64,000 nt of DNA, from positions 4,639,703 through 4,703,702 of the forward strand of contig NC_088301.1 of the NCBI RefSeq assembly GCF_032854445.1, written 5' to 3'. The stretch comes from Liolophura sinensis (lineage: Eukaryota > Mollusca > Polyplacophora > Chitonida > Chitonidae). Both the position numbers and the translations under genes were made by a program. The notes under the pieces are model-generated. The model worked only from the letters and a program-made list of their open reading frames with translations. It ran no database searches and was not told the DNA's origin. Below, one piece after another: positions 1 to 64,000 of this stretch (within the stretch, counting starts at the first letter, position 1; every line of letters begins with the position of its first letter).

Positions 1-632
1 AAAACATAACATGGACACAATACCACGTACAAATCAACTTTAGTCTTTTTGTCAATGCGCCCCGTGTGTTTAGTGTGCAGGAACTTCACGGGCTTCATCA
101 TATGTCTCAGTCATGTTCATGAAACTTTTTACCAGAGACTATTTATTTGTATAACGTGAAATGATTTTAGTCCATTGTAATGGAGACTCTGCACACTGAT
201 GACGTCCATTCTGTATATTACACGTCTTCTGCGTGACGCGCATCATGTATGACGTCACATTGTCATTCATAAAACGGCACGTACGGTTAAAATGAATCAG
301 TAAGATCTACTATCTACATTGTACCTCTACCGTTCATGTTATTATGTGTATAGTACCAGCAATTACACTTTAAGAACTGCATGCATTTAAGTCTGATCTG
401 AATTTTTGTATATTAAAAATATTTATTTTTTTTTAGAAATTTAGGAAATCTATAAACAGGAACGAACTGATATAAAACATATGCGCGGATACTATGTAAG
501 AACAGGTGATTATGCGGAGAAAACATGTGGTACACACAGTATGTGCGTGATGAGATGCAGAGTCGGTGGATGTCGCGTCATCGGTGGACAGGAAGGGTGC
601 TAAATCAGATTTATTTTAGTGAGGAATATTTT
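1..632. other. gene-free stretch with CRE-like sites
   Basis: No coding region, RNA gene or repeat array is recognised. The visible signal is several cAMP-response-element-like sites: a perfect TGACGTCA palindrome at 250-257, TGACGTCC at 200-207 and GTGACGCG near 233. A phrase at about 570-598 (CGTCATCGGTGGACAGGAAG) recurs with changes at about 1064-1090. None of this proves a promoter. Confidence 0.4.
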
Positions 633-908
633 TGCTTGGGGTTTTACACCGCACTTAGTCATTTTTCGGTCATGGACGACGAAGAGTCGTTGTGTGTGTG
701 TACATATAATGTACACCTGACATGACACCCCACCCAATCACATTACACTGACACCTGACAAACCAGTCCTGTTTCCTTGCTGTTTAACTTATCAGTGCTG
801 TACGCCAAGCCAGGCAGCAACAAGTACCATTGGTGTTACCCGACCCGGGTTTGAACCTAGGTTTCCCAATTTCGAGGCGAATGCTCTAACCATGCAAAGG
901 CGTCAGCT
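633..908 (-). mobile_element. SINE-2 family copy, internally deleted, minus strand
   Basis: Read on the minus strand this matches the complete SINE-2 element at 25.6 kb. It has a tRNA-like head with a B-box-like GGTTCAAACCCGGGT stretch, the body phrase GGAAACAGGACTGG, the block ending in GGGTGGGGTGTCATGT, and the tail part GACTGAAAAATT-like followed by a GTAAAACCCC-like end. A piece between body and tail is missing compared with the 25.6-kb copy. It is an old, mutated copy. The short open frame at 525-725 overlaps its tail and is not a gene. Confidence 0.7.
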
Positions 909-1399
909 CTTTTTATGTGACGTCTTCCCTGGTGTAGCAGTTCTGTCCCGTACAACACTGACGTATATATCACAGCTAGCATGCAAGCCACGAGGGCAGA
1001 CACCCGTGTTCTAACCATTAGAGGCCACTGAAGCTAGCAGCTTATAATGTAAATGGGATTTCTCGTCATCGATGGACAGGAAGAATGTCGACCCACAGTT
1101 ATATCAGTGAGAGGGTTTACAACTAATTACACTATACATAATAATGGAGTTGTATTAAAGATGTTAAATTAACATCCCAGATGTGCCTGTTTTGAAATGT
1201 GTTTTTACATTCTGTGTGCAGAGAAATAAGCATGAACCAGTTTACAAATATGATTGAAATCATATTGTTGTATACCCTGGCATTATTTTATACATGTCTT
1301 ACACTGTAATACAGCATATATTTGCAATCACGTATACATGGACAATTTAAAACAGCGGACTTGTACAAGTGCATATAGTCTACACATTAAATACACCAC
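909..1399. other. gene-free stretch, nothing recognised
   Basis: AT-rich single-copy-looking DNA. No coding exon, tRNA or tandem array was recognised on either strand. Confidence 0.4.
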
Positions 1400-1404
1400 A
1401 CATG

Positions 1405-1755
1405 TGCAGTTACAAAGCCTATTTATTATACACCATGCACACATGTACTAGTACAGCTATCCAGCCTATTTTATTTTACACCATGCACAAGTACAGTTAT
1501 TCAACCTATTTTATTTTACACCACACACGTACAAGTACAGTTATCCAGCCTGTTTTATTATACATCACACACATGCACGCACAGTTATCTTGTCTATTTT
1601 ATTAATGTTACACATGCACAAGTACAGTTATCCGCTTTATTTTATTATACCCCCCCCCCCCTCATGTACAGGTGCATTTGACTAGCCTATTTTTATTACA
1701 TCACACGAGTACAAGTACAGCTATGCAGCCTAGTGTATTTATTGTAAGACATCTT
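1405..1755. repeat. minisatellite, ~43-bp unit, about 7 degenerate copies
   Basis: The phrase AGTACAGTTATCCAGCCT followed by a TTTTATT run and a CACACATG-type end recurs with starts near 1451, 1491, 1535, 1579, 1622, 1672 and 1715, so the period is 40-50 bp, usually 43-44. One copy carries a run of C at about 1651-1661. The short open frames here are by-products of the array. Confidence 0.85.
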
Positions 1756-3080
1756 CTGCCATCCCAACCTCACTCGGTCACAGAACGTTTTTACCCTGGA
1801 AGTCCAGAAAGGGAAAAGTTCAGGGCTAAACGCCGTAAGGGAGAATGTGGTAACTGGGGGGAAAGGCGGCGGGTCCAGGTGTCTGTCCTGACGGGTATCA
1901 TCCTCCGTGTACAAGGTGGTGGACCCGTATCCGTGGATTTGCTACAGCCCTTTTGCACAGGTACATGTAACTTTCATGTATAATACAGTACACATGCAAC
2001 TGTAAATACCTTTGCCTAAGGTGACTTTCACCTGCAGGTGCAGACTTTTACTTCAGTTTTACATGTGTACAAACAAGTGCTTCACTCAAATAAAGGAATG
2101 TTACTCTTTCTTGTTTCTCTAAAAGCCTTTGTGACACGTAAGGCGGAAGTCCGCCGTGGAGATCTCGTCATTTCATTGCAAGAAAAAAAAATCAAACTGT
2201 TTCCATGGGTGGAGGAGGTGTGTAGTGTATATTGAAATCGCCTTATGTTTGGACTCGTCTGCTCATCACTTTTGTATTTTGCCATTTCCGTTAACACGTA
2301 CTTGACGTTTCTAACAATTCTGGCTGTTGTGTGGTTTGATGTCGGACTTGTTGAAGTGGAGTTAACGAGAGGCTATCGCAGCTGGACGCCGGGGACAAGG
2401 TGTATAGTGACAGTTACGTAAACCTCTCAGGTACGTGTTCAGGTGGGTTAAAGGGGAAAGAAGACATCCCTCTGTGGGTTGGCTGGGGGGGGGGGGGAAG
2501 AGGGGAGGGTCCGGCCAGGTGCGCGTTCTTTCCTTGCCCTTCTCTTACAGCTGTCATTTGACTCAAGTACAGGCATGTGGGAGTCGAGTTCAGGTGTTAA
2601 GACCGCTATTGTGGTCGTAAGACCTTCAGATAATGCAGTTGTACATTTCGGCAGACAGACTGACGCCAGTGTGTTTGGCAGGGCTGTGCGTTGCTTGTCG
2701 CCACAGCCTGTTTACCCTCATTGACCAGGCTCGTCGGCTGAATGGAGGGGTTCACTCGGGGACAACGTAGGCATACCGCTCTTCCATCGACACACTTTAA
2801 ATCAGGGTTCCCGAGTTCAGGCAATAAAAATATAAATCGTCCGAAATATCAAAGTGGCTCTGAATAAGATGAGAGTATTCACGTATTCTATTAAACTCGC
2901 CATACACCTATACATAAGGATTTGGGTGAATAGATCAAATGCACTGCAAAATATACTTTTATCAAAACTACTCTGATACGACGAAATAAAAAATATTGTT
3001 GAGAAACATTCAAGAGTTGAACTTGTCAGGCAGTTTTGTATCTGTATTCAGTCTGCATATATATTTTTATGTAAATACAT
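1756..3080. other. gene-free stretch; G-run at ~2488
   Basis: No conserved protein or RNA is recognised. A 103-codon open frame (1672-1983) and two overlapping frames near 2435-2724 show no family I know. A homopolymer G run lies at about 2487-2498. The block 1740-1940 is richer in C and G than its flanks and not repetitive. Confidence 0.4.
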
Positions 3081-3082
3081 AT

Positions 3083-3127
<45 letters not shown>
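3083..3127. repeat. (TA)n microsatellite
   Basis: Uninterrupted alternating AT dinucleotides of about 40 bp. Confidence 0.95.
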
Positions 3128-3130
<3 letters not shown>

Positions 3131-4210
3131 TAATAAAAGTCATGCAAGTCTAGTGCGGAATAAGGGAATGTATAGGATATAACGAATGTAGCCCTTGAGG
3201 GAAGAGATTGCAAGTTCGAATCCAGATACTGCACTTATTTGTACTGTTTTAATACCTGTACTTATTTATCTATATGGTAATATATACGATGCCGATTTTT
3301 TGTTATGAAAGTTGTTTAGTATCCTGATGTGTGTGAAATACCACAGCCTCACGTTTTAAACATGATGAATAATTGTAGATTTAAGATCAATACCGTTTTT
3401 TTCTGGCTCGGTCTCTACATATATGTATTTTTGTATTTTGTCTATTCGCCAGATAATAGTAATACATACATGTATAAAGTAACTTAGTATTTACTCTGAA
3501 TCAAACAAATATATAGTACAAATGATCACAAGAAGTTTGGCGGGAGTAAAGACTGCTCTATCCCAAAACAAGAACTTAAAGCTATTTGAAAATGAAGAAA
3601 ATAGTGACGTTTTATGATGAAAAGTAACAATAAACTGATTTTAAGACAAAAATGATGTGACCATCAGGTTTTCCGTTGTTAGGTCGTTTTATTTCGGATT
3701 TAAATAGCGAGATGGAAGCAGTAGATTTGGGTTGATCGGGTAACGTATTCCATTCCCCATGATCAGAGAGTTTCAGAGAATAATGTAAGAAATCACTCTT
3801 GGAGAAAGGCTTAACGAAATCGAGAAGACTGGCTGTAGTTGTGTAACAGTGGACACCGGATTGCCTTAAGAAATGTCTACAGAAGCTTTGGGTATCAGTT
3901 CTCCGTGATGGAAAAATCTGTGTGTAAACAATAGTACAGAATCTTTATTCAAGACATTTACTGGCAAGATTTTTGAGCTTAAAAAACTGAGGTTGAGTAT
4001 GTTCGAAACAATTTGATAATGTGATGATGTGTATAGCTCGTTTTTATAAGTTATCCGATGGTTGTAAACGACTTTTATATGTGTTTCTCCATATAATATT
4101 ACCGTATGATAGAAGTGGGTGGATTATAGTGAATAACAAAGGATGAAAAGGGTTGCTTTATGTGTTTACATGGTTGTGTGATATCGTTACATTGTTCTGC
4201 TCACAAACAT
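3128..4210. other. gene-free AT-rich stretch
   Basis: Single-copy-looking AT-rich DNA with no recognisable exon, RNA gene or array. Confidence 0.4.
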
Positions 4211-4222
4211 ACAAATCATGCA

Positions 4223-4340
4223 ATGGTCGTGGGTTTCCCCCAGGCTCTGCCCGGTTTCCACCCACCATAATGCTGGCCGCCGTCGTATAAGTGAAATATT
4301 CTTGAGTACGGCGTAAAAACACCAATCAAATAAATAAATA
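4223..4340 (+). mobile_element. SINE-1 family copy, 5'-truncated, with target site duplication
   Basis: This is the 3' part of the commonest dispersed repeat of the window: GGTTTCC-CACCCACCATAATG, then GCTGGCCGCCGTCGTATAAG, TGAAATATTCTTGAGTACGG, CACCAATCAAATAAATAAATA. It is flanked by perfect 12-bp direct repeats, ACAAATCATGCA at 4211-4222 and 4340-4351. The 5' truncation plus the duplication is the expected mark of target-primed reverse transcription. Confidence 0.9.
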
Positions 4341-4351
4341 CAAATCATGCA

Positions 4352-6106
4352 TGCGTGTGATTATAGAAGAACTGAAAACGATGTGGTCAACCCATAGATA
4401 ACAATTCCACGGTTTCTGGTGAGACTCCACATGCATGATTTCATTCAGTAACACACATATATATTTCATGTCATCTCATGTTGACTTTAGGCATATATAT
4501 AGGCGAAATTTCGCACTACACTGCAGGAAAATGCCTGCAGGAGAATGTATCTGGTCGTGAAAATCTATTTTTATTACTTCATTGTTCTTTAAAGCCATTC
4601 TCAACAATTTTTCATTCGTACATGAATTATCATTTTCATGGATAGAGGAAACGGGATTTCCTTTGTGAACCATCGAACTTTGGCAAGTATCTGGCGAACT
4701 TGCGGAAGATATATCTCGACGGTGAAAATGCTGGTGCTAGACATAAGAGTGGGTGGGGGATGGACATCCATCAACGATGGTAAAACCAGGCATGTATGAA
4801 ATGAGCGCTTATTTTAATGGAAATGTAGTACAAAATATAGGAATTTGGCATTCTTGCAAATTGTGTACAGGAGGTAAGTTGTAATTAAGAAAGAGTTATA
4901 TACTTATAGTGCATGAAACAAACTGCATGGACACCTGTACGTCAGATAGCTGTGATTTAGGGGTGGGGGGTGGGGTGTAGGGTGGAGCGTGGGGCGGAGG
5001 TACACACTCATGCAGATAAAATATTCTCCCTGTATAGTTCTGGTCTATAACCAGTGTTTCAGAGCACGTCATCTCAAGTCATGATATTTTTTTACAAAAG
5101 AAAGGATTTAACGTATAAATGAGTTGTATTCACAGCCTTGCCATGGTCATTTGTACACGGCTAATCTTTCATCTATAGTTCCGTAATCCGCGATAATTAT
5201 ACTGTGGTTAACTTGTCCCGTTACGCGGCGGTCCAACCCCTCACACCGGGGTGGTCAGGTGATTTGTAAAGCTGAGGGTGGGGAAATGCCGTGGGGGTGG
5301 GGGAGAGGGTGGGGGTGGAAGGAGCCATGGCAGTGGGAATCCGCCTCTGTCCATGCACCTCTCATCTATAATGTCGATTACTTCACGGGAAACTGACAAC
5401 TTGTAAATCACTGCCAATTCTACACAGTAGTACAATGTGGAGGCTCCTTTAGGAACTGCCATAATCAGATTCACTGGTTACGGACAGGTTCCAAATCACC
5501 TCACGTGGTGAAATCAACGCTTATTGGAGATTTGAAAGTAAGGGGCAATTCTATATACCCCCTATAGTGATTATTATTACTGCATAAGTTTACAAAATAA
5601 TTGTTACAAAACAATTTTACAGCCTCCTTATAAATAATTCTTCCTCATTGATGTGCGTGTGAAGATAAAATATGCAAGAACATACATAGCGGAATTTCTT
5701 GCTCCGGGCTTAGAAGTAATTGTCACGTAGTATGTATGCTCACAAGCTGGATAGAATTTCCAACACGCAATTAAAATGGTAACATTTTTCAGAAAACTAT
5801 TTTATGAGCTTCCGCCCCATGCATTGTGGTATTCAATGATTTACCATTAGAACAAATGTGAACGAGACATTTAACCTGAGATTTATTTATTTGTCGGTTT
5901 TTAATACGCTGCACATTGGAGAATTGTTACTTGTATAAGGAGCACCAGTTTTGTATTTTGAGTGCAGTAAATCAGAATGCTTTGGGTAAACTATTGACTT
6001 CTTGCAAGGTGTATGGACAAGTGCATGGTCTTCATCGAACGTAAACAAGCGCTCACAATTTCACAGCTCATTGTCACCACTGCCTTACGTCAGAAGGTCT
6101 GGCGAA
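4352..6106. other. gene-free stretch
   Basis: No gene recognised. G-rich purine patches occur at about 4960-5005 and 5280-5325. The small open frames at 4476-4673 and 5241-5474 (minus) are low-complexity or unlike any family I know. Confidence 0.4.
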
Positions 6107-6230
6107 AACCTGCGGATGGTCGGGGGTTTCCTCAAGGCTCTGCCAAGTTTCCTCCCACCATAATGCTGGCCGCCGTCGTATAAGTGAAATATTGAGTACG
6201 GTATAAAACACCAATCTAATAAACAAATAT
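6107..6230 (+). mobile_element. SINE-1 family copy, 5'-truncated
   Basis: 3' part of SINE-1: TGCGGATGGTCGGGGGTTTC, the CCCACCATAATGCTGGCCGC block, GTCGTATAAGTGAAATATT, and a CACCAATCTAATAAACAAAT tail. No clear target duplication is visible. Confidence 0.85.
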
Positions 6231-7141
6231 CCTCAGCAGAGCGATAGCATGGTGTGTTCAGTGCGAATATTGTCACGAAATGTTTTGTTGGCGGTATTGG
6301 CAGTATTGGCTGTGCATGGCGTTAAGCCATATTCATTCATTCAATGCCGGGACTGAACCTGTGCATGCGTGGTGCAGAGTGCAGGTTTGGGGTCGCATAT
6401 GTACTTTGCCACTTAGCTATAGGTAGAGCTGTACCGCTCCAAGATAAGCTAAGACAAATTATTGTTATTCAAAGTGTACACTTCGTAGCGTCGAAGCCGT
6501 CGAAGCGTTATGCAAGTCAAACAACATCAGTTTTTGTTTCATCATTTGCCATACATCGTCACATATCCAGCCACATAACATCGTTCGCGAGAGAGGGAAA
6601 CGCAAATTCAATATTGCATTGATTGGCCTTTTCATAAGTATAACATGGAAGTGCAGGTCAAGTAAATGATAAAATGTGCATGATCCATACGGTTCATTTT
6701 ACACCATATGGATGTATGGAACAAATTAGCATATATGTAAGTTGTATACGTGAACAGCTGTAAAAAAATATAGAAACTACATAGAAATTGTATATTTTTT
6801 CCGTTATAGACTTAAATGTATAACTTGGATTTCTGAAAGTTTCAGCTCATTTTTTGTCAATTACACGTTAAAAACTTTACCTTTCTTTCATTTGCGGATT
6901 TTTTGGTTTTGAAGTGGGGAAATAAATTTCCTGCAGGTGTTAATATAGATATAGTCACTCATCTATATTTGTGGTGTGATACGTCATGCATCGTGACTGG
7001 TCATCCCGTCGCGTCATCATGCATGACGTCATCACCAATCCTCTCGTCTAGCTATATTTAGTTAGTATGGTTTGCTGAAATTCATATTCTGATTCATTCA
7101 ATACACAGAGAAATTATACAATATTTTACATACCTACAATT
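6231..7141. other. gene-free stretch with a second CRE-like palindrome
   Basis: AT-rich, no gene recognised. A SINE-like tail (GGCGTTAAGCCATATTCATT) ends near 6342. A perfect TGACGTCA lies at 7024-7031, next to CGCGTCATCATGCA and other CGTCA half-sites at about 6980-7030. Confidence 0.4.
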
Positions 7142-7322
7142 ATATCACTCTGATGGAATAAAGCATAGTATAAACCAAGTTTTACATGTGTTTGAAACTA
7201 AAACTGGCCGCAGTGAAATGAAATGTACAATTGTATCTCTTTGATGGAGTAAAGCACAGTATAAAGCAAGTTTTATATGTGTTTGAGACTGGAACTGGCA
7301 TCAGCGAATTGATGTATACATG
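7142..7322. repeat. 91-bp tandem duplication
   Basis: Two adjacent related copies: GATGGAATAAAGCA at 7152 and GATGGAGTAAAGCA at 7243, each followed by AGTATAAA, AAGTTTTA-ATGTGTTTGA and ACTGGC-CAG. The copies have diverged by scattered substitutions. Confidence 0.85.
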
Positions 7323-7489
7323 TGTGATGCGAAATACCACGTGTTCATATATTAATGATTGACAATGCAGAGAGGGCAGCACTATATAGTCCTGTAATGT
7401 ATACAACAAGCACTTGTGTGGTATGAACACAAAATTATGTTCTCTCCAACAAAAGTCTGGCGTCTCATTATAACAACTCTGTCTCCTGT

Positions 7490-7775
7490 TGAATTAACAC
7501 AACGTCTTGTGTTGAAAGAATTAAACACAAGATGTGTTTGATCTTATACACAATACCTGTGTTAAAATACAAAAAAATTTTTGGTTGTTGTACCAATACA
7601 AGTTAGGTAAAGTGCGCATGATGACAAATTACTTAATTTTGGTTCAACACAAGTTTGTGTTTTATTAATTTGTAAGACAGACATGTTTTTTCACATTTAT
7701 TTAACACATGCTTGTGTTGGGGTAATACATTTTTATATTGAACGAAAACAACACAATTTTTAGTGTTAGATTTCA
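7490..7775. repeat. cluster of short inverted repeats, AACACAA-n-TTGTGTT
   Basis: Perfect or near-perfect small palindromes: AACACAA-CGTC-TTGTGTT at 7496-7513, AAACACA-AGA-TGTGTTT at 7523-7539, AACACAA-GT-TTGTGTT at 7646-7661 and AACACA-TGCT-TGTGTT at 7703-7718, plus weaker ones near 7548-7562 and 7748-7766. They are irregularly spaced and share only the arms. They may be remnants of a palindromic element or clustered binding sites. Confidence 0.7.
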
Positions 7776-9519
7776 TCGCATGTGTATTTTGTGTGTATAG
7801 TAGGTGAATTATACACATCTAATCTCGAAATACCATTGATGGCAGAGATGCCACCCTCGGTATTTTTCGGTCTCCCTATTTCAGCCCATTTCTGGAATAA
7901 TTTATGTCATTCACCTCAAGAACTTTCCCTTATAAATAAATATATACACCAATATGACCTAAACTTAGATCTGTACCGTTCCAAGAAAGATATAATTTGT
8001 TTCCGTTTATTTTTCATAACACGTAATAAGTTTTTTTCTTTTATAATTTATTGCATGACAGTTTTCATTTTTCTTTATTATGAGATAACATTATAAGGGA
8101 GTGTGTAGAGGAGAAAGAAAAATGCAAAACCAGAATTACAAATATACAAGTACATGCATGGTAACTTTCAAGTCATGTAATCTTGAGATGCTGGAAATTA
8201 ACTATCAGAGGCGTTGCACACTGTGGACATAATATAGATGTTTATTTGGCTGTAAGAGACTCTCGCACCTGTTGAGTTTCTCTAATGGCAAGAAAAGTTA
8301 GTGTAACCACAGCGTGGGTCTCCCTCCACATGTGGTGTCTACAGACCGCTATGTGATACTCCGTGTGCTGCTAATACGTTTTCCCTCTGTAGTCGCTGGC
8401 CAGAATATATACAAGGGTTTGACGATATATACCCGCACGTGGTTGGATGGGGGCTTGGTTAGAAAGTTTGCGGTTGATGTATATACGATGAGGTTGTAAT
8501 GGGGAGTGCAGTAGAGTTATGTGTCTGACTAGATTCTCTCTTTGGGAGAAATCCGAGGCCCCATACGCTAAACATTCCACAGCAATCACCTCTCTCCGCC
8601 CCTAAAATGACGGGGCTCGCAGACGAGTTCGCCTCGCACGGCTGGCAGAAAGGCGGGGGGTGTAGGCGATCAGGCCCATTGACACGACCCTTATTGATAC
8701 GGTCTTTGTCGCAATGTGTACTACAGTCCTTAGAAAACCATATAATACGGGCAAGTCTAAGACCTCACTTGTTTACCCGTGATTTCTTGTGTAAACGGCT
8801 GGCGTCAGGCTGTCTAGCGCACACCTGGGCTGGCGGCCGCTTAGTTCTTATACCGCATACTTTCGCATGAGACAAGTAAAGCGGAGGCCTATGTATTGCT
8901 TCACATTAGCTGTTGAATGGGGGTATCGACATTGATTTGGACTCGTTCCCACAACCTGACAATAAGTAAGCCTAGACCAATCACAAATGGCCTCAACTAC
9001 AAAGTCAGAGACAATTAAACGTATTTGAGACTCGTCAACAGAGTGAGATATAATAATATGGTTAGGTGCGGAGCGAGGCGCCAGAGTTCTTGTCTGTATT
9101 TGACAAATCAGTCGGGTGGATTATTTACAATCCGATTCTTTCCATTAAAACAATTTATACTTGTCCATTTTCTTCTAAGTACACCTTTCTGAACCGGTGT
9201 ATAAGCTTCAGGGATGCTTTCATGCATGCCATTACATACACATATCAGGACACTGGAATATTCATTACGCATGTGAACTTTGTTCACCTCCATTTCCCTA
9301 TAATATGTAGTTTATATCGAGTGTATAACACATACAGAAGAGCAAGTCTTTAAACTTTAAAGGCGTGTAAATCATCTTTATTATTATTATTTTACATGTA
9401 GACAGTGTAAATATATTTTATATTGTTCAAAGCATTTCCTGATTTATTTAGGCTTGTACTAAATAAAACGTATGTTTTATTCCCGCTGTACACCATGCAT
9501 TTAAGATTAACTCGATAGG
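7776..9519. other. gene-free stretch; CpG-richer block at ~8590-9050
   Basis: No gene recognised. The block 8590-9050 is non-repetitive and visibly richer in G, C and CpG than its surroundings; it contains GCGGCCGC at about 8834-8841 and an E-box-like CACCTG near 8823. An 87-codon open frame at 8607-8870 has no family resemblance that I can see. The block could be a regulatory element or a distant promoter; this is only inference. Confidence 0.35.
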
Positions 9520-10130
9520 TCAGTATTGTGCTACAGTTTGTCTTTACACTTGCAAATTATGTGTTAAAGCATCGAGCTATATTGAACTCCATAGTTAAAG
9601 GTTGTCTCGATACTGACTCACTGTTTTGTCTCTACACGGAAACATGCGTGTTTTAAGTTCGTTTCGATACTATAGAACATAATGTATTTAAGTTTGTCTC
9701 GATACTAGCACATTATGTATATGTGTTCAAGTTTGTCTCAGTACTAGCACATTGCATGTAAATGTACTAACGTTTGTCTTAATACTAACGCATTGTACAT
9801 GAATGTATTTAAATTTGTCTCGATACGAGCACATTGTACATAAATGTGTTAAAGTGTGTCGTAATACTAACACATTGTACATGAATGTATTAAAGCTTGT
9901 CTCAATACTGACATGTTGTACCTGAATGCGTTATAGTTTGTCTCGATATTGGTACGTAATGTTTTTAGGTCGTTTCGATATACATACATTATATATGTGT
10001 TGATATTTGTCTGGACGTTCGTACATCATGTGTTAAAGACTTTTTGATACACTGGATGTTGGACATTATGTTTCGACCTTTATAATATACTGACAAATTA
10101 GGTTTTGTGTGGATACTGGCACATTATATA
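9520..10130. repeat. minisatellite, 41-bp unit, degenerate
   Basis: GTTTGTCTCGATACTAGCAC followed by ATTGTACATGAATGTATTAA recurs; starts near 9692, 9731, 9772, 9813, 9854, 9895 and 9936 give a period of 39-41 bp. Outer copies are more eroded. Confidence 0.88.
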
Positions 10131-12477
10131 TATATGCATCGTGGATATAACTTTATATGTGTATATATATGTGAGTCAGGACTCGTCTCAATACTGACTC
10201 ATGCGGACATCTTATGAATTGGGCCAGCTTCTTCCTGGTGTAACTCACGCTATGATTGATAACTCGACACACCGGCACATGTTGGAACACTTCCCTAAAG
10301 TCAGCGTTACGCATGTCAACCATACCCGGCTAAACACTCGGGAAGCAAGGATTTCCTGGTCGAATTCCTCCAATGTTGTATAACATTAACAAACCACACG
10401 TAAACTGAAGCAAAATTATGCTCGTCTTCCATATGCCATTACAACATTTTTGGCGAATATTTAAGGGGATGAGACGTATGCACACCGCTGACATGTGAAA
10501 TAAACACGTCTAACACGCAGGTATCACGGCAAAGCGCAATGCCCATCACTTGATACTTACTCAGTGGTACAACATTTTATATTTGGATGTTGGCAATTTT
10601 ATATTCTTGTGACTCTATAGCTTAAAACTAAGCCAGGTTTCATGTCTTGAGATACTCTTTGCATGTATTCAGGCTGCAAACGTCCTTACATTGTATTAAT
10701 TTTTTCCATACAAGTTCATAATAAATATTTGAACAGGTGTTACACAATTGTATGTTTGTGTATTTCCTTAGTCGGGTTCAGGGCGTCTTGCAAATATATA
10801 GGTCATAAATATACGTATACAGGTTTGGAAATGAAAGTAAGGTGAATGCATCGAGATGAAAGTTTTCATGTATATTCTATAGGGTTACCCTCTACACATG
10901 CCCCTCAAAAACTGAAACACTACAACACACAAAAAAAAAATGCATAATTACGGTAATTTTTCATCTTGCGATTGGTGATCTTCACGTCGAAGCGTGTGAC
11001 GCATTTTTACCATTTATGTGATGTCAGAATTATGAGTTTTCATTTATACAGTGCATATACAAATGGTAAAGTTTGAAACTACAGTTTCAGCGAAGTAGAC
11101 CTGAAACAATGCAATGTGGCTGCGCATTATGCACAGCTGTCCAGGCATGCTATATATATAAAAAAAAAAACTATAAAAAAGCTGTAAAAACCAATGGACT
11201 GTTAAATACCTTTTGCACGTATGTACGTATACATGCACCAGCTTAAGAAAAAAGTTTGCATAATTTTTATCCGTGCATGATCAGTTGGGCAAGTTTTGAT
11301 CCTGTTTCGATACGACCTGTGGGGAGTGGCTTGAGGATGGGTGCATTAGCCCATGCTGCTCTGATTGCTTACATGTTACAAACCGTTAACTGACTAACGG
11401 GAACAACTCATGGTAATCGCTTTCACCATATGTCAAGGCTTTAGAGCTCTCTAGTCTGTAAGGTGTGAAAGTTCAACTGATGCTTCCCGCCCAGTTCAAG
11501 ATTAGTTCAGTGTTTCGCAGAAACAAGTCAGACACTTTCCAATACATCATGTGTTCTGGCTCAAAGAGATGTCGATTTCACTGCAGGACAGGCGCTTGTA
11601 ACGATCACCTCTGCCCCAGTTGACATCTTGTGTTATCTACATACCTCGGCCTGCTTAATTTCACACTAAATTCGACAAATTGAAAACGTCATTGTAATTT
11701 ATTCCGTCGCATAATTTCTGGTTAATTTCACCCGGGCTATGGTCGAAACAGAATAGACGGCATGTCAGTGCCCATTTGCCCCTTTTGATGCCTCACGCAG
11801 AGCGGCACCGCCCCTCCAAGGATAAGACACGCCCCCTATCCGATTGCACCTCAGCTAATGGCCTCATCTGAATACTTGTGAAGCGAAGCGGCGATAGTGT
11901 GGTAAATTAATCTGACATCTTAATTGAATTAAGTCGTGGATTTTATGCTCTCTCTGGTTACGTGGCTGTAGACCAAAAATAAAACAGTGACAATCCAGGC
12001 TGACTGTCAAAATACAGGTGGTGCCTTAAGACGGTGTAAACTGGCACGCCAAACTACTGCAATTCCCTCATTGCCAAGTGTTTTTTCAGTACCACAAATA
12101 CACAAGAGCATTAAAAATTGTGATGTATAGACACGTACGTGTCCTATGATGACCTCATATTCACGCGAATTTGTCAATCTTATTTGTGCATTCTTAACCA
12201 GTTTATATTTGTAAGCTGAAAAAAAATGACATTTTACCTGCCACAATACGACTGCCTTGTGTATAATGTAGAACTACAAAATATATATTTTTGATTTCGC
12301 CATTCATGAATTCAGAAATAACTTCCAGTACTTTCCCTCTTGTTTTCATTTTCCTGTCATCGGTACCGTTTTACGCCTAAAGTAAAGAATATTGAACGAC
12401 AATCGCTCCCCACAGGTTGGTCCCCACATCCTTGGTATAACTATACATACCTTGTGGATATACGGCTTCATTTACCG
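10131..12477. other. gene-free stretch; unique blocks at 11.3-12.0 kb
   Basis: No exon or RNA gene recognised. The block 11280-11990 is single-copy-looking and less AT-rich, with homeodomain-type TTAATTGAATTAA at about 11920-11932. It would be a fair candidate for conserved non-coding DNA, but nothing in the sequence alone proves this. Confidence 0.35.
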
Positions 12478-13035
12478 CAACTTAACAAGTTGTACACCAC
12501 TTCGTATACTCACCGTATCAAGTTGTACATCATTCTGTTTACTCATTATAACATGCTGTACACCTCCCTGTATACTCACTGTAACGGGTTGTATGCCACT
12601 CTGTATACTCACTGTAACAAGTTGTAGACCACTTTGTATACTCACTGAAACAAATTGTATGTCACTTTGTATACTCACTGTAACAAGTTGTATGTCACTC
12701 TGTATACTTACTGAAACAAGTTGTATGCTACTCTGTACACTCACTGTAGCAAGTTGTATGTCACTCTGTATACTCACTGTAACAAGTTGTATACCACTTT
12801 GTATACTCACTGTAACAAGTTGTATGTCACTCTGTATACTCACTGTAACAAGTTGCATGCTATTCTGTATACTCACTGTAGCAAGTTGCATGCCACTCTG
12901 TATACTCACTTTAGCAAGTTGTATGTCATTCTGTATACTCACTGTAACAAGTTGTATGTCACTCTGTATACTCACTGTAACAAGTTGTATACCACTCAGT
13001 ATATTCACTGTACACGATGTGTACCAATCTGTATA
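12478..13035. repeat. minisatellite, 33-bp unit, ~17 copies
   Basis: The unit starts ACTCACTGTAACAAGTTGTA and ends with GTCACTCTGTAT-like sequence; 33 bp. Because 33 is a multiple of three and the unit lacks stops in several frames, long open frames appear on both strands (12392-13090 plus, 12472-13038 minus). Their 11-residue period is simply the DNA period. Confidence 0.93.
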
Positions 13036-13254
13036 CAATATGTTGAACCACGTTTATTCCACGAAGTACACCACACTTTATCCGACATAAACGCTACCAC
13101 GATGTATGTAAACAATAGTGTAAATATGGGCAGGTTGTATACCACGCTATTCATCGCACTGAACCGTGACGTATACTACGAAATATACCACATGGCGCAC
13201 GCTGTATACCACGCCACACAAGATTGTATACCACGCTGTTTGAGGTTGTATACA

Positions 13255-13925
13255 ACCTAACAAAACATCGATGTACCACGCAAAACATTGATGTTTACTT
13301 ACACCGCCACACCACATCAACTTGTATACCAGACTGTGTCACGTTGTATACAACAGTATACCACACTAAATATCGATGTTTACTACACCGCCAAACCACA
13401 CCAGGTTGTATACCAGACTGTGTCACGTTGCATATAGCAGGATATCACGCTAAGCATCGATGTTTACTACACCGCCAAACCACACCAGGTTGTATACCAG
13501 GCTGTGTCACGTTGTACAGAACACGGTACCACGCTAAACATCGATATATGCTAGACCGCCAAACCACACCAGGTTGTATACCAGGCTTTGTCACGTTGCA
13601 TACAACAGTATACCACACTAAACATATATGCTGGACCGCCAAACCACACCAGGTTGTATACCAGGCTGTGTCACGTTGCATACAACAGCATACCACACTA
13701 AACATCGATATATGCTAGACCGCCAAACCACACCAGGTTGTATACCAGGCTGTGTCGCGTTGTATACAACAGTATACCACACTAAACATCGATATATGCC
13801 AGACCGCCAAACCACACCAGGTTGTATACCAGGCTGTGTCACGATGTACAGAGCACGGTACCACCCTAAACATCGATATATGCTAGACCGCCACACCACA
13901 CCACACCAGGTTGTATACGACACTG
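13255..13925. repeat. minisatellite, 84-bp unit, ~8 copies
   Basis: The phrase ACCACACCAGGTTGTATACC recurs at about 13395, 13479, 13563, 13644, 13728 and 13812 (spacing 84, once 81). The unit includes CTAAACATCGATATATGC and ACCGCCAAACCACACC. It shares the GTTGTATACCA core with the neighbouring 33-bp array, with a degenerate bridge at 13036-13254. Open frames on both strands are array artefacts. Confidence 0.93.
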
Positions 13926-14802
13926 TGCATCTGCATGAACGAGTTTTGCCCTGGACGTTAGTATGTTGCACAGAGTAAAAAAAATTATCAGTTTAGTTAC
14001 AAATAAACATTGGTCAAATGATAATTGCCAGTCGAAATAAAAACAGACACAAAAACTAGCATATTTGTTTGTATGAAGTTATTTCTGTATGCAGTGCTTT
14101 GTTTAGTTACATTAACAGTGATATCAGATTCGTGATACAGGACTGTGTTATGACTATCGGTGCATCACCGATGTTTAATAAACAGCTATATATGTATGCA
14201 CGAGCATGCGTGCACTCATGCAGGAACCCATTAGTTTTTGCTCTAGTTTTATGTATAGGCATGAGAGATCCCAGATTTATATCCCTGGTGTCTATAGAGT
14301 TATTAATTTAATGCCAAGACTTCAATAGCTACAAGGTAAGACTGAAGTTATGCTCGACCCATCTGCATGTGCGAATCCATTCCAGTTGATATTTTCTCGC
14401 TTCCCCTTATACCACATCGAGAATTTTGCAATGCAGCCTCAGCGAGGTGCACTATTTTTTTAAAAATAGAATGGGGCCACCGTTTGAAAAAGATACAATT
14501 ATCAACTAAATATAACTAATTAGCTACTGTTAGATAAATAAAAATAAGTAGGTAACCAAATAAACACACATATTCCACATTTAGAACAAATTAGCTGGAT
14601 TTCCAGTATACACGTGTACACATGATTATACATTGCATTGCCTGTAGATTGTGGTTTGAACGTGTTTATGTGGAGATGAATATACAGACACTGACTGGCG
14701 TCAAAAGGAGGCTGATTCTATGTGGAACAACAATACGTCTTTACGACGCTCACAGAACCCTTTATTTTCAACGTTTATATATGTTTATGACTACCGGAAC
14801 CC
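13926..14802. other. gene-free AT-rich stretch
   Basis: No gene recognised. A short phrase at about 14045-14095 (ACACAAAAACTAGCATATTT and on) recurs with changes at about 14846-14896 inside the next element, so this looks like old dispersed-repeat debris. Confidence 0.4.
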
Positions 14803-15085
14803 TAACGGCCTCCATAGCCGAGTGGTTAGTATACTAGCCAATGAACACAAAAACTAGTACGTTTGCTTTTGTAAAGCTATTTCTATATTCCAGAATCGCC
14901 TTGTAAGAACCGATGCAGTGCTTTAGCGAGATGCATTCCCACGTTAATGCCAGGAGAATCTCTCCAATACCATCATTGTGAGTTTCTGTCCAGTTCCCTT
15001 TGATCAGAATGCAAGCCGCACGGTCGTATAAGTGAAATATTCTCGAGTACGACGTAAAGCACCTGTCAAATAAATAAATAAATCT
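14803..15085 (+). mobile_element. SINE-1-related composite copy
   Basis: The left end is a tRNA-like head, GGCCTCCATAGCCGAGTGGT then TAG, with an A-box pattern. The right end is the SINE-1 tail: GTCGTATAAGTGAAATATTC, GAGTACGACGTAAAGCACC, then CAAATAAATAAATAAA. The middle does not match other SINE-1 copies, so it is either a subfamily or a copy with foreign sequence inserted. Confidence 0.6.
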
Positions 15086-16058
15086 TACCTGGCATGAGCG
15101 TACTGATATGTTGACATAAACCTATATATCACGTTAAAGCTATAACCTGTCTTACATGTACATGAGTGTACTGGTGTATTCAATCACGAACGTACAGCTG
15201 TATACACTTAATTATATGTCCAACCTTACGCGAGTGAACGGATGCATCGCAACCTGAACCTATGTAAATCCACACATGTGAATGCACCAACGTACTCAAA
15301 CATGAACCTATACGCTTATATCTCAACCTACTTGTAACTGCGCCTTGCATAGTCAAACGTGAACGGAGCATTGTATTCAAGAATTGATGGCCCGTATAAC
15401 AACTATATGAATAGTGTAATCAGCGCATAGATACATATTAGAGCAGTCACTAGTTGGATCTTTATGGACCTGGTCTACGTGAAACTTCTTACACATATGC
15501 ACGATAATCTTAATAAGAAGGAACCACAAAGAAAACCCAGGAAGTGTCTGTCAGCTTACTCTCAGGTCGAGTGTATCAAAGGGTGTTAAGGGGGATTTTA
15601 TTATGTAGGTATTTTGTGACAAGGAATATCTTGCGATATAGATCAAACGATATTTATGACAATATCAAACCACTCTTATCTATATGCTTTAATCGTGATC
15701 CAGCTTTTGTCAAATTTTGACCCAATTCCCACCTCTTCTCAACGATATCGCCGCAAAATGATAAAACTGAGCAAGTCAGGACATACTATAATGTTACGGA
15801 TTCAATTGTTTGTAATAGTGTGATTCGGGTGACCTTTGAACTTGCGCGATTGTTCACACCATATACAATAACGGAAGATAGCGCGCACCTGTGACTCTCC
15901 AGTCAGAGGCACTATATACCGAACTGTCAGATTGCGTGTGATAAGGAGACACCAGTCACATGTGTATATAAGCTTGCTCAAGACTTGTCAACATGAATGT
16001 TGAAGAAAAGCATCGGAAAGCGGAACTAATATTGGGTAGGCCCAGAAAGGTTCATGTG
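15086..16058. other. gene-free stretch
   Basis: Single-copy-looking DNA; no exon, array or RNA gene recognised. Confidence 0.4.
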
Positions 16059-16158
16059 AATTTATTTATTTATTTGACTGGTGTTTTACGCCGTACTCAA
16101 GAATATTTCATTTATACGACGGCGGCCAGCATTATGGTGGGAGGAAACCTCATGTAAA
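16059..16158 (-). mobile_element. SINE-1 family copy, 5'-truncated, minus strand
   Basis: Starts with the reversed tail ATTTATTTATTTATTTGACT and runs through ACGCCGTACTCAAGAATATT to GCATTATGGTGGGAGGAAAC. Possible imperfect target duplication TCATGTGAA at about 16052 and TCATGTAAA at about 16152. Confidence 0.85.
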
Positions 16159-17329
16159 CTCACAGTCTGTAAAGCTTAAGACACGGTATTTATTCTACTG
16201 GTTGCACGCACGGTAACTTGTATGTTTCATTAGTGCAAAGCCAATCAACTAAAAAAGCTTTTATGCAATTTGTATACATCGAAGTTTGAAAGCAGAAGAA
16301 TCATTTATTAAGAATGACAATACGTGTTTTTACTAAATTCGTATACATGTACGTGTATGTCTGCGGGTACAAACCTGACAATGAACAAATGAAAACCCCT
16401 TTTTAATTATCACCAAACCTACATAAGATAAGATGATTTGCTAAATAACAAAATGCTAAAAGAAAAGGCATCTGCTAGCGTATAGTTGTTTGTTATTTTT
16501 TTTTATAATACGAACATTTTATTTTAAGTAGAGTGGAGGACAACGAGAATGTTGTGGCGTGACCCTTTGGGCCGCTGATAAAAGGGAGCTAACCCAACGC
16601 CTCAAACATTCAGACCCACCTACCCGCGCGCTTGAAATGATAACAAAGTAATCGTAACAGTAAACAATTCACGCGCTGATAACATGTTAACATTGTTCAG
16701 AGAAAATCAGATTTCATTTTTAATCTTCATTCCTACGGTTTTTTTTATTTTTATGCTTCGTTTTTCTTATATAGGGCATATATACTGGGGCCTACCATTT
16801 ACCAATGTGGTCGTACGTACATATAGTTGACATGATTTGAAATATCAATTGTAAAATTAAATGGCCCATAAATACGCAAGTCTTACCATTTTTGTTTCGT
16901 ACAAACCCGAATCGACGGTCAGACGTGTATGTGGTATATGGCCAAAGGGAAGCAACTCTACAGTCACATTTATTTCTGTACCCTTTTTACAGTTAACTCC
17001 CTTTGTAATTCACGTTGTAGTCGGAAGTCGGATGTTGACGTAAGCATGATCCAGATGATCTCATAAATTTGAGAATTGTTGGGGATTCCGTGTAGCAGGC
17101 CTAAAGGGCCTGCTAGGTTTTACTAAAGGTTTGTACCAAAGTTAGAAATGAGGTAGAATGGATTGTTAAATTTTACCAGTTCAATGATTTTACCGCTTTT
17201 ATCCATTGGAAGTAAGGGCGAAGAACAACAACAACAACAACGTCATATGGGCTTTGACAGCTGTAGTATAGATTCTCTCAAAAACCATTACGATTTCGTG
17301 TGATAACTTTTGAAGATTTCGTCTTTCAG
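16159..17329 (+). promoter_or_regulatory. upstream region of ARFRP1 with ETS-like and ATF/CRE-like motifs and a stem-loop
   Basis: No coding sequence. CGGAAGT (ETS-type) lies at 17022-17028 and TGACGTAA (ATF/CREB-type) at 17036-17043, a combination common in housekeeping promoters, about 300 bp before the ARFRP1 start codon. A perfect 9-bp inverted repeat with a 5-nt loop (TAGCAGGCC-TAAAG-GGCCTGCTA) lies at 17093-17115. A CAA/AAC microsatellite is at about 17226-17242. The bases just before the ATG (TCTTTCAG) resemble a splice acceptor, so a non-coding first exon is possible. The promoter assignment is inferred from motifs and position only. Confidence 0.45.
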
Positions 17330-17422
17330 ATGTACGCCCTCCTCTCCGGTTTGTGGAAGTACATGTTCCAGAAAGACGAATATTTCGTTTTGATTTTGGG
17401 ACTTGATAATGCAGGGAAAACC
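17330..17422 (+). CDS. ARFRP1: ARFRP1 coding exon 1
   Basis: 31 codons, from the start methionine to the P-loop GLDNAGKT; donor GTAAGT at 17423. Phase 0 end. Intron 1 (17423-18924) carries two SINE-1 copies. Confidence 0.97.
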
Positions 17423-20400
17423 GTAAGTTATTTTTATTTTCCCCTTTTTGTTGATATTTTCGAGCACCCTGGTTCTATCATTTTGTCATTTTTTATGCTA
17501 AGATCTACTTCATTACCTATCTCACCTGGGTTAAATTCCTTTATTTTCACCTCTGGTACTTTGTGTATTTATTTGATTGGTGTTTTCTGCCGCGCTAAAG
17601 AATATTTCACTCATATGACAGTGACCAGCATGGTGGGAGGAAAGATGGCTTGGGGGAAACCTACAGTGATCTACAGGTTGCTGGCAGGTCCCCATACATA
17701 TGGCCAGAGGCAACCAGCATGAACTGGACTTGAACTTACAGCCACTGCATTGGTGGGAAGCTTCCGGTCATTGTGCTTGGCTGTCGTGCTAACCCCTTCC
17801 TCCAGCACTTTAGTCGTGTGACCAAAGAATGTGTTGATGATTGGCTATGACATCTATGACAGCTATGACATCACTGCAAAAGTATGAATAGGCCTACCAA
17901 ATTTCATGCAGAGCCAAGAACAATTTTTCGATAGTTACATGTAGCACGAGATCATGAACTTAAGTAGAGTTATCAAAGTTGTAGTTTTCTTAGCAATATT
18001 GTCAATAATTAGGCTACCCACATCTTAGGAACAGTATTGGACCAAGCTTAAGTTCAGTCAGATACCGTTATTACAATCCTAGATCTGACAAAAAATGTAC
18101 ATTGTATTTATTTGTATTGTTACTGAACTCTATACTCAAGATATTTTTACTTATACAATGACAGTAAGTTTTAGAGGTTTAGCAACTTATTCCACATGTG
18201 ATGTACAAATAATACACACCATATTGGTGCAAGACAAATGGATCTCAACAAACATTAGAGTGTGCAAATGGCCACATGAGTATTACGGACTGGTCTTGGT
18301 CAGCAAAAAGTGAGTGCAGGGGAAATGTACAAATTCACCCCTTGTGTGTCTTTAGTGATCAAAAGTTACAGCCCACTCTTGTATTACATAGTATAGATAG
18401 GTGGCTCATACACACTAGACATAATTCTTCATTGTCAGGTGAATGAAAAATTGTTGACTGTGACATAAAGACCCAAGTAAACACACATACATGCATACAC
18501 ACTTGACACCAAACAATATTTTTGAGCAGGCAGCGGATGGACTTGGGTTCCCTCCAGGCTCTGCCCGGTTTCCTGCCAGCCTAATGCTGGCTGGCGTCAT
18601 ACAAGTGAAATATTCTTGAGTATGGCGTATAACACCAATCAGATAAATAAAACAATCAATGTCTTGAAACTAGTGAAATACTTGTTTTCTGGATGAAGTT
18701 GGAAGGATACTTTTTTTTCTATTTGCCTTCAGGCAGTATGGTATGACATGGATGAGAATACTTGAGGTGAAAACACCAGTATTTTATCTTTTGTCCCTTC
18801 TGAGTTTAACTACTGTAACCACGTTTCAGTTTGACATGTTCATTACCCGGGTATCCAGGGTTTCTCAATCTGAAGCCGTAATCATATCCACTAATGTTAA
18901 TAATATGAGACGTTTTATTTTCAGACCTACTTGGAACAGACAAAGACCAAATTCAACAAGAAGTACAAGGCCATGAACTTATCCAAGGTCACCACGACTG
19001 TTGGCCTCAATAGTAGGGTTTTCTGTGTTATTTGAAGGAGTTAAATGATTTACAAAGGATTATAGAAGATGAATGGATGTGTGAATTGATGTGTGGAAGG
19101 ATATGTGAATGGATGTGTGAATTGATGTGTGGAAGGATGTGTGAATTGATGTGTGGAAGGATTTGTGGATTGATGTGTGAATTGATGTTTGGAAGGATGT
19201 GCGAAAGGATGTGTGAATTGATGTGTGGAAGGATATATGAATGGATGTGTGAATTGATGTGTGGACGGATGTGTGAATGGATGCGTGGAAGGATGTGTGG
19301 AAGGATATGTGAATTGATGTGTGAATGGACTGTTATTTTTATTACAAACGCTAATTTTGATAAAATTTACTTCTCACAAATCTTTAGATCAGTCACATGA
19401 CCAGGTTGGGTGACTCTAAGCTAATTCATGTATTAATGAAAAAAAAATGATATGAACAGCTTAAAAAGAAAAAGAGAGAAAGATACAACTTGGAAGCAAA
19501 ACATACAATTTGACAACAGATGATTGGGCATGAAGCCTACAATACATGTACATCTTGTCGACTAAACCTGTTGTATTTGGCCGTATGTATAGGCTGAAAT
19601 AATATAGCTGTGTTTTCTGTTACAGTTGGTAAGATTGACATCGGCTCAACACGGCTCAACTTCTGGGACTTGGGAGGTCAAGAAGAGCTGCAGTCACTCT
19701 GGGATAAGGTCAGACACATCTTTACGTTATGCACTGGCATGTGTAGACACTTTCTCTGTGCACAGTCCACCATAGTTGTGGTAACGGAACGGAATGGACT
19801 ATTAATATATGGTCAAACAGTTGTCATCAAGTGTACTACAGAATGTAATTGGCTTCAAACGATGCTGTGAATGGGAACAAACTATTAAAATGAATCTGTG
19901 TTCAGGATTTCATTTTGATCTTGTCTGGTGCAGTATTCCGACTTCCTTCTTTACCTTATCTTACAGTATTGTGACTTCCTTCTTTATCTTGTCTGTTACA
20001 GTAGTGTGACTTCTTTCTTTACCTTGTCTGTTACATTATTCTGACTTCCTTCTTTATCTTGTCTGTTACAGTATTGTGACTTCCTTCTTTACCTTGTCTG
20101 TTACAGTATTCTGACTTCCTTCTTTATCTTGTCTGTTGCAGTATTCTGACTTCCTTCTTTACCTTGTCTGTTACAGGATTGTGACTTCCTTCTTTACCTT
20201 GTCTGTTACAGGATTCTGACTTCTTTATCTTGTCTGTTGCAGTATTCTGACTTCCCCCTTTATCTTGTCTGTTGCAGTATTCTGACTTCCCCCTTTATCT
20301 TGTCTGTTGCAGTATTCTGACTTCCCCCTTTATCTTGTCTGTTGTAGTATTCTGACTTCCCCCTTTATCTTGTCTGTTGCAGTGCTTTGGTTTCCTCATT

Positions 20401-23400
20401 TACCTTGTCTGTTGCAGTATTCTGACTTCCTTCTTTACCTTGTCTGTTGCAGTATTCTGACTTCCTTCTTTACTTTGTCTGTTACAGTATTCTGTCTTCC
20501 TTCCTTACATTGTCTGTTACAGTACCCTGACTTCCTTCTTTACCTTGTCTGTTACAGTACCCTGACTTCCTTCTTTACCTTGCCTGTTGCAGTATTCTGA
20601 CTTCCTTCTTTACTTTGTCTGTTGCAGTATTCTGACTTCCTTATTTACCTTGTCTGTTACAGTACCCTGACTTCCTTCTTTACCTTGTCCATTACAGTAC
20701 CCTGACTTCCTTCTTTACCTTGTCTGTTACAGTACTATGCTGAGTCCCATGCTGTCATCTATATTGTGGACTCCTCAGATCGAGAGAGAATAAGGGAGTC
20801 CAAACAAGCATTTGGTAAGGAGACATTGTCTTATCAGCAACTGATGATGTGTGGCCTGTTTTAGGAAGCAAATTTAATTATTAAGAATTTGTACATTGAT
20901 TACAAGTGGCCAGAACTGAATTGTTTGAGATATTTGTACCAGAACTTGAAACATTTGGAAATATTTATAACAAATAAATACAAACATTTTCTTGTCTGAA
21001 CCTCAATTTAGTAGGCATCCTTTCTAGTTCAGAAGTCTTAAGTGTTACTTCTGGAGTGTACTTCCCAATTAACACACTTACCCTTGTTTGTATCCACGTG
21101 TGGATAAATTCCTTACTGTCTTCTGTCTGTGTCATTGATATTGTCAACAAGGTGTGGAGATTTGCACCAGTAAAATAAATAAATACATCAGTTGAATTAC
21201 TGAGGTTCTATTCATGTTTGTCTTACCTGGCTTACAGTTGTGTGTGTGGAACAGCAATTTATCCCTGTGTTTGAGCAGCGTAATGCTGTGTAGTGTAGCA
21301 GCGTAATGGTGTGTAGTGTAGCAGCATAATGGTGTATAGTGTAGTGTAGCAGTGTATAATGTAGTCTAGCAGTGTAATGCTGTGGAGTGTAGCAGCATAA
21401 TGGTGGGTAGTGCAGCAGTGTAATAGTGTGGAGTGTAGCAGCGTAATGGTGGGTAGTGCAGCAGCGTAATGGTGGGTAGTGCAGCAGCGTAATGGTGGGT
21501 AGTGCAGCAGCGTAATGGTGTGTAGTGTAGTGTAGCAGCATAATGGTGTGTAGTGTAGCAGCATAATGGTGTGTAGTGTAGCAGCATAATGCCGTATAGT
21601 GTAGCAGTGTAATGCTGTGGAGTGTAGCAGCGTGATGGTGGGTAGTGCAGCAGCGTAATGGTGTGTAGTGCAGCATCGTAATGGTGTGTAGTGTAGTGTA
21701 GCAGCGTAATGGTGTGTAGTGTAGCAGCATAATGCCATATAGTGTAGCAATGTAATGCTGTGTAGTGTAGCAGCATAATGCTGTGTAGTCTAGCAGCGTA
21801 ATGGTGTGTAGTGTAGCAGCGTAATGGTGTGTAGTGTAGCAGCATAATGGTGTGTAGTGTAGCAGCGTAATGGTGTGTAGTGTAGCAGCATAATGCCATG
21901 TAGTGTAGCAGTGTAATGCTGTGTAGTGTAGCAGCATAATGCTGTGTAGTGTAGCAGCGTAATGCCGTGTAGTGTAGAGGCCTAAGGGTGTAGTGTAGCA
22001 GTGTAATGCTGTGTTGTGTAGCAGCGTAATGGTGGGTAGTGCAGCAGCGTAATGCTGTGTAGTGTAGCAGTGTAATACTGTGTAGTGTAGCAGCGTCATG
22101 CCGTGTAGTGTAGCAGCCTAATGGTGTGTAGTGTAGAAGCCTAATGGTGTGTAGTGTAGCAGTGTAATGCTGTGTAGTGTAGCAGTGTAATGCTGTGTAG
22201 TGTAGCAGTGTAATGCTGTGTAGTGTAGCAGTGTAATACTGTGTAGTGTAGCAGCGTAATGCCGTGTAGTGTAGCAGCATAATGCCATGTAGTGTAACAG
22301 CTTAATGCCATGTAGTGTAGCAGCATAATGCTTTGCCGTGTAGTGTAGCAGCATAATGCCGTGTAGTGTAGCAGCGTAATGGTGGGTAGTGTAGCAGTGT
22401 AATGCTGTGTAGTGTAGCAGTGTAATGCTGTGTAGTGTAGCAGCGTAATGCCGTGTAGTGTAGCAGCGTAATGCCGTGTAGTGTAGCAGCATAATGCCGT
22501 GTAGTGTAGCAGCATAATGCCGTGTACTGTAGTAGCATAATGCTGTGTATGGTAGCATTGTTACAGGTTTATCATGAACGTTTTGGAAATGATGTTTGAG
22601 TACAGATTCACAAACTTTTATGTTCTTTTCCCAGACTTGCTGATCACAAATGAAGCTCTGGGTGGACTGCCATTGTTGAGGTTTCTTGTTCTTTTCCCCA
22701 GACTTGCTGATTACAAATGAAGCTCTGGGTGGACTGCCACTGTTTATGTTTCATATTCTTTTCCTCAGACTTGCTGATCACAAATGAAGCTCTAGCTGGA
22801 GTACCACTGTTGATGCTGGCCAACAAACAGGATTTAGAGGTAATATGAGTGGCATAACAATTAAAAGAGGCGTTCATTCAGTGTGATTGTCAAGTTGAAT
22901 TTGACGAGTTTAACATAACATTTCATGCGATTGTAGCATTTGACAAATCACATCGTGATTTGAAAAGGGGCTTATGAAATGTACCTGTCAGTATTCATTC
23001 CACTTGTTGAATTCGACCAGTTGATGTGACAAACATCACTGAGTGAATACAATGTTATGGAGGGAGGAAACCTCAAACTGAAAAGAGCATTATGTTTTTG
23101 TCACAGTTTAGTTCTAATTAAGTGAAGTCACATGTTTGAATTTTTCAGTGAATAGTTGTTCAGTAAATAAATTTATGAAGTTTATAAATAAATAAAATTT
23201 GTTTTATTGTATAAGCCCGAGCAAATGTACATGCACACAGCATGCATTTGTCTCCACAGTTGGTCCTCATTCTAGATTTAATATACATGTAGACTCTTAA
23301 AGATTGCATTAAACTATAGACTTCTTGGAAGGGAGCCAGCAGAAGCTCATTTTTGTAACACATTGTAACACATTTGTAACACTTGAAGATAATTGCCCTA

Positions 23401-24689
23401 GTCCACAGGACAATATTGGATTTGTCTGTTTCTTATTTCTTTGTTCCGGGAGCAGGATGTACATGTAGGCTCTGCATCATGACAATGTTGAGCAATTCCA
23501 ACCGTGCGTTACTGTCCTGGCACTTAACAAGGAATGTCTCGATTACCCCGTTCTCATTGTGTGTGGGCCCTTGGGGGCAAAAAGTGGTCAGTGACATTCC
23601 TGTGGCTAAGACTACTTGTCTTGCCCCAATATGGCTTCGTTGGTTACCTCCGGGCGATCTGATTTATTCCACTTGTAGATTGACTACTGTGGTAAATGTG
23701 AAAAGTCATTCAGTACTGGTATGGTGGTAAAGAGCAAATAGACAATTACATACTCTCCTGTTATTGTAGGGTTGTATGACAGTTGGTGATGTTAGGAAAA
23801 TATTCCGAGAAAGCTCACATTTGATTGGTCACCGTGAGTGTATGATGGCAGGTGTTTCTGCTCTGAAGGGGTAAGTACTCCGCGAATATACCTGTTTTGA
23901 GGGTAAATATACCTAGTTTGGGTACAAATTACCTTCTGCATGCATGTGGTGGGAATATTTATTTGGTGTGGGCCAGAGTGGGGGTTGCAGCAAAGATACC
24001 TGATTTGTGGACTTGTTACCTTGTTCATGTATACAGGGAAAAGACACCTGGAATATAGTCTAATTATACCTGGATGGGGAACAGATATGTCTTGTTTGGG
24101 TTAAATATACCTGGTACGCAGACTGATTACCTGCTTCAGGGACAAATATACCTGGAATTTGAACAGATATGTCTGGTTTAAGCAAATATACCTGATTTGG
24201 GTGCAAGTATACCTGGTTTGTGAACAGATATTCCAGGCGTAAGCAAATACACCTAGTTTGGGAGCAGGTTTACCAGGCGTAAGCAAATATACCTGGTTTG
24301 GGAGCAGGTATACAAGGTGTAAGCAGATATACCTGGTCTGGGTGCAGATATACGCGGTTTGGGTACAGATATACCTGGTTTGGGTGCAAATTTGGACCAG
24401 ATCAACGTGATTTAAGCAAATATATTTGCTGAGGGTTGAACACAAACAATATGTAAATCAGTATAGCTTGGCCAAGACATCACATTTAGCCTAAAGGTCT
24501 TGCATCGCCAATGTCAAGACTCAACCATTCAGCATTTATTTTGTTTGTCTTTGGGAAGGATTCAAGCAATCAACTAACCGTCTTGTTGTTTACAGGGATG
24601 GTGTGGATGAGGGTATTGATTGGCTGGTTCAGGCTGTACAACGTAACAACATTCACCGTCCTCCCACGCAGAAAGACATCACCCGATAG
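17330..24689 (+). CDS. ARFRP1: ARFRP1, ADP-ribosylation factor-related protein 1 (Arf-like GTPase), complete, 7 coding exons
   Basis: Small GTPase of the Arf/Arl family. The family member is known to act at the trans-Golgi network, where its GTP form recruits ARL1 and thereby golgins. Exons: 17330-17422, 18925-19012, 19626-19708, 20733-20814, 22769-22839, 23770-23870, 24596-24689 (stop TAG at 24687). All introns are GT-AG; phases are 0, 1, 0, 1, 0, 2. The product is 203 residues (human about 201). Visible motifs: P-loop GLDNAGKT (24-31), switch 1 TTTVGLN (54-60), WDLGGQE (74-80, catalytic Gln79), NKQD (134-137), SAL (169-171), and the family-typical FWDLGGQEELQSLWDKYYAE. The N-terminus MYALLSGL has no Gly2, so no myristoylation, as in ARFRP1/yeast Arl3. 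An in-frame ATG at 17300 would add ten residues; the 17330 ATG is chosen because it matches the family start. Introns 2, 3, 4 and 6 each carry a different minisatellite. Confidence 0.97.
17558..17803 (-). mobile_element. SINE-1 family copy in ARFRP1 intron 1, nearly full length, minus strand
   Basis: Reversed tail GTATTTATTTGATTGGTGTT, then AAGAATATTTCACTCATATG, GTGGGAGGAAAG, AACCAGCATGAACTGGACTT and the reversed tRNA-like head (GTCGTGCTAACC) at about 17787. It is diverged by substitutions and small indels. The open frame that runs on from exon 1 into it (to 17722) is intron read-through. Confidence 0.85.
18528..18650 (+). mobile_element. SINE-1 family copy in ARFRP1 intron 1, 5'-truncated
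   Basis: CAGGCTCTGCCCGGTTTCCT, then AATGCTGGCTGGCGTC, AAGTGAAATATTCTTGAGTA and CACCAATCAGATAAATAAAA mark the SINE-1 3' half. Orientation is opposite to the other copy in this intron. Confidence 0.87.
18925..19012 (+). CDS. ARFRP1: ARFRP1 coding exon 2
   Basis: Acceptor TTTTATTTTCAG at 18913-18924, then 29 codons plus one base. It encodes TYLEQTKTKFNKKYKAMNLS and the switch 1 part KVTTTVGLN. Donor GTAGGG at 19013. Confidence 0.96.
19070..19330. repeat. 12-bp minisatellite in ARFRP1 intron 2
   Basis: About 21 copies of a 12-bp module (GATGTGTGAATT, GATGTGTGGAAG, GATATGTGAATG variants). The array is stop-free in one frame (19032-19400), giving a Met/Cys/Glu-rich open frame that is an artefact. 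It begins about 60 bp after the exon 2 donor. Confidence 0.93.
19626..19708 (+). CDS. ARFRP1: ARFRP1 coding exon 3
   Basis: Acceptor TTTTCTGTTACAG ending at 19625. With the last base of exon 2 it reads IGKIDIG and then STRLNFWDLGGQEELQSLWD-K, the G3 region. Donor GTCAGA at 19709, weaker than consensus. Confidence 0.96.
19918..20732 (+). repeat. 35-bp minisatellite made of copies of the intron 3 splice acceptor of ARFRP1
   Basis: About 23 tandem units, each a pyrimidine tract (CTTCCTTCTTTACCTTGTCT) then GTTACAG or GTTGCAG and TATTCTGA/TACCCTGA. The last unit is the real acceptor of exon 4: its intronic part is the same as consensus units and the exon begins TACT where units have TACC or TATT. 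One unit has lost the AG (TTACAT, near 20035) and one is shorter (near 20220). If an upstream unit were used, one or two extra units (35 or 70 nt) would shift the frame, and three would run into a TGA in the unit. Confidence 0.95.
20733..20814 (+). CDS. ARFRP1: ARFRP1 coding exon 4
   Basis: Begins directly after the acceptor array. It encodes YYAESHAVIYIVDSSDRERI then RESKQAF, plus one base; donor GTAAGG at 20815. The family counterpart has YYAECHGVIYVIDS. Confidence 0.96.
21274..22558. repeat. 23-bp minisatellite in ARFRP1 intron 4, ~55 copies
   Basis: The unit starts AGCAGCGTAATGCTGTG and ends TAGTGT; 23 bp (AGCAGC at 21274 and 21297). Variants alternate GCGTAATGG, GCATAATGCC and GTGTAATGC. 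23 is not a multiple of three, so a reading frame repeats every 69 nt; minus-strand open frames of about 300 codons (21212-22280) with Tyr/His/Thr/Leu-rich products are artefacts of stop-free units. Confidence 0.95.
22605..22768 (+). repeat. tandem partial copies of the intron 4/exon 5 boundary of ARFRP1 (67-bp period)
   Basis: The acceptor and first ~39-45 bases of exon 5 occur three times, exon starts 22635, 22702 and 22769, exactly 67 bp apart. Copies 1 and 2 have a TTCTTTTCCC(C)AG acceptor and then ACTTGCTGAT-ACAAATGAAG, but break off after the codons for a DLLITNEALGGLPL-like peptide. Only the third continues to the NKQD motif. Copies 1 and 2 share CTGGGTGGACTGCCA, while the real exon has CTAGCTGGAGTACCA, so the two decoys are closer to each other. 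Confidence 0.93.
22769..22839 (+). CDS. ARFRP1: ARFRP1 coding exon 5
   Basis: Acceptor TTTTCCTCAG; completes the Asp codon begun in exon 4 and reads LLITNEALAGVPLLMLANKQ then DLE, with the G4 motif NKQD. Donor GTAATA at 22840. Two partial copies of its 5' half lie just upstream. Intron 5 (22840-23769) holds no array or SINE that I can see. Confidence 0.96.
23770..23870 (+). CDS. ARFRP1: ARFRP1 coding exon 6
   Basis: Acceptor TGTTATTGTAG; reads GCMTVGDVRKIFRESSHLIG then HRECMMAGVSALK, ending with two bases of a Gly codon. SAL is the G5 motif. Donor GTAAGT at 23871. Confidence 0.96.
23880..24445. repeat. ~21-bp minisatellite in ARFRP1 intron 6
   Basis: A degenerate module such as GATATACCTGGTTTGGGTACA repeats with 20-22-bp spacing; some modules carry AGGCGTAAGCAAATA. 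It occupies most of the 725-bp intron. A minus-strand frame (24101-24445) with TQTRYIC repeats is an artefact. Confidence 0.9.
24596..24689 (+). CDS. ARFRP1: ARFRP1 coding exon 7 with stop
   Basis: Acceptor TTGTTTACAG; completes Gly173 and reads DGVDEGIDWLVQAVQRNNIH then RPPTQKDITR and TAG. This matches the conserved C-terminus of the family (GI-W, V-RN-HRPP, DIT). Confidence 0.96.
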
Positions 24690-25510
24690 TTCCAGCATTC
24701 CCTGAACATCAGGGAGGGGTTCTCATTCCCGGGACTCAGACAAAATTCTGACTTCCACAATTTCTCAACCTTTTCGCATATGAAAGAGCAACTTTCAATG
24801 GAGTTTATGCACATTTTGGATACAAAACTACATTGGCTGGATTGGCCTATTTCGAAGCTTCACATAAAGTTCAATTTTATCAGCGTACACAGAATAATAT
24901 TTTCAGAATATGTCTGAACGCCTTGCAAACATGCGAAAAGGTTGAAGAATGTCATGCTTGTAGCTGTTCACCAATCAGCTTGTTTTGCCATGTACAGCTC
25001 CAGGGGAGTTGGGCATTGGCTGTGGTTCGCCAGACACATGTACAACTCCAGGGGAGTCGGGCATTGGCTGTGGTTCACCAGACACATGTACAGCTCCAGA
25101 GGGGTCGGGCATTGGCTGTGGTTCGCCAGACACATGTACAGCTCCAGGGGAGTCGGGCATTGGCTGTGGTTCGCCAGACACATGTACAGCTCCAGGGGAG
25201 TCGGGCATTGGCTGTGGTTCGCCAGACACATGTACAACTCCAGGGGAGTCGGGCATTGGCTGTGGTTCGCCAGACACATGTACAGCTCCAGGGGAGTCGG
25301 GCATTGGCTGTGGTTCGCCAGACACATGTACAGCTCCAGGGGAGTCGGGCATTGGCTGTGGTTCGCCAGACACATGTACAGTACATGCAGCAGTCACAGT
25401 GCTTTTCTCGGATCATTCTCTCCATCTACATGTATGTACAGTACGCCATCATGAAAACATGATATTTTTGACTATGAATTGTTCTATTTATTAAATTGTA
25501 TCTGGTGAGG
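24690..25510 (+). other. probable ARFRP1 3' untranslated region
   Basis: Follows the stop codon. The nearest poly(A)-signal-like hexamer I see is ATTAAA at 25490-25495, followed by a GT-rich stretch (TTGTATCTGGTGAGG). If that signal is used, the 48-bp minisatellite is transcribed in the 3' UTR. The end is inferred. Confidence 0.35.
24989..25383. repeat. 48-bp minisatellite, 8 near-identical copies
   Basis: TGTACA marks each unit at 24991, 25039, 25087, 25135, 25183, 25231, 25279 and 25327, exactly 48 bp apart, with a final TGTACA at 25375. The unit contains GCTCCAGGGGAGTCGGGCAT and GGCTGTGGTTCGCCAGACAC. Copies differ by only a few substitutions. Having no stop in any frame and a length divisible by three, the array is open in all six frames. 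Confidence 0.97.
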
Positions 25511-25602
25511 ATGGATCAGACCATATAATGTAAGCGATGTAAAGTTTCCCCATGAGCAAGTTGTGCATTTTACCTAGTTTTGAAAGTTCTATTGATCTTA
25601 GA

Positions 25603-25962
25603 CCGCTTCGGTGGCATAATGGTTAGAACATCCACCTCGAAGTCTGGAGACCCGGGATCAAATTTTGGTCGGGTCATACCAAAGACTTTAAAAATGGTTT
25701 TTGTTGCTGCATCGCTTGGAACTCAGCACTGAGGGCTTAAAGCTAGGAAACAGGACTTGTTGGTCTGGTGTCAGTATGATGTGACAGGGTGGGGTGTCAT
25801 GTGTGGTGTGATAGGCATGATGCTTCTGTGGCGGAAGCACTTTGGCATGGACTCGGCCCTACTCAAGGAGACACGTTAAAATGTACACAGAAGTAATGAC
25901 TCTTTGTCATCATATGACTGAAAAATTGTTAAGTACGGCATAAAACCCCAAGCATTCATTCA
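25603..25962 (+). mobile_element. SINE-2 family, complete copy with 16-bp target site duplication
   Basis: tRNA-derived head with A-box-like TGGCATAATGGTTAGAA and B-box-like GGGATCAAATTTTGGTC, a body with GGAAACAGGACTTGTTGGTC, TGTGACAGGGTGGGGTGTCA and GGCATGGACTCGGCCCTACT, and a 3' end with GTACGGCATAAAACCCCAAG and a CATTCATTCATT tail. It is flanked by perfect repeats TTCTATTGATCTTAGA at 25587-25602 and 25963-25978, so it is probably a recent insertion. Confidence 0.93.
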
Positions 25963-25978
25963 TTCTATTGATCTTAGA

Positions 25979-27955
25979 AAGGGGTTTTGCTTTGAAGTTT
26001 GGGTGATATCCTACTGAAGATGTGTTCGTTTCAGCACCAAAAGTCATATATTATGACATTTATTTGCCTCTAAAAAGTGACCTTTTGGGGCAAATGTTTA
26101 GGTCATTATAGATATGGAAATGCCACTTATGGGTTTGTTAAACGATCTCTTTAGGTTGTTCTGCCAGTCGGTCAGTCGGTTTTCATTGCCTCTTGTTCAA
26201 CATGAACCATACATATATCAAGTGGCCTGAGGGCAAGATAACATTGTTATTTTCTGAGATGTTGAAGCTGGTGCAAATTTGTTCTTGTTAAACTGTGTAA
26301 GTGGTGTAACGTTTACTGAAAAGGTCAAAATGTAAATAGGCAAATGTGCGACTGAGAGAGACAAGTACTGATTGTTCATGCATATTCAAAGCAGGAATTC
26401 ATGTGTATCTATGGTGCCCTATTAACTACCTGAATGTCTTTTTTTTAATGAGTGACCAAGTTTTTAGTGTTGAATTATGGAGATAAATTTTGCAAGTCTT
26501 CCTTTTGGTATGGGACATTTTAAAATCTCTGAATTCAATAATTCCCAGCGCCCTGAAAACTAGATGTTGACTTAAACAAAGATTAGAAAATGTCTTATTC
26601 TCCAAGGTTCATGTGAATACATGTGAATGTAAATTATACATGTGAATGTAAATTTTTGTATATACAACAAGGATTTATGGCATATATGTCTTATACATTC
26701 ATGTACAGATATATAATTATGTATTATATTCTAGTGGCTAAGGGAGGTAACTCAGAGATTACATTCTCCGGACTAAGGGAGATAACTAAGGCTATCTTCT
26801 ATGTCAATGCAAGAAGGTGAAACATAAGTTTGCTTCATGGAGGCTAAAGTAGTGCGATTGAAACTGAACATTGTTTCTAATAACACCATGCTACATGTAT
26901 TTAATGATTTTTAGCTCGCCTAGAAGTACAGGCATAGCTAATGGCATTACTTACTCCCATATTGTGTCAGTGTCCAACAACAGGGTAAGCAATGTTCTAG
27001 TGAATATCAGGGATGGTTGTTGACGCTCCATCGTTGATACTTTGTATGTATGTTAATTACCGTAAATGACTACATTCCTGAGTTCGCGTCTCTTTTCTGC
27101 ATTTAAATCCTTATTGAGGTAAATGTTTAAGTACTTTATGTTTTGAGCTCTTTACGTTTTGAGCTGAAGTCTTGCATTCGTGTGTCTCCTATGGGTGAGC
27201 TCTTTCGTAGCCTTGGTACCCAGTCTGAGTTAACACAACTGCTTTGTCATGGTTTGCATTTTGTCTAGTCTGTCCTCCTATTTATGTTGGTTAATGGTTG
27301 GGTTAACTATGTCAGTATTCCCTGCATTAGGTATGTGCTTTGTGAATGGGTAGGCCCACCTTGCTGTAATGCATGTGTAGTTGTCTCTAAACACTGTGTA
27401 TTAAATCATATAATTGTAGAAACATTGGTAACTTAGTAAAGCATTGCAAGTCAGGTTGTGAAAACACACTCTTCCGTGGCAGAACAGTTTGCTAGTTGTC
27501 TTCAAGCACCTGCATTGACCACTTTTATAGCGGTCTGCATTCAGAGTGAGCAGGTCTTAGTTAAAAGAAAAGACAACACCAGAACACATGCATATATGCA
27601 TTGATGAAGTGTAAGGTAAGCAGATTAAGGAATACATACCATTTTATTTTTGTGATGTCACTTTTAACCAATCAAGCGCAAGTTATTTTTGTAAATGGGG
27701 AAGACATACAGCTGCTTCCACTGATGTCACTGGCACTGTTTTGCCTGTGAGCCATATAGGTGTGGGATACCACGTTGTGTTTCTGGTTCCTCTGACATGG
27801 TGTATCACATGGCCTCTAATCTAATGATCATAGATTAAAAGTTGATTAACCACATGTCACAATAGAATGGCTGTGAATGTTAAAGCCTGTTTCCATCTCT
27901 CTTTTGTCCGAAATAACTGAGGTTAGATTATTTCTTGTCTTTTTTTAAAGGACGT
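25979..27955. other. intergenic stretch, nothing recognised
   Basis: Single-copy-looking AT-rich DNA downstream of ARFRP1. No conserved exon, array or RNA gene recognised. Confidence 0.4.
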
Positions 27956-28243
27956 GGGGCCTCCGTGGCCAAAGGAGTGGGGGGGGGGGGGGCGGGGGTA
28001 GAATGCCAGTGCAGCGCAATGACCAAGGAGCCTCCCACCAATGCGGTTGTTGTGAGTTCAAGTCCAGCTCATGCTGGCTTCCTCTCTAGCTGTACGTTGG
28101 AAGGGCTGCCAGCAACCTCTAGATGGTTGTGATTTTCCTGCGGGCGCTGCCTGCTTTCCTCCCACCACCATGCTTGCCGCCGTTGTGCAAGTGAAATATT
28201 CTTCAGTACTGCATTGAAACACCTATCAAATAAATAAATAAGT
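27956..28243 (+). mobile_element. SINE-1 family copy, near full length, with G-run insertion
   Basis: Head GGGGCCTCCGTGGCCAAAGG, CAGCGCAATGACC, B-box-like GTTGTGAGTTCAAGTCCAGC, then CTCATGCTGGCTTCCTCTCT, the TTTCCTCCCACCACCATGCT block, AAGTGAAATATTCTTCAGTA and CAAATAAATAAATAAG. A run of about 13 G plus a C-G patch at 27980-28000 interrupts the tRNA-like head between the A and B boxes. Confidence 0.9.
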
Positions 28244-28609
28244 AAAGAAATCGATGAAGTGTGGCGCACATACAAAGATTAATGACTTTAGCCTGTTGCA
28301 TGGACTGGCAGTATTATGCTCTAGGTGGAAATTCCTCCTCCAAGTCTAGTCACTGAGCCATTATGATTGGTATAAAAGGATTGGTTGTACATGAAGTATT
28401 GCTAGATGAGGGATTTGACAGTGGCATAGCAAGTTCACATTTCTTTTCATTCATGTATTGTAGTTGAAAAAGAACCTGATTTATGTTTGTAAATAACCAT
28501 GGAAAATAAAAACAGACAGGTTATGAAGCCTGTTTTCTTGTCATGATGCCATGAAGATTTTGTTGCTGCCATTGTTTAATTCAGTAGGGATCTTTCCACT
28601 TGAACTTTA

Positions 28610-28893
28610 ACCACTTTGGCTGCCTAATTTTAAGAGCATCTGCCACAATGCCGGGTGAGATGGGATCAAATCCTGGTCAGGACAAGGCTTTAAAAGTGGT
28701 ACCGATACTTGTGGTTCTCTCAGCACCAAGAATTCAAAGGAAGGAAACAGGACTAGTTGGCCTGGTGTCACTATAATGTGACAAGGTGGGGCATATTTCA
28801 GTGATGGCAGCATGGACTTGAAGTATATACACAAACCTAATGACTCCTAGGAGAATTGTCAAATGGGATGAGAAAACCCAAACATAAATACAT
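28610..28893 (+). mobile_element. SINE-2 family copy, diverged
   Basis: Follows the 25.6-kb element: GGGATCAAATCCTGGTCAGG (B box), AAGGAAACAGGACTAGTTGG, CCTGGTGTCACTATAATGTG, GGCAGCATGGACTTG, CTAATGACTCC and GAAAACCCAAACATAAATA. It is shorter near the 3' end and well diverged. Confidence 0.8.
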
Positions 28894-29789
28894 ACCAGTA
28901 CCTAATCTGTTTTGCTCTTAACTGTCAAACATCACACTTGTGTATGTCTGCAGTTAAAGCGTTAATAATTTAGTGAGTCATGCAATGTAACCTTGAGTCT
29001 GGTGTGTTCATTTTTGCACAGGTTAAGAATGCCAGATTATGTAACGAGATGGGTGTAACGGTGTACCGCGCTGGCTACATAGAACTATTTCACTTATATA
29101 GGGACAACACTATATTACATTTTGGTGTTATGGGTGGGTTGGGTGGGTTGTGTGGTTACGGAGCAGGTTGGGGTGTGGTGCATTTGGGAGGTGTCAACAC
29201 AGTTGTTGGCTTAGTGTAATGCCACAGACCTGGGTACATTGTACATGCACGGGCTAGGAGTTTTTTAATTGCCAAGGTAACACATGTACAGGACCAGTTC
29301 ATGCGCCAACCGGTTTGATACATGAAAAAGTTAAACTGAAACTTTGGTTAAACTGAAACTTTGGTTAAACTGAAACTCTGGTCCACACCAGACTCAGTAA
29401 GGTTACAATGCATGACTCACTAAATTATTAACTTTACTGATTTATGTCCTCAATGATCTACATACATTCTGGCTGTCAACAACAACAACATGTCATGATG
29501 GCGGTTACAATCATGCTGGACTAGGGTACCTATGCATTTGGCTTGACATGTTTGTTTTCTACATTTCATTGTATACATCATGCTTTTTTAGCCGTTTCAT
29601 AAAATATTGGTCTGAGTTTATTTGATTGTGCATGTTGTCATTTATTCACTGAAAAACAATGCTACTTCCATAAACAATGCTACTAACAATGTTCTTCCCA
29701 TGATATGGCTGCTATACAGCTGAGGGGTAGCAACACCATGATCAGATGACAGAAACCTGCTCCTTGATTGGTCAGCTAAAAAGATGGGT
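28894..29789. other. intergenic stretch, nothing recognised
   Basis: No gene. A GT-rich patch lies at about 29128-29205 and a short triplicated phrase (TTAAACTGAAACTTTGG) at about 29330-29385. Confidence 0.4.
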
Positions 29790-31320
29790 TTATTGATGGA
29801 CGAGATCTCCTCACTGGTTCATAATTTATTGGTGGAGGCGGAGCCCTCACTGGTTCATGTTTTACTGGTGGAAGAGGGGTCCTCACTGGTGCACGGTTTA
29901 TTTGTGGAGGGGGGTCCTCACTGGTCCATGATTTATTGGTGGAGGAGGGGGTCCTCACTGGTGCATGGTTTATTGGTGGAGGAGGGGGTCCTCACTGGTG
30001 CATGGTTTATTGGTGGAGGAGGGGGTCCTCACTGGTGCATGGTTTATTGGTGGAGGAGGGGTCCTCACTGGTCCATGATTTATTGGTGGAGGAGAGGGTT
30101 CTTGCTGGTTCATAATTTATTGGTGGAGGAGAGGGTTCTTGCTGGTTCATAATTTATTGGTGGAGGAGGGGGTCTTCACTGGAGCATGGTTTAATGGAGG
30201 AGGGGGGGGGGGGTCCTCACTGGTGCATGGTTTATTGGTGGAGGAGGGGCCCTCAATGGTGCATGGTTTATTGGTGCAGGAGGTCCCCAGCAGTTCATTA
30301 TTTATTGGTGGAGGAGGGGGTCCTCAATGGTGCATGGTTTATTGGTGGAGGGGGTCCTCACTGGTGCATGTTTTATTGCGGGAGGAGGGGGTCCTCATTG
30401 GTGCATGGTTTATTGGTGGAGGAGGGGATCCTCACTGGTTCATATTTTATTGGTGGAGGGGATCCTCACTGGTTCATATTTTATTGGTGGAGGAGGGGAT
30501 CCTCACTGGTGCATGGTTTATTGGTGGAGGAGGGGGTCCTCATTGGTGCATGGTTTATTGGTGGAGGAGGGGATCCTCACTGGTTCATATTTTATTGGTG
30601 GAGGGGATCCTCACTGGTTCATATTTTATTGGTGGAGGAGGGGGTCCTCACTGGTGCATGGTTTATTGGTGGAAGAGGGGATCCTCATTGGTGCATGGTT
30701 TATTGGTGGAGGAGGGGATCCTCACTGGTTCATATTTTATTGGTGGAGGGGATCCTCACTGGTTCATATTTTATTGGTGGAGGAGGGGATCCTCACTGGT
30801 GCATGGTTTATTGGTGGAGGAGGGGATCCTCACTGGTGCATGGTTTATTGGTGGAGGAGGGGGTCCTCATTGGTGCATGGTTTATTGGTGGAGGAGGGGA
30901 TCCTCACTGGTTCATATTTTATTGGTGGAGGGGATCCTCACTGGTTCATATTTTATTGGTGGAGGAGGGGGTCCTCACTGGTGCATGGTTTATTGGTGGA
31001 AGAGGGGATCCTCATTGGTGCATGGTTTATTGGTGGAGGAGGGGATCCTCACTGGTTCATATTTTATTGATGGAGGGGATCCTCACTGGTTCATATTTTA
31101 TTGGTGGAGGAGGGGGTCCTCACTGGTGCATGGTTTATTGGTGGAAGAGGGGATCCTCATTGGTGCATGGTTTATTGGTGGAGGAGGGGATCCTCACTGG
31201 TTCATATTTTATTGGTGGAGGGGATCCTCACTGGTTCATATTTTATTGGTGGAGGAGGGGGTCCTCACTGGTTCATGTTTTATTGGTGGAAGAGGGGATC
31301 CTCACTGGTGGATGGTTTAT
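29790..31320. repeat. 37-bp minisatellite with higher-order structure
   Basis: The unit reads CTCACTGGTGCATGGTTTAT then TGGTGGAGGAGGGGGTC, 37 bp, with 33-35-bp variants (GGAGGGGATCCTCACTGGTT type). A marker pair of short units recurs near 30437, 30583, 30728, 30908, 31053 and 31199, i.e. mostly every 145-146 bp (four units) and once 180 bp (five units). A G run lies at about 30198-30211. The long plus-strand open frames across it (up to 464 codons, 30139-31533) are array artefacts. Confidence 0.95.
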
Positions 31321-31430
31321 AAGGTCAATATTCAACCATCCCCGACACATGGAAAAACAATATATCGTGAAATGACCCAATATCAAATTGAAGCATTTTC
31401 TGAAGTAATTAAAATACTCAGTGGAATGAG

Positions 31431-32247
31431 ATCCTGGAGAAGGACGACATCAATGAAGCACTTTCATCATTTCACTCATTATTTACAAACATTTACAATG
31501 AGCATTTTCCAGTTATATCACTTCGCTCACTAGAACACAGAATATTTACCAAAAATAACCACTTGATCCCAATGGAACATATCGCTATCCAACTTTCAGA
31601 AACATACTTATTAAACTAATATCGAGATCAAGAAAAGAATACTGTGAGTGTAAATTTGATAAGGTAATTAACGACATAAAAGGGACATGGAAAGGTTTGA
31701 ACGAACTCTTAAAATGAAATAAAGGTGACATACCAACAAATTTTACTGAAGAACACAATCCATTTCTGTACTACCTGCTATCAGCAAGATCGTAGAAAAA
31801 TTAGTTTCGGCCAAGAAACAGCGCAAATTCAGCTTAGTTACTTTCACTGACCTGTCCAAAGTTTTTGACACAGTAAACCATATAATGCTACAAAAACTAC
31901 ATTATGGCTGTCCGGATATAACGAACGACTGGTTCTAGAGTTATCTGTCCAACAGGTCACAATGTGTTTCCTATGGAGAGGCCATCTTGCCCAAGTCTCT
32001 AGTTGACTGTGGAGTGCCCCTTAATAGGACCACTACTGTTCTAGTCTATACAAATGACATACTAGTGAACTCCTGGTCTCTTCTCATCTTTATTCTTTTT
32101 GCCAATGACACCAGCCTTCATTCTTCTGGTTACAACATTCAGGAAATTATTGATACTATGACAGGTGAGCTGGAGTCAGTTCAGTGGTTGCTCCATGACA
32201 ATAAACTTTTATTAAATATTAATAAAACTAAATGCATGACCATTTAA
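31431..32247 (+). mobile_element. non-LTR retrotransposon (LINE) reverse transcriptase remnant, inactive
   Basis: Translated in shifting frames, the segment follows the linker and RT order of a non-LTR retrotransposon: DDINEALSSFHSLFTNIYNE, later SRSRKEYCECKFDKVI and GTWKGLNELL, then TDLSKVFDTVNH (RT motif DLSKAFDTVNH), SYLSNRSQCVSYG, CGVP, and ILFANDTSLHSS with DNKLLLNINKTKCM. It is dead: at least four in-frame stops, frameshifts, a deletion before the Y-N-DI motif, and the catalytic F-A-D-D changed to F-A-N-D. It abuts the 37-bp minisatellite on its left. The exact clade (Jockey/CR1/RTE-like) cannot be set from this fragment. Confidence 0.85.
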
Positions 32248-32250
32248 CCA

Positions 32251-34400
32251 TACAAGAAATTACTCCCTTCAGATATCCTGAAAATAAAAAGAGGCAGCTA
32301 TGAAATAGAATTTGTTGATGATTTCAATTTTTAAAAAATACTTCTCATACTGTATTTCTGGCATTAACTTTGCACACTTTTGTGAGCTTTGCCGTCTTTG
32401 CAGTGTATGAAATGTGGCTCTGACTTTGCACACTTCTGTGAGCTTTGATATCTTTGCAGTGTATGAAATGTGGCTCTGACTTTGCACACTTCTGTGGGCT
32501 TTGCTATGTGCCCTTAGACCCCATGAAACGTGGCTTTGCTATCCAGAAACCAGAGAATCACTGACTGGTTGACAAAGGCATATCCAGCATGGGAACAGCA
32601 AGTATGTCAGATTATTCAAGTTACAGTTAGACTGGCACTAACTGTTAACTCCTAGGGTAGGCCATAATGAGTACTGTATCAGTGTAATGTTGTAAATACA
32701 TAAACAGAGACACTTTATTTCAAAATTTATTTTCTCAAAGTGTTTAGACACAAATGTAGGAGTGATAATTTTTTGGTGATTAAACTCTACTGCAAACACC
32801 TTTGTTTGAACAGAAAACACTTTTCTTTAAAACAACATTAACCTGCTTGAAATTCATTCTAAAAGCTGGACTTCAACCATATACCATGGACATACAAAAT
32901 GTTTACATGTCAGTTATGGCATATTAAAATGGGAGACTTGATAAGTTAAGAACACATCAATTTCGTCAGTGATGCTACAGTGCTTGTGTAATACCTTGGT
33001 GTTTTATGAGCACACATAAACTGATAACTGTGTCATAATAAAAGGAAGAATAAAAGATTTCATAACTTTGAACCACATTGTTACAGTCAGTTTTACAAGT
33101 TCTTCACTGGGATCAATTTGCACCACAACGTAACAGGCACCACGGTAAGTGACCTATATGCTTGTGAATGTGTAATTCTTGAGTTTATTGACCAAACAGT
33201 GGCGTGATGTTTACTCTGTGGTGACTAGGGGGTATCCCATCCAATCAGTATTAATACATTAACTGTCACAGGAATTAATTAATAAGTTTGTAACAATATA
33301 ACATCCGTTTTCATAGGCTTTTCCAACCTAGTAACAACATGACGTAACAGGACAGTTTCTTGTTAACAGCACAGATTTGCTGCATAAAACTGAAGTGAAA
33401 GTGAAAATGTCTGTACTCAACACAGTTACAGCAAATGATTTGGTCTTGTACAATGTGACTACAAAGTAAAAAGTCTGGGAATGTGAGGAAACATAGTAAC
33501 AAATTACGAGGAAACATAGTAACAAATTACGGGGAAACATAGTAACAAAAGTACTGTCATAATTACTCACTGTGCTCAACCAATCAATCCACAGGATTTC
33601 CCTGTAGTACCCATAGTCTATCCAAGGTCTATTTCCTTTAGTACAACTTCTTCAGTTTGATATTTTGTGGCTCGAAAACAACAGTATTTTCTAAACAGGT
33701 TAATCCACAACTGACTTGGATTACACAACACTGTATCTGGCCTTTACCTAGGTGCAGTGTTGAGCAGTTCTCCTCAATCATGGGTTAACCTGTAGGCCCA
33801 CAGAACAAAAAACTGTAGCACTTACAGAATTTAATTGCCTCTGAAATCTAACACACCTTTATGTATCAACACATCAAACATTCCTGCTGGACGACTTCAA
33901 AATCGGACTTTTCACTTTGTTAAGCCTTTAAAAAAAAAATCAGATGCCTTCAACAATTAGAAGGCACATGGAAGCACTCTAACATGTTTCTATCGCCCCT
34001 GCCCATACAAGGCCTTAATACAAAAGAGCAATCACATGCAGGTTGAAACAATGTTGTAAACAAAAACTTCAACCCATAAATTACACACAATGTGATCGTA
34101 TTTATTATTTACACAAAAAATAACAATATAAAAACAATTACCTTCTTTCGAGTCAAGCTTGAATATAGCATAATTCCAAAAGTCAACTGAATCCATGTAC
34201 AGCTTAACAGTTATGTAACATAATCTATAATCTTTTGGTATGTACATAGGCCATTCCCAGCCTTATTAAGGCTTAAAGAGGCTACACTGGAGATTTTCAT
34301 CCAAGTGTTTTTCTTATTTTTGCATATTACCTTATTTAATACCCATGAGAACAAGTGTAAGTGTGTGTTGTACATTGACTGTTGTCACCTATGTTTTGTT
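32251..34400. other. intergenic AT-rich stretch
   Basis: No gene recognised. A ~58-bp phrase (TTTGCACACTTCTGTGAGCT with flanks) is repeated two to three times at 32370-32500, and a short triplication (ACATAGTAACAAATTACGGGG) lies at about 33490-33550. Otherwise single-copy-looking. Confidence 0.4.
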
Positions 34401-34414
34401 TGTTTCAGGACTGT

Positions 34415-35690
34415 CTAGATAACGTGACAGGGCATCCAGATAACGTGACACAGGGTATCTTCCAGGACTGTCCAGATAACGTGACAAAGGGTATCTTCTA
34501 CGCCTGTCCAGATAATGTGACGCAGTTTATCTTCCAAGACTGTCCAGATAACGTGACACAGGGTATCTTCCAGGACTGTCCAGATAACGTGACACAGGGT
34601 ATCTTTCAGGACTGCCCAGATAAAGTGACACAGGGTATCTTCTATGACTGTCCAGATTATGTGACACAGGGTATCTTCCAGGACTGTCCAGATAACGTGA
34701 CACAGGGTATCTTCCAGGGCTGTCCAGATAACGTGACACAGGGTATCTTCCAGGACTGTCCAGATAACATGACACAGGGTATCTTCACAACTGTCCAGAT
34801 AACGTGACACAGGGTATCTTCCAGGACTGCCCAGATAAAGTGACACAGGGTATCTTCTACGACTGTCAAGATAACATGACACAGGGTATCTTCCAGGACT
34901 GCCCAGATAACATGACACAGGGTATCTTTCAGGACTGTCCAGATAAAGTGACACAGGGTATCTTCTATGACTGTCCAGATAACATGACACAGGGTATCTT
35001 CCAGGACTGTCCAGATAACGTGACACAGGGTATCTTCCAGGACTGTCCAGATAACGTGACACAGGGTATCTTCTACGACTGTCAAAATAACATGACACAG
35101 GATATCTTCTATAACTGTCCAGATAATGTGACGCAGGTTATCTTCCAGGACGGTCCAGATAAAGTGACACGGGTTATCTTTCAGAACTGTCCAGATAACG
35201 TGACACAGGGTATCTTTCAGGACTGCCCAGATAAAGTGACAAAGGGTATCTTCTATGACTGTCCAGATAACGTGACACAGGGTATCTTCCAGGACTGTCC
35301 AGATAACGTGACACAGGGTATCTTCCAGGACTGTCCAGATAACGTGACACAGGGTATATTCTATGACTGTCCAGACAATGTGACACAGGGTATCTTCCAG
35401 GACTGTCCAGATAACGTGACACAGGGTATCTTCTACGACTGTCAAGACAACATGATACAGGGTATCTTCCAGGACTGTCCAGATAACATGACACAGGGTA
35501 TCTTCCAGGACTGTCCAGATAACGTGACACAGGGTATCTTCTACGACCGTCAAGATAATGTGACACAGGGTATTTTCAACGACTGTCCAGATAACGTGAC
35601 ACAGGGTATCTTCCAGAACTGTCCAGATAACGTGACATGGTATCTTCTACGACTGTCCAGATAACGTGACACACACTATCTTCCACGACT
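34415..35690. repeat. 36-bp minisatellite, ~35 copies
   Basis: The unit reads GATAACGTGACACAGGGTAT then CTTCCAGGACTGTCCA, 36 bp. Length divisible by three and absence of stops make it open on both strands (plus 34382-34807 and 34804-35664, joined across a 1-bp deletion near 34790; minus to 298 codons). The plus frame would give 12-residue repeats DNVTQGIFQDCP. The commonest changes turn ACGTG into ACATG or ATGTG, i.e. CpG decay to CA and TG, including changes of Val to Met, which argues for neutral, methylated, non-coding DNA. Confidence 0.95.
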
Positions 35691-38220
35691 AGCTTAGTCA
35701 AACATCCTTAACTGAAACTAAAAGTCGGAAAATTTAAACTATGTAAAATGATCCCAAATCGAATGTGGTCTGACTTTAGTGCAATTCCCAACTCTAATGA
35801 TTATATATGTTTCATCTTGTATTCAAACTTTGATAAAAAAAATGACTTCAAGTGTCTTAACAACTTAAACTTGTGTAAAGATTAAAGTGAGTCTTCTTCA
35901 TTAAGCAGCCTGAGGATGTAAAGGTTAAACCATCCAGAGAGACCGCTGTTCAGAAGCATGTCAAATGTGACCAAGACATTGTGACCATCAATATTAAGGA
36001 GACATCAGCCAAAGAAAGCAGGGGTCATTTTGATTTTCACAACAACCTGGTCAGATATTTTATTGTATGACTTCGTTAAGTGCTAATTCTTCTCACTACA
36101 ACCTAAAAGTTAACATCAAGCTCCACCAAATTCTCATGTTTTGTCAACACATGGCATGCCATCGCATGAGGCCACAAAACAGATGTAAAGATGTTGACTT
36201 GCTAACATAAATATCTGCATACTGTAACAAGATTGCAATCTATTTTGTACAGTGTACCACCAACATACACAGTAATTAAAAACACAAAACATTAAATAAA
36301 GAACACCAAAGACCCAATATACACTGGATAAATATCAATTCTTAATACTGATTGCATGTTATTTTTTTTTAAACTGATCTTAATTTCTGTGACATTATAT
36401 CACTGAACTAGTACACTCAACTGCAACATCCTTGTTAATTCATCTGTGACAAAAATGTCATAAAATAAACCGCATCATCTGCTTGTAAAACAACAATGAA
36501 TATAACAAATAATACAAATGCTCAATAAATATAAGTGACATGGTGAAAAAACACACGAACAGATCACTGATCAAACACACAGGCGGGGGTTTCAGCGCAG
36601 TCTTTGCCTCTGTGGAGTCGGAATGACCCAGACGCTGGTTTTATACATATAATATTCATGAATATTCATATTCAAGGACATAAATGTTTAAAGAGATGTG
36701 GAATCTGACCATCACCTCCGGATTATCTACATAGTTGTCTGTCCACGACTTCCACCTTTTCTCATTGTATCAAATAGCTAACAACTATTATTTACAAGTG
36801 GAGACAAACTTGTTTAACACCTACAAATATATTCAGCACAGGTGTAAATACATCCACAAGTATAACATGTGTATATACATTGGTAATAATCTGAAAATGA
36901 AGAAAGACGACAGATAAGCAGCAAGACTGTCGTCATCATGTGATCATGTGGTTAAGATTTTGGTAGCTTCCATTTGTCTTCGTGTCTTCCAATGAACTAA
37001 AAACATTTTCTTCAGCGCAGATCACAGGCATGTAAGTACTTTTTGTAGGCAACAGTCATTGTTTTTGGTGGGTTTTGAATGTGATATCGAACGCTGTACC
37101 CTCTCGCCTCTCTACCCACGTATCACAGCAATGTCGTGTGACATGTGACCAGTGAATTTGTGGCCTTATATAGCCTTATGAAACATTAGGAGCAGTACTT
37201 ACATATCACTGGGTCAAATACAGAAAAAAATGCAGAAAGTTGTTATTTATCCTATACTTCTGGAACTTTAAAATAAATGATGGACAGCACATTCTGAGGC
37301 TCTGATCCAGGTTGTATAAAGATGTAACAGAAATATGTTAATTAATTGACAAATTTTGAACTTTTTTTTTTGTGGGCCTTTTTAATACTTTTATTGCTGA
37401 GGATCACTGATGATAAAATAGTGTCCACCAGAGAATTCCCATTCAAGAACCATAAAAATCATCAAATGAACTTGACCTTTTAATACCGTTACTGTTATAT
37501 GTAGCTGGCGACAAACGCATAAGTTTGCTCTTGTGCACTTCTTTCCACTTATGACAGGAATTTGTGTTTCACTGATTGAAACATTAGAAAGGTTTTTCTA
37601 CATGTACATTCAAATTTGTTTTACAAATAAAAACATCAGATCTTTGGACAAACTTTTCATGTAGTATTAATATTAAACAATAATCACAAAACAATCTTTG
37701 TTTACCAATCAACGTAACTTGAAACATATTAATGCACTTTATAGTTTTTAATTTGCATACAAAGCCTTCAATTTAACACACTGTAAATCTACATTTCTGG
37801 TTTTAGCCCATCTAATTTGCATATTAACAATGGATAGGCATAAACCTTGCTCTGTTTATGACTTGATAACTAATAAAAGATTTCATAAAAAAAAAACAAA
37901 CAAAAGAAACTGACGCTTTTACTCAATGCAACAACTGTTTCATCACCCACTTATAACTGTAAAAAGAAGGTAAAAAGCTTCGCCTATCTATGTATGGAGA
38001 AATAAAAACCCATTACTGTACAATTCCCAGCTACATCCAGAATTGACTCATAATCATAAACCAGTTTTAAGTTAAACAAACTGCCTCAACAAGAATTCTA
38101 GAAAATTGTCTTTCCTCCCCAATTTAGTAGTATCAGTTGGAAATAGATTAGCTGAATATTCAAATCCATTACAGCCAATCCAGATACTTTGTGGCCAGTC
38201 TTAAGAAAAATCACATCCAC
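35691..38220. other. intergenic stretch with one 180-nt stop-free segment
   Basis: AT-rich, mostly nothing recognised. A plus-strand segment at about 35890-36069 is free of stops for some 58 codons and reads, in part, QPEDVKVKPSRETAVQKHVK and DQDIVTINIKETSAKESRG, a composition more protein-like than its surroundings. It has no start, no good flanking splice sites and no family I recognise. Confidence 0.35.
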
Positions 38221-38482
38221 AGAAGCATCAGTTCCCATCAACAGAGCATTACATCTCATTCCCTAGGCATCAGATCTCATCCACAGAAGAGTTTGATCCC
38301 ATCCACAGAAGAATTTGATCCCATCCACAGAAGAATTTGATCCCATCCATAGAGGCATTATATCCCATCCCCAGAGCATTAGATCTCATCCCCAGAGCAT
38401 TAGATCTCATCCCCAGAGCATTAAATCCCATCCCCAGACGCATTAGATCCCATCTTTGGAATCATTAGATCTCATCCCCAGG
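38221..38482. repeat. 21-22-bp minisatellite, ~12 copies
   Basis: Modules CATCCCCAGAGCATTAGATCT-like (21 bp) and GATCCCATCCACAGAAGAAT-like (22 bp) alternate in blocks. Confidence 0.88.
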
Positions 38483-38654
38483 AATTTCTTGGGGGCTATT
38501 AACATGTGATTTGGCATCCATCCAACTAAACTGGTTAATTCCTGTTTCAAGCCATACTCAAGAATCCTATGCAAATCGAACAGCTGGATAAATGCACTTG
38601 GATGTACATGTCTCTAGGTCAAAGCCTAACCCAAGAACAAAATATCTTCAAATG

Positions 38655-38900
38655 TAAAAAAGACAGAAAAGTCAGATCTACAATCAACATGACAGAAGTC
38701 AGAAGTTTAATAAAAAAAAGCAGATAAGTCAGAGGTTTAATCAACATGACAGAGAAGTCAGAGGTTTACTCAACATGACTGAAATGTCAGAGGTTTAATC
38801 AAGACAGAAAAGGCAGAAGTTTAATCAACATGAGAGAAAAGTCAGAGGTTTAATGAACATGACAGAAAAGTCAGAGGTTTAATCAAGAAAATAAGAGAAG
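38655..38900. repeat. ~29-31-bp degenerate minisatellite
   Basis: The phrase AAGTCAGAGGTTTAATCAAC with a CATGACAGA end recurs about seven times. Its AGTCAGAGGTT core also occurs in the next array, so the two may be related. Confidence 0.8.
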
Positions 38901-39431
38901 TCCAGAAGTTCCATTAGCAATGTGAAAAAGCCAGAGCCTTGATCTACAACAAAATAGAAACCCACAGATCTACATGTACTTGGCAATGTAACAGAAAGCC
39001 GAAAGTTAAAAATGTGAGTATGACTGAAAGCCAGAGGTTCAAATGTGAGAATGACTGAAAGTCAGAGGTTCAAATGTGAGAATGACTGAAAGCCAGAGGT
39101 TTAAAAGTGAGAGTGATCGAAAGCTGGAGGTTTAAATGTGAGTATGACTGAAAGCTGGAGGTTCAAATGTGAGTATGACTGAATGCTGGAGGTTCAAATG
39201 TGAGAATGACTGAAAACCAGAGGTTGAAATGTGAGAATGACTGAAAGCCAGAGGTTTAAAAGTGAGAGTGATCGAAAGCTGGAGGTTTAAATGTGAGTAT
39301 GACTGAAAGCTGGAGGTTCAAATGTGAGTATGACTGAATGCTGGAGGTTCAAATGTGAGAGTGACTGAAAACCAGAGGTTGAAATGTGAGAATGACTGAA
39401 AGCCCAAGGCTCAAGTGTGAGTATGACTGAA

Positions 39432-39615
39432 TTTTATTTATTTATTTATTTGACTGGTGTTTTACGCCGTACTCAAGAATATTTCACTTATACAATGGCG
39501 GTCAGCATTATGATGGGAGGAAACCGGACAGAGCCCGGAGGGGAAATCCATGACCATCCAGGTTGCTGCAGACCCTCCCACTTACGGCCGGAGAGGAAGC
39601 CAGCATGAGCTGGCA
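39432..39615 (-). mobile_element. SINE-1 family copy inside the 31-bp array (first), minus strand
   Basis: Reversed tail TTTATTTATTTATTTATTTG, then TACGCCGTACTCAAGAATAT, GGCGGTCAGCATTATGATGG, ACGGCCGGAGAGGAAGCCAG and CATGAGCTGG. The tRNA-like head is missing. Confidence 0.9.
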
Positions 39616-39784
39616 GAGTATGACTGAAAGCCAGAGATCCAAATGTGAGAAAGACTGAAAGTCAGAGGTTCAAATGTGAGTATGATTAAAAGCCAGAGGT
39701 TCAAATGTGAGTATGATTAAAAGCCAGAGGTTCAAATGTGAGTATGACTGAAAGCCCAAGGCTCAAGTGTGAGTATGACTGAAT

Positions 39785-39975
39785 TTTATTTATTTATTTA
39801 TTTATTTGACTGGTGTTTTACGCCGTACTCAAGAATATTTCACTTATACAATGGCGGTCAGCATTATGATGGGAGGAAACCGGACAGAGCCCGGAGGGGA
39901 AATCCATGACCATCCAGGTTGCTGCAGACCCTCCCACTTACGGCCGGAGAGGAAGCCAGCATGAGCTGGCAGAGT
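39785..39975 (-). mobile_element. SINE-1 family copy inside the 31-bp array (second), minus strand
   Basis: Virtually identical to the copy at 39432, including the same 5' truncation point and the same flanking array sequence (GAGTATGACTGAATTTTATT on one side, GCAGAGTATGACTGAAAGCC on the other). The tail has one more TTTA. Confidence 0.9.
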
Positions 39976-40235
39976 ATGACTGAAAGCCAGAGATCCAAAT
40001 GTGAGAAAGACTGAAAGTCAGAGGTTCAAATGTGAGTATGATTAAAAGCCAGAGGTTCAAATGTGAGTATGATTAAAAGCCAGAGGTTCAAATGTGAGTA
40101 TGACTGAAAGCCAAAGGCTCAAATGTGAGTATGACTGAAAGCCAGGGGTTCACATGTTTGTATGACTGAAAGCCAGAGATTCAAATGTGACTATAACTGA
40201 AAGCCAGAGGTTCAAATGTGAGTGTGATAGAAAGT

Positions 40236-41795
40236 CAGAGGCTGAAATGTATCTCTACTAAACAGATAACAAGGAGATTACATGGAAACAGAACAGAAAA
40301 CAAGATTATATGAAAAACAAAGTTCAAATATAAATTGCCAAAGTCTGCCATGGGTAAGGGAACAACCTGAATTCTACTGATACATGTAATGACCCATCTG
40401 GATTTCATTTGTAAGCTCTTCAAGATGACTATAAGACTTGCTATGAAATAAAAACTTTCCAAAATGTAACGCAACTTTTCACCTACTAGGATGAAATGTG
40501 AATGGCCATAGCTTAATACAATGAAGCCTCTAAACAAAACTGTGATGGAAGACATGCTGAGGGTCAGAATTAAACCTACATGCAGCTGGAATACCAAGTA
40601 TTGTGTGTTTTAATATGACAAATCCTTATGTACATATCTATGGTAAAGTATATAATACACTGTACACATACATGGACATGTCCAGGTGGACAGGAATGGG
40701 GAATCTGTTTATACATACATATTTAAATAGTGTTAAATGTTTGGTGACAAGCCGACAGGCGGATCAGGTGTCGTCATCACACACTTTCTCACTAGTTCTC
40801 ATCACTTCAAATAATCATCTGGATTCATACAAAAATGCCCCCATATCTACACTTTTATCACTATATGAACAAAAATCACAGCTCAAAATAATAATAATAA
40901 TAATAATGATAATAATACAAGTAATAATATCTCATTACTTTCTGATTAGAAGTATCACGGAGTGAATGCGCTGACACAACTGTCACCCTGAACTGTCACA
41001 ATAAAGCCCAGCACTGGATAACTGATCTGTAGTGCTTTGATTGCTAGGCAATGTAACTCACTTAATAACCCGTCAAACCTTTCTAAATACAATACCGAAA
41101 ATACCTAATTTTGAGTTGTCTTTTCGTAGCTATAATATCAACGACATAATATCAAATGACACTACTGCTGAATATAACATCTTACCACTGTGGGGCTGAG
41201 GGCTAGACCAATTGTGAGGGTGAGGGTGAAGGTGTGGTGCCAGCTATCACATTGGTATTCCAATCTGAGATCAACCAGTAAAAACGCATACAGATTGGCA
41301 TCTTTTGAGAACCTGTTGCATGCCAGTATCAACGACCAACCTGCAACAGGCCAGATTACAAATTCATGGATATCACCCACAAAATAGTATACACATCACC
41401 ATGTGGGATGGTGCCCTTTTGAACTCAATCAGATTAAAACAAGAGTCACAATCTGGGGGATGAGAGAAAACACTAGAGAAGTGACTTCGTCCAGCTGTTC
41501 CTTTTGGATTGACACATGAGACATCAATTCAAACTCTAAAATGATACAGAAATCACCTTCCACGGTCTGACTTTTTGAGATCCATTGGATAGAAAAATAG
41601 TGTGGAAAAGTAGTTCCTCAGTTGAAGAAATAGTCCTCTTGCTGTAAAGCCCTCTGTTGGCAGGGTGAAGATGCACCTCCATAGGTAACTTACTGTTGGC
41701 TCATTAACAGGTGAGCAGGGCAGGTAAGACTAGAAATAGGGTGGTTAGCCCATTGAGCATAACACACTAGCTACAGGTCAGCTGGCACGGTTACC
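40236..41795 (-). other. 3' flank (and likely 3' UTR) of the minus-strand Nudix gene
   Basis: Lies downstream of the stop codon at 41796. No further coding sequence recognised. A minus-strand 120-codon hydrophobic open frame at 40235-40597 resembles no family I know. The closest poly(A)-like hexamer I see on the minus strand is ATTAAA near 40608; the transcript end is not determined. An AAT microsatellite lies at about 40886-40925. Confidence 0.35.
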
Positions 41796-41905
41796 TCAAG
41801 TGACCTTCTCGTGCTCTAGAAGATCCAGGTAATTCACCTGTATGGCCTTAAAACTGCTCAAGTGTTCTCTCGCTTCAGCCAGGCTGAACCACTTCCTCTT
41901 CCGTC
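41796..41905 (-). CDS. NUDT3: DIPP/NUDT3-like last coding exon
   Basis: Minus strand: acceptor TTGTGATTTCAG, then completes a Gly codon and reads RKRKWFSLAEAREHLSSFKA, IQVNYLDLLEHEKVT and TGA. The family pattern is RKREWF...A...L..HKPVQ..Y...L. Confidence 0.93.
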
Positions 41906-44900
41906 CTGAAATCACAAGAAAAACTTATACTGGTTAGCATGGCTATTTTAACACAAAGATATGCGATGGTCATGAATTCTGTAATTTACGGTAACTGACA
42001 TACATGCAGGGCATGAACAATGAAGCATCCACTTGGTAAAATTGTGCTTTATATGTATGCTAAACCTCAGCTAAATTCTTACCATATTTTTAGAAATATC
42101 TCCCCTAATATTTACCTATCAATGATTCTAATACACCAGACACTAAGTCTGATTTTTTAAAAATTTACAGTAATTAAACTGCACATAAAGCCTCAACAAG
42201 GGAATATCCCTCTAGTGTCACTGTGTTTTTACATGTCAAACCTGAGCTTGATACATGCAGTATTTTTAGAGACACTGCCCCTAACATTTACCTCAACAAT
42301 AATTCTAATACACCAGATACGAAGTTGTGAATTTTGAAATTTACAGAAATTAAGATGAACACAGAGCACTGGCGATGGGACATCCCCCTTGTGTTTTGCA
42401 CGTATGCAAAACCTTAGTTCAACACACAAGTGCAAGACGCACAAACCTAAAATAAATTTCGAAATCCAATAATCTGGGTTCTGCCCACAGTGGACGGCGA
42501 TGGGTGGCCACGCCCAGCACTAGCGTTGAGGGCCTAGTGTCAAACATGAATTCTTGATGTGCCCAAAACTCAAAAATCAAGACAGCTTTATTCATAAATT
42601 GTGGAAAGGACACTAGATTAGCAAGTGATCGTACTGTTTGGCAACCTCTGATGATCCGGGTCTCTCAAAAGTGATCTGCTGCAAAACGATTGTGATCGTC
42701 ATAAACATTGAGGAAAAGAGGTGCGTACAGATGTTTGCGACACTGTCTTCGGCACATTTCTCAATCTGGCTAGATCTCTCCTTCTGACGTCAGATGGAGC
42801 TAACTGTTCACGGTATACAGAATACATCACGAAACCAGACTGATTTCTTGGTAAGCAAGTATCCCCTGAAGTTGTCTCAGTACAAAATGATGGAAGATAG
42901 CCCAAAAATACACTTTCTGACCGTATTTTCCAAACTAAACGGTCGCTATGACGATATGCGTGACAAATCTCCATTCACAGTGACAAATGCCAACTTAAAT
43001 AACGAACCATGAAAAGTCTACTCTGAGTTATTTTCTAGTAGCAAAGCGATCCAATCAAGAGAAACAAGCCTTATTTCAGTTTGAAAAAATAAAGCAGATG
43101 TCAGGTATTGATATAAAACGCATTGCAAACTTCAATGTGGGCAGTGTGAAAGTAACAAAACAATATAAAAGCAACTACAACACTGAATTCGCATGCGAGT
43201 CTACATTGTGCAGGAGGCCTATAAAGTATTTTACATCCTACATTTCTACTGATATGCTCCACAGATTTTGTTCCAGCTTTCTTTTTATCTTTCATGGTTC
43301 AGATGCTACCTCAGAGAACCATTAAATGGGTACTTTTTGAAAAACTTTTTCCATGTGAAGCAGGACGCTTCCCTGCTTACAAATTCCCTGCTTGCTCGCT
43401 TTGTCATCCCATACTTGGTGCCCGCCACTCAACATTTTCTGGGCAGAACCCTAATAATGCTATTTAAACAAACCAAATCTCATTAAAATCAGATCATTTT
43501 GCTTTCATGAAACAGCAGAAGTGAAAGGATTTGATTTCAATGAGATTAATGGGGACATGGCAGCCACAGATGATACTTGCTGCACAAGCATACTTACCCA
43601 CAGATCTGAGATCTTCCCACTCCTACACAAGATCGGTAGGTGACTGATGCACATGTTTACTTACCCATTGACCTGAGATCTTCCCACTCTTCCAACAGCT
43701 CTGTGGCAATAAACACGTACACCAACGTTCTGTGTTTTCGGTCCACATTCTGATGATAAAATTTATTCATTTATTTATTTGATTGGTGTTTTATGCTGTA
43801 CTCCTGATGACAGAACAAAATAGACTGTCATATTTCTTATTCTGGATGAATATTTGACTGATCACACTGGTACTCAATAAGCACCAAAAATTCACATGTA
43901 ATTTTCCCTACACAAAGGTTACCACATCTGCATTTCAACTTATCCAACACTTCCATGTAACTCTCACTAAACAAATTTACCAGTTCTGGATTTGAAACTG
44001 TCGCCATAATGGACGTGGAATAGACGCCCTTATTACATAGCTACAGCATCTTGATGCACTGTGTCAAGGACAGCCTTGTGGCAAACTGGGGAAATCCAAG
44101 AATTGATTCAAACCAGAAAAACCTGACACCTACCACAGGCACAATATGTGGCATTCAAAGCACATCGTTTTCCTTTTTATACACATGCCCTCTTGCAAAC
44201 ATCGGCAGTTACATGTGCAAGGAGAACACAGATAAGGGTTGGATACTCCAGGTTAACACACAGATTAGCAAACAGAAAGACGGAATCTCACAAAATATAC
44301 ATTAACACACTATTTATAATATGCATACATTTTTTGTTCAAACTTCTACATTTACCAGCTCAAATTTCGGACAATCTTTGTTGGAAATATGAGACGCATT
44401 AACGGATGTTCAGTGTAACATAAAGAGCTGATACATGTAAGCTTTGTATACCTGATAATCTCCATGTAGAGTTACCGGAAACTCCTCCTGATAGCTCAAA
44501 AGCCACCATGAATTATTCCCTCTGCCTTAATCAGTGCACACATGCACAAAACCTTCCTAACCCTGATTTCTTTACCGTTTTACCGCACACTCTTATTCAC
44601 CACATGATACAGCAGACATTTAGCCAAAAAGAAATAATTCTTTAAATAATGAAGTGAGAGTTGAGATTAACAAAATTCAATTTTCCAATATTATCAAAGA
44701 GATATAACGTAATGTGCATCAACCGAATTGCCACCATCATTATGTATTCATTTTTAATGATTTCCATGTAACGAGAGTGGGTATGATCGAAGCATAATCA
44801 CAATTCTGTCGTGTTTACTCAGCAAAAATATGCTTTAACCGTTGCGTTCTGAACTTGTGCTTTTGTATATTATAAAGGTACATACATGTACAGTGCATAT

Positions 44901-47389
44901 ATTTATCTTTTGGTATCCTCTATTCCTGTTCTAATCTTGTTTTTGCATACTGATTATACATGAACATTGTAACTCCCTACCTTGAAGAAATTTTTTTTTT
45001 TTTTATTTATTATTTATTTATTTATTTGATTGGGGCTTTACGCCGTACTCAAGAATATTTCACTTATACGACGGCGGCCAGCATTATGGTGGGAGGAAAC
45101 CGGGTAGAGCCCGGGGGAAACCCATGACCATCCGTAGGTTGCTGGCAGACCTTCCCACTTACGGCCGGAGAGGAAGCCAGCATGAGCTGGACTCACAGCG
45201 ACCGCACTGGTGAGAGGCTTCTGGGTCATTACGCTGCGCTAACGTGCTAACCAACTGAGCCACGGAGGCCCCTCCCTACCTCGAAGAAAAGATGCTTTAT
45301 TATCCTGTGGGCCTAATTTATATATATATGTAGGCTTTGGTTTTCTAAACAATATTTCAGTCATACAAAGGAGTCATTTGGTGTGTGAACATGTACTGTG
45401 TTTTCTTGTGGCAGGGCGAGACCATGCAGCCAAAAATATGGGTCTACTCAGTGAAAGACAAAAATATTAAGACACTAGCATGCTTCTTAATTTTGGAATC
45501 TGATTTTATTTATATCCGTAAAATCTATAAAATATATTTATTTATTATTTATTTATTTGATTGGTGTTTTACACCGTGCTCAAGAATATTTCATTTATAC
45601 GACGGCGGCCAGCATTATGGTAGGTGGAAATCGGGCAGAGCCCGGAGGAAACCCACGACCATCCGCAGGGTGCTGCAGACCTTCCTATGTACCGCCAGAG
45701 AGGAAGCCAGCATGAGCTGGACTTGAACTCACAGCGACCGCATTGGTGAGAGACTCCTGGGTCATTACGCTGCGCTAGCGTGCTAACCAACAATGTACAG
45801 TATAATATAAGACAGTGGTGTATCAAGCAATCTTTGTGCACGCCTTTATTTTATTTTCCTAGAAAACAGAATCGAATGACACAAAGAAAAATTTAAATGT
45901 ACCATTTATTACGTACTCTTTACAGGATAGGGCAAATGAAGCTTGAAAATTTGTAAATACACATTTCAGCTGCTTCATTAAACACTTAGTTCAAAGAGTC
46001 CAAAGCCATAAAAACTTTATGTCCAAATCTAGAATTCCTATTCTGAAGGACACAGAAGTCCCTGCGTCCAACCCTGCAAGATGTTTACTGACTTTGTTTG
46101 TAACAGTTGATATGGCAAATCAACAACCCTGCCAAGTGTGCATGTATGTGTGTGTAATTTATAGATCTAATAATTATAATAATTATACTTTATTTTCTGA
46201 GTGAGAGCAATTAGTTACAAAACCAATCTTGCTTGAGTCAATCACACATTCACACAAAAGGTTATTTACAAAGTCTATACAGTATATATAAAAGATAGAT
46301 GAACATGTATGTATAAAGTACACTATCTACTGCAGATCCCTAGAGACAGACACACCCAATGTGACATCACCTTATAAACTGTCCACATCTGCATGTACTT
46401 TGATGGCAGAGCAAAATTATTCTCCAGTGTCTATACGCTCATATATTTTATATCCAATTACTGTATGCACATGAACAAGTAATAAGCCTTCATTTACCTA
46501 TTATGAAAATTTGTGATGGACAAAATCTTCCCATTAATGTCAAGTGTCTTAAGTTCTCAGGACGTCTAAATTAATAAAGATAGACACGGTTCTGGATTCT
46601 CTAAATTATCTTTAGCTTAAGATGAAGATACGGGAGGCTGAAAAACAATCTCACGTTGCTAACCCTAAATCCATCTTAACGTCATATGTTTCACATGATT
46701 ATTTTTCTTAGTTTTTTACATGTTAAAGGAATGCCTGAAGAAAAAAAATGTTTGATTTTGACCTCACAGGGAGAACAATAGTAATTCATAATGGATCAGA
46801 AAGCGTTATTTTTGCAAACATGAGATGAGTACAGTGTATGTGAGAAAAATTGATTTTCAGCATAAACGTCAGTTTGGATTATTTCTGACTGATAATAATA
46901 CTTCATTTGATAATACATTTACTTTAGCAGTCCTTCAGTAGTTCTTTAGTAGTCCTTCAGTAGTCCTGCTGTAGCTCTATAACAATAGTCCTGCCATAGT
47001 CCTTCAGTAGTCCTGCTATAGTCCTGCAGTAGTTCTTCAATAGTCCTGCAGTAGTTCTTTAGTAGTCCTGCAGTAGTCCTGCAGTAGTCTTGCAATAGTC
47101 CTGCAATAGTCCTGCCATAGTCCTTCAGTAGTCCTGCAGTAGTCCTTCAGTAGTCCTGCAGCAGTAAGCTGCACTACATACACAAGACTAAAGTTGATGA
47201 CAACTCCCATGCTGTACAAAAATATGGTCTCACCTCAAAAACACCCAGGTGTCTGCCGAGCTCTCCCCGCACCCCTGCCTCCTCCAGTATCTCCCTCTTA
47301 GCAGCATTTTCTGGGTCTTCTAGAGGCTCCACCCCTCCCCCAGGTACCACCCACCTGTCCGGCATTCGACTACTGGACACCAGCAATAC
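41796..47389 (-). CDS. NUDT3: diphosphoinositol polyphosphate phosphohydrolase (DIPP, NUDT3/NUDT4-like), 3' three coding exons; first exon not in view
   Basis: Nudix hydrolase of the DIPP family, known to remove the beta-phosphate from diphosphoinositol polyphosphates (PP-InsP5 to InsP6) and to cleave diadenosine polyphosphates, in the cytosol. Minus-strand exons: 47389-47234, 43749-43665, 41905-41796 (stop TGA at 41798-41796); intron phases 0 and 1. They encode 116 residues, VLLVSSSRMPDRWVVPGGG to EHEKVT. The Nudix box is intact: G-x5-E-x7-REILEEAGV (residues 18-40 of the visible part, Glu36 and Glu37 for metal). RKHRTLVYV, TELLEEWED and GRKRKWF match NUDT3/NUDT4. The C-terminus is shorter than the human one, ending soon after the VNYLDLL helix. 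The family's first exon (about 33 residues with a TYD.DG..RRAAC-like motif) was looked for to the right and not found. Paralogue choice within NUDT3/4/10/11 cannot be made here. Confidence 0.93.
41906..43664 (-). other. DIPP/NUDT3-like intron between the last two exons
   Basis: 1.76 kb. Contains short diverged repeats of a phrase (ATACACCAGA near 42130 and 42310) but no array or SINE that is clear. A plus-strand 72-codon frame at 42794-43012 has no recognised family. Confidence 0.5.
43665..43749 (-). CDS. NUDT3: DIPP/NUDT3-like middle exon
   Basis: Minus strand: acceptor ATCATCAG, then NVDRKHRTLVYVFIATELLE and EWEDLRSM plus one base; donor GTAAGT. Matches N-ERKHRTYVYVL-VTE-LEDWED of human NUDT3. 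Confidence 0.94.
43765..43806 (-). mobile_element. SINE-1 tail fragment, minus strand
   Basis: ATTCATTTATTTATTTGATT then GGTGTTTTATGCTGTACTC only; a very short 5'-truncated copy 15 bp upstream (in gene direction) of the middle exon's acceptor. Confidence 0.7.
43807..44990 (-). other. DIPP/NUDT3-like intron, left part
   Basis: AT-rich, nothing recognised. Confidence 0.4.
44991..45271 (-). mobile_element. SINE-1 family, full-length copy with 18-bp target site duplication, minus strand
   Basis: Complete copy: reversed tail, TACGCCGTACTCAAGAATAT, ACGACGGCGGCCAGCATTAT, GGTGGGAGGAAACCGGG, GGCCGGAGAGGAAGCCAGCA, reversed B box (GGACTCACAGCGACC), and reversed head GTGCTAACCAACTGAGCCAC-GGAGGCCCC with an A box. 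Flanks CTCCCTACCTTGAAGAAA (44973-44990) and CTCCCTACCTCGAAGAAA (45272-45289) differ at one base. This copy defines the family: tRNA-derived head, a conserved middle, and an AAATAAATA tail. Confidence 0.95.
45532..45791 (-). mobile_element. SINE-1 family, near full-length copy, minus strand
   Basis: Reversed tail TTTATTATTTATTTATTTGA, CACCGTGCTCAAGAATATTT, GCCAGCATTATGGTAGGTGG, GAGGAAGCCAGCATGAGCTG, ACTTGAACTCACAGCGACCG and GCGCTAGCGTGCTAACCAAC; the head ends just short of the full copy at 45.0 kb. Confidence 0.92.
45792..46920 (-). other. DIPP/NUDT3-like intron, middle part
   Basis: AT-rich, nothing recognised beyond short low-complexity runs. Confidence 0.4.
46925..47166. repeat. 11-bp minisatellite, ~22 copies
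   Basis: Modules AGTCCTGCAGT and AGTCCTTCAGT alternate, 11 bp each, with some shorter or changed ones. It lies about 70 bp from the donor of the Nudix-box exon. Confidence 0.9.
47234..47389 (-). CDS. NUDT3: DIPP/NUDT3-like exon with the Nudix box
   Basis: Minus strand: acceptor GCGTTTGTGCAG, 52 whole codons VLLVSSSRMPDRWVVPGGGV, EPLEDPENAAKREILEEAGV, RGELGRHLGVFE, donor GTGAGA. The family exon boundary before VLLVSSS is the same in vertebrate NUDT3. Confidence 0.95.
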
Positions 47390-47499
47390 CTGCACAAACG
47401 CGCACACACACAAGGTAAAGTCATATACATTACAAGAAAATCAGCAAAATGTTACTTCCATTCTATGAAATGAAGGGAAGGTGTTGAAACATTTCGTCA

Positions 47500-48308
47500 A
47501 AGCAGAATCGTACATGTACATGCATGTCATAAAGCACAATCGTACATGTACATGTGTGTCACAAAGCAGAATCATCCATGTACATGTATGTCACAAAGCA
47601 GAATTGAACATGTACATGTGTGTCAAAAAGCAGAATCATCCATGTACCTGTATGTCACAAAGCAGAATTGTACATGTACATGTGTGTCAAAAAGCAGAAT
47701 CATCCATGTACGTGTATGTCACAAAGCAGAATTGTACATGTACATGTGTGTCAAAAAGCAGAATCATCCATGTACGTGTATGTCACAAAGCAGAATTGAA
47801 CATGTACATGTGTGTCAAAAAGCAGAATCATCCATGTACGTGTATGTCACAAAGCAGAAATTGTACATGTACATGTGTGTCACAAAGCAGAATCATCCAT
47901 GTACATGTATGTCACAAAGCACAATCGTACATGTACATGTGTGTCACAAAGCAGAATTGTACATGTAAATGTGTGTCACAAAGCAGAATTGTACATGTAC
48001 ATGTGTGTCACAAAGCAGAATTGTACATGTACATGCATGTCATAAAGCACAATCGTCCATGTACATGTGTGTCACATAGCAGAATTGTACATGTACATGT
48101 GTGTCACAAAGCACAATCGTACATGTACATGCATGTCATAAAGCACAATCGTCCATGTACATGTGTGTCACATAGCAGAATTGTACATGTACATGTGTGT
48201 CACAAAGCACAATCGTACATGTACATGTATGTCACAAAGCACAATCGTACATGTACATGTATGTCACAAAGCACAATCGTACATGTGTGTCACAAAGCAG
48301 AATCGTAC
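47500..48308. repeat. 32-bp minisatellite, ~25 copies
   Basis: The unit reads GTCACAAAGCAGAATCGTAC then ATGTACATGTGT, 32 bp. ACATGTACATGT is itself palindromic. Plus-strand frames (47481-48377) with HVHVCHKAE-type repeats are array artefacts. Confidence 0.94.
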
Positions 48309-48955
48309 ATGGGGGTGGTGGGCGGGTGGTTGTGGAGGGGTGGTGAGTGTTTGGGTGTAGGAGCAGCGCTCCGATAATGATTACCCTGATCTTAAGAACG
48401 ACCCTGCTGTGAGGTGTGTGCATGCATGTAGATATGGTCAATGATACCCTATCTGTTCCCCATGACTGAAAGAGATTGACATGTGTTGCCTGACAATATG
48501 CTAAGGTTTGAGGAATCAGATATGCACTTCAGACTGAGGTAACAACATGATTAACATGAAATATGCTGTGTTAACTGGGGGTTGTTGTCACAACATATTT
48601 CACAACAAAAATTCATGATTTTTCATGGCAAAATCCAACCAAAATTCATAAATTAACAGCACAAAATGCTAAAGCTTGAATATCAGTTTTGAATGTTGTT
48701 TTGATTTCATATTTGTATGGCCTCCACATCTCCCTCTTTAGTCGCCCGGCCACCCACAGACTGTATGAACACAGTGCATTAATTATATTCTAGAATGTAA
48801 TTTGCTTACAAATAGATAAAGTAGTAATAACACTCAAGTATACGGGCTAGCAATCAGAAACAAAAATTCCTGACTTTCTCTTAAACTTGCAAAATCCATG
48901 ACTTTTTCAGAGCAATTCATGACTAAAATTTAAAATCCTTCAACAATTAATGTAG
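48309..48955. other. gene-free stretch
   Basis: GT-rich patch at 48310-48355, otherwise nothing recognised. Confidence 0.4.
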
Positions 48956-48959
48956 TTGC

Positions 48960-49363
48960 TGATACAGCATACAGGAAAAGCACTACAATAGTGCTGACCA
49001 GGCCAGTGTGAAGATGGTGAGACAGCATACAGGAAAAGCACCGCAATAGTGCTGACCAGGCCAGTGTGAAGATGGTGAGACAGCATACAGAATAAGCACT
49101 ACAATAGTGCTGACCAGGCCAGTGTGAAGATGGTGATACAGCATACAGAATAAGCACTACAATAGTGCTGACCAGGCCAGTGTGAAGATGGTGAGACAGC
49201 ATACAGAATAAGCACTACAATAGTGCTGACCAGGCCAGTGTGAAGATGGTGAGACAGCATACAGGAAAAGCACTGCAATAGTGCTGACCAGGCCAGTGTG
49301 AAGATGGTGAGACAGCATACAGAATAAGCACTACAATAGTGCTGACCAGGCCAGCATGCAGAT
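48960..49363. repeat. 58-bp minisatellite, 7 copies, each with a small palindrome
   Basis: GACAGCATACAG recurs every 58 bp (for example 49021 and 49079). Each unit holds AGCACT-ACAAT-AGTGCT or a close variant, a 6-bp stem with a 5-nt loop, then GACCAGGCCAGTGTGAAGAT. Copies differ at few positions. Minus-strand frames are artefacts. Confidence 0.95.
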
Positions 49364-50125
49364 GAAGAGGACCACCACAGCCAGCTACATGTACAATAAT
49401 CGCGATCAAACGAGACAATCATCTCAGGCATCCCCAGGGAAATGTTTTATTAGTTTGGCTCAGAGACAGCATCCGCCTTCAACCAGATTTGTGCTTTATT
49501 ACCGCTATGGAACATTACCTCAATGCTCAGAGCTATACGGGCCATATAATGCCTGCTCTACTCTCAGCAATTGGATGTAGGTGGTGGATACACAAGACAA
49601 ATCCCACAGGTTCCCAATGTATACACAAGGTATCCTGTAGCTCTATAACATCCATTAGATTAGGGTGCATCAAAATACTCATTCATTTACTTAAATTCAT
49701 TTACTACATGATACAACAAATCTACACATCTGGATTATGTAACAAGTAGATCAGTATGGTACTAAGGACAGTGAGGTTGACAGGGTGTATACAGGTATCT
49801 ACATGTCAGGGAAACAGTTTCATTACATGCATGTACACTGTGGTATTTCCATATTAACAATTCATTCCCAACTGATGTGTGGCGAAATCTGGTATTTTTC
49901 CAACTAAAGTCCATAGGAACTGAGAAAATTATTTAGTAACCACATCGCATTCACATATCCTCAGGTACAAGGATTTTTGTCATCAGATTATTATATCATC
50001 ATCCATCACATGATATCAGTACATGTGTCTGTCACAGGACATCAATATCAGTCAGATATATGTGACAAACTTTATCTGTGAGTAGCATAATGTTAGAGAT
50101 ACATGTTATCAGTTTGATTACTTCA
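49364..50125. other. gene-free stretch
   Basis: No gene recognised; single-copy-looking DNA. Confidence 0.4.
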
Positions 50126-50129
50126 GGGC

Positions 50130-52430
50130 AACATCATGTCAGTCATTACCTCAGGGCAACATCAGGTTAGTCACATCACCTCAAAGCAACACCATGTCAG
50201 TCACACCACCTCAGAGCAACACCATGTCAATCACACCACCTCAAAGCAACACCAAGTTGGTCACACTGACTTAGAACACTGCCATATCAGTCACATCCCC
50301 TCAGAGCAACACCACGTCAGTCACATCACCTTAATAGAACACCACCATGTCAGCCACACCACCTCAGAGCAACATCATTTCAGTCACACTAACTTAGAGC
50401 ACCACCATATCAGTCACATCACCTCAGAGCAACATCATGTCAGTCACACCACCTTAGAGCACCACCATATCGGTCACATCACCTCAGAGCAACATCATGT
50501 CGCTCACACCACCTTAGAGCACCACCATATCAGTCACATCACCTCAGAGCAACATCATGTCAGTCACACCACCTAAGAGCACCACCATATCAGTCACATC
50601 ACCTCAGAGCAACGTCATGTCAGTCACACCACCTTAGAGCACCACCATATCAGTCACATCACCTCAGAGCAACATCATATCAGTCACACCATCTTAGAGC
50701 ACCACCATATCGGTCACATCACCTCAGAGCAACATCATGTCGCTCACACCACCTTAGAGCACCACCATATCAGTCACATCACCTCAGAGCAACATCATGT
50801 CAGTCACACCACCTAAGAGCACCACCATATCAGTCACATCACCTCAGAGCAACATCATGTCACTCACACCACCTTAGAACACCACCATATCAGTCACATC
50901 ACCTCAGAGCAACACCACGTCAGTCACATCACCTTAATAGAACACCACCATGTCAGCCACACCACCTCAGAGCAACATCATTTCAGTCACACAACCTTAG
51001 AACACCGCCATATCAGTCACATCACCTCAGAGCAACACCATGTCAGTCACATCACCTTAATAGAACACCACCATGTCCATCACATCACCTCAGAGCAACA
51101 TCATGTCAGTCACACCAACTCAGAACACTGCCATATCAGTCACATCACCTCAGAGCAACACCACGTCAGTCACATCACCTTAATAGAACACCACCATGTC
51201 CATCACATCACCTCAGAGCAACATCATGTCAGTCACACCACCTTAGAGCAACACCATATCGGTCACATCACCTCAGAGCAACACCATGTCAGTCACACCA
51301 CCTTAGAGCACCACCATATCAGTCACATCACCTCAGAGCAACATCATGTCAGTCACACCACCTTAGAGCACCACCATATCAGTCACATCACCTCAAAGCA
51401 ACATCATGTCAGTCAAATCATCTTAGAGCACCACCATATCAGTCACATCACCTCAGAGCAACATCATGTCAGTCACATCACCTCAGAGCAACATCATGTC
51501 AGTCACACCAACTCAGAACACTGCCATATCAGTCACATCACCTCAGAGCAACATCACGTCAGTCACATCCCCTTAATAGAACACCACCATGTCAGCCACA
51601 CCACCTAAGAGCAACATCATTCAGTCACACCACCTTAGAACACCGACATATCAGTCACATCACCTAAGAGCAACACCACGTCAGTCACATCACCTTAATA
51701 GAACACCACCATGTCCATCACATCACCTCAGAGCAACATCATGTCAGTCACACCACCTTAGAGCACCACCATATCGGTCACATCACCTCAGAGCAACACC
51801 ATGTCAGTCACACCACCTTAGAGCACCACCATATCAGTCACATCACCTCAGAGCAACATCATGTCAGTCACACCAACTCAGAACACTGCCATATCAGTCA
51901 CATCACCTCAGAGCAACACCACGTCAGTCACATCACCTTAATAGAACACCACCATGTCCCTCACAGTCACACCACCTTAGAGCACCACCATATCAGTCAC
52001 ATCACCTCAGAGCAACATCATGTCAGTCACACCACCTTAGAGCACCACCATATCAGTCACATCACCTCAAAGCAACATCATGTCAGTCACATCACCTCAG
52101 AGCAACACCACGTCAGTCACATCACCTTAATAGAACACCACCATGTCCATCACATCACCTCAGAGCAACATCATGTCAGTCACACCACCTTAGAGCACCA
52201 CCATATCGGTCACATCACCTCAGAGCAACACCATGTCAGTCACACCACCTTAGAGCACCACCATATCAGTCACATCACCTCAGAGCAACATCATGTCAGT
52301 CACACCAACTCAGAACACTGCCATATCAGTCATATCACCTCAGAGCAACATCACGTCAGTCACATCACCTTAACAGAACACCACATCAGTCACATCACCT
52401 CAGAGCAACACCATGTCCGTCACATGACCA
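50130..52430. repeat. 30-bp minisatellite organised as 60-bp dimers and longer blocks, ~2.3 kb
   Basis: Modules CACCTCAGAGCAACATCATG-TCAGTCACAC and CACCTTAGAGCACCACCATA-TCAGTCACAT alternate to form a 60-bp dimer. A third module carrying CACCTTAATAGAACACCACC appears at intervals (about 50328, 50932, 51053, 51177, 51571, 51690, 51936, 52126) and marks larger copied blocks. Stop-free stretches such as 51589-52443 are artefacts. It is the longest array in the window. Confidence 0.95.
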
Positions 52431-53067
52431 CAGGTTTGGTTAATTAAGCTGTACAGACATGCACCTGGTATCACTGATCGTTCTCAGTTCATAAATACAT
52501 GTACATATATATCATAACCCTTACTGGTTTATTCTGCTCAACAGAGGCCCATTAATTATGACATGACAGGAGTGTGGTGGGCATGCTACATATCACTTTT
52601 ACCTATAAATACATGACATGCAATTTTAGCTCGAATGTCTCCCATGGTAACATCAACAAAGCTTTGCACAAACTCAAATGAAAATGGAGGCAAAAATTTT
52701 CTTAAACTGCAGACCATAACCCATTCAAACTTTGTTAAATTTGTTTTTGGTCAACTTAAATACCCGGCATACACACTATGCACGTAAGCTTTATATACAT
52801 GTATTTAGGTCAGTTTTCATTGCTGTAATTAAAATCATATCAGTTACATGTATAGGTCAACCAATAATATTACAAAAAAATAATCGTGCTCTATTTTGTG
52901 TTTAATCGTTCTTTGTGTTTAATTAAACTTGAGGCCTTGGCCTAGCTAGACAACTTATCCAGATGTAAAACAGTGAATTGATTACTATCTTTGATGTGTA
53001 AACAACTAATCTAAGAATACATTTTGTGTCTTCTGGATTTCACACAAGTGTGAACATGAGCTTAAGT
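52431..53067. other. gene-free stretch
   Basis: AT-rich, nothing recognised. Confidence 0.4.
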
Positions 53068-53293
53068 TTGATTTTGATTTGATTGGTGTTTTATGTCATG
53101 CTCAAGAAAATTTCACTGATACGATGGCAGCCAGCATTATAATGGGAGGAAACTGGGCAGAGCACGGGGGAAACCCACAACTATCTGCAGGTTGCGGACA
53201 GACCTTTCCACATACAGCTGGAGAGGAAGCCAGCATGAGCTGAACTTGAACTCACAGCAACCACATTGGTGAGAGGCCCCTGGGTCATTACGC
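53068..53293 (-). mobile_element. SINE-1 family copy, diverged, minus strand
   Basis: GATTTGATTGGTGTTTTATG, CTCAAGAAAATTTCACTGAT, GCAGCCAGCATTATAATGGG, GAGGAAGCCAGCATGAGCTG and GAACTCACAGCAACC, ending CATTACGCTGTATG; the head is missing. Confidence 0.88.
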
Positions 53294-53312
53294 TGTATGT
53301 TTGAATACCTAC

Positions 53313-53575
53313 ACGTTTGGGTTTTTACTTCATCCTTAAAATTTTTCAGTCAATGAGCAGTCAATTTGGTGCGTTTTTCTTGAGGTGGGGCAAGTCAATG
53401 CTGCCAAAGTGCTACCATCAATGAAGTATCATGCCAAACACACCAGACCTGACACTCCACCAACTCACATTATACTGATACTGGGCCAACTAGCCCTTGA
53501 TACGACCCTACTCCGGTTTGATGACAGATCTCCCAACTTTGAAGCAGATGCTCTCATAATGGGCCATCAAATTGG
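53313..53575 (-). mobile_element. SINE-2 family copy, diverged, minus strand
   Basis: On the minus strand it shows the SINE-2 order: tRNA-like head with GAGAGCATCTGCTTCAAAGT, GGGCTAGTTGGCCCAGTATC, AGTATAATGTGAGTTGGTGG, GCACTTTGGCAGCATTGACT and GACTGAAAAATTTTAAGG then AAAAACCCAAA. The middle of the body is deleted. It sits 20 bp from the SINE-1 copy to its left. Confidence 0.75.
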
Positions 53576-53714
53576 TTGGTGTATCTTTCAGATTTGTACA
53601 ACATTTATGACTCTTATGGTGTTTTATATCAAAACTTTACAAGCAGCACATGCAGAAATGACTGCGAGGGTAGAGAGTTGTGGTTTAACTTAATTTTTCA
53701 TTTTTTTTCATGCA
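53576..53714. other. short gene-free stretch
   Basis: Nothing recognised. Confidence 0.4.
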
Positions 53715-54123
53715 ATAGTTTTCACGCCCTTACATGAGACCATCCTGACTGAATAGACAGGGAGATTTGCACCCTTAAATGAAACCATCCTGACTGAATA
53801 GACAGGGAGATTTGCACCCTTACATGAAACCATCCTGACTGAATAGACAGTGAGATTTGCACCCTTACATGAAACAATCCTGACTGAATAGACAGTGAGA
53901 TTTGCACCCTTACATGAAACCATCCTGGCTGAATAGACAGGGAGATTTGCACCCTTACAAGAAACCATCCTGACTGAATAGACAGGGAGATTTGCACCCT
54001 TACATGAAACAATCCTGACTGAATAGACAGGGAGATTTGTGCCCTTACATGAGACCATCCTGACTGAATAGACAGGGAGATTCGTGCCCTTACATGAGAC
54101 CATCCTGACTAAATAGACAGGGA
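53715..54123. repeat. 45-bp minisatellite, ~9 copies
   Basis: The unit reads GACAGGGAGATTTGCACCCT then TACATGAAACCATCCTGACT and GAATA, 45 bp, nearly identical copies. Divisible by three, it gives minus-strand frames with 15-residue repeats that are artefacts. Confidence 0.95.
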
Positions 54124-55725
54124 GATTTGCAGATCTATATATCTATGACTAATGTGGTAAAAAGTCCTGCCCAGAGTCTCAAATCCTTTTAGATAGATAT
54201 TAAAGTTATTACAAATATACTACATATGTACCATGTGAATATCTGCACATATATCCAGTAACAGCTCAAGCCTAAATGTAGTTATCTCCCCCTTGGTGAT
54301 ATACAATTTCGTGAATGGAATGCACTGCACAGAAAGTCTCTAATAAATTGGAAAGATAATTTGGCAATGGATGGTCTCTTCAGCTGATTGGGACCAGTAG
54401 ACAGATCAAATAAACACATTTCACATCAGGGTCATTTCTCCAGGCTGTACATGACACTGCCATGCCATGCATCCTCATCCTGGGGCCAATGCGCTTTAAT
54501 TTCCCCTGCAGCTATCATCCTCCATTGATGCTCATCAATCTACTGAGTGAACAGCAGATGTGAGCTGACAGAGCTACACATGTAACTCAATCATATCCAG
54601 AACATCTGCACTGCTGAAAAAAGGCTCTTCTCAATTCTGGCAGTCTGTGCTATTCAGATCACTGGTAGAGTTTTAGAGTATCCTACCACAACATGTCTTC
54701 AATACTGTAAAAGTTAAAAAGAAAAACAAAAAACACACACACTTGTATAATTTACTATGGCAGAGTGTTCATAAAGTACACTTAAATGTCCACCATACAA
54801 ATACTGTCTCACAAAATACTGAAAAACAAATTCTCACAAAGAAAACCGCAGTTACATGTAAATGTTCAGACTGCAAAATACATATACATCTACAGATCAG
54901 TTACAAGAATGCCAAATCTTTCTGAAACATTTAACCTTGACTTGACCTTGACATATTCTACGGTAACGTAGCCTTATCAAGTACACATGACCAGGAATTT
55001 TTCGCTGAAGGACAAACAAATTCACATGTATACATCCTAGAAAGCATCGTAACTCTCAACAGTCACACATAACTCTCAACAGTCACACGTAACTCTCAGT
55101 CACATGTAACTAAAAAGTGTTGTAACTCTCAACAGTCACGTGTAATTCAGCAAATTGTACTTCCACTTTATGAGAATATGTGTGAACACTTTACATTAAC
55201 TGGTGCGTAGTTTCAAGAAGAGAACTTAAAAAAATACACATAAACTGCGCACTCACTAAGACTCATTTAATGTCACATTGTTGGTGAATCTTCTTGAAAG
55301 TTGGTTGCTGGTTGTGCAGTTATAATTGACTATCCAGTGCTATGTTCTCCTCGGCCATCTTAATGGTTATACATGTATATACGTAGTGCCATATATGTAA
55401 CAGAAAATCTGTATCATACAACTCTCCTGAGTATTTAATAAAGGTGGAATAGACAGACCAAAGCCCATACCGACTAAGTGCATCAACCAGCCAAATTACC
55501 ATGCCATGCATAAATGGATAAGATAACAAATGTTCCAAATGTAGACATCTCAAACAAATGCACCATGTGTATGCCTCTTGTCTCAAACACCTGGGAGTAG
55601 CTGTACCAAACAAACATACCACATCCAGACATATGTCTTTTGCCTAGAACACCTGGGAATACAGCATATGTAGCTCAATCCCAAATAAATGCACCATGTG
55701 CAGACATGAGCCTTTTGTCTTGAAC
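54124..55725. other. gene-free stretch
   Basis: No exon recognised. A short degenerate array of AACTCTCAACAGTCACA phrases lies at about 55050-55140. The block 54430-54620 is less AT-rich and single-copy-looking. Confidence 0.4.
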
Positions 55726-55729
55726 GCCT

Positions 55730-56790
55730 GGAAATACCTATACCAAACAAATGTACCACAAGCAGACATGCCTCTTGCCAAGAACACTTGCAAATAGCTC
55801 CATCCCAAACAAATGTACCACAAGCAGACGTCTCTTGCCAAGAGCACTCGCAAATAGATCCATCCCAAACAAATGTACCGCAAGCAGGCATGTCTCTTGC
55901 CAAGAGCACTTGCAAATAGCTCTCTCCCAAACAAATGTACCACAAGCAGACACGTCTCTCGCCAAGAGCACTCGCAAATAGCTCCATACCAAACAAATGT
56001 ACCACAAGCAGACATGTCTCTTGCCAAGAACACTGGCAAATATCTCCATCCCAAACAAATGTACCACAAGCAGACATGTCTCTCGCCAAGAGCACTGGCA
56101 AATAGCTCCATCCCAAACAAATGTACCACGAGCAGACATGTCTCTCGTCAAGAACAATGGCAAATAGCTCCATCCCAAACAAATGTCCCACAAGCAGACA
56201 TGTCTCTCGCCAAGAGCACTGGCAAATATCTCCATCCCAAAACAAATGTACCATGAGCAGACATGTCTCTTGCCAAGAGCACTGGCAAATAGCTCCATCC
56301 CAAACAAATGTACCACAAGCAGACACGTCTCTTGCCAAGAACACTGGCAAATAGCTCCATCCCAAACAAATGTACCACGAGCAGACATGTCTCTTGCCAA
56401 GAGCACTGGCAAATATCTCCATCCCAAACAAATGTACCACGAGCAGACATGTCTCTTGCCAAGAACACTGGCAAATAGCTCCATCCCAAACAAATGTACC
56501 ACGAGCAGACATGTCTCTTGCCAAGAGCACTGGCAAAAAGCTCCATCCCAAACAAATGTACCACGAGCAGACATGTCTCTTGCCAAGAGCACTGGCAAAT
56601 AGCTCCATCCCAAACAAATGTACCACGAGCAGACATGTCTCTTGCCAAGAGCACTGGAAAATAGCTCCATCCCAAACAAATGTACCACGAGCAGACATGT
56701 CTCTTGCCAAGAGCACTGGAAAATAGCTCCATCCCAAACAAATGTACCATGAGCAGACATGTCTCTTGCCAAGAACACCTGTGGATAGTT
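55730..56790. repeat. 62-bp minisatellite, ~17 copies
   Basis: The unit reads AAACAAATGTACCACGAGCA then GACATGTCTCTTGCCAAGAG and CACTGGCAAATAGCTCCATC-CC, 62 bp (starts such as 56364 and 56426). Copies to the right are more homogeneous than those to the left. Minus-strand frames of up to 384 codons (55583-56737, 55738-56799) with W/C/F-rich products are artefacts of stop-free units read in rotating frames. Confidence 0.95.
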
Positions 56791-57680
56791 CAATGCCAAA
56801 TAAGTAACACAGCAGAGGAACTCTTATACCTCACAGATTAGGGTTTCATCCACCAACCACCCGCCTCCACAATCCCCCCAGACATTTAATTGTGTGTCAC
56901 TAGGGAAAGTGGCTATTTCATGTGAGCAAGCTGACACATGATTAATGTCATAACAGTGGAGAGAGTCATTGAGAGCCCCTACCCCCTGATGGATTTCTCT
57001 ACTGGGATGGGACTTTATCCCTGCTGGAGTGGCTGCTGTGCTCTGCAGCTAAATCAGAGTGGGCTCTAAGCAGCAAACTGGCCTGCTCTCACTGAGCTGA
57101 CTTGTGGATAGGTGTATTGATATTTGGTAGGACTCACACTGCACAGGCCATTTAATGGCTCATCTCTGAATACGACTACGTCATGGCCAATGAGGTGGCG
57201 TGTTCAATACCAGTTCTAACCGGCTTGATTGTAGCTTTCAGTCAAGAGGGCTTGTGGGATATCTGGAGAAGTGAGATGGCTTTTTCCAAGCTCTGGTTTC
57301 TGCGTCCTACACACATACTACCAACATGTACATGTGTATATTAAATATTCTTCATGAAAAGATCCAAATTAAAACTTACCCATGTAACAAATGAGTAAAG
57401 GATATTTACGAATACTTAATCAAAATTCAGACCCAATGTTCACATTTTCCAGGCTTCTTACAATGAACAGTCCACAGTTATACAAGCTTCATGCAAAATG
57501 CACTGTAAAATGATGTTGTTAGTTCAACTTTCTCATAAACAGTGCATCAAGCAATTTCCTGATAATTTCCTGAAGAGAAAATCTGCATACTAAATGTATG
57601 TACACAGCCTGAAGCTCAGGGGCCAGGATTTCATTTATCAGGCAACTTAAGCCTTAAGTTATAAACTGCAAGTGCTTACA
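56791..57680. other. gene-free stretch; unique block at 56.9-57.3 kb
   Basis: No exon recognised. The block 56940-57290 is single-copy-looking and less AT-rich than its flanks; it could be conserved non-coding sequence, which cannot be judged without comparison. Confidence 0.35.
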
Positions 57681-57685
57681 AAGCT

Positions 57686-57840
57686 ACATGTAAACATGGA
57701 CCATGAAAACATGGAACATGAAAACATGGAACATGTAAACATGGAACATGTGAATATGGAACATGTAAACATGGAACATGTGAATATGGAACATGTAAAC
57801 ATGTGAACGTGGAACATGTAAACATGGAACATGTAAACTC
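57686..57840. repeat. 15-bp minisatellite, ~9 copies
   Basis: Modules AACATGGAACATGTA and AATATGGAACATGTG alternate. Confidence 0.9.
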
Positions 57841-59291
57841 AAATTGTGGTTGATAGATTGCTCTGTGTGCAGTAAAGAATCTGGGTACATATTGTTAACT
57901 TCATAAAGCAAAAACATTTTTTAGCTGTGTTTTAATTTTTGACAGGAGTATTAGATGCTTGATAAATATATTGGTTCTGTAGTTTGTCTATAGATAAGTT
58001 CACAGTGTGTGCTCCAAGCTGGTTTTCAATTTCAAGGTTTTCCCACGTACAACCACACGCACAAAACTATGATTTTCCAGGCCTTGAAAGGTTACTTTCA
58101 ATTTCCATTTTGCCAGCAAAGTGCAAAGATATGGCAGATGTACTATCCAAAATGCAAGTAGTGCTAACAGCAACGCCATGTACATGTACATGTATATGGA
58201 ACACTAAAGTACAGGGTAGGCCTGTATTGATCACCAAGCACTTTATTTTCTTACAAGGTAGGTCATGCCCATGTGTGCATTTCCATTATGCATTGTCCTG
58301 ACATTTATGGCAGTCTGCCCACAAGAGGCCTGATCATGGAGACATTGTTTAATCAGCACAGAAGATACATGTACAATATAACAAGCATTACACGCTGATG
58401 CATGCTAACCTGTGTACAACTTTGTATCAGTGATTGCTGGCACGGGGCCAAGTACTCCAGGTGGCAAAAGGCTCTTATATAACATCTTAGGTTACTTGGG
58501 CAAAGCTAAAGGGTATGGGGAGTACCCACAGCTGGCGATTCCCCTGTCTGCTTAGCTTTTCAGCACAGCACACTTGGCACTCGATGATAGATACCTTACT
58601 GACCTAAAGTTAAACCCTCACACTATTATCTGCTGCCTTTACCAAACCACATCACCTGTGGCACTTGACGCTAAGAATGCCACCAGATGGTACGCTTGAG
58701 GTGCTTAACACTGTTAAAACAATCGCATCACACTTAGCCTAACAGAGATCACATCATAGTGACGCATGGCCTGAAGTGAGAAATCTGCTTCTACTTAAAC
58801 AATACTCATTAGATATGAATAAATCGTAAAACAGGTTCATCATATTTCCCTTATTTAGCTGAGGGCCAGCTAATATTGTGAAGGGCCAGTAGACCTCAAA
58901 GGGCACTGCATGGTTGCATTACCAAGTGACATTCCCTTCGTAAGTCGACCCCAATTTTATATTGTGTTTACTGGCAAGGAGACACTAAGAAACTGAAACT
59001 GAGAAACCTCTTTTTATTTTGTCTGATCTTGATGTTTTATGGTTTTACTGCTTTTTAAGGCTTCCGATCATATAAATATGTATCCAACAGGAAAAAGATT
59101 TCCCACAAATTAGGTGATTTTCAAGTTTTATTTCCTCTGCCAAGATTGAAAAAAGATTTATTCCACCTGTAAAACTCTTGAAACAGGTGTGGCCTAACTG
59201 TGCAGTAACATCCAGTTCTATTGTCAGCAGTCCTCACCTGATTCTTGTCTCTCAAAATCTTAGACAAACTATTTCTATAATTTAATGTAAT
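57841..59291. other. gene-free stretch
   Basis: No exon recognised. The block 58480-58800 is single-copy-looking and contains E-box-like CAGCTG and CACCTG sites. Confidence 0.4.
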
Positions 59292-59552
59292 TTGGGGGCC
59301 TCTGGGGCCAAGGTGTTTAGAGTGCCTGCACAGCGCAATGACCCAGAAGCCTTTCAACAATGTGGTCGCTGTGAGTTCAAGTCAGCTTATGCTGGCTTCC
59401 TCTCCTGCCATATGCGGGCAGTAACCTGCCAACTGTCTTGGGTTACCACAGACTCTGTCTGGTTTCCTCCCACCATAATGATGGCTGCTGTCATATAAGT
59501 GCAATATTCTTAGGTGCAGCATATAAAAACAATCAAACAAATAAATAAGTTT
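59292..59552 (+). mobile_element. SINE-1 family, near full-length copy with degenerate target duplication
   Basis: Head GGGGCCTCTGGGGCCAAGGT, CACAGCGCAATGACCCAGAA, B box CTGTGAGTTCAAGTCAGC, TTATGCTGGCTTCCTCTCCT, TTTCCTCCCACCATAATGAT, ATAAGTGCAATATTCTTAGG and AATCAAACAAATAAATAAG. Flanks TAATGTAATT (59283) and TAATGTGATT (59554) are a likely target duplication. Confidence 0.9.
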
Positions 59553-59846
59553 ATAATGTGATTCATTCTTTTCTGATTTATTTGCTTTACCTAAAGGTGA
59601 GGTTTTGGAACCTACTAAGCCTAGGTGGTCAAATGTCATCATCTGAATGTCATATTTCAAATATTCCAAATACCAGAAAATATATGGCACAGAAAGAAGA
59701 AAACAGAAAGTTATTTAAATAGATTTTTGTATGTTCTCCACCTTCCGCACGTATACTTACATCTAATGGCCTTAAACCATTTGTACACTATAAACTGTTT
59801 GTATATAGACACAGAAGTGCTTTTTTCAAAATTATATATCCATGTG
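59553..59846. other. gene-free stretch
   Basis: Nothing recognised. Confidence 0.4.
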
Positions 59847-59850
59847 TGAG

Positions 59851-59929
<79 letters not shown>

Positions 59930-59980
59930 TTTATACCTGGCTATAAATCTACACACACACACACGCACACACACACTTTA
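59847..59980. repeat. (TA)n(CA)n compound microsatellite
   Basis: About 45 bp of alternating TA followed by about 28 bp of CA, then a second CA run at 59951-59975. A phrase TTTATACCTGGCTATAAATC lies after each CA run. Confidence 0.95.
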
Positions 59981-60423
59981 TACCTGGCTATAAATCTTTA
60001 CAATTACAGCCTACAGCGTGAAAGTTTGTGTGAATGTGTGAGTGAGATGGCCTCAGGGAAGACCAATTACAGTGCTGACTAAGTGCACATCACCCTCTGT
60101 AAATAAAGTTTATTAATATCATAATTATTATGCGGTGCTCACATGTATTACTCAGGAGAATAAATAGCAAGTGAGAAAAGATATTTTTTCAAAGCTGACA
60201 TGGATATAAATGTAGATACAATATACATGTATGTATGAATGCTGCGTGAGGTGTTTCCAATGTTAAGCTTCAAACCAATTTTTATTTTAAAGATTCATCC
60301 AGGACATCTGGATATATCACAGGGAAAAGAGTATTGCTAATACAATGTCAAAATACTGATGAACGGACAAAGCCATGAACAGACAAACAGCAAAGGCGAT
60401 TAAAGTTCTTAAATTCACTGGAA
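59981..60423. other. gene-free stretch
   Basis: Nothing recognised. Confidence 0.4.
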
Positions 60424-60495
60424 ATTAAGCTTTGTAAACACCTGAGGAGGGTTAATTAAGCTTTGTAAACACCTGAGGAGGGTTAATTAAACTTC
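60424..60495. repeat. 31-bp tandem repeat, 2.4 copies
   Basis: ATTAAGCTTTGTAAACACCT starts at 60424 and 60455, with a partial third at 60486. Confidence 0.9.
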
Positions 60496-62280
60496 AAACC
60501 ATATTTGATTTGATTCAGCCAGGGAATTCTGGAGATATTGCTGGGACAAGGCTATAGCCTGTTAAAACGTAAAAACAGTGCCAATTTTGCCAGAGGTTCC
60601 ACAATGGGACAAGTCAAAAGCTTCAGCACTTCAAGATCAAACCATTATAGTTCTTTATTGTGGGGAGAAGGTGGTCCTTGGACAGCACAAACACAAATAC
60701 ACAAGCATCTCCCTCAACCATTCCAGCAGAATGTTTCTCTTCGGTGTACTGGGTGGAGGAAATTAGCAAAACCTACACATAGATGAAACCACCATACAAT
60801 TCACAGTAAACCTTCAAACACAGCCTTAACACAGTACATCTACAGTAGCCAGAGTTAAAATTTAAAGTACATGTACTGTGGCCACTCCACAGCACTACTT
60901 TGTGAATCTTATTAATGGAAATGGAAATGGAAATATAGTAAAAAACAAAGAGGCAACCTTGCTAGCTTGGTACGCATTCTTTTTGGGCAAACCCAAGTAA
61001 AAAAAATTATGTAATTAACGACATCAATTAAGGGCACTTGCCCTTAATTAATCAGAGTTGAGCAATAATTTGCTCAAGCATATCAGACACGTGTACCTCT
61101 TCTGCCTCATGTGAAGCATCATGCTGATACCGTGTGTTTTTAATTAATTTGTTCTGTTGTTTTTATAGCATTATGAGGAAAACAAACATCCACGATCATG
61201 TTTAATGTTTAACTATATTTACTTTAGTGGGAGTTTACTCTGTACTCTAGAATATTTCACTTACATATCCATACTGTATCATGGCGTTCAGATTTACAAA
61301 TGGACGAAATCACACTGATCCAGAAGAAACCAACTCACTTTGCAAGGTAAAGCTACAACCAAACTAGAATATGCCACCTTTACACTGGTCCAGTGCCTGT
61401 CCTGTTCAAGAAGAGTGGCTTTAATACAGCTGATGACCTCAGGGCACAATGTTCTATAGAAGAATGAATAAATGGGACAAGGTTTATTTCAGAGGCACCC
61501 ACTCGCATATACATGTACGTCACCATTTTTCTACTCACCCTCAGACTTCCCTCTATACTTGGTAGTTTTCTCTATTGAAGGTGTCTTTTGTAAAACCAAA
61601 CTGGTCATTTTGACAATGATGTACATGTACTCACCATGTTACCTCACTCCAGTGGCACACTTCTACTTAATGTATGCTTAATGTACAATATAAATTATAA
61701 AAACTGGAGGGCACTGAGCCCAAGGTATGCTTCCTGTGTAGCAATCAGTACCAACTCTGACATGTATGTTAGGCATGACCATACATGTCAAGACACACCT
61801 GTTGGTTGTCAAACCAAAGCACACTAATCCATGTTTTACCAGATGCCAAAAGTTCCCATGTATCATAAGCTCTAACATAGAAGAAAAGTCTACTTTTAAC
61901 TCAGCAGAAAATCGTTGTCTATGAGAATGTCTGAGAGGGTGGGTGTCTGGTTGATCAAGTCCATCTTTTTGGCAAGACATGACTAACAATGCGTTATTGT
62001 ATATATTCATTTCAAAGAGGGCTAGGATAATTAATGTTGACCTAGTCAGTAGTGTTAAGTCAAGACTAATGATAACTAGGACTTCTTCTATAAACAGCAG
62101 CCTGCCCTCCCAAAGGACTCCCCCCATCCCCCAACCGGCTGCATGTTATCTGACCAATTCTGCCTTGCCAGACAGCACTTTACCAATGACCATCAGTCAT
62201 GACAAATAGGAAACGAAGATGTTCCCTTTCTTCCCAGTCCTCTACTTTGTTTTTTTTTGTACTGATTTGCTTATCCAACA
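60496..62280. other. gene-free stretch
   Basis: No exon recognised; the DIPP first exon was looked for here without success. A weak SINE-1-like tail trace (AGAATATTTCACTTA) is at about 61250. Confidence 0.4.
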
Positions 62281-62352
62281 GGTTTATTTATTTCATTTAT
62301 TTGATTGGTGTTTTACGGTGCACTTGAATATATTTCATTTATACACATACAG
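62281..62352 (-). mobile_element. SINE-1 tail fragment, minus strand
   Basis: TTTATTTATTTCATTTATTT then GATTGGTGTTTTACGGTGCA and a TATATTTCATTTATAC end; body absent. Confidence 0.7.
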
Positions 62353-64000
62353 TCTTAGCTGGCATAAAACAAGCTTACATTCACTATTTCCTCTCCTACA
62401 CTGTACAAAGAAAAATCAGATTATGGATGGTGACATAGGTGTACATTTATGTAAAACACACAGTTCTGTGGACATCTACACTACAGTGTGTATGTACATT
62501 ATACATATTTTCATAAAGGCATTTTTCACATTAAATTAACATTAGGCATTTTCTAGACTTTCTTGTTCATGTAAAAAGATTACATATACGATCTAAAAAA
62601 ATATACCTCAACAAAAACTACAGAGTGACTGACAGAATGATATGAGATTATGAACTTAGAGTAGAGGACAAAATGCTGAAGTAAGTGGAAATCCCCAACA
62701 CCTGCATGACACAAAATCAATAAATATATTTCGGGCAGCTCAATTTGCAACTGTGCAGACTGCAGTCTCCAGTGATCAGCACGTAGCCTAACTGGCACAG
62801 TCCTCCACATAAGATTATACTGAATAGCTCAGTTTATAAGCATCTCGCTAATCTAAAAGAAATGGAAAAAAATGTGTATGGCTGGGTTTCACAAACTCAT
62901 TGGGTGAAACAGCATTAGGTACAAGAGATAACTAAACAAGCATTTTATGATAAAAGAGGAGACCTGTAATGAAAGCTTTGTCATTAGTTCAACAGTGTTT
63001 TCTGTCAAATGATTTTGATTAACTTGGCACTAAAGTCTTCAAGAGACATTGTGTGAAAACGTCTTTTATGAAAATAAAAACACACCCATTGGACGTGGAT
63101 GTGGTCACTGAGCGAAACCTTTTCTTGTTCGGTAAATCTATACATTTCAAATCTTGCTAACTGCTAAAACATCAGCTTTCTTCAGAGCAAGCTTAAGTCC
63201 GTGTTGAGAAGACAAAATACGTGAGTTAAACTGGAGCGAGATCAATACCAAATTTTATCTGTAACATGTGCGTGCTTGGTATTGTACGAAAATTTTACAA
63301 TAAATAATCATTCTAACTGTGAAGACCAAGATGAAGCAACATGAAGCAAACAAGATACTTATCCTGTGAGATCAATAGTTGCCAATATATTGTGAATTTT
63401 TTTATTCTTTTTCCCAATGAAAAATTTACACTCAAAAATATAGGACTGTTCCTCACCTATGCTGCTTTTGGATAATTGACCACGAATTCATGAAAACAAG
63501 TCTTCCAACTTTACGAAGCTGTGACTGGTTTTACAAAGACTGGTTTTGCCTGGTTTGCATCGAAGACCAATTCTCCACACCCCTCCCTCAAAAAAATCTA
63601 CAGCACATAAAACTCCTCAGATTTTGCACATGGACATGCAAACATTTATACATCTGATTTGACTTCTTCTTACAATGGCATTTAAAAGTTTGGCTGGATA
63701 ATCACTGAATCAAGAGCAATTTTATGAGTGTTATTAAAGTAAGAAGTTGTTGTCCATGACTAGTAGAACATGTAAATGCACTTCCTGTTCTTTGATCTGT
63801 CTTCTATAATGCATGTGGCATGTTCTTTCTTTTCGCATTGCTCCACAGACCAAAACTGCCAAGGCTCCAGAAACCAAAATTGCAAGGCCTTAAATCCAAA
63901 AACATGCAATGCTCAAAAGAGCAAACATGCAAATTATGCAACACCTCAAAGACAAAAATCTGAAACCCTCCAAAAGCCAAAACATGCAAGACGTTATCCT
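62353..64000. other. gene-free stretch to the window edge
   Basis: No exon recognised on either strand. The last 200 bp hold a degenerate repeat of phrases like CCAAAACATGCAA at about 63850-63990, perhaps the start of another array cut by the edge. Confidence 0.4.

Follow-up and report, generated by a model that had tools for sequence, protein, structure and literature searches.

Here, we describe a 3′ splice site that is multiplied into an array at the end of intron 3 of an ARFRP1-like gene in the chiton Liolophura sinensis. The gene lies in a window of 64,000 nucleotides (contig NC_088301.1, positions 4,639,703 to 4,703,702), to which all positions below refer; all features are on its + strand. 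Probably, the array is a junction-spanning minisatellite of the "mirage" type, which is tolerated and of which the last unit would be spliced by exon definition.

According to the window gene model, the host gene comprises seven exons and encodes an Arf family member of 203 aa, in which residues 10–186 matched the Pfam Arf domain (PF00025, E 6.7e-47). A search of solved structures with this protein returned other Arf and Arl proteins, and on the basis of sequence motifs it is the putative ARFRP1 orthologue among the Arf-like proteins. Searched against Pfam at E 0.01, ten ORFs of the window remained without a match. Coding exon 1 (17330..17422), exon 2 (18925..19012) and exon 3 (19626..19708, donor GATAAG/gtcaga) are followed by exon 4 (20733..20814, YYAESHAVIYIVDSSDRERIRESKQAF), exon 5 (22769..22839), exon 6 (23770..23870) and exon 7 including the stop codon (24596..24689). 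The gene is single-copy: among 50 genome matches, the close ones were the seven exons at this one locus, the remaining matches showed at most 43% identity, and no processed copy that would represent a fossil cDNA was found.

The array at the 3′ end of intron 3 (19920..20734) was detected by TRF with a unit of 35 bp, 23.5 copies, 89% matches and a score of 1140, while the top TRF score among 100 dinucleotide shuffles of the intron was 59, confirming that the array is real. Counted upward from the exon-4 boundary, it contains 24 unit ends at a spacing of 35 nt, except for one of 31 and one of 33. An AG is present at 23/24 unit ends (once as TAG). The last unit (20698..20732), with CTGAC, a pyrimidine tract and CAG, is the exon-4 acceptor itself; 22 of the 23 remaining ends, referred to here as decoys, thus keep an intact AG, and the sole unit without it (20002..20036) ends in ACAT. 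Besides the pyrimidine tract, a branch-like CTGAC is located 24–28 nt upstream at 16/24 unit ends, and most units therefore resemble complete 3′ splice sites. This agrees with the preliminary description of an acceptor amplified about 23 times, with two corrections: beyond tract and AG, many units also contain the CTGAC, and the exon-4 bases it assigned to each unit proved to be only TAC and a TG, in some units. Accordingly, the array crosses the junction narrowly, with its TRF end 2 nt inside exon 4. Within the 14/24 units nearest exon 4, neighbours are 90.5% identical versus 86.0% for all pairs, as expected under local duplication. Purine runs of at least six nt occur in exon 4 and nowhere within the array. 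Further minisatellites were found in intron 4 (23 bp x 55, 21274..22557, not at a junction) and in intron 2 (12/36/60 bp, 19070..19329, ending 296 nt before exon 3). A second genomic match to the intron-3 array (L002) was discarded, as it proved to be an unrelated 37-bp array that resembles it by chance.

Considering the reading frame, all 31 intron-3 AGs upstream of the exon-4 acceptor (31/31) lead to a premature stop, in support of the initial proposal that no acceptor but the last unit yields an intact frame. Together with the Arf match, the frame points to this unit as the one predicted to be used. Its strength does not single it out, again in line with the earlier reading: on a matrix built from the chiton genome, it ranks 13th of 25 AGs, and two of the 12 earlier AGs that outscore it are followed by G, the base with which exons of this genome commonly begin. 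With a score of 4.5, the exon-4 acceptor falls below the 5% point of a reference set (4.6; 114 acceptors, pre-filtered for scores >3). CTGAC was not enriched upstream of these references, with three sites at -18..-40 (1.14 per 1000 nt versus 1.27 further up); looser forms of the motif were weakly enriched. NAGNAG and other close tandem acceptors lie a few nucleotides apart and have one common branch point. The intron-3 array resembles them in offering several usable acceptors to one exon, but its unit ends are 35 nt apart, each with its own tract and mostly with its own branch-like motif, which sets it apart from this type. A recursive splice site, in turn, is an AG directly followed by a GT donor, whereas in the ARFRP1-like units the AG is followed by TA, GA or TG. 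Elsewhere in the genome, the units of two arrays (L108 and L173) read AG followed by GT.

The same gene carries a second junction array at exon 5. Here, a 67-bp unit is present three times (22616..22813, TRF) and plainly spans the boundary, including the intron-4 acceptor and the first 45–47 nt of the exon; the third copy continues into the exon remainder and its donor. Two decoy exon starts (22635 and 22702, together 22635..22768) have their own acceptor with an intact AG (2/2), and both lead to a stop. Within this gene, junction arrays are present at acceptors only.

Similar arrays recur at other junctions of the chiton genome. The sample consisted of 180 regions, namely 89/130 kinesin, 36/107 Arf and 55/78 myosin matches, chosen as matches without internal stop and mostly omitting tandem gene clusters; an internal TAG is present in one of the Arf matches taken, and 36 of the 38 Arf exons noted for sampling entered. 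The Arf loci L003–L032 and eight PF00122 matches stand outside this count. For acceptor assignment, we used a matrix trained on 120 sampled regions, whereas donors were called with a simple consensus score; reduction to unique sites left 166 acceptors and 142 donors. Arrays were found at both junction types in kinesin and myosin genes: at 3/166 acceptors (L037, L108 and L173) plus one ambiguous case, and at 3/142 donors (L075, L197 and L200) plus one weak case. L114 was set apart from the clear arrays, since a later CTTCAG could mark the start of its exon, and L073 was set apart as an array of 2.4 copies and 76%. The largest sampled array comprises 43 copies in a myosin gene. In each of the three acceptor and three donor arrays, the site assigned by the protein match is the copy adjoining the exon. 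Many, though not all, units retain their AG or GT: intact decoys account for 40/42 in L173, 8/11 in L037 and 13/14 in L114 among the acceptors, and for 17/17 in L197, 5/5 in L200 and 3/3 in L075 (counted from this region only) among the donors; the L108 decoys were counted by pattern. These results suggest that about one in fifty (~2%) of the sampled junctions is multiplied in this way. A special targeting of acceptors was not found in this sample, clear donor arrays being equally common.

Next, we consider where arrays end and which columns they conserve. Four array 3′ ends fall at 0..+25 relative to the acceptor (including the ambiguous L114), six at -59..-1 and 19 at -380..-60, and those entering the exon reach 7–23 nt into it. 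The four ends compare with ~1.5 expected from the distal density, which is too few to claim an excess. Array ends are thus located inside the exon no less readily than at other places and, within these small numbers, the acceptor is no visible barrier to them. In a whole-unit comparison, the signal columns are 97.9% conserved versus 88.9% for the mean column. However, this apparent better retention of the AG and GT columns is gone within the well-aligned stretch -20..+4, where, among the 23 intron-3 decoys, 14/22 other columns match or exceed whichever of the A and G columns is less conserved; in L037, L173, L114 and the donor arrays, 14 to 22 of the 22 other columns do so.

We propose that the intron-3 array originated from a short tandem duplication over the last ~30 nt of the intron plus a few bases at the start of exon 4, which would have expanded to about 24 copies via unequal exchange or slippage. 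Most units look like complete sites; only the last unit abuts exon 4. Exon definition appears the most likely working model for this choice: exon 4 is short (82 nt), contains SR-protein-type purine runs (GAGAGAGAA and AAGGGAG) and has a GTAAGG donor, features by which the adjoining unit may be chosen. The pyrimidine-rich units upstream would be ignored, or would yield stop-containing transcripts that are then degraded. Against this interpretation stand the 12 upstream AGs that outscore the presumed acceptor and the lack of CTGAC enrichment at the reference acceptors. The array is probably a nearly neutral, tolerated by-product of a minisatellite-prone genome and not a selected device.

An alternative, which we consider unlikely, is a dosage valve in which some transcripts take stop-bearing decoys and are degraded, so that the copy number tunes gene output. 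The stops behind every upstream AG and the many decoys scoring equal to or above the exon-4 acceptor would fit this idea. However, stops are expected by chance within tens of nt, and intact decoys lead to them also in the unrelated arrays (40/40 in L173, 8/8 in L037 and 19/21 in L108) and at both exon-5 decoys, which argues against a special design; moreover, the lancelet cases reportedly yield normal mRNA (PMC3087553, PMC3902484). Distinctly less probable is that selection keeps the array since many branch and tract modules aid a weak acceptor, for example by more local U2AF and U2 snRNP. The low score of the exon-4 acceptor, the retained AGs and the whole-unit conservation agree with such a role, but the signal columns are not outstanding where the alignment is sound, donors are affected as frequently as acceptors, and the amplified exon-5 acceptor (5.7) is not specially weak. 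A collapsed or invented array is very improbable: the sequence comes from one assembly, with 14X HiFi coverage according to the genome paper, but the HiFi reads average 8,347 bp and far exceed the 0.8-kb array, its units differ from each other with neighbours more alike, and independent arrays of like kind exist elsewhere in the genome. Least probable of all is that an intact upstream unit is the functional acceptor, with translation of some of the array, as each upstream AG leads to a stop and the Arf domain is continuous from the last unit alone.

The junction-spanning minisatellite has its closest counterpart in the lancelet mirages, described in Adh3, the globins BflGb6 and BflGb9, TnC and PGBD5. 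In these, splicing is reportedly normal by RT-PCR, AG or GT persists in many but not all units, and authentic gene sections are told from the duplicates (PMC3087553, PMC3902484). The chiton arrays likewise span the exon-intron boundary and keep these signals. They differ in their host, a mollusc, in unit length (27–67 bp versus the 150–160 bp given for lancelet globins and 10–72 bp cited for Adh3) and in copy number (up to 43 versus 3–6 in BflGb6). Reports on lancelets also cover expression and polymorphism in length, whereas the chiton arrays are known from the sequence of one haplotype. We counted this analogy in favour of our interpretation, as the same architecture reportedly leaves normal mRNA undisturbed. 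In human segmental duplications, internal tandem repeats are reported to alter exon/intron structure (PMC2812944), a comparable growth of minisatellites within genes that touches splicing; there they change exon/intron extent among recent paralogs, and arrays of single splice sites go unmentioned in the available portion of that report. The preliminary description had treated the intron-3 array as a singular oddity, having missed the triplicated exon-5 acceptor and the recurrence elsewhere in the genome; this is not supported, with ~2% of the sampled junctions alike and mirages already named in lancelets. Mirage-type arrays are thus a known class, to which the chiton adds mollusc members.

Duplicated-site constructs of the 1980s already addressed how the spliceosome chooses among identical sites, be it by scanning, proximity or exon context; in these globin-intron test genes, tandem identical splice sites reportedly competed for one partner. 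Those were laboratory constructs with few sites, whereas the chiton provides natural arrays of 3 to 43 near-identical sites in several genes of one animal, and ordinary RNA junction counts would answer the question of site choice. These arrays could also serve to examine proposed models in which such repeats give rise to introns (PMC3087553). We regard it as a doubtful, yet conceivable, extension that chiton introns hold thousands of multiplied acceptors and donors, that picking the exon-adjoining copy among up to 40 is routine, and that array length is a heritable, fast-changing dial on the loss to mis-splicing. Altogether, mirages of the lancelet type also occur outside lancelets and, at ~2% of sampled junctions, such arrays would be a feature of the chiton genome and not a curiosity.

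The window (C7:4639703-4703702 of the 609 Mb chiton genome, G000) holds at 17330-24689 a seven-exon gene encoding a complete Arf family protein of 203 aa, which its sequence motifs suggest to be ARFRP1-like. A genome search found close matches to its exons at a single place. Its intron 3 closes with 24 unit ends of a 35-bp tandem repeat (19920-20734), spaced by 35 nt except for one interval of 31 and one of 33 nt. AG is present in 23/24 of these ends, the last being the exon-4 acceptor, so the amplified acceptor with pyrimidine tract and AG reported in the preliminary description is a real feature. The first bases of exon 4 said to be contained in the units amount to TAC plus TG and nothing more. 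From AG to next AG, a typical unit (TATTCTGACTTCCTTCTTTACCTTGTCTGTTACAG) holds CTGAC, a pyrimidine tract and AG. CTGAC, which we take to be a likely branch point, lies 24-28 nt upstream of 16/24 unit ends, the true acceptor among them; upstream of 114 reference acceptors of the same genome there was no enrichment of the exact CTGAC and only a weak one of looser forms.

Scored with a matrix trained on the genome's own acceptors, the true exon-4 site reached 4.5 and ranked 13th of 25 AGs in the array stretch; therefore, the last unit is not marked by strength. Two decoy acceptors scored 7.7, above the true site. The expectation that other acceptors break the frame or meet a stop was borne out, with a premature stop following from 31/31 intron-3 AGs upstream of the true one. 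The unit length of 35 is not divisible by three and TGA occurs in most units, so three units are usually enough to cover every frame. The last unit is set apart by what adjoins it: exon 4, 82 nt long, with purine runs that the array lacks and a GTAAGG donor. Selection of the last unit would thus most likely be made by exon definition.

A second array in this gene spans the exon-5 acceptor (22616-22813, TRF) and consists of three 67-bp copies, each with 45-47 nt of exon 5. Both earlier copies lead to stops; the third runs on into the rest of the exon and the donor. Arrays of period ≥10 make up 40% of the gene and, with 35 arrays in positions 1-64000, 24% of the window. The gene is unusually array-rich, since sampled exon surroundings contain ~8% (period ≥6). 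The genome paper gives 0.08% for the category simple repeat, microsatellite and RNA (PMC11068029), versus 24% in the window; minisatellites may be under-annotated in that Liolophura japonica assembly.

The window also carries a dispersed repeat on both strands (~90-240 bp per match, copies 74-96% identical), which may be a short interspersed element (4223-4340, 16060-16149, 18534-18651, 28011-28251, 39434-39613, 39785-39969, 45006-45236, 45537-45773, 53073-53295 and 59328-59548; a diverged copy at 17566-17794 in intron 1 of the ARFRP1-like gene). A 31-bp minisatellite at 39010-40250 appears to have engulfed two of these copies, giving a 356-bp higher-order period. Two large arrays, 36-bp x 35 (34435-35690) and 30-bp x 76 (50123-52433), have long open frames, on both strands and on the plus strand, respectively, because their unit lengths are multiples of three; these probably reflect chance openness, not genes.

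Across the genome, we sampled 180 exon regions, some overlapping, from kinesin, myosin and Arf genes. Outside this sample, at least 16 Arf-domain matches of similar score are clustered at ~2.4-kb intervals (G000:C1:37678903-37720981, L006-L021). In the sampled regions, TRF arrays were found at 4/166 unique acceptors: two kinesin exons (L037, 64-bp unit, 12 copies; L108, 27-bp unit, 22 GTCAG ends including the true one), the myosin exon encoding SGESGAGKT (L173, 32-bp unit, 43 copies, 40/42 decoys intact) and L114 (28 copies, exon start ambiguous). Upstream of these four acceptors the 32-mer spanning the junction is found again with 30-32/32 matches, versus ≤21 (≤22 with a longer search stretch) at all other sampled acceptors. 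In a swapped-locus control (109 probes, 8 swaps each, some regions overlapping) the 99.9th percentile lay at 23, and a single control pair reached 32. Clear donor arrays occurred at 3/142 unique donors (L075, 63-bp unit, 17 copies; L197, 31-bp, 18 copies; L200, 31-bp, 6 copies), and L073 showed a weak one. Overall, 1.9% (6/308; 95% interval 0.7-4.2%) of the sampled junctions carry clear arrays, and junction-spanning arrays are apparently common in this genome. In the clear cases, the site assigned by protein match is the copy touching the exon (the last copy at acceptors and the first at donors); in L075, where a later copy was initially picked by the program, the first was assigned by reading the sequence. 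In the units of L108 and L173, GT directly follows AG, so that splicing to a decoy acceptor would at the same time generate a donor-like site, a pattern resembling recursive splicing.

Counted relative to the exon start (range -380..+80), 19 array 3' ends fall in -380..-60, six in -59..-1 and four, including L114, in 0..+25, with none further within this range; the window's exon-5 array extends to +45. Signs of arrays being stopped were visible at the exon and not at the acceptor. No extra conservation of AG/GT over adjoining unit columns was found. The true donor is nearer GTRAGT than the printed decoys in 2/3 donor arrays (L075, GTAAGA vs GTAATG; L197, GTGAGT vs GTCAGT and similar) and no closer in L200, numbers too small to interpret.

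The intron-3 array was at first thought unique, a view that gives way to both the like arrays at other junctions of this genome and a known kind in lancelets. As described from lancelets, "mirages" are tandem repeats across 3' and 5' exon-intron boundaries, many with AG/GT, that show length and somatic instability; RT-PCR suggests undisturbed splicing, and an intron-gain model was proposed from them (PMC3087553). PGBD5 is a further case, and the Adh and TnC mirages are reported to yield no aberrant mRNAs (PMC3902484). A cone-snail gene structure paper, as far as seen, describes intronic microsatellites only (PMC3862624), the L. japonica genome paper uses, in its main text, no words that start with "tandem" or "satellite" (PMC11068029), and no mollusc case was recognised from titles and abstract starts in the open-licence literature, though one may exist elsewhere. 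The chiton arrays share with lancelet mirages every defining feature that could be checked. They belong to this known kind and, as far as searched, are new to the phylum Mollusca.
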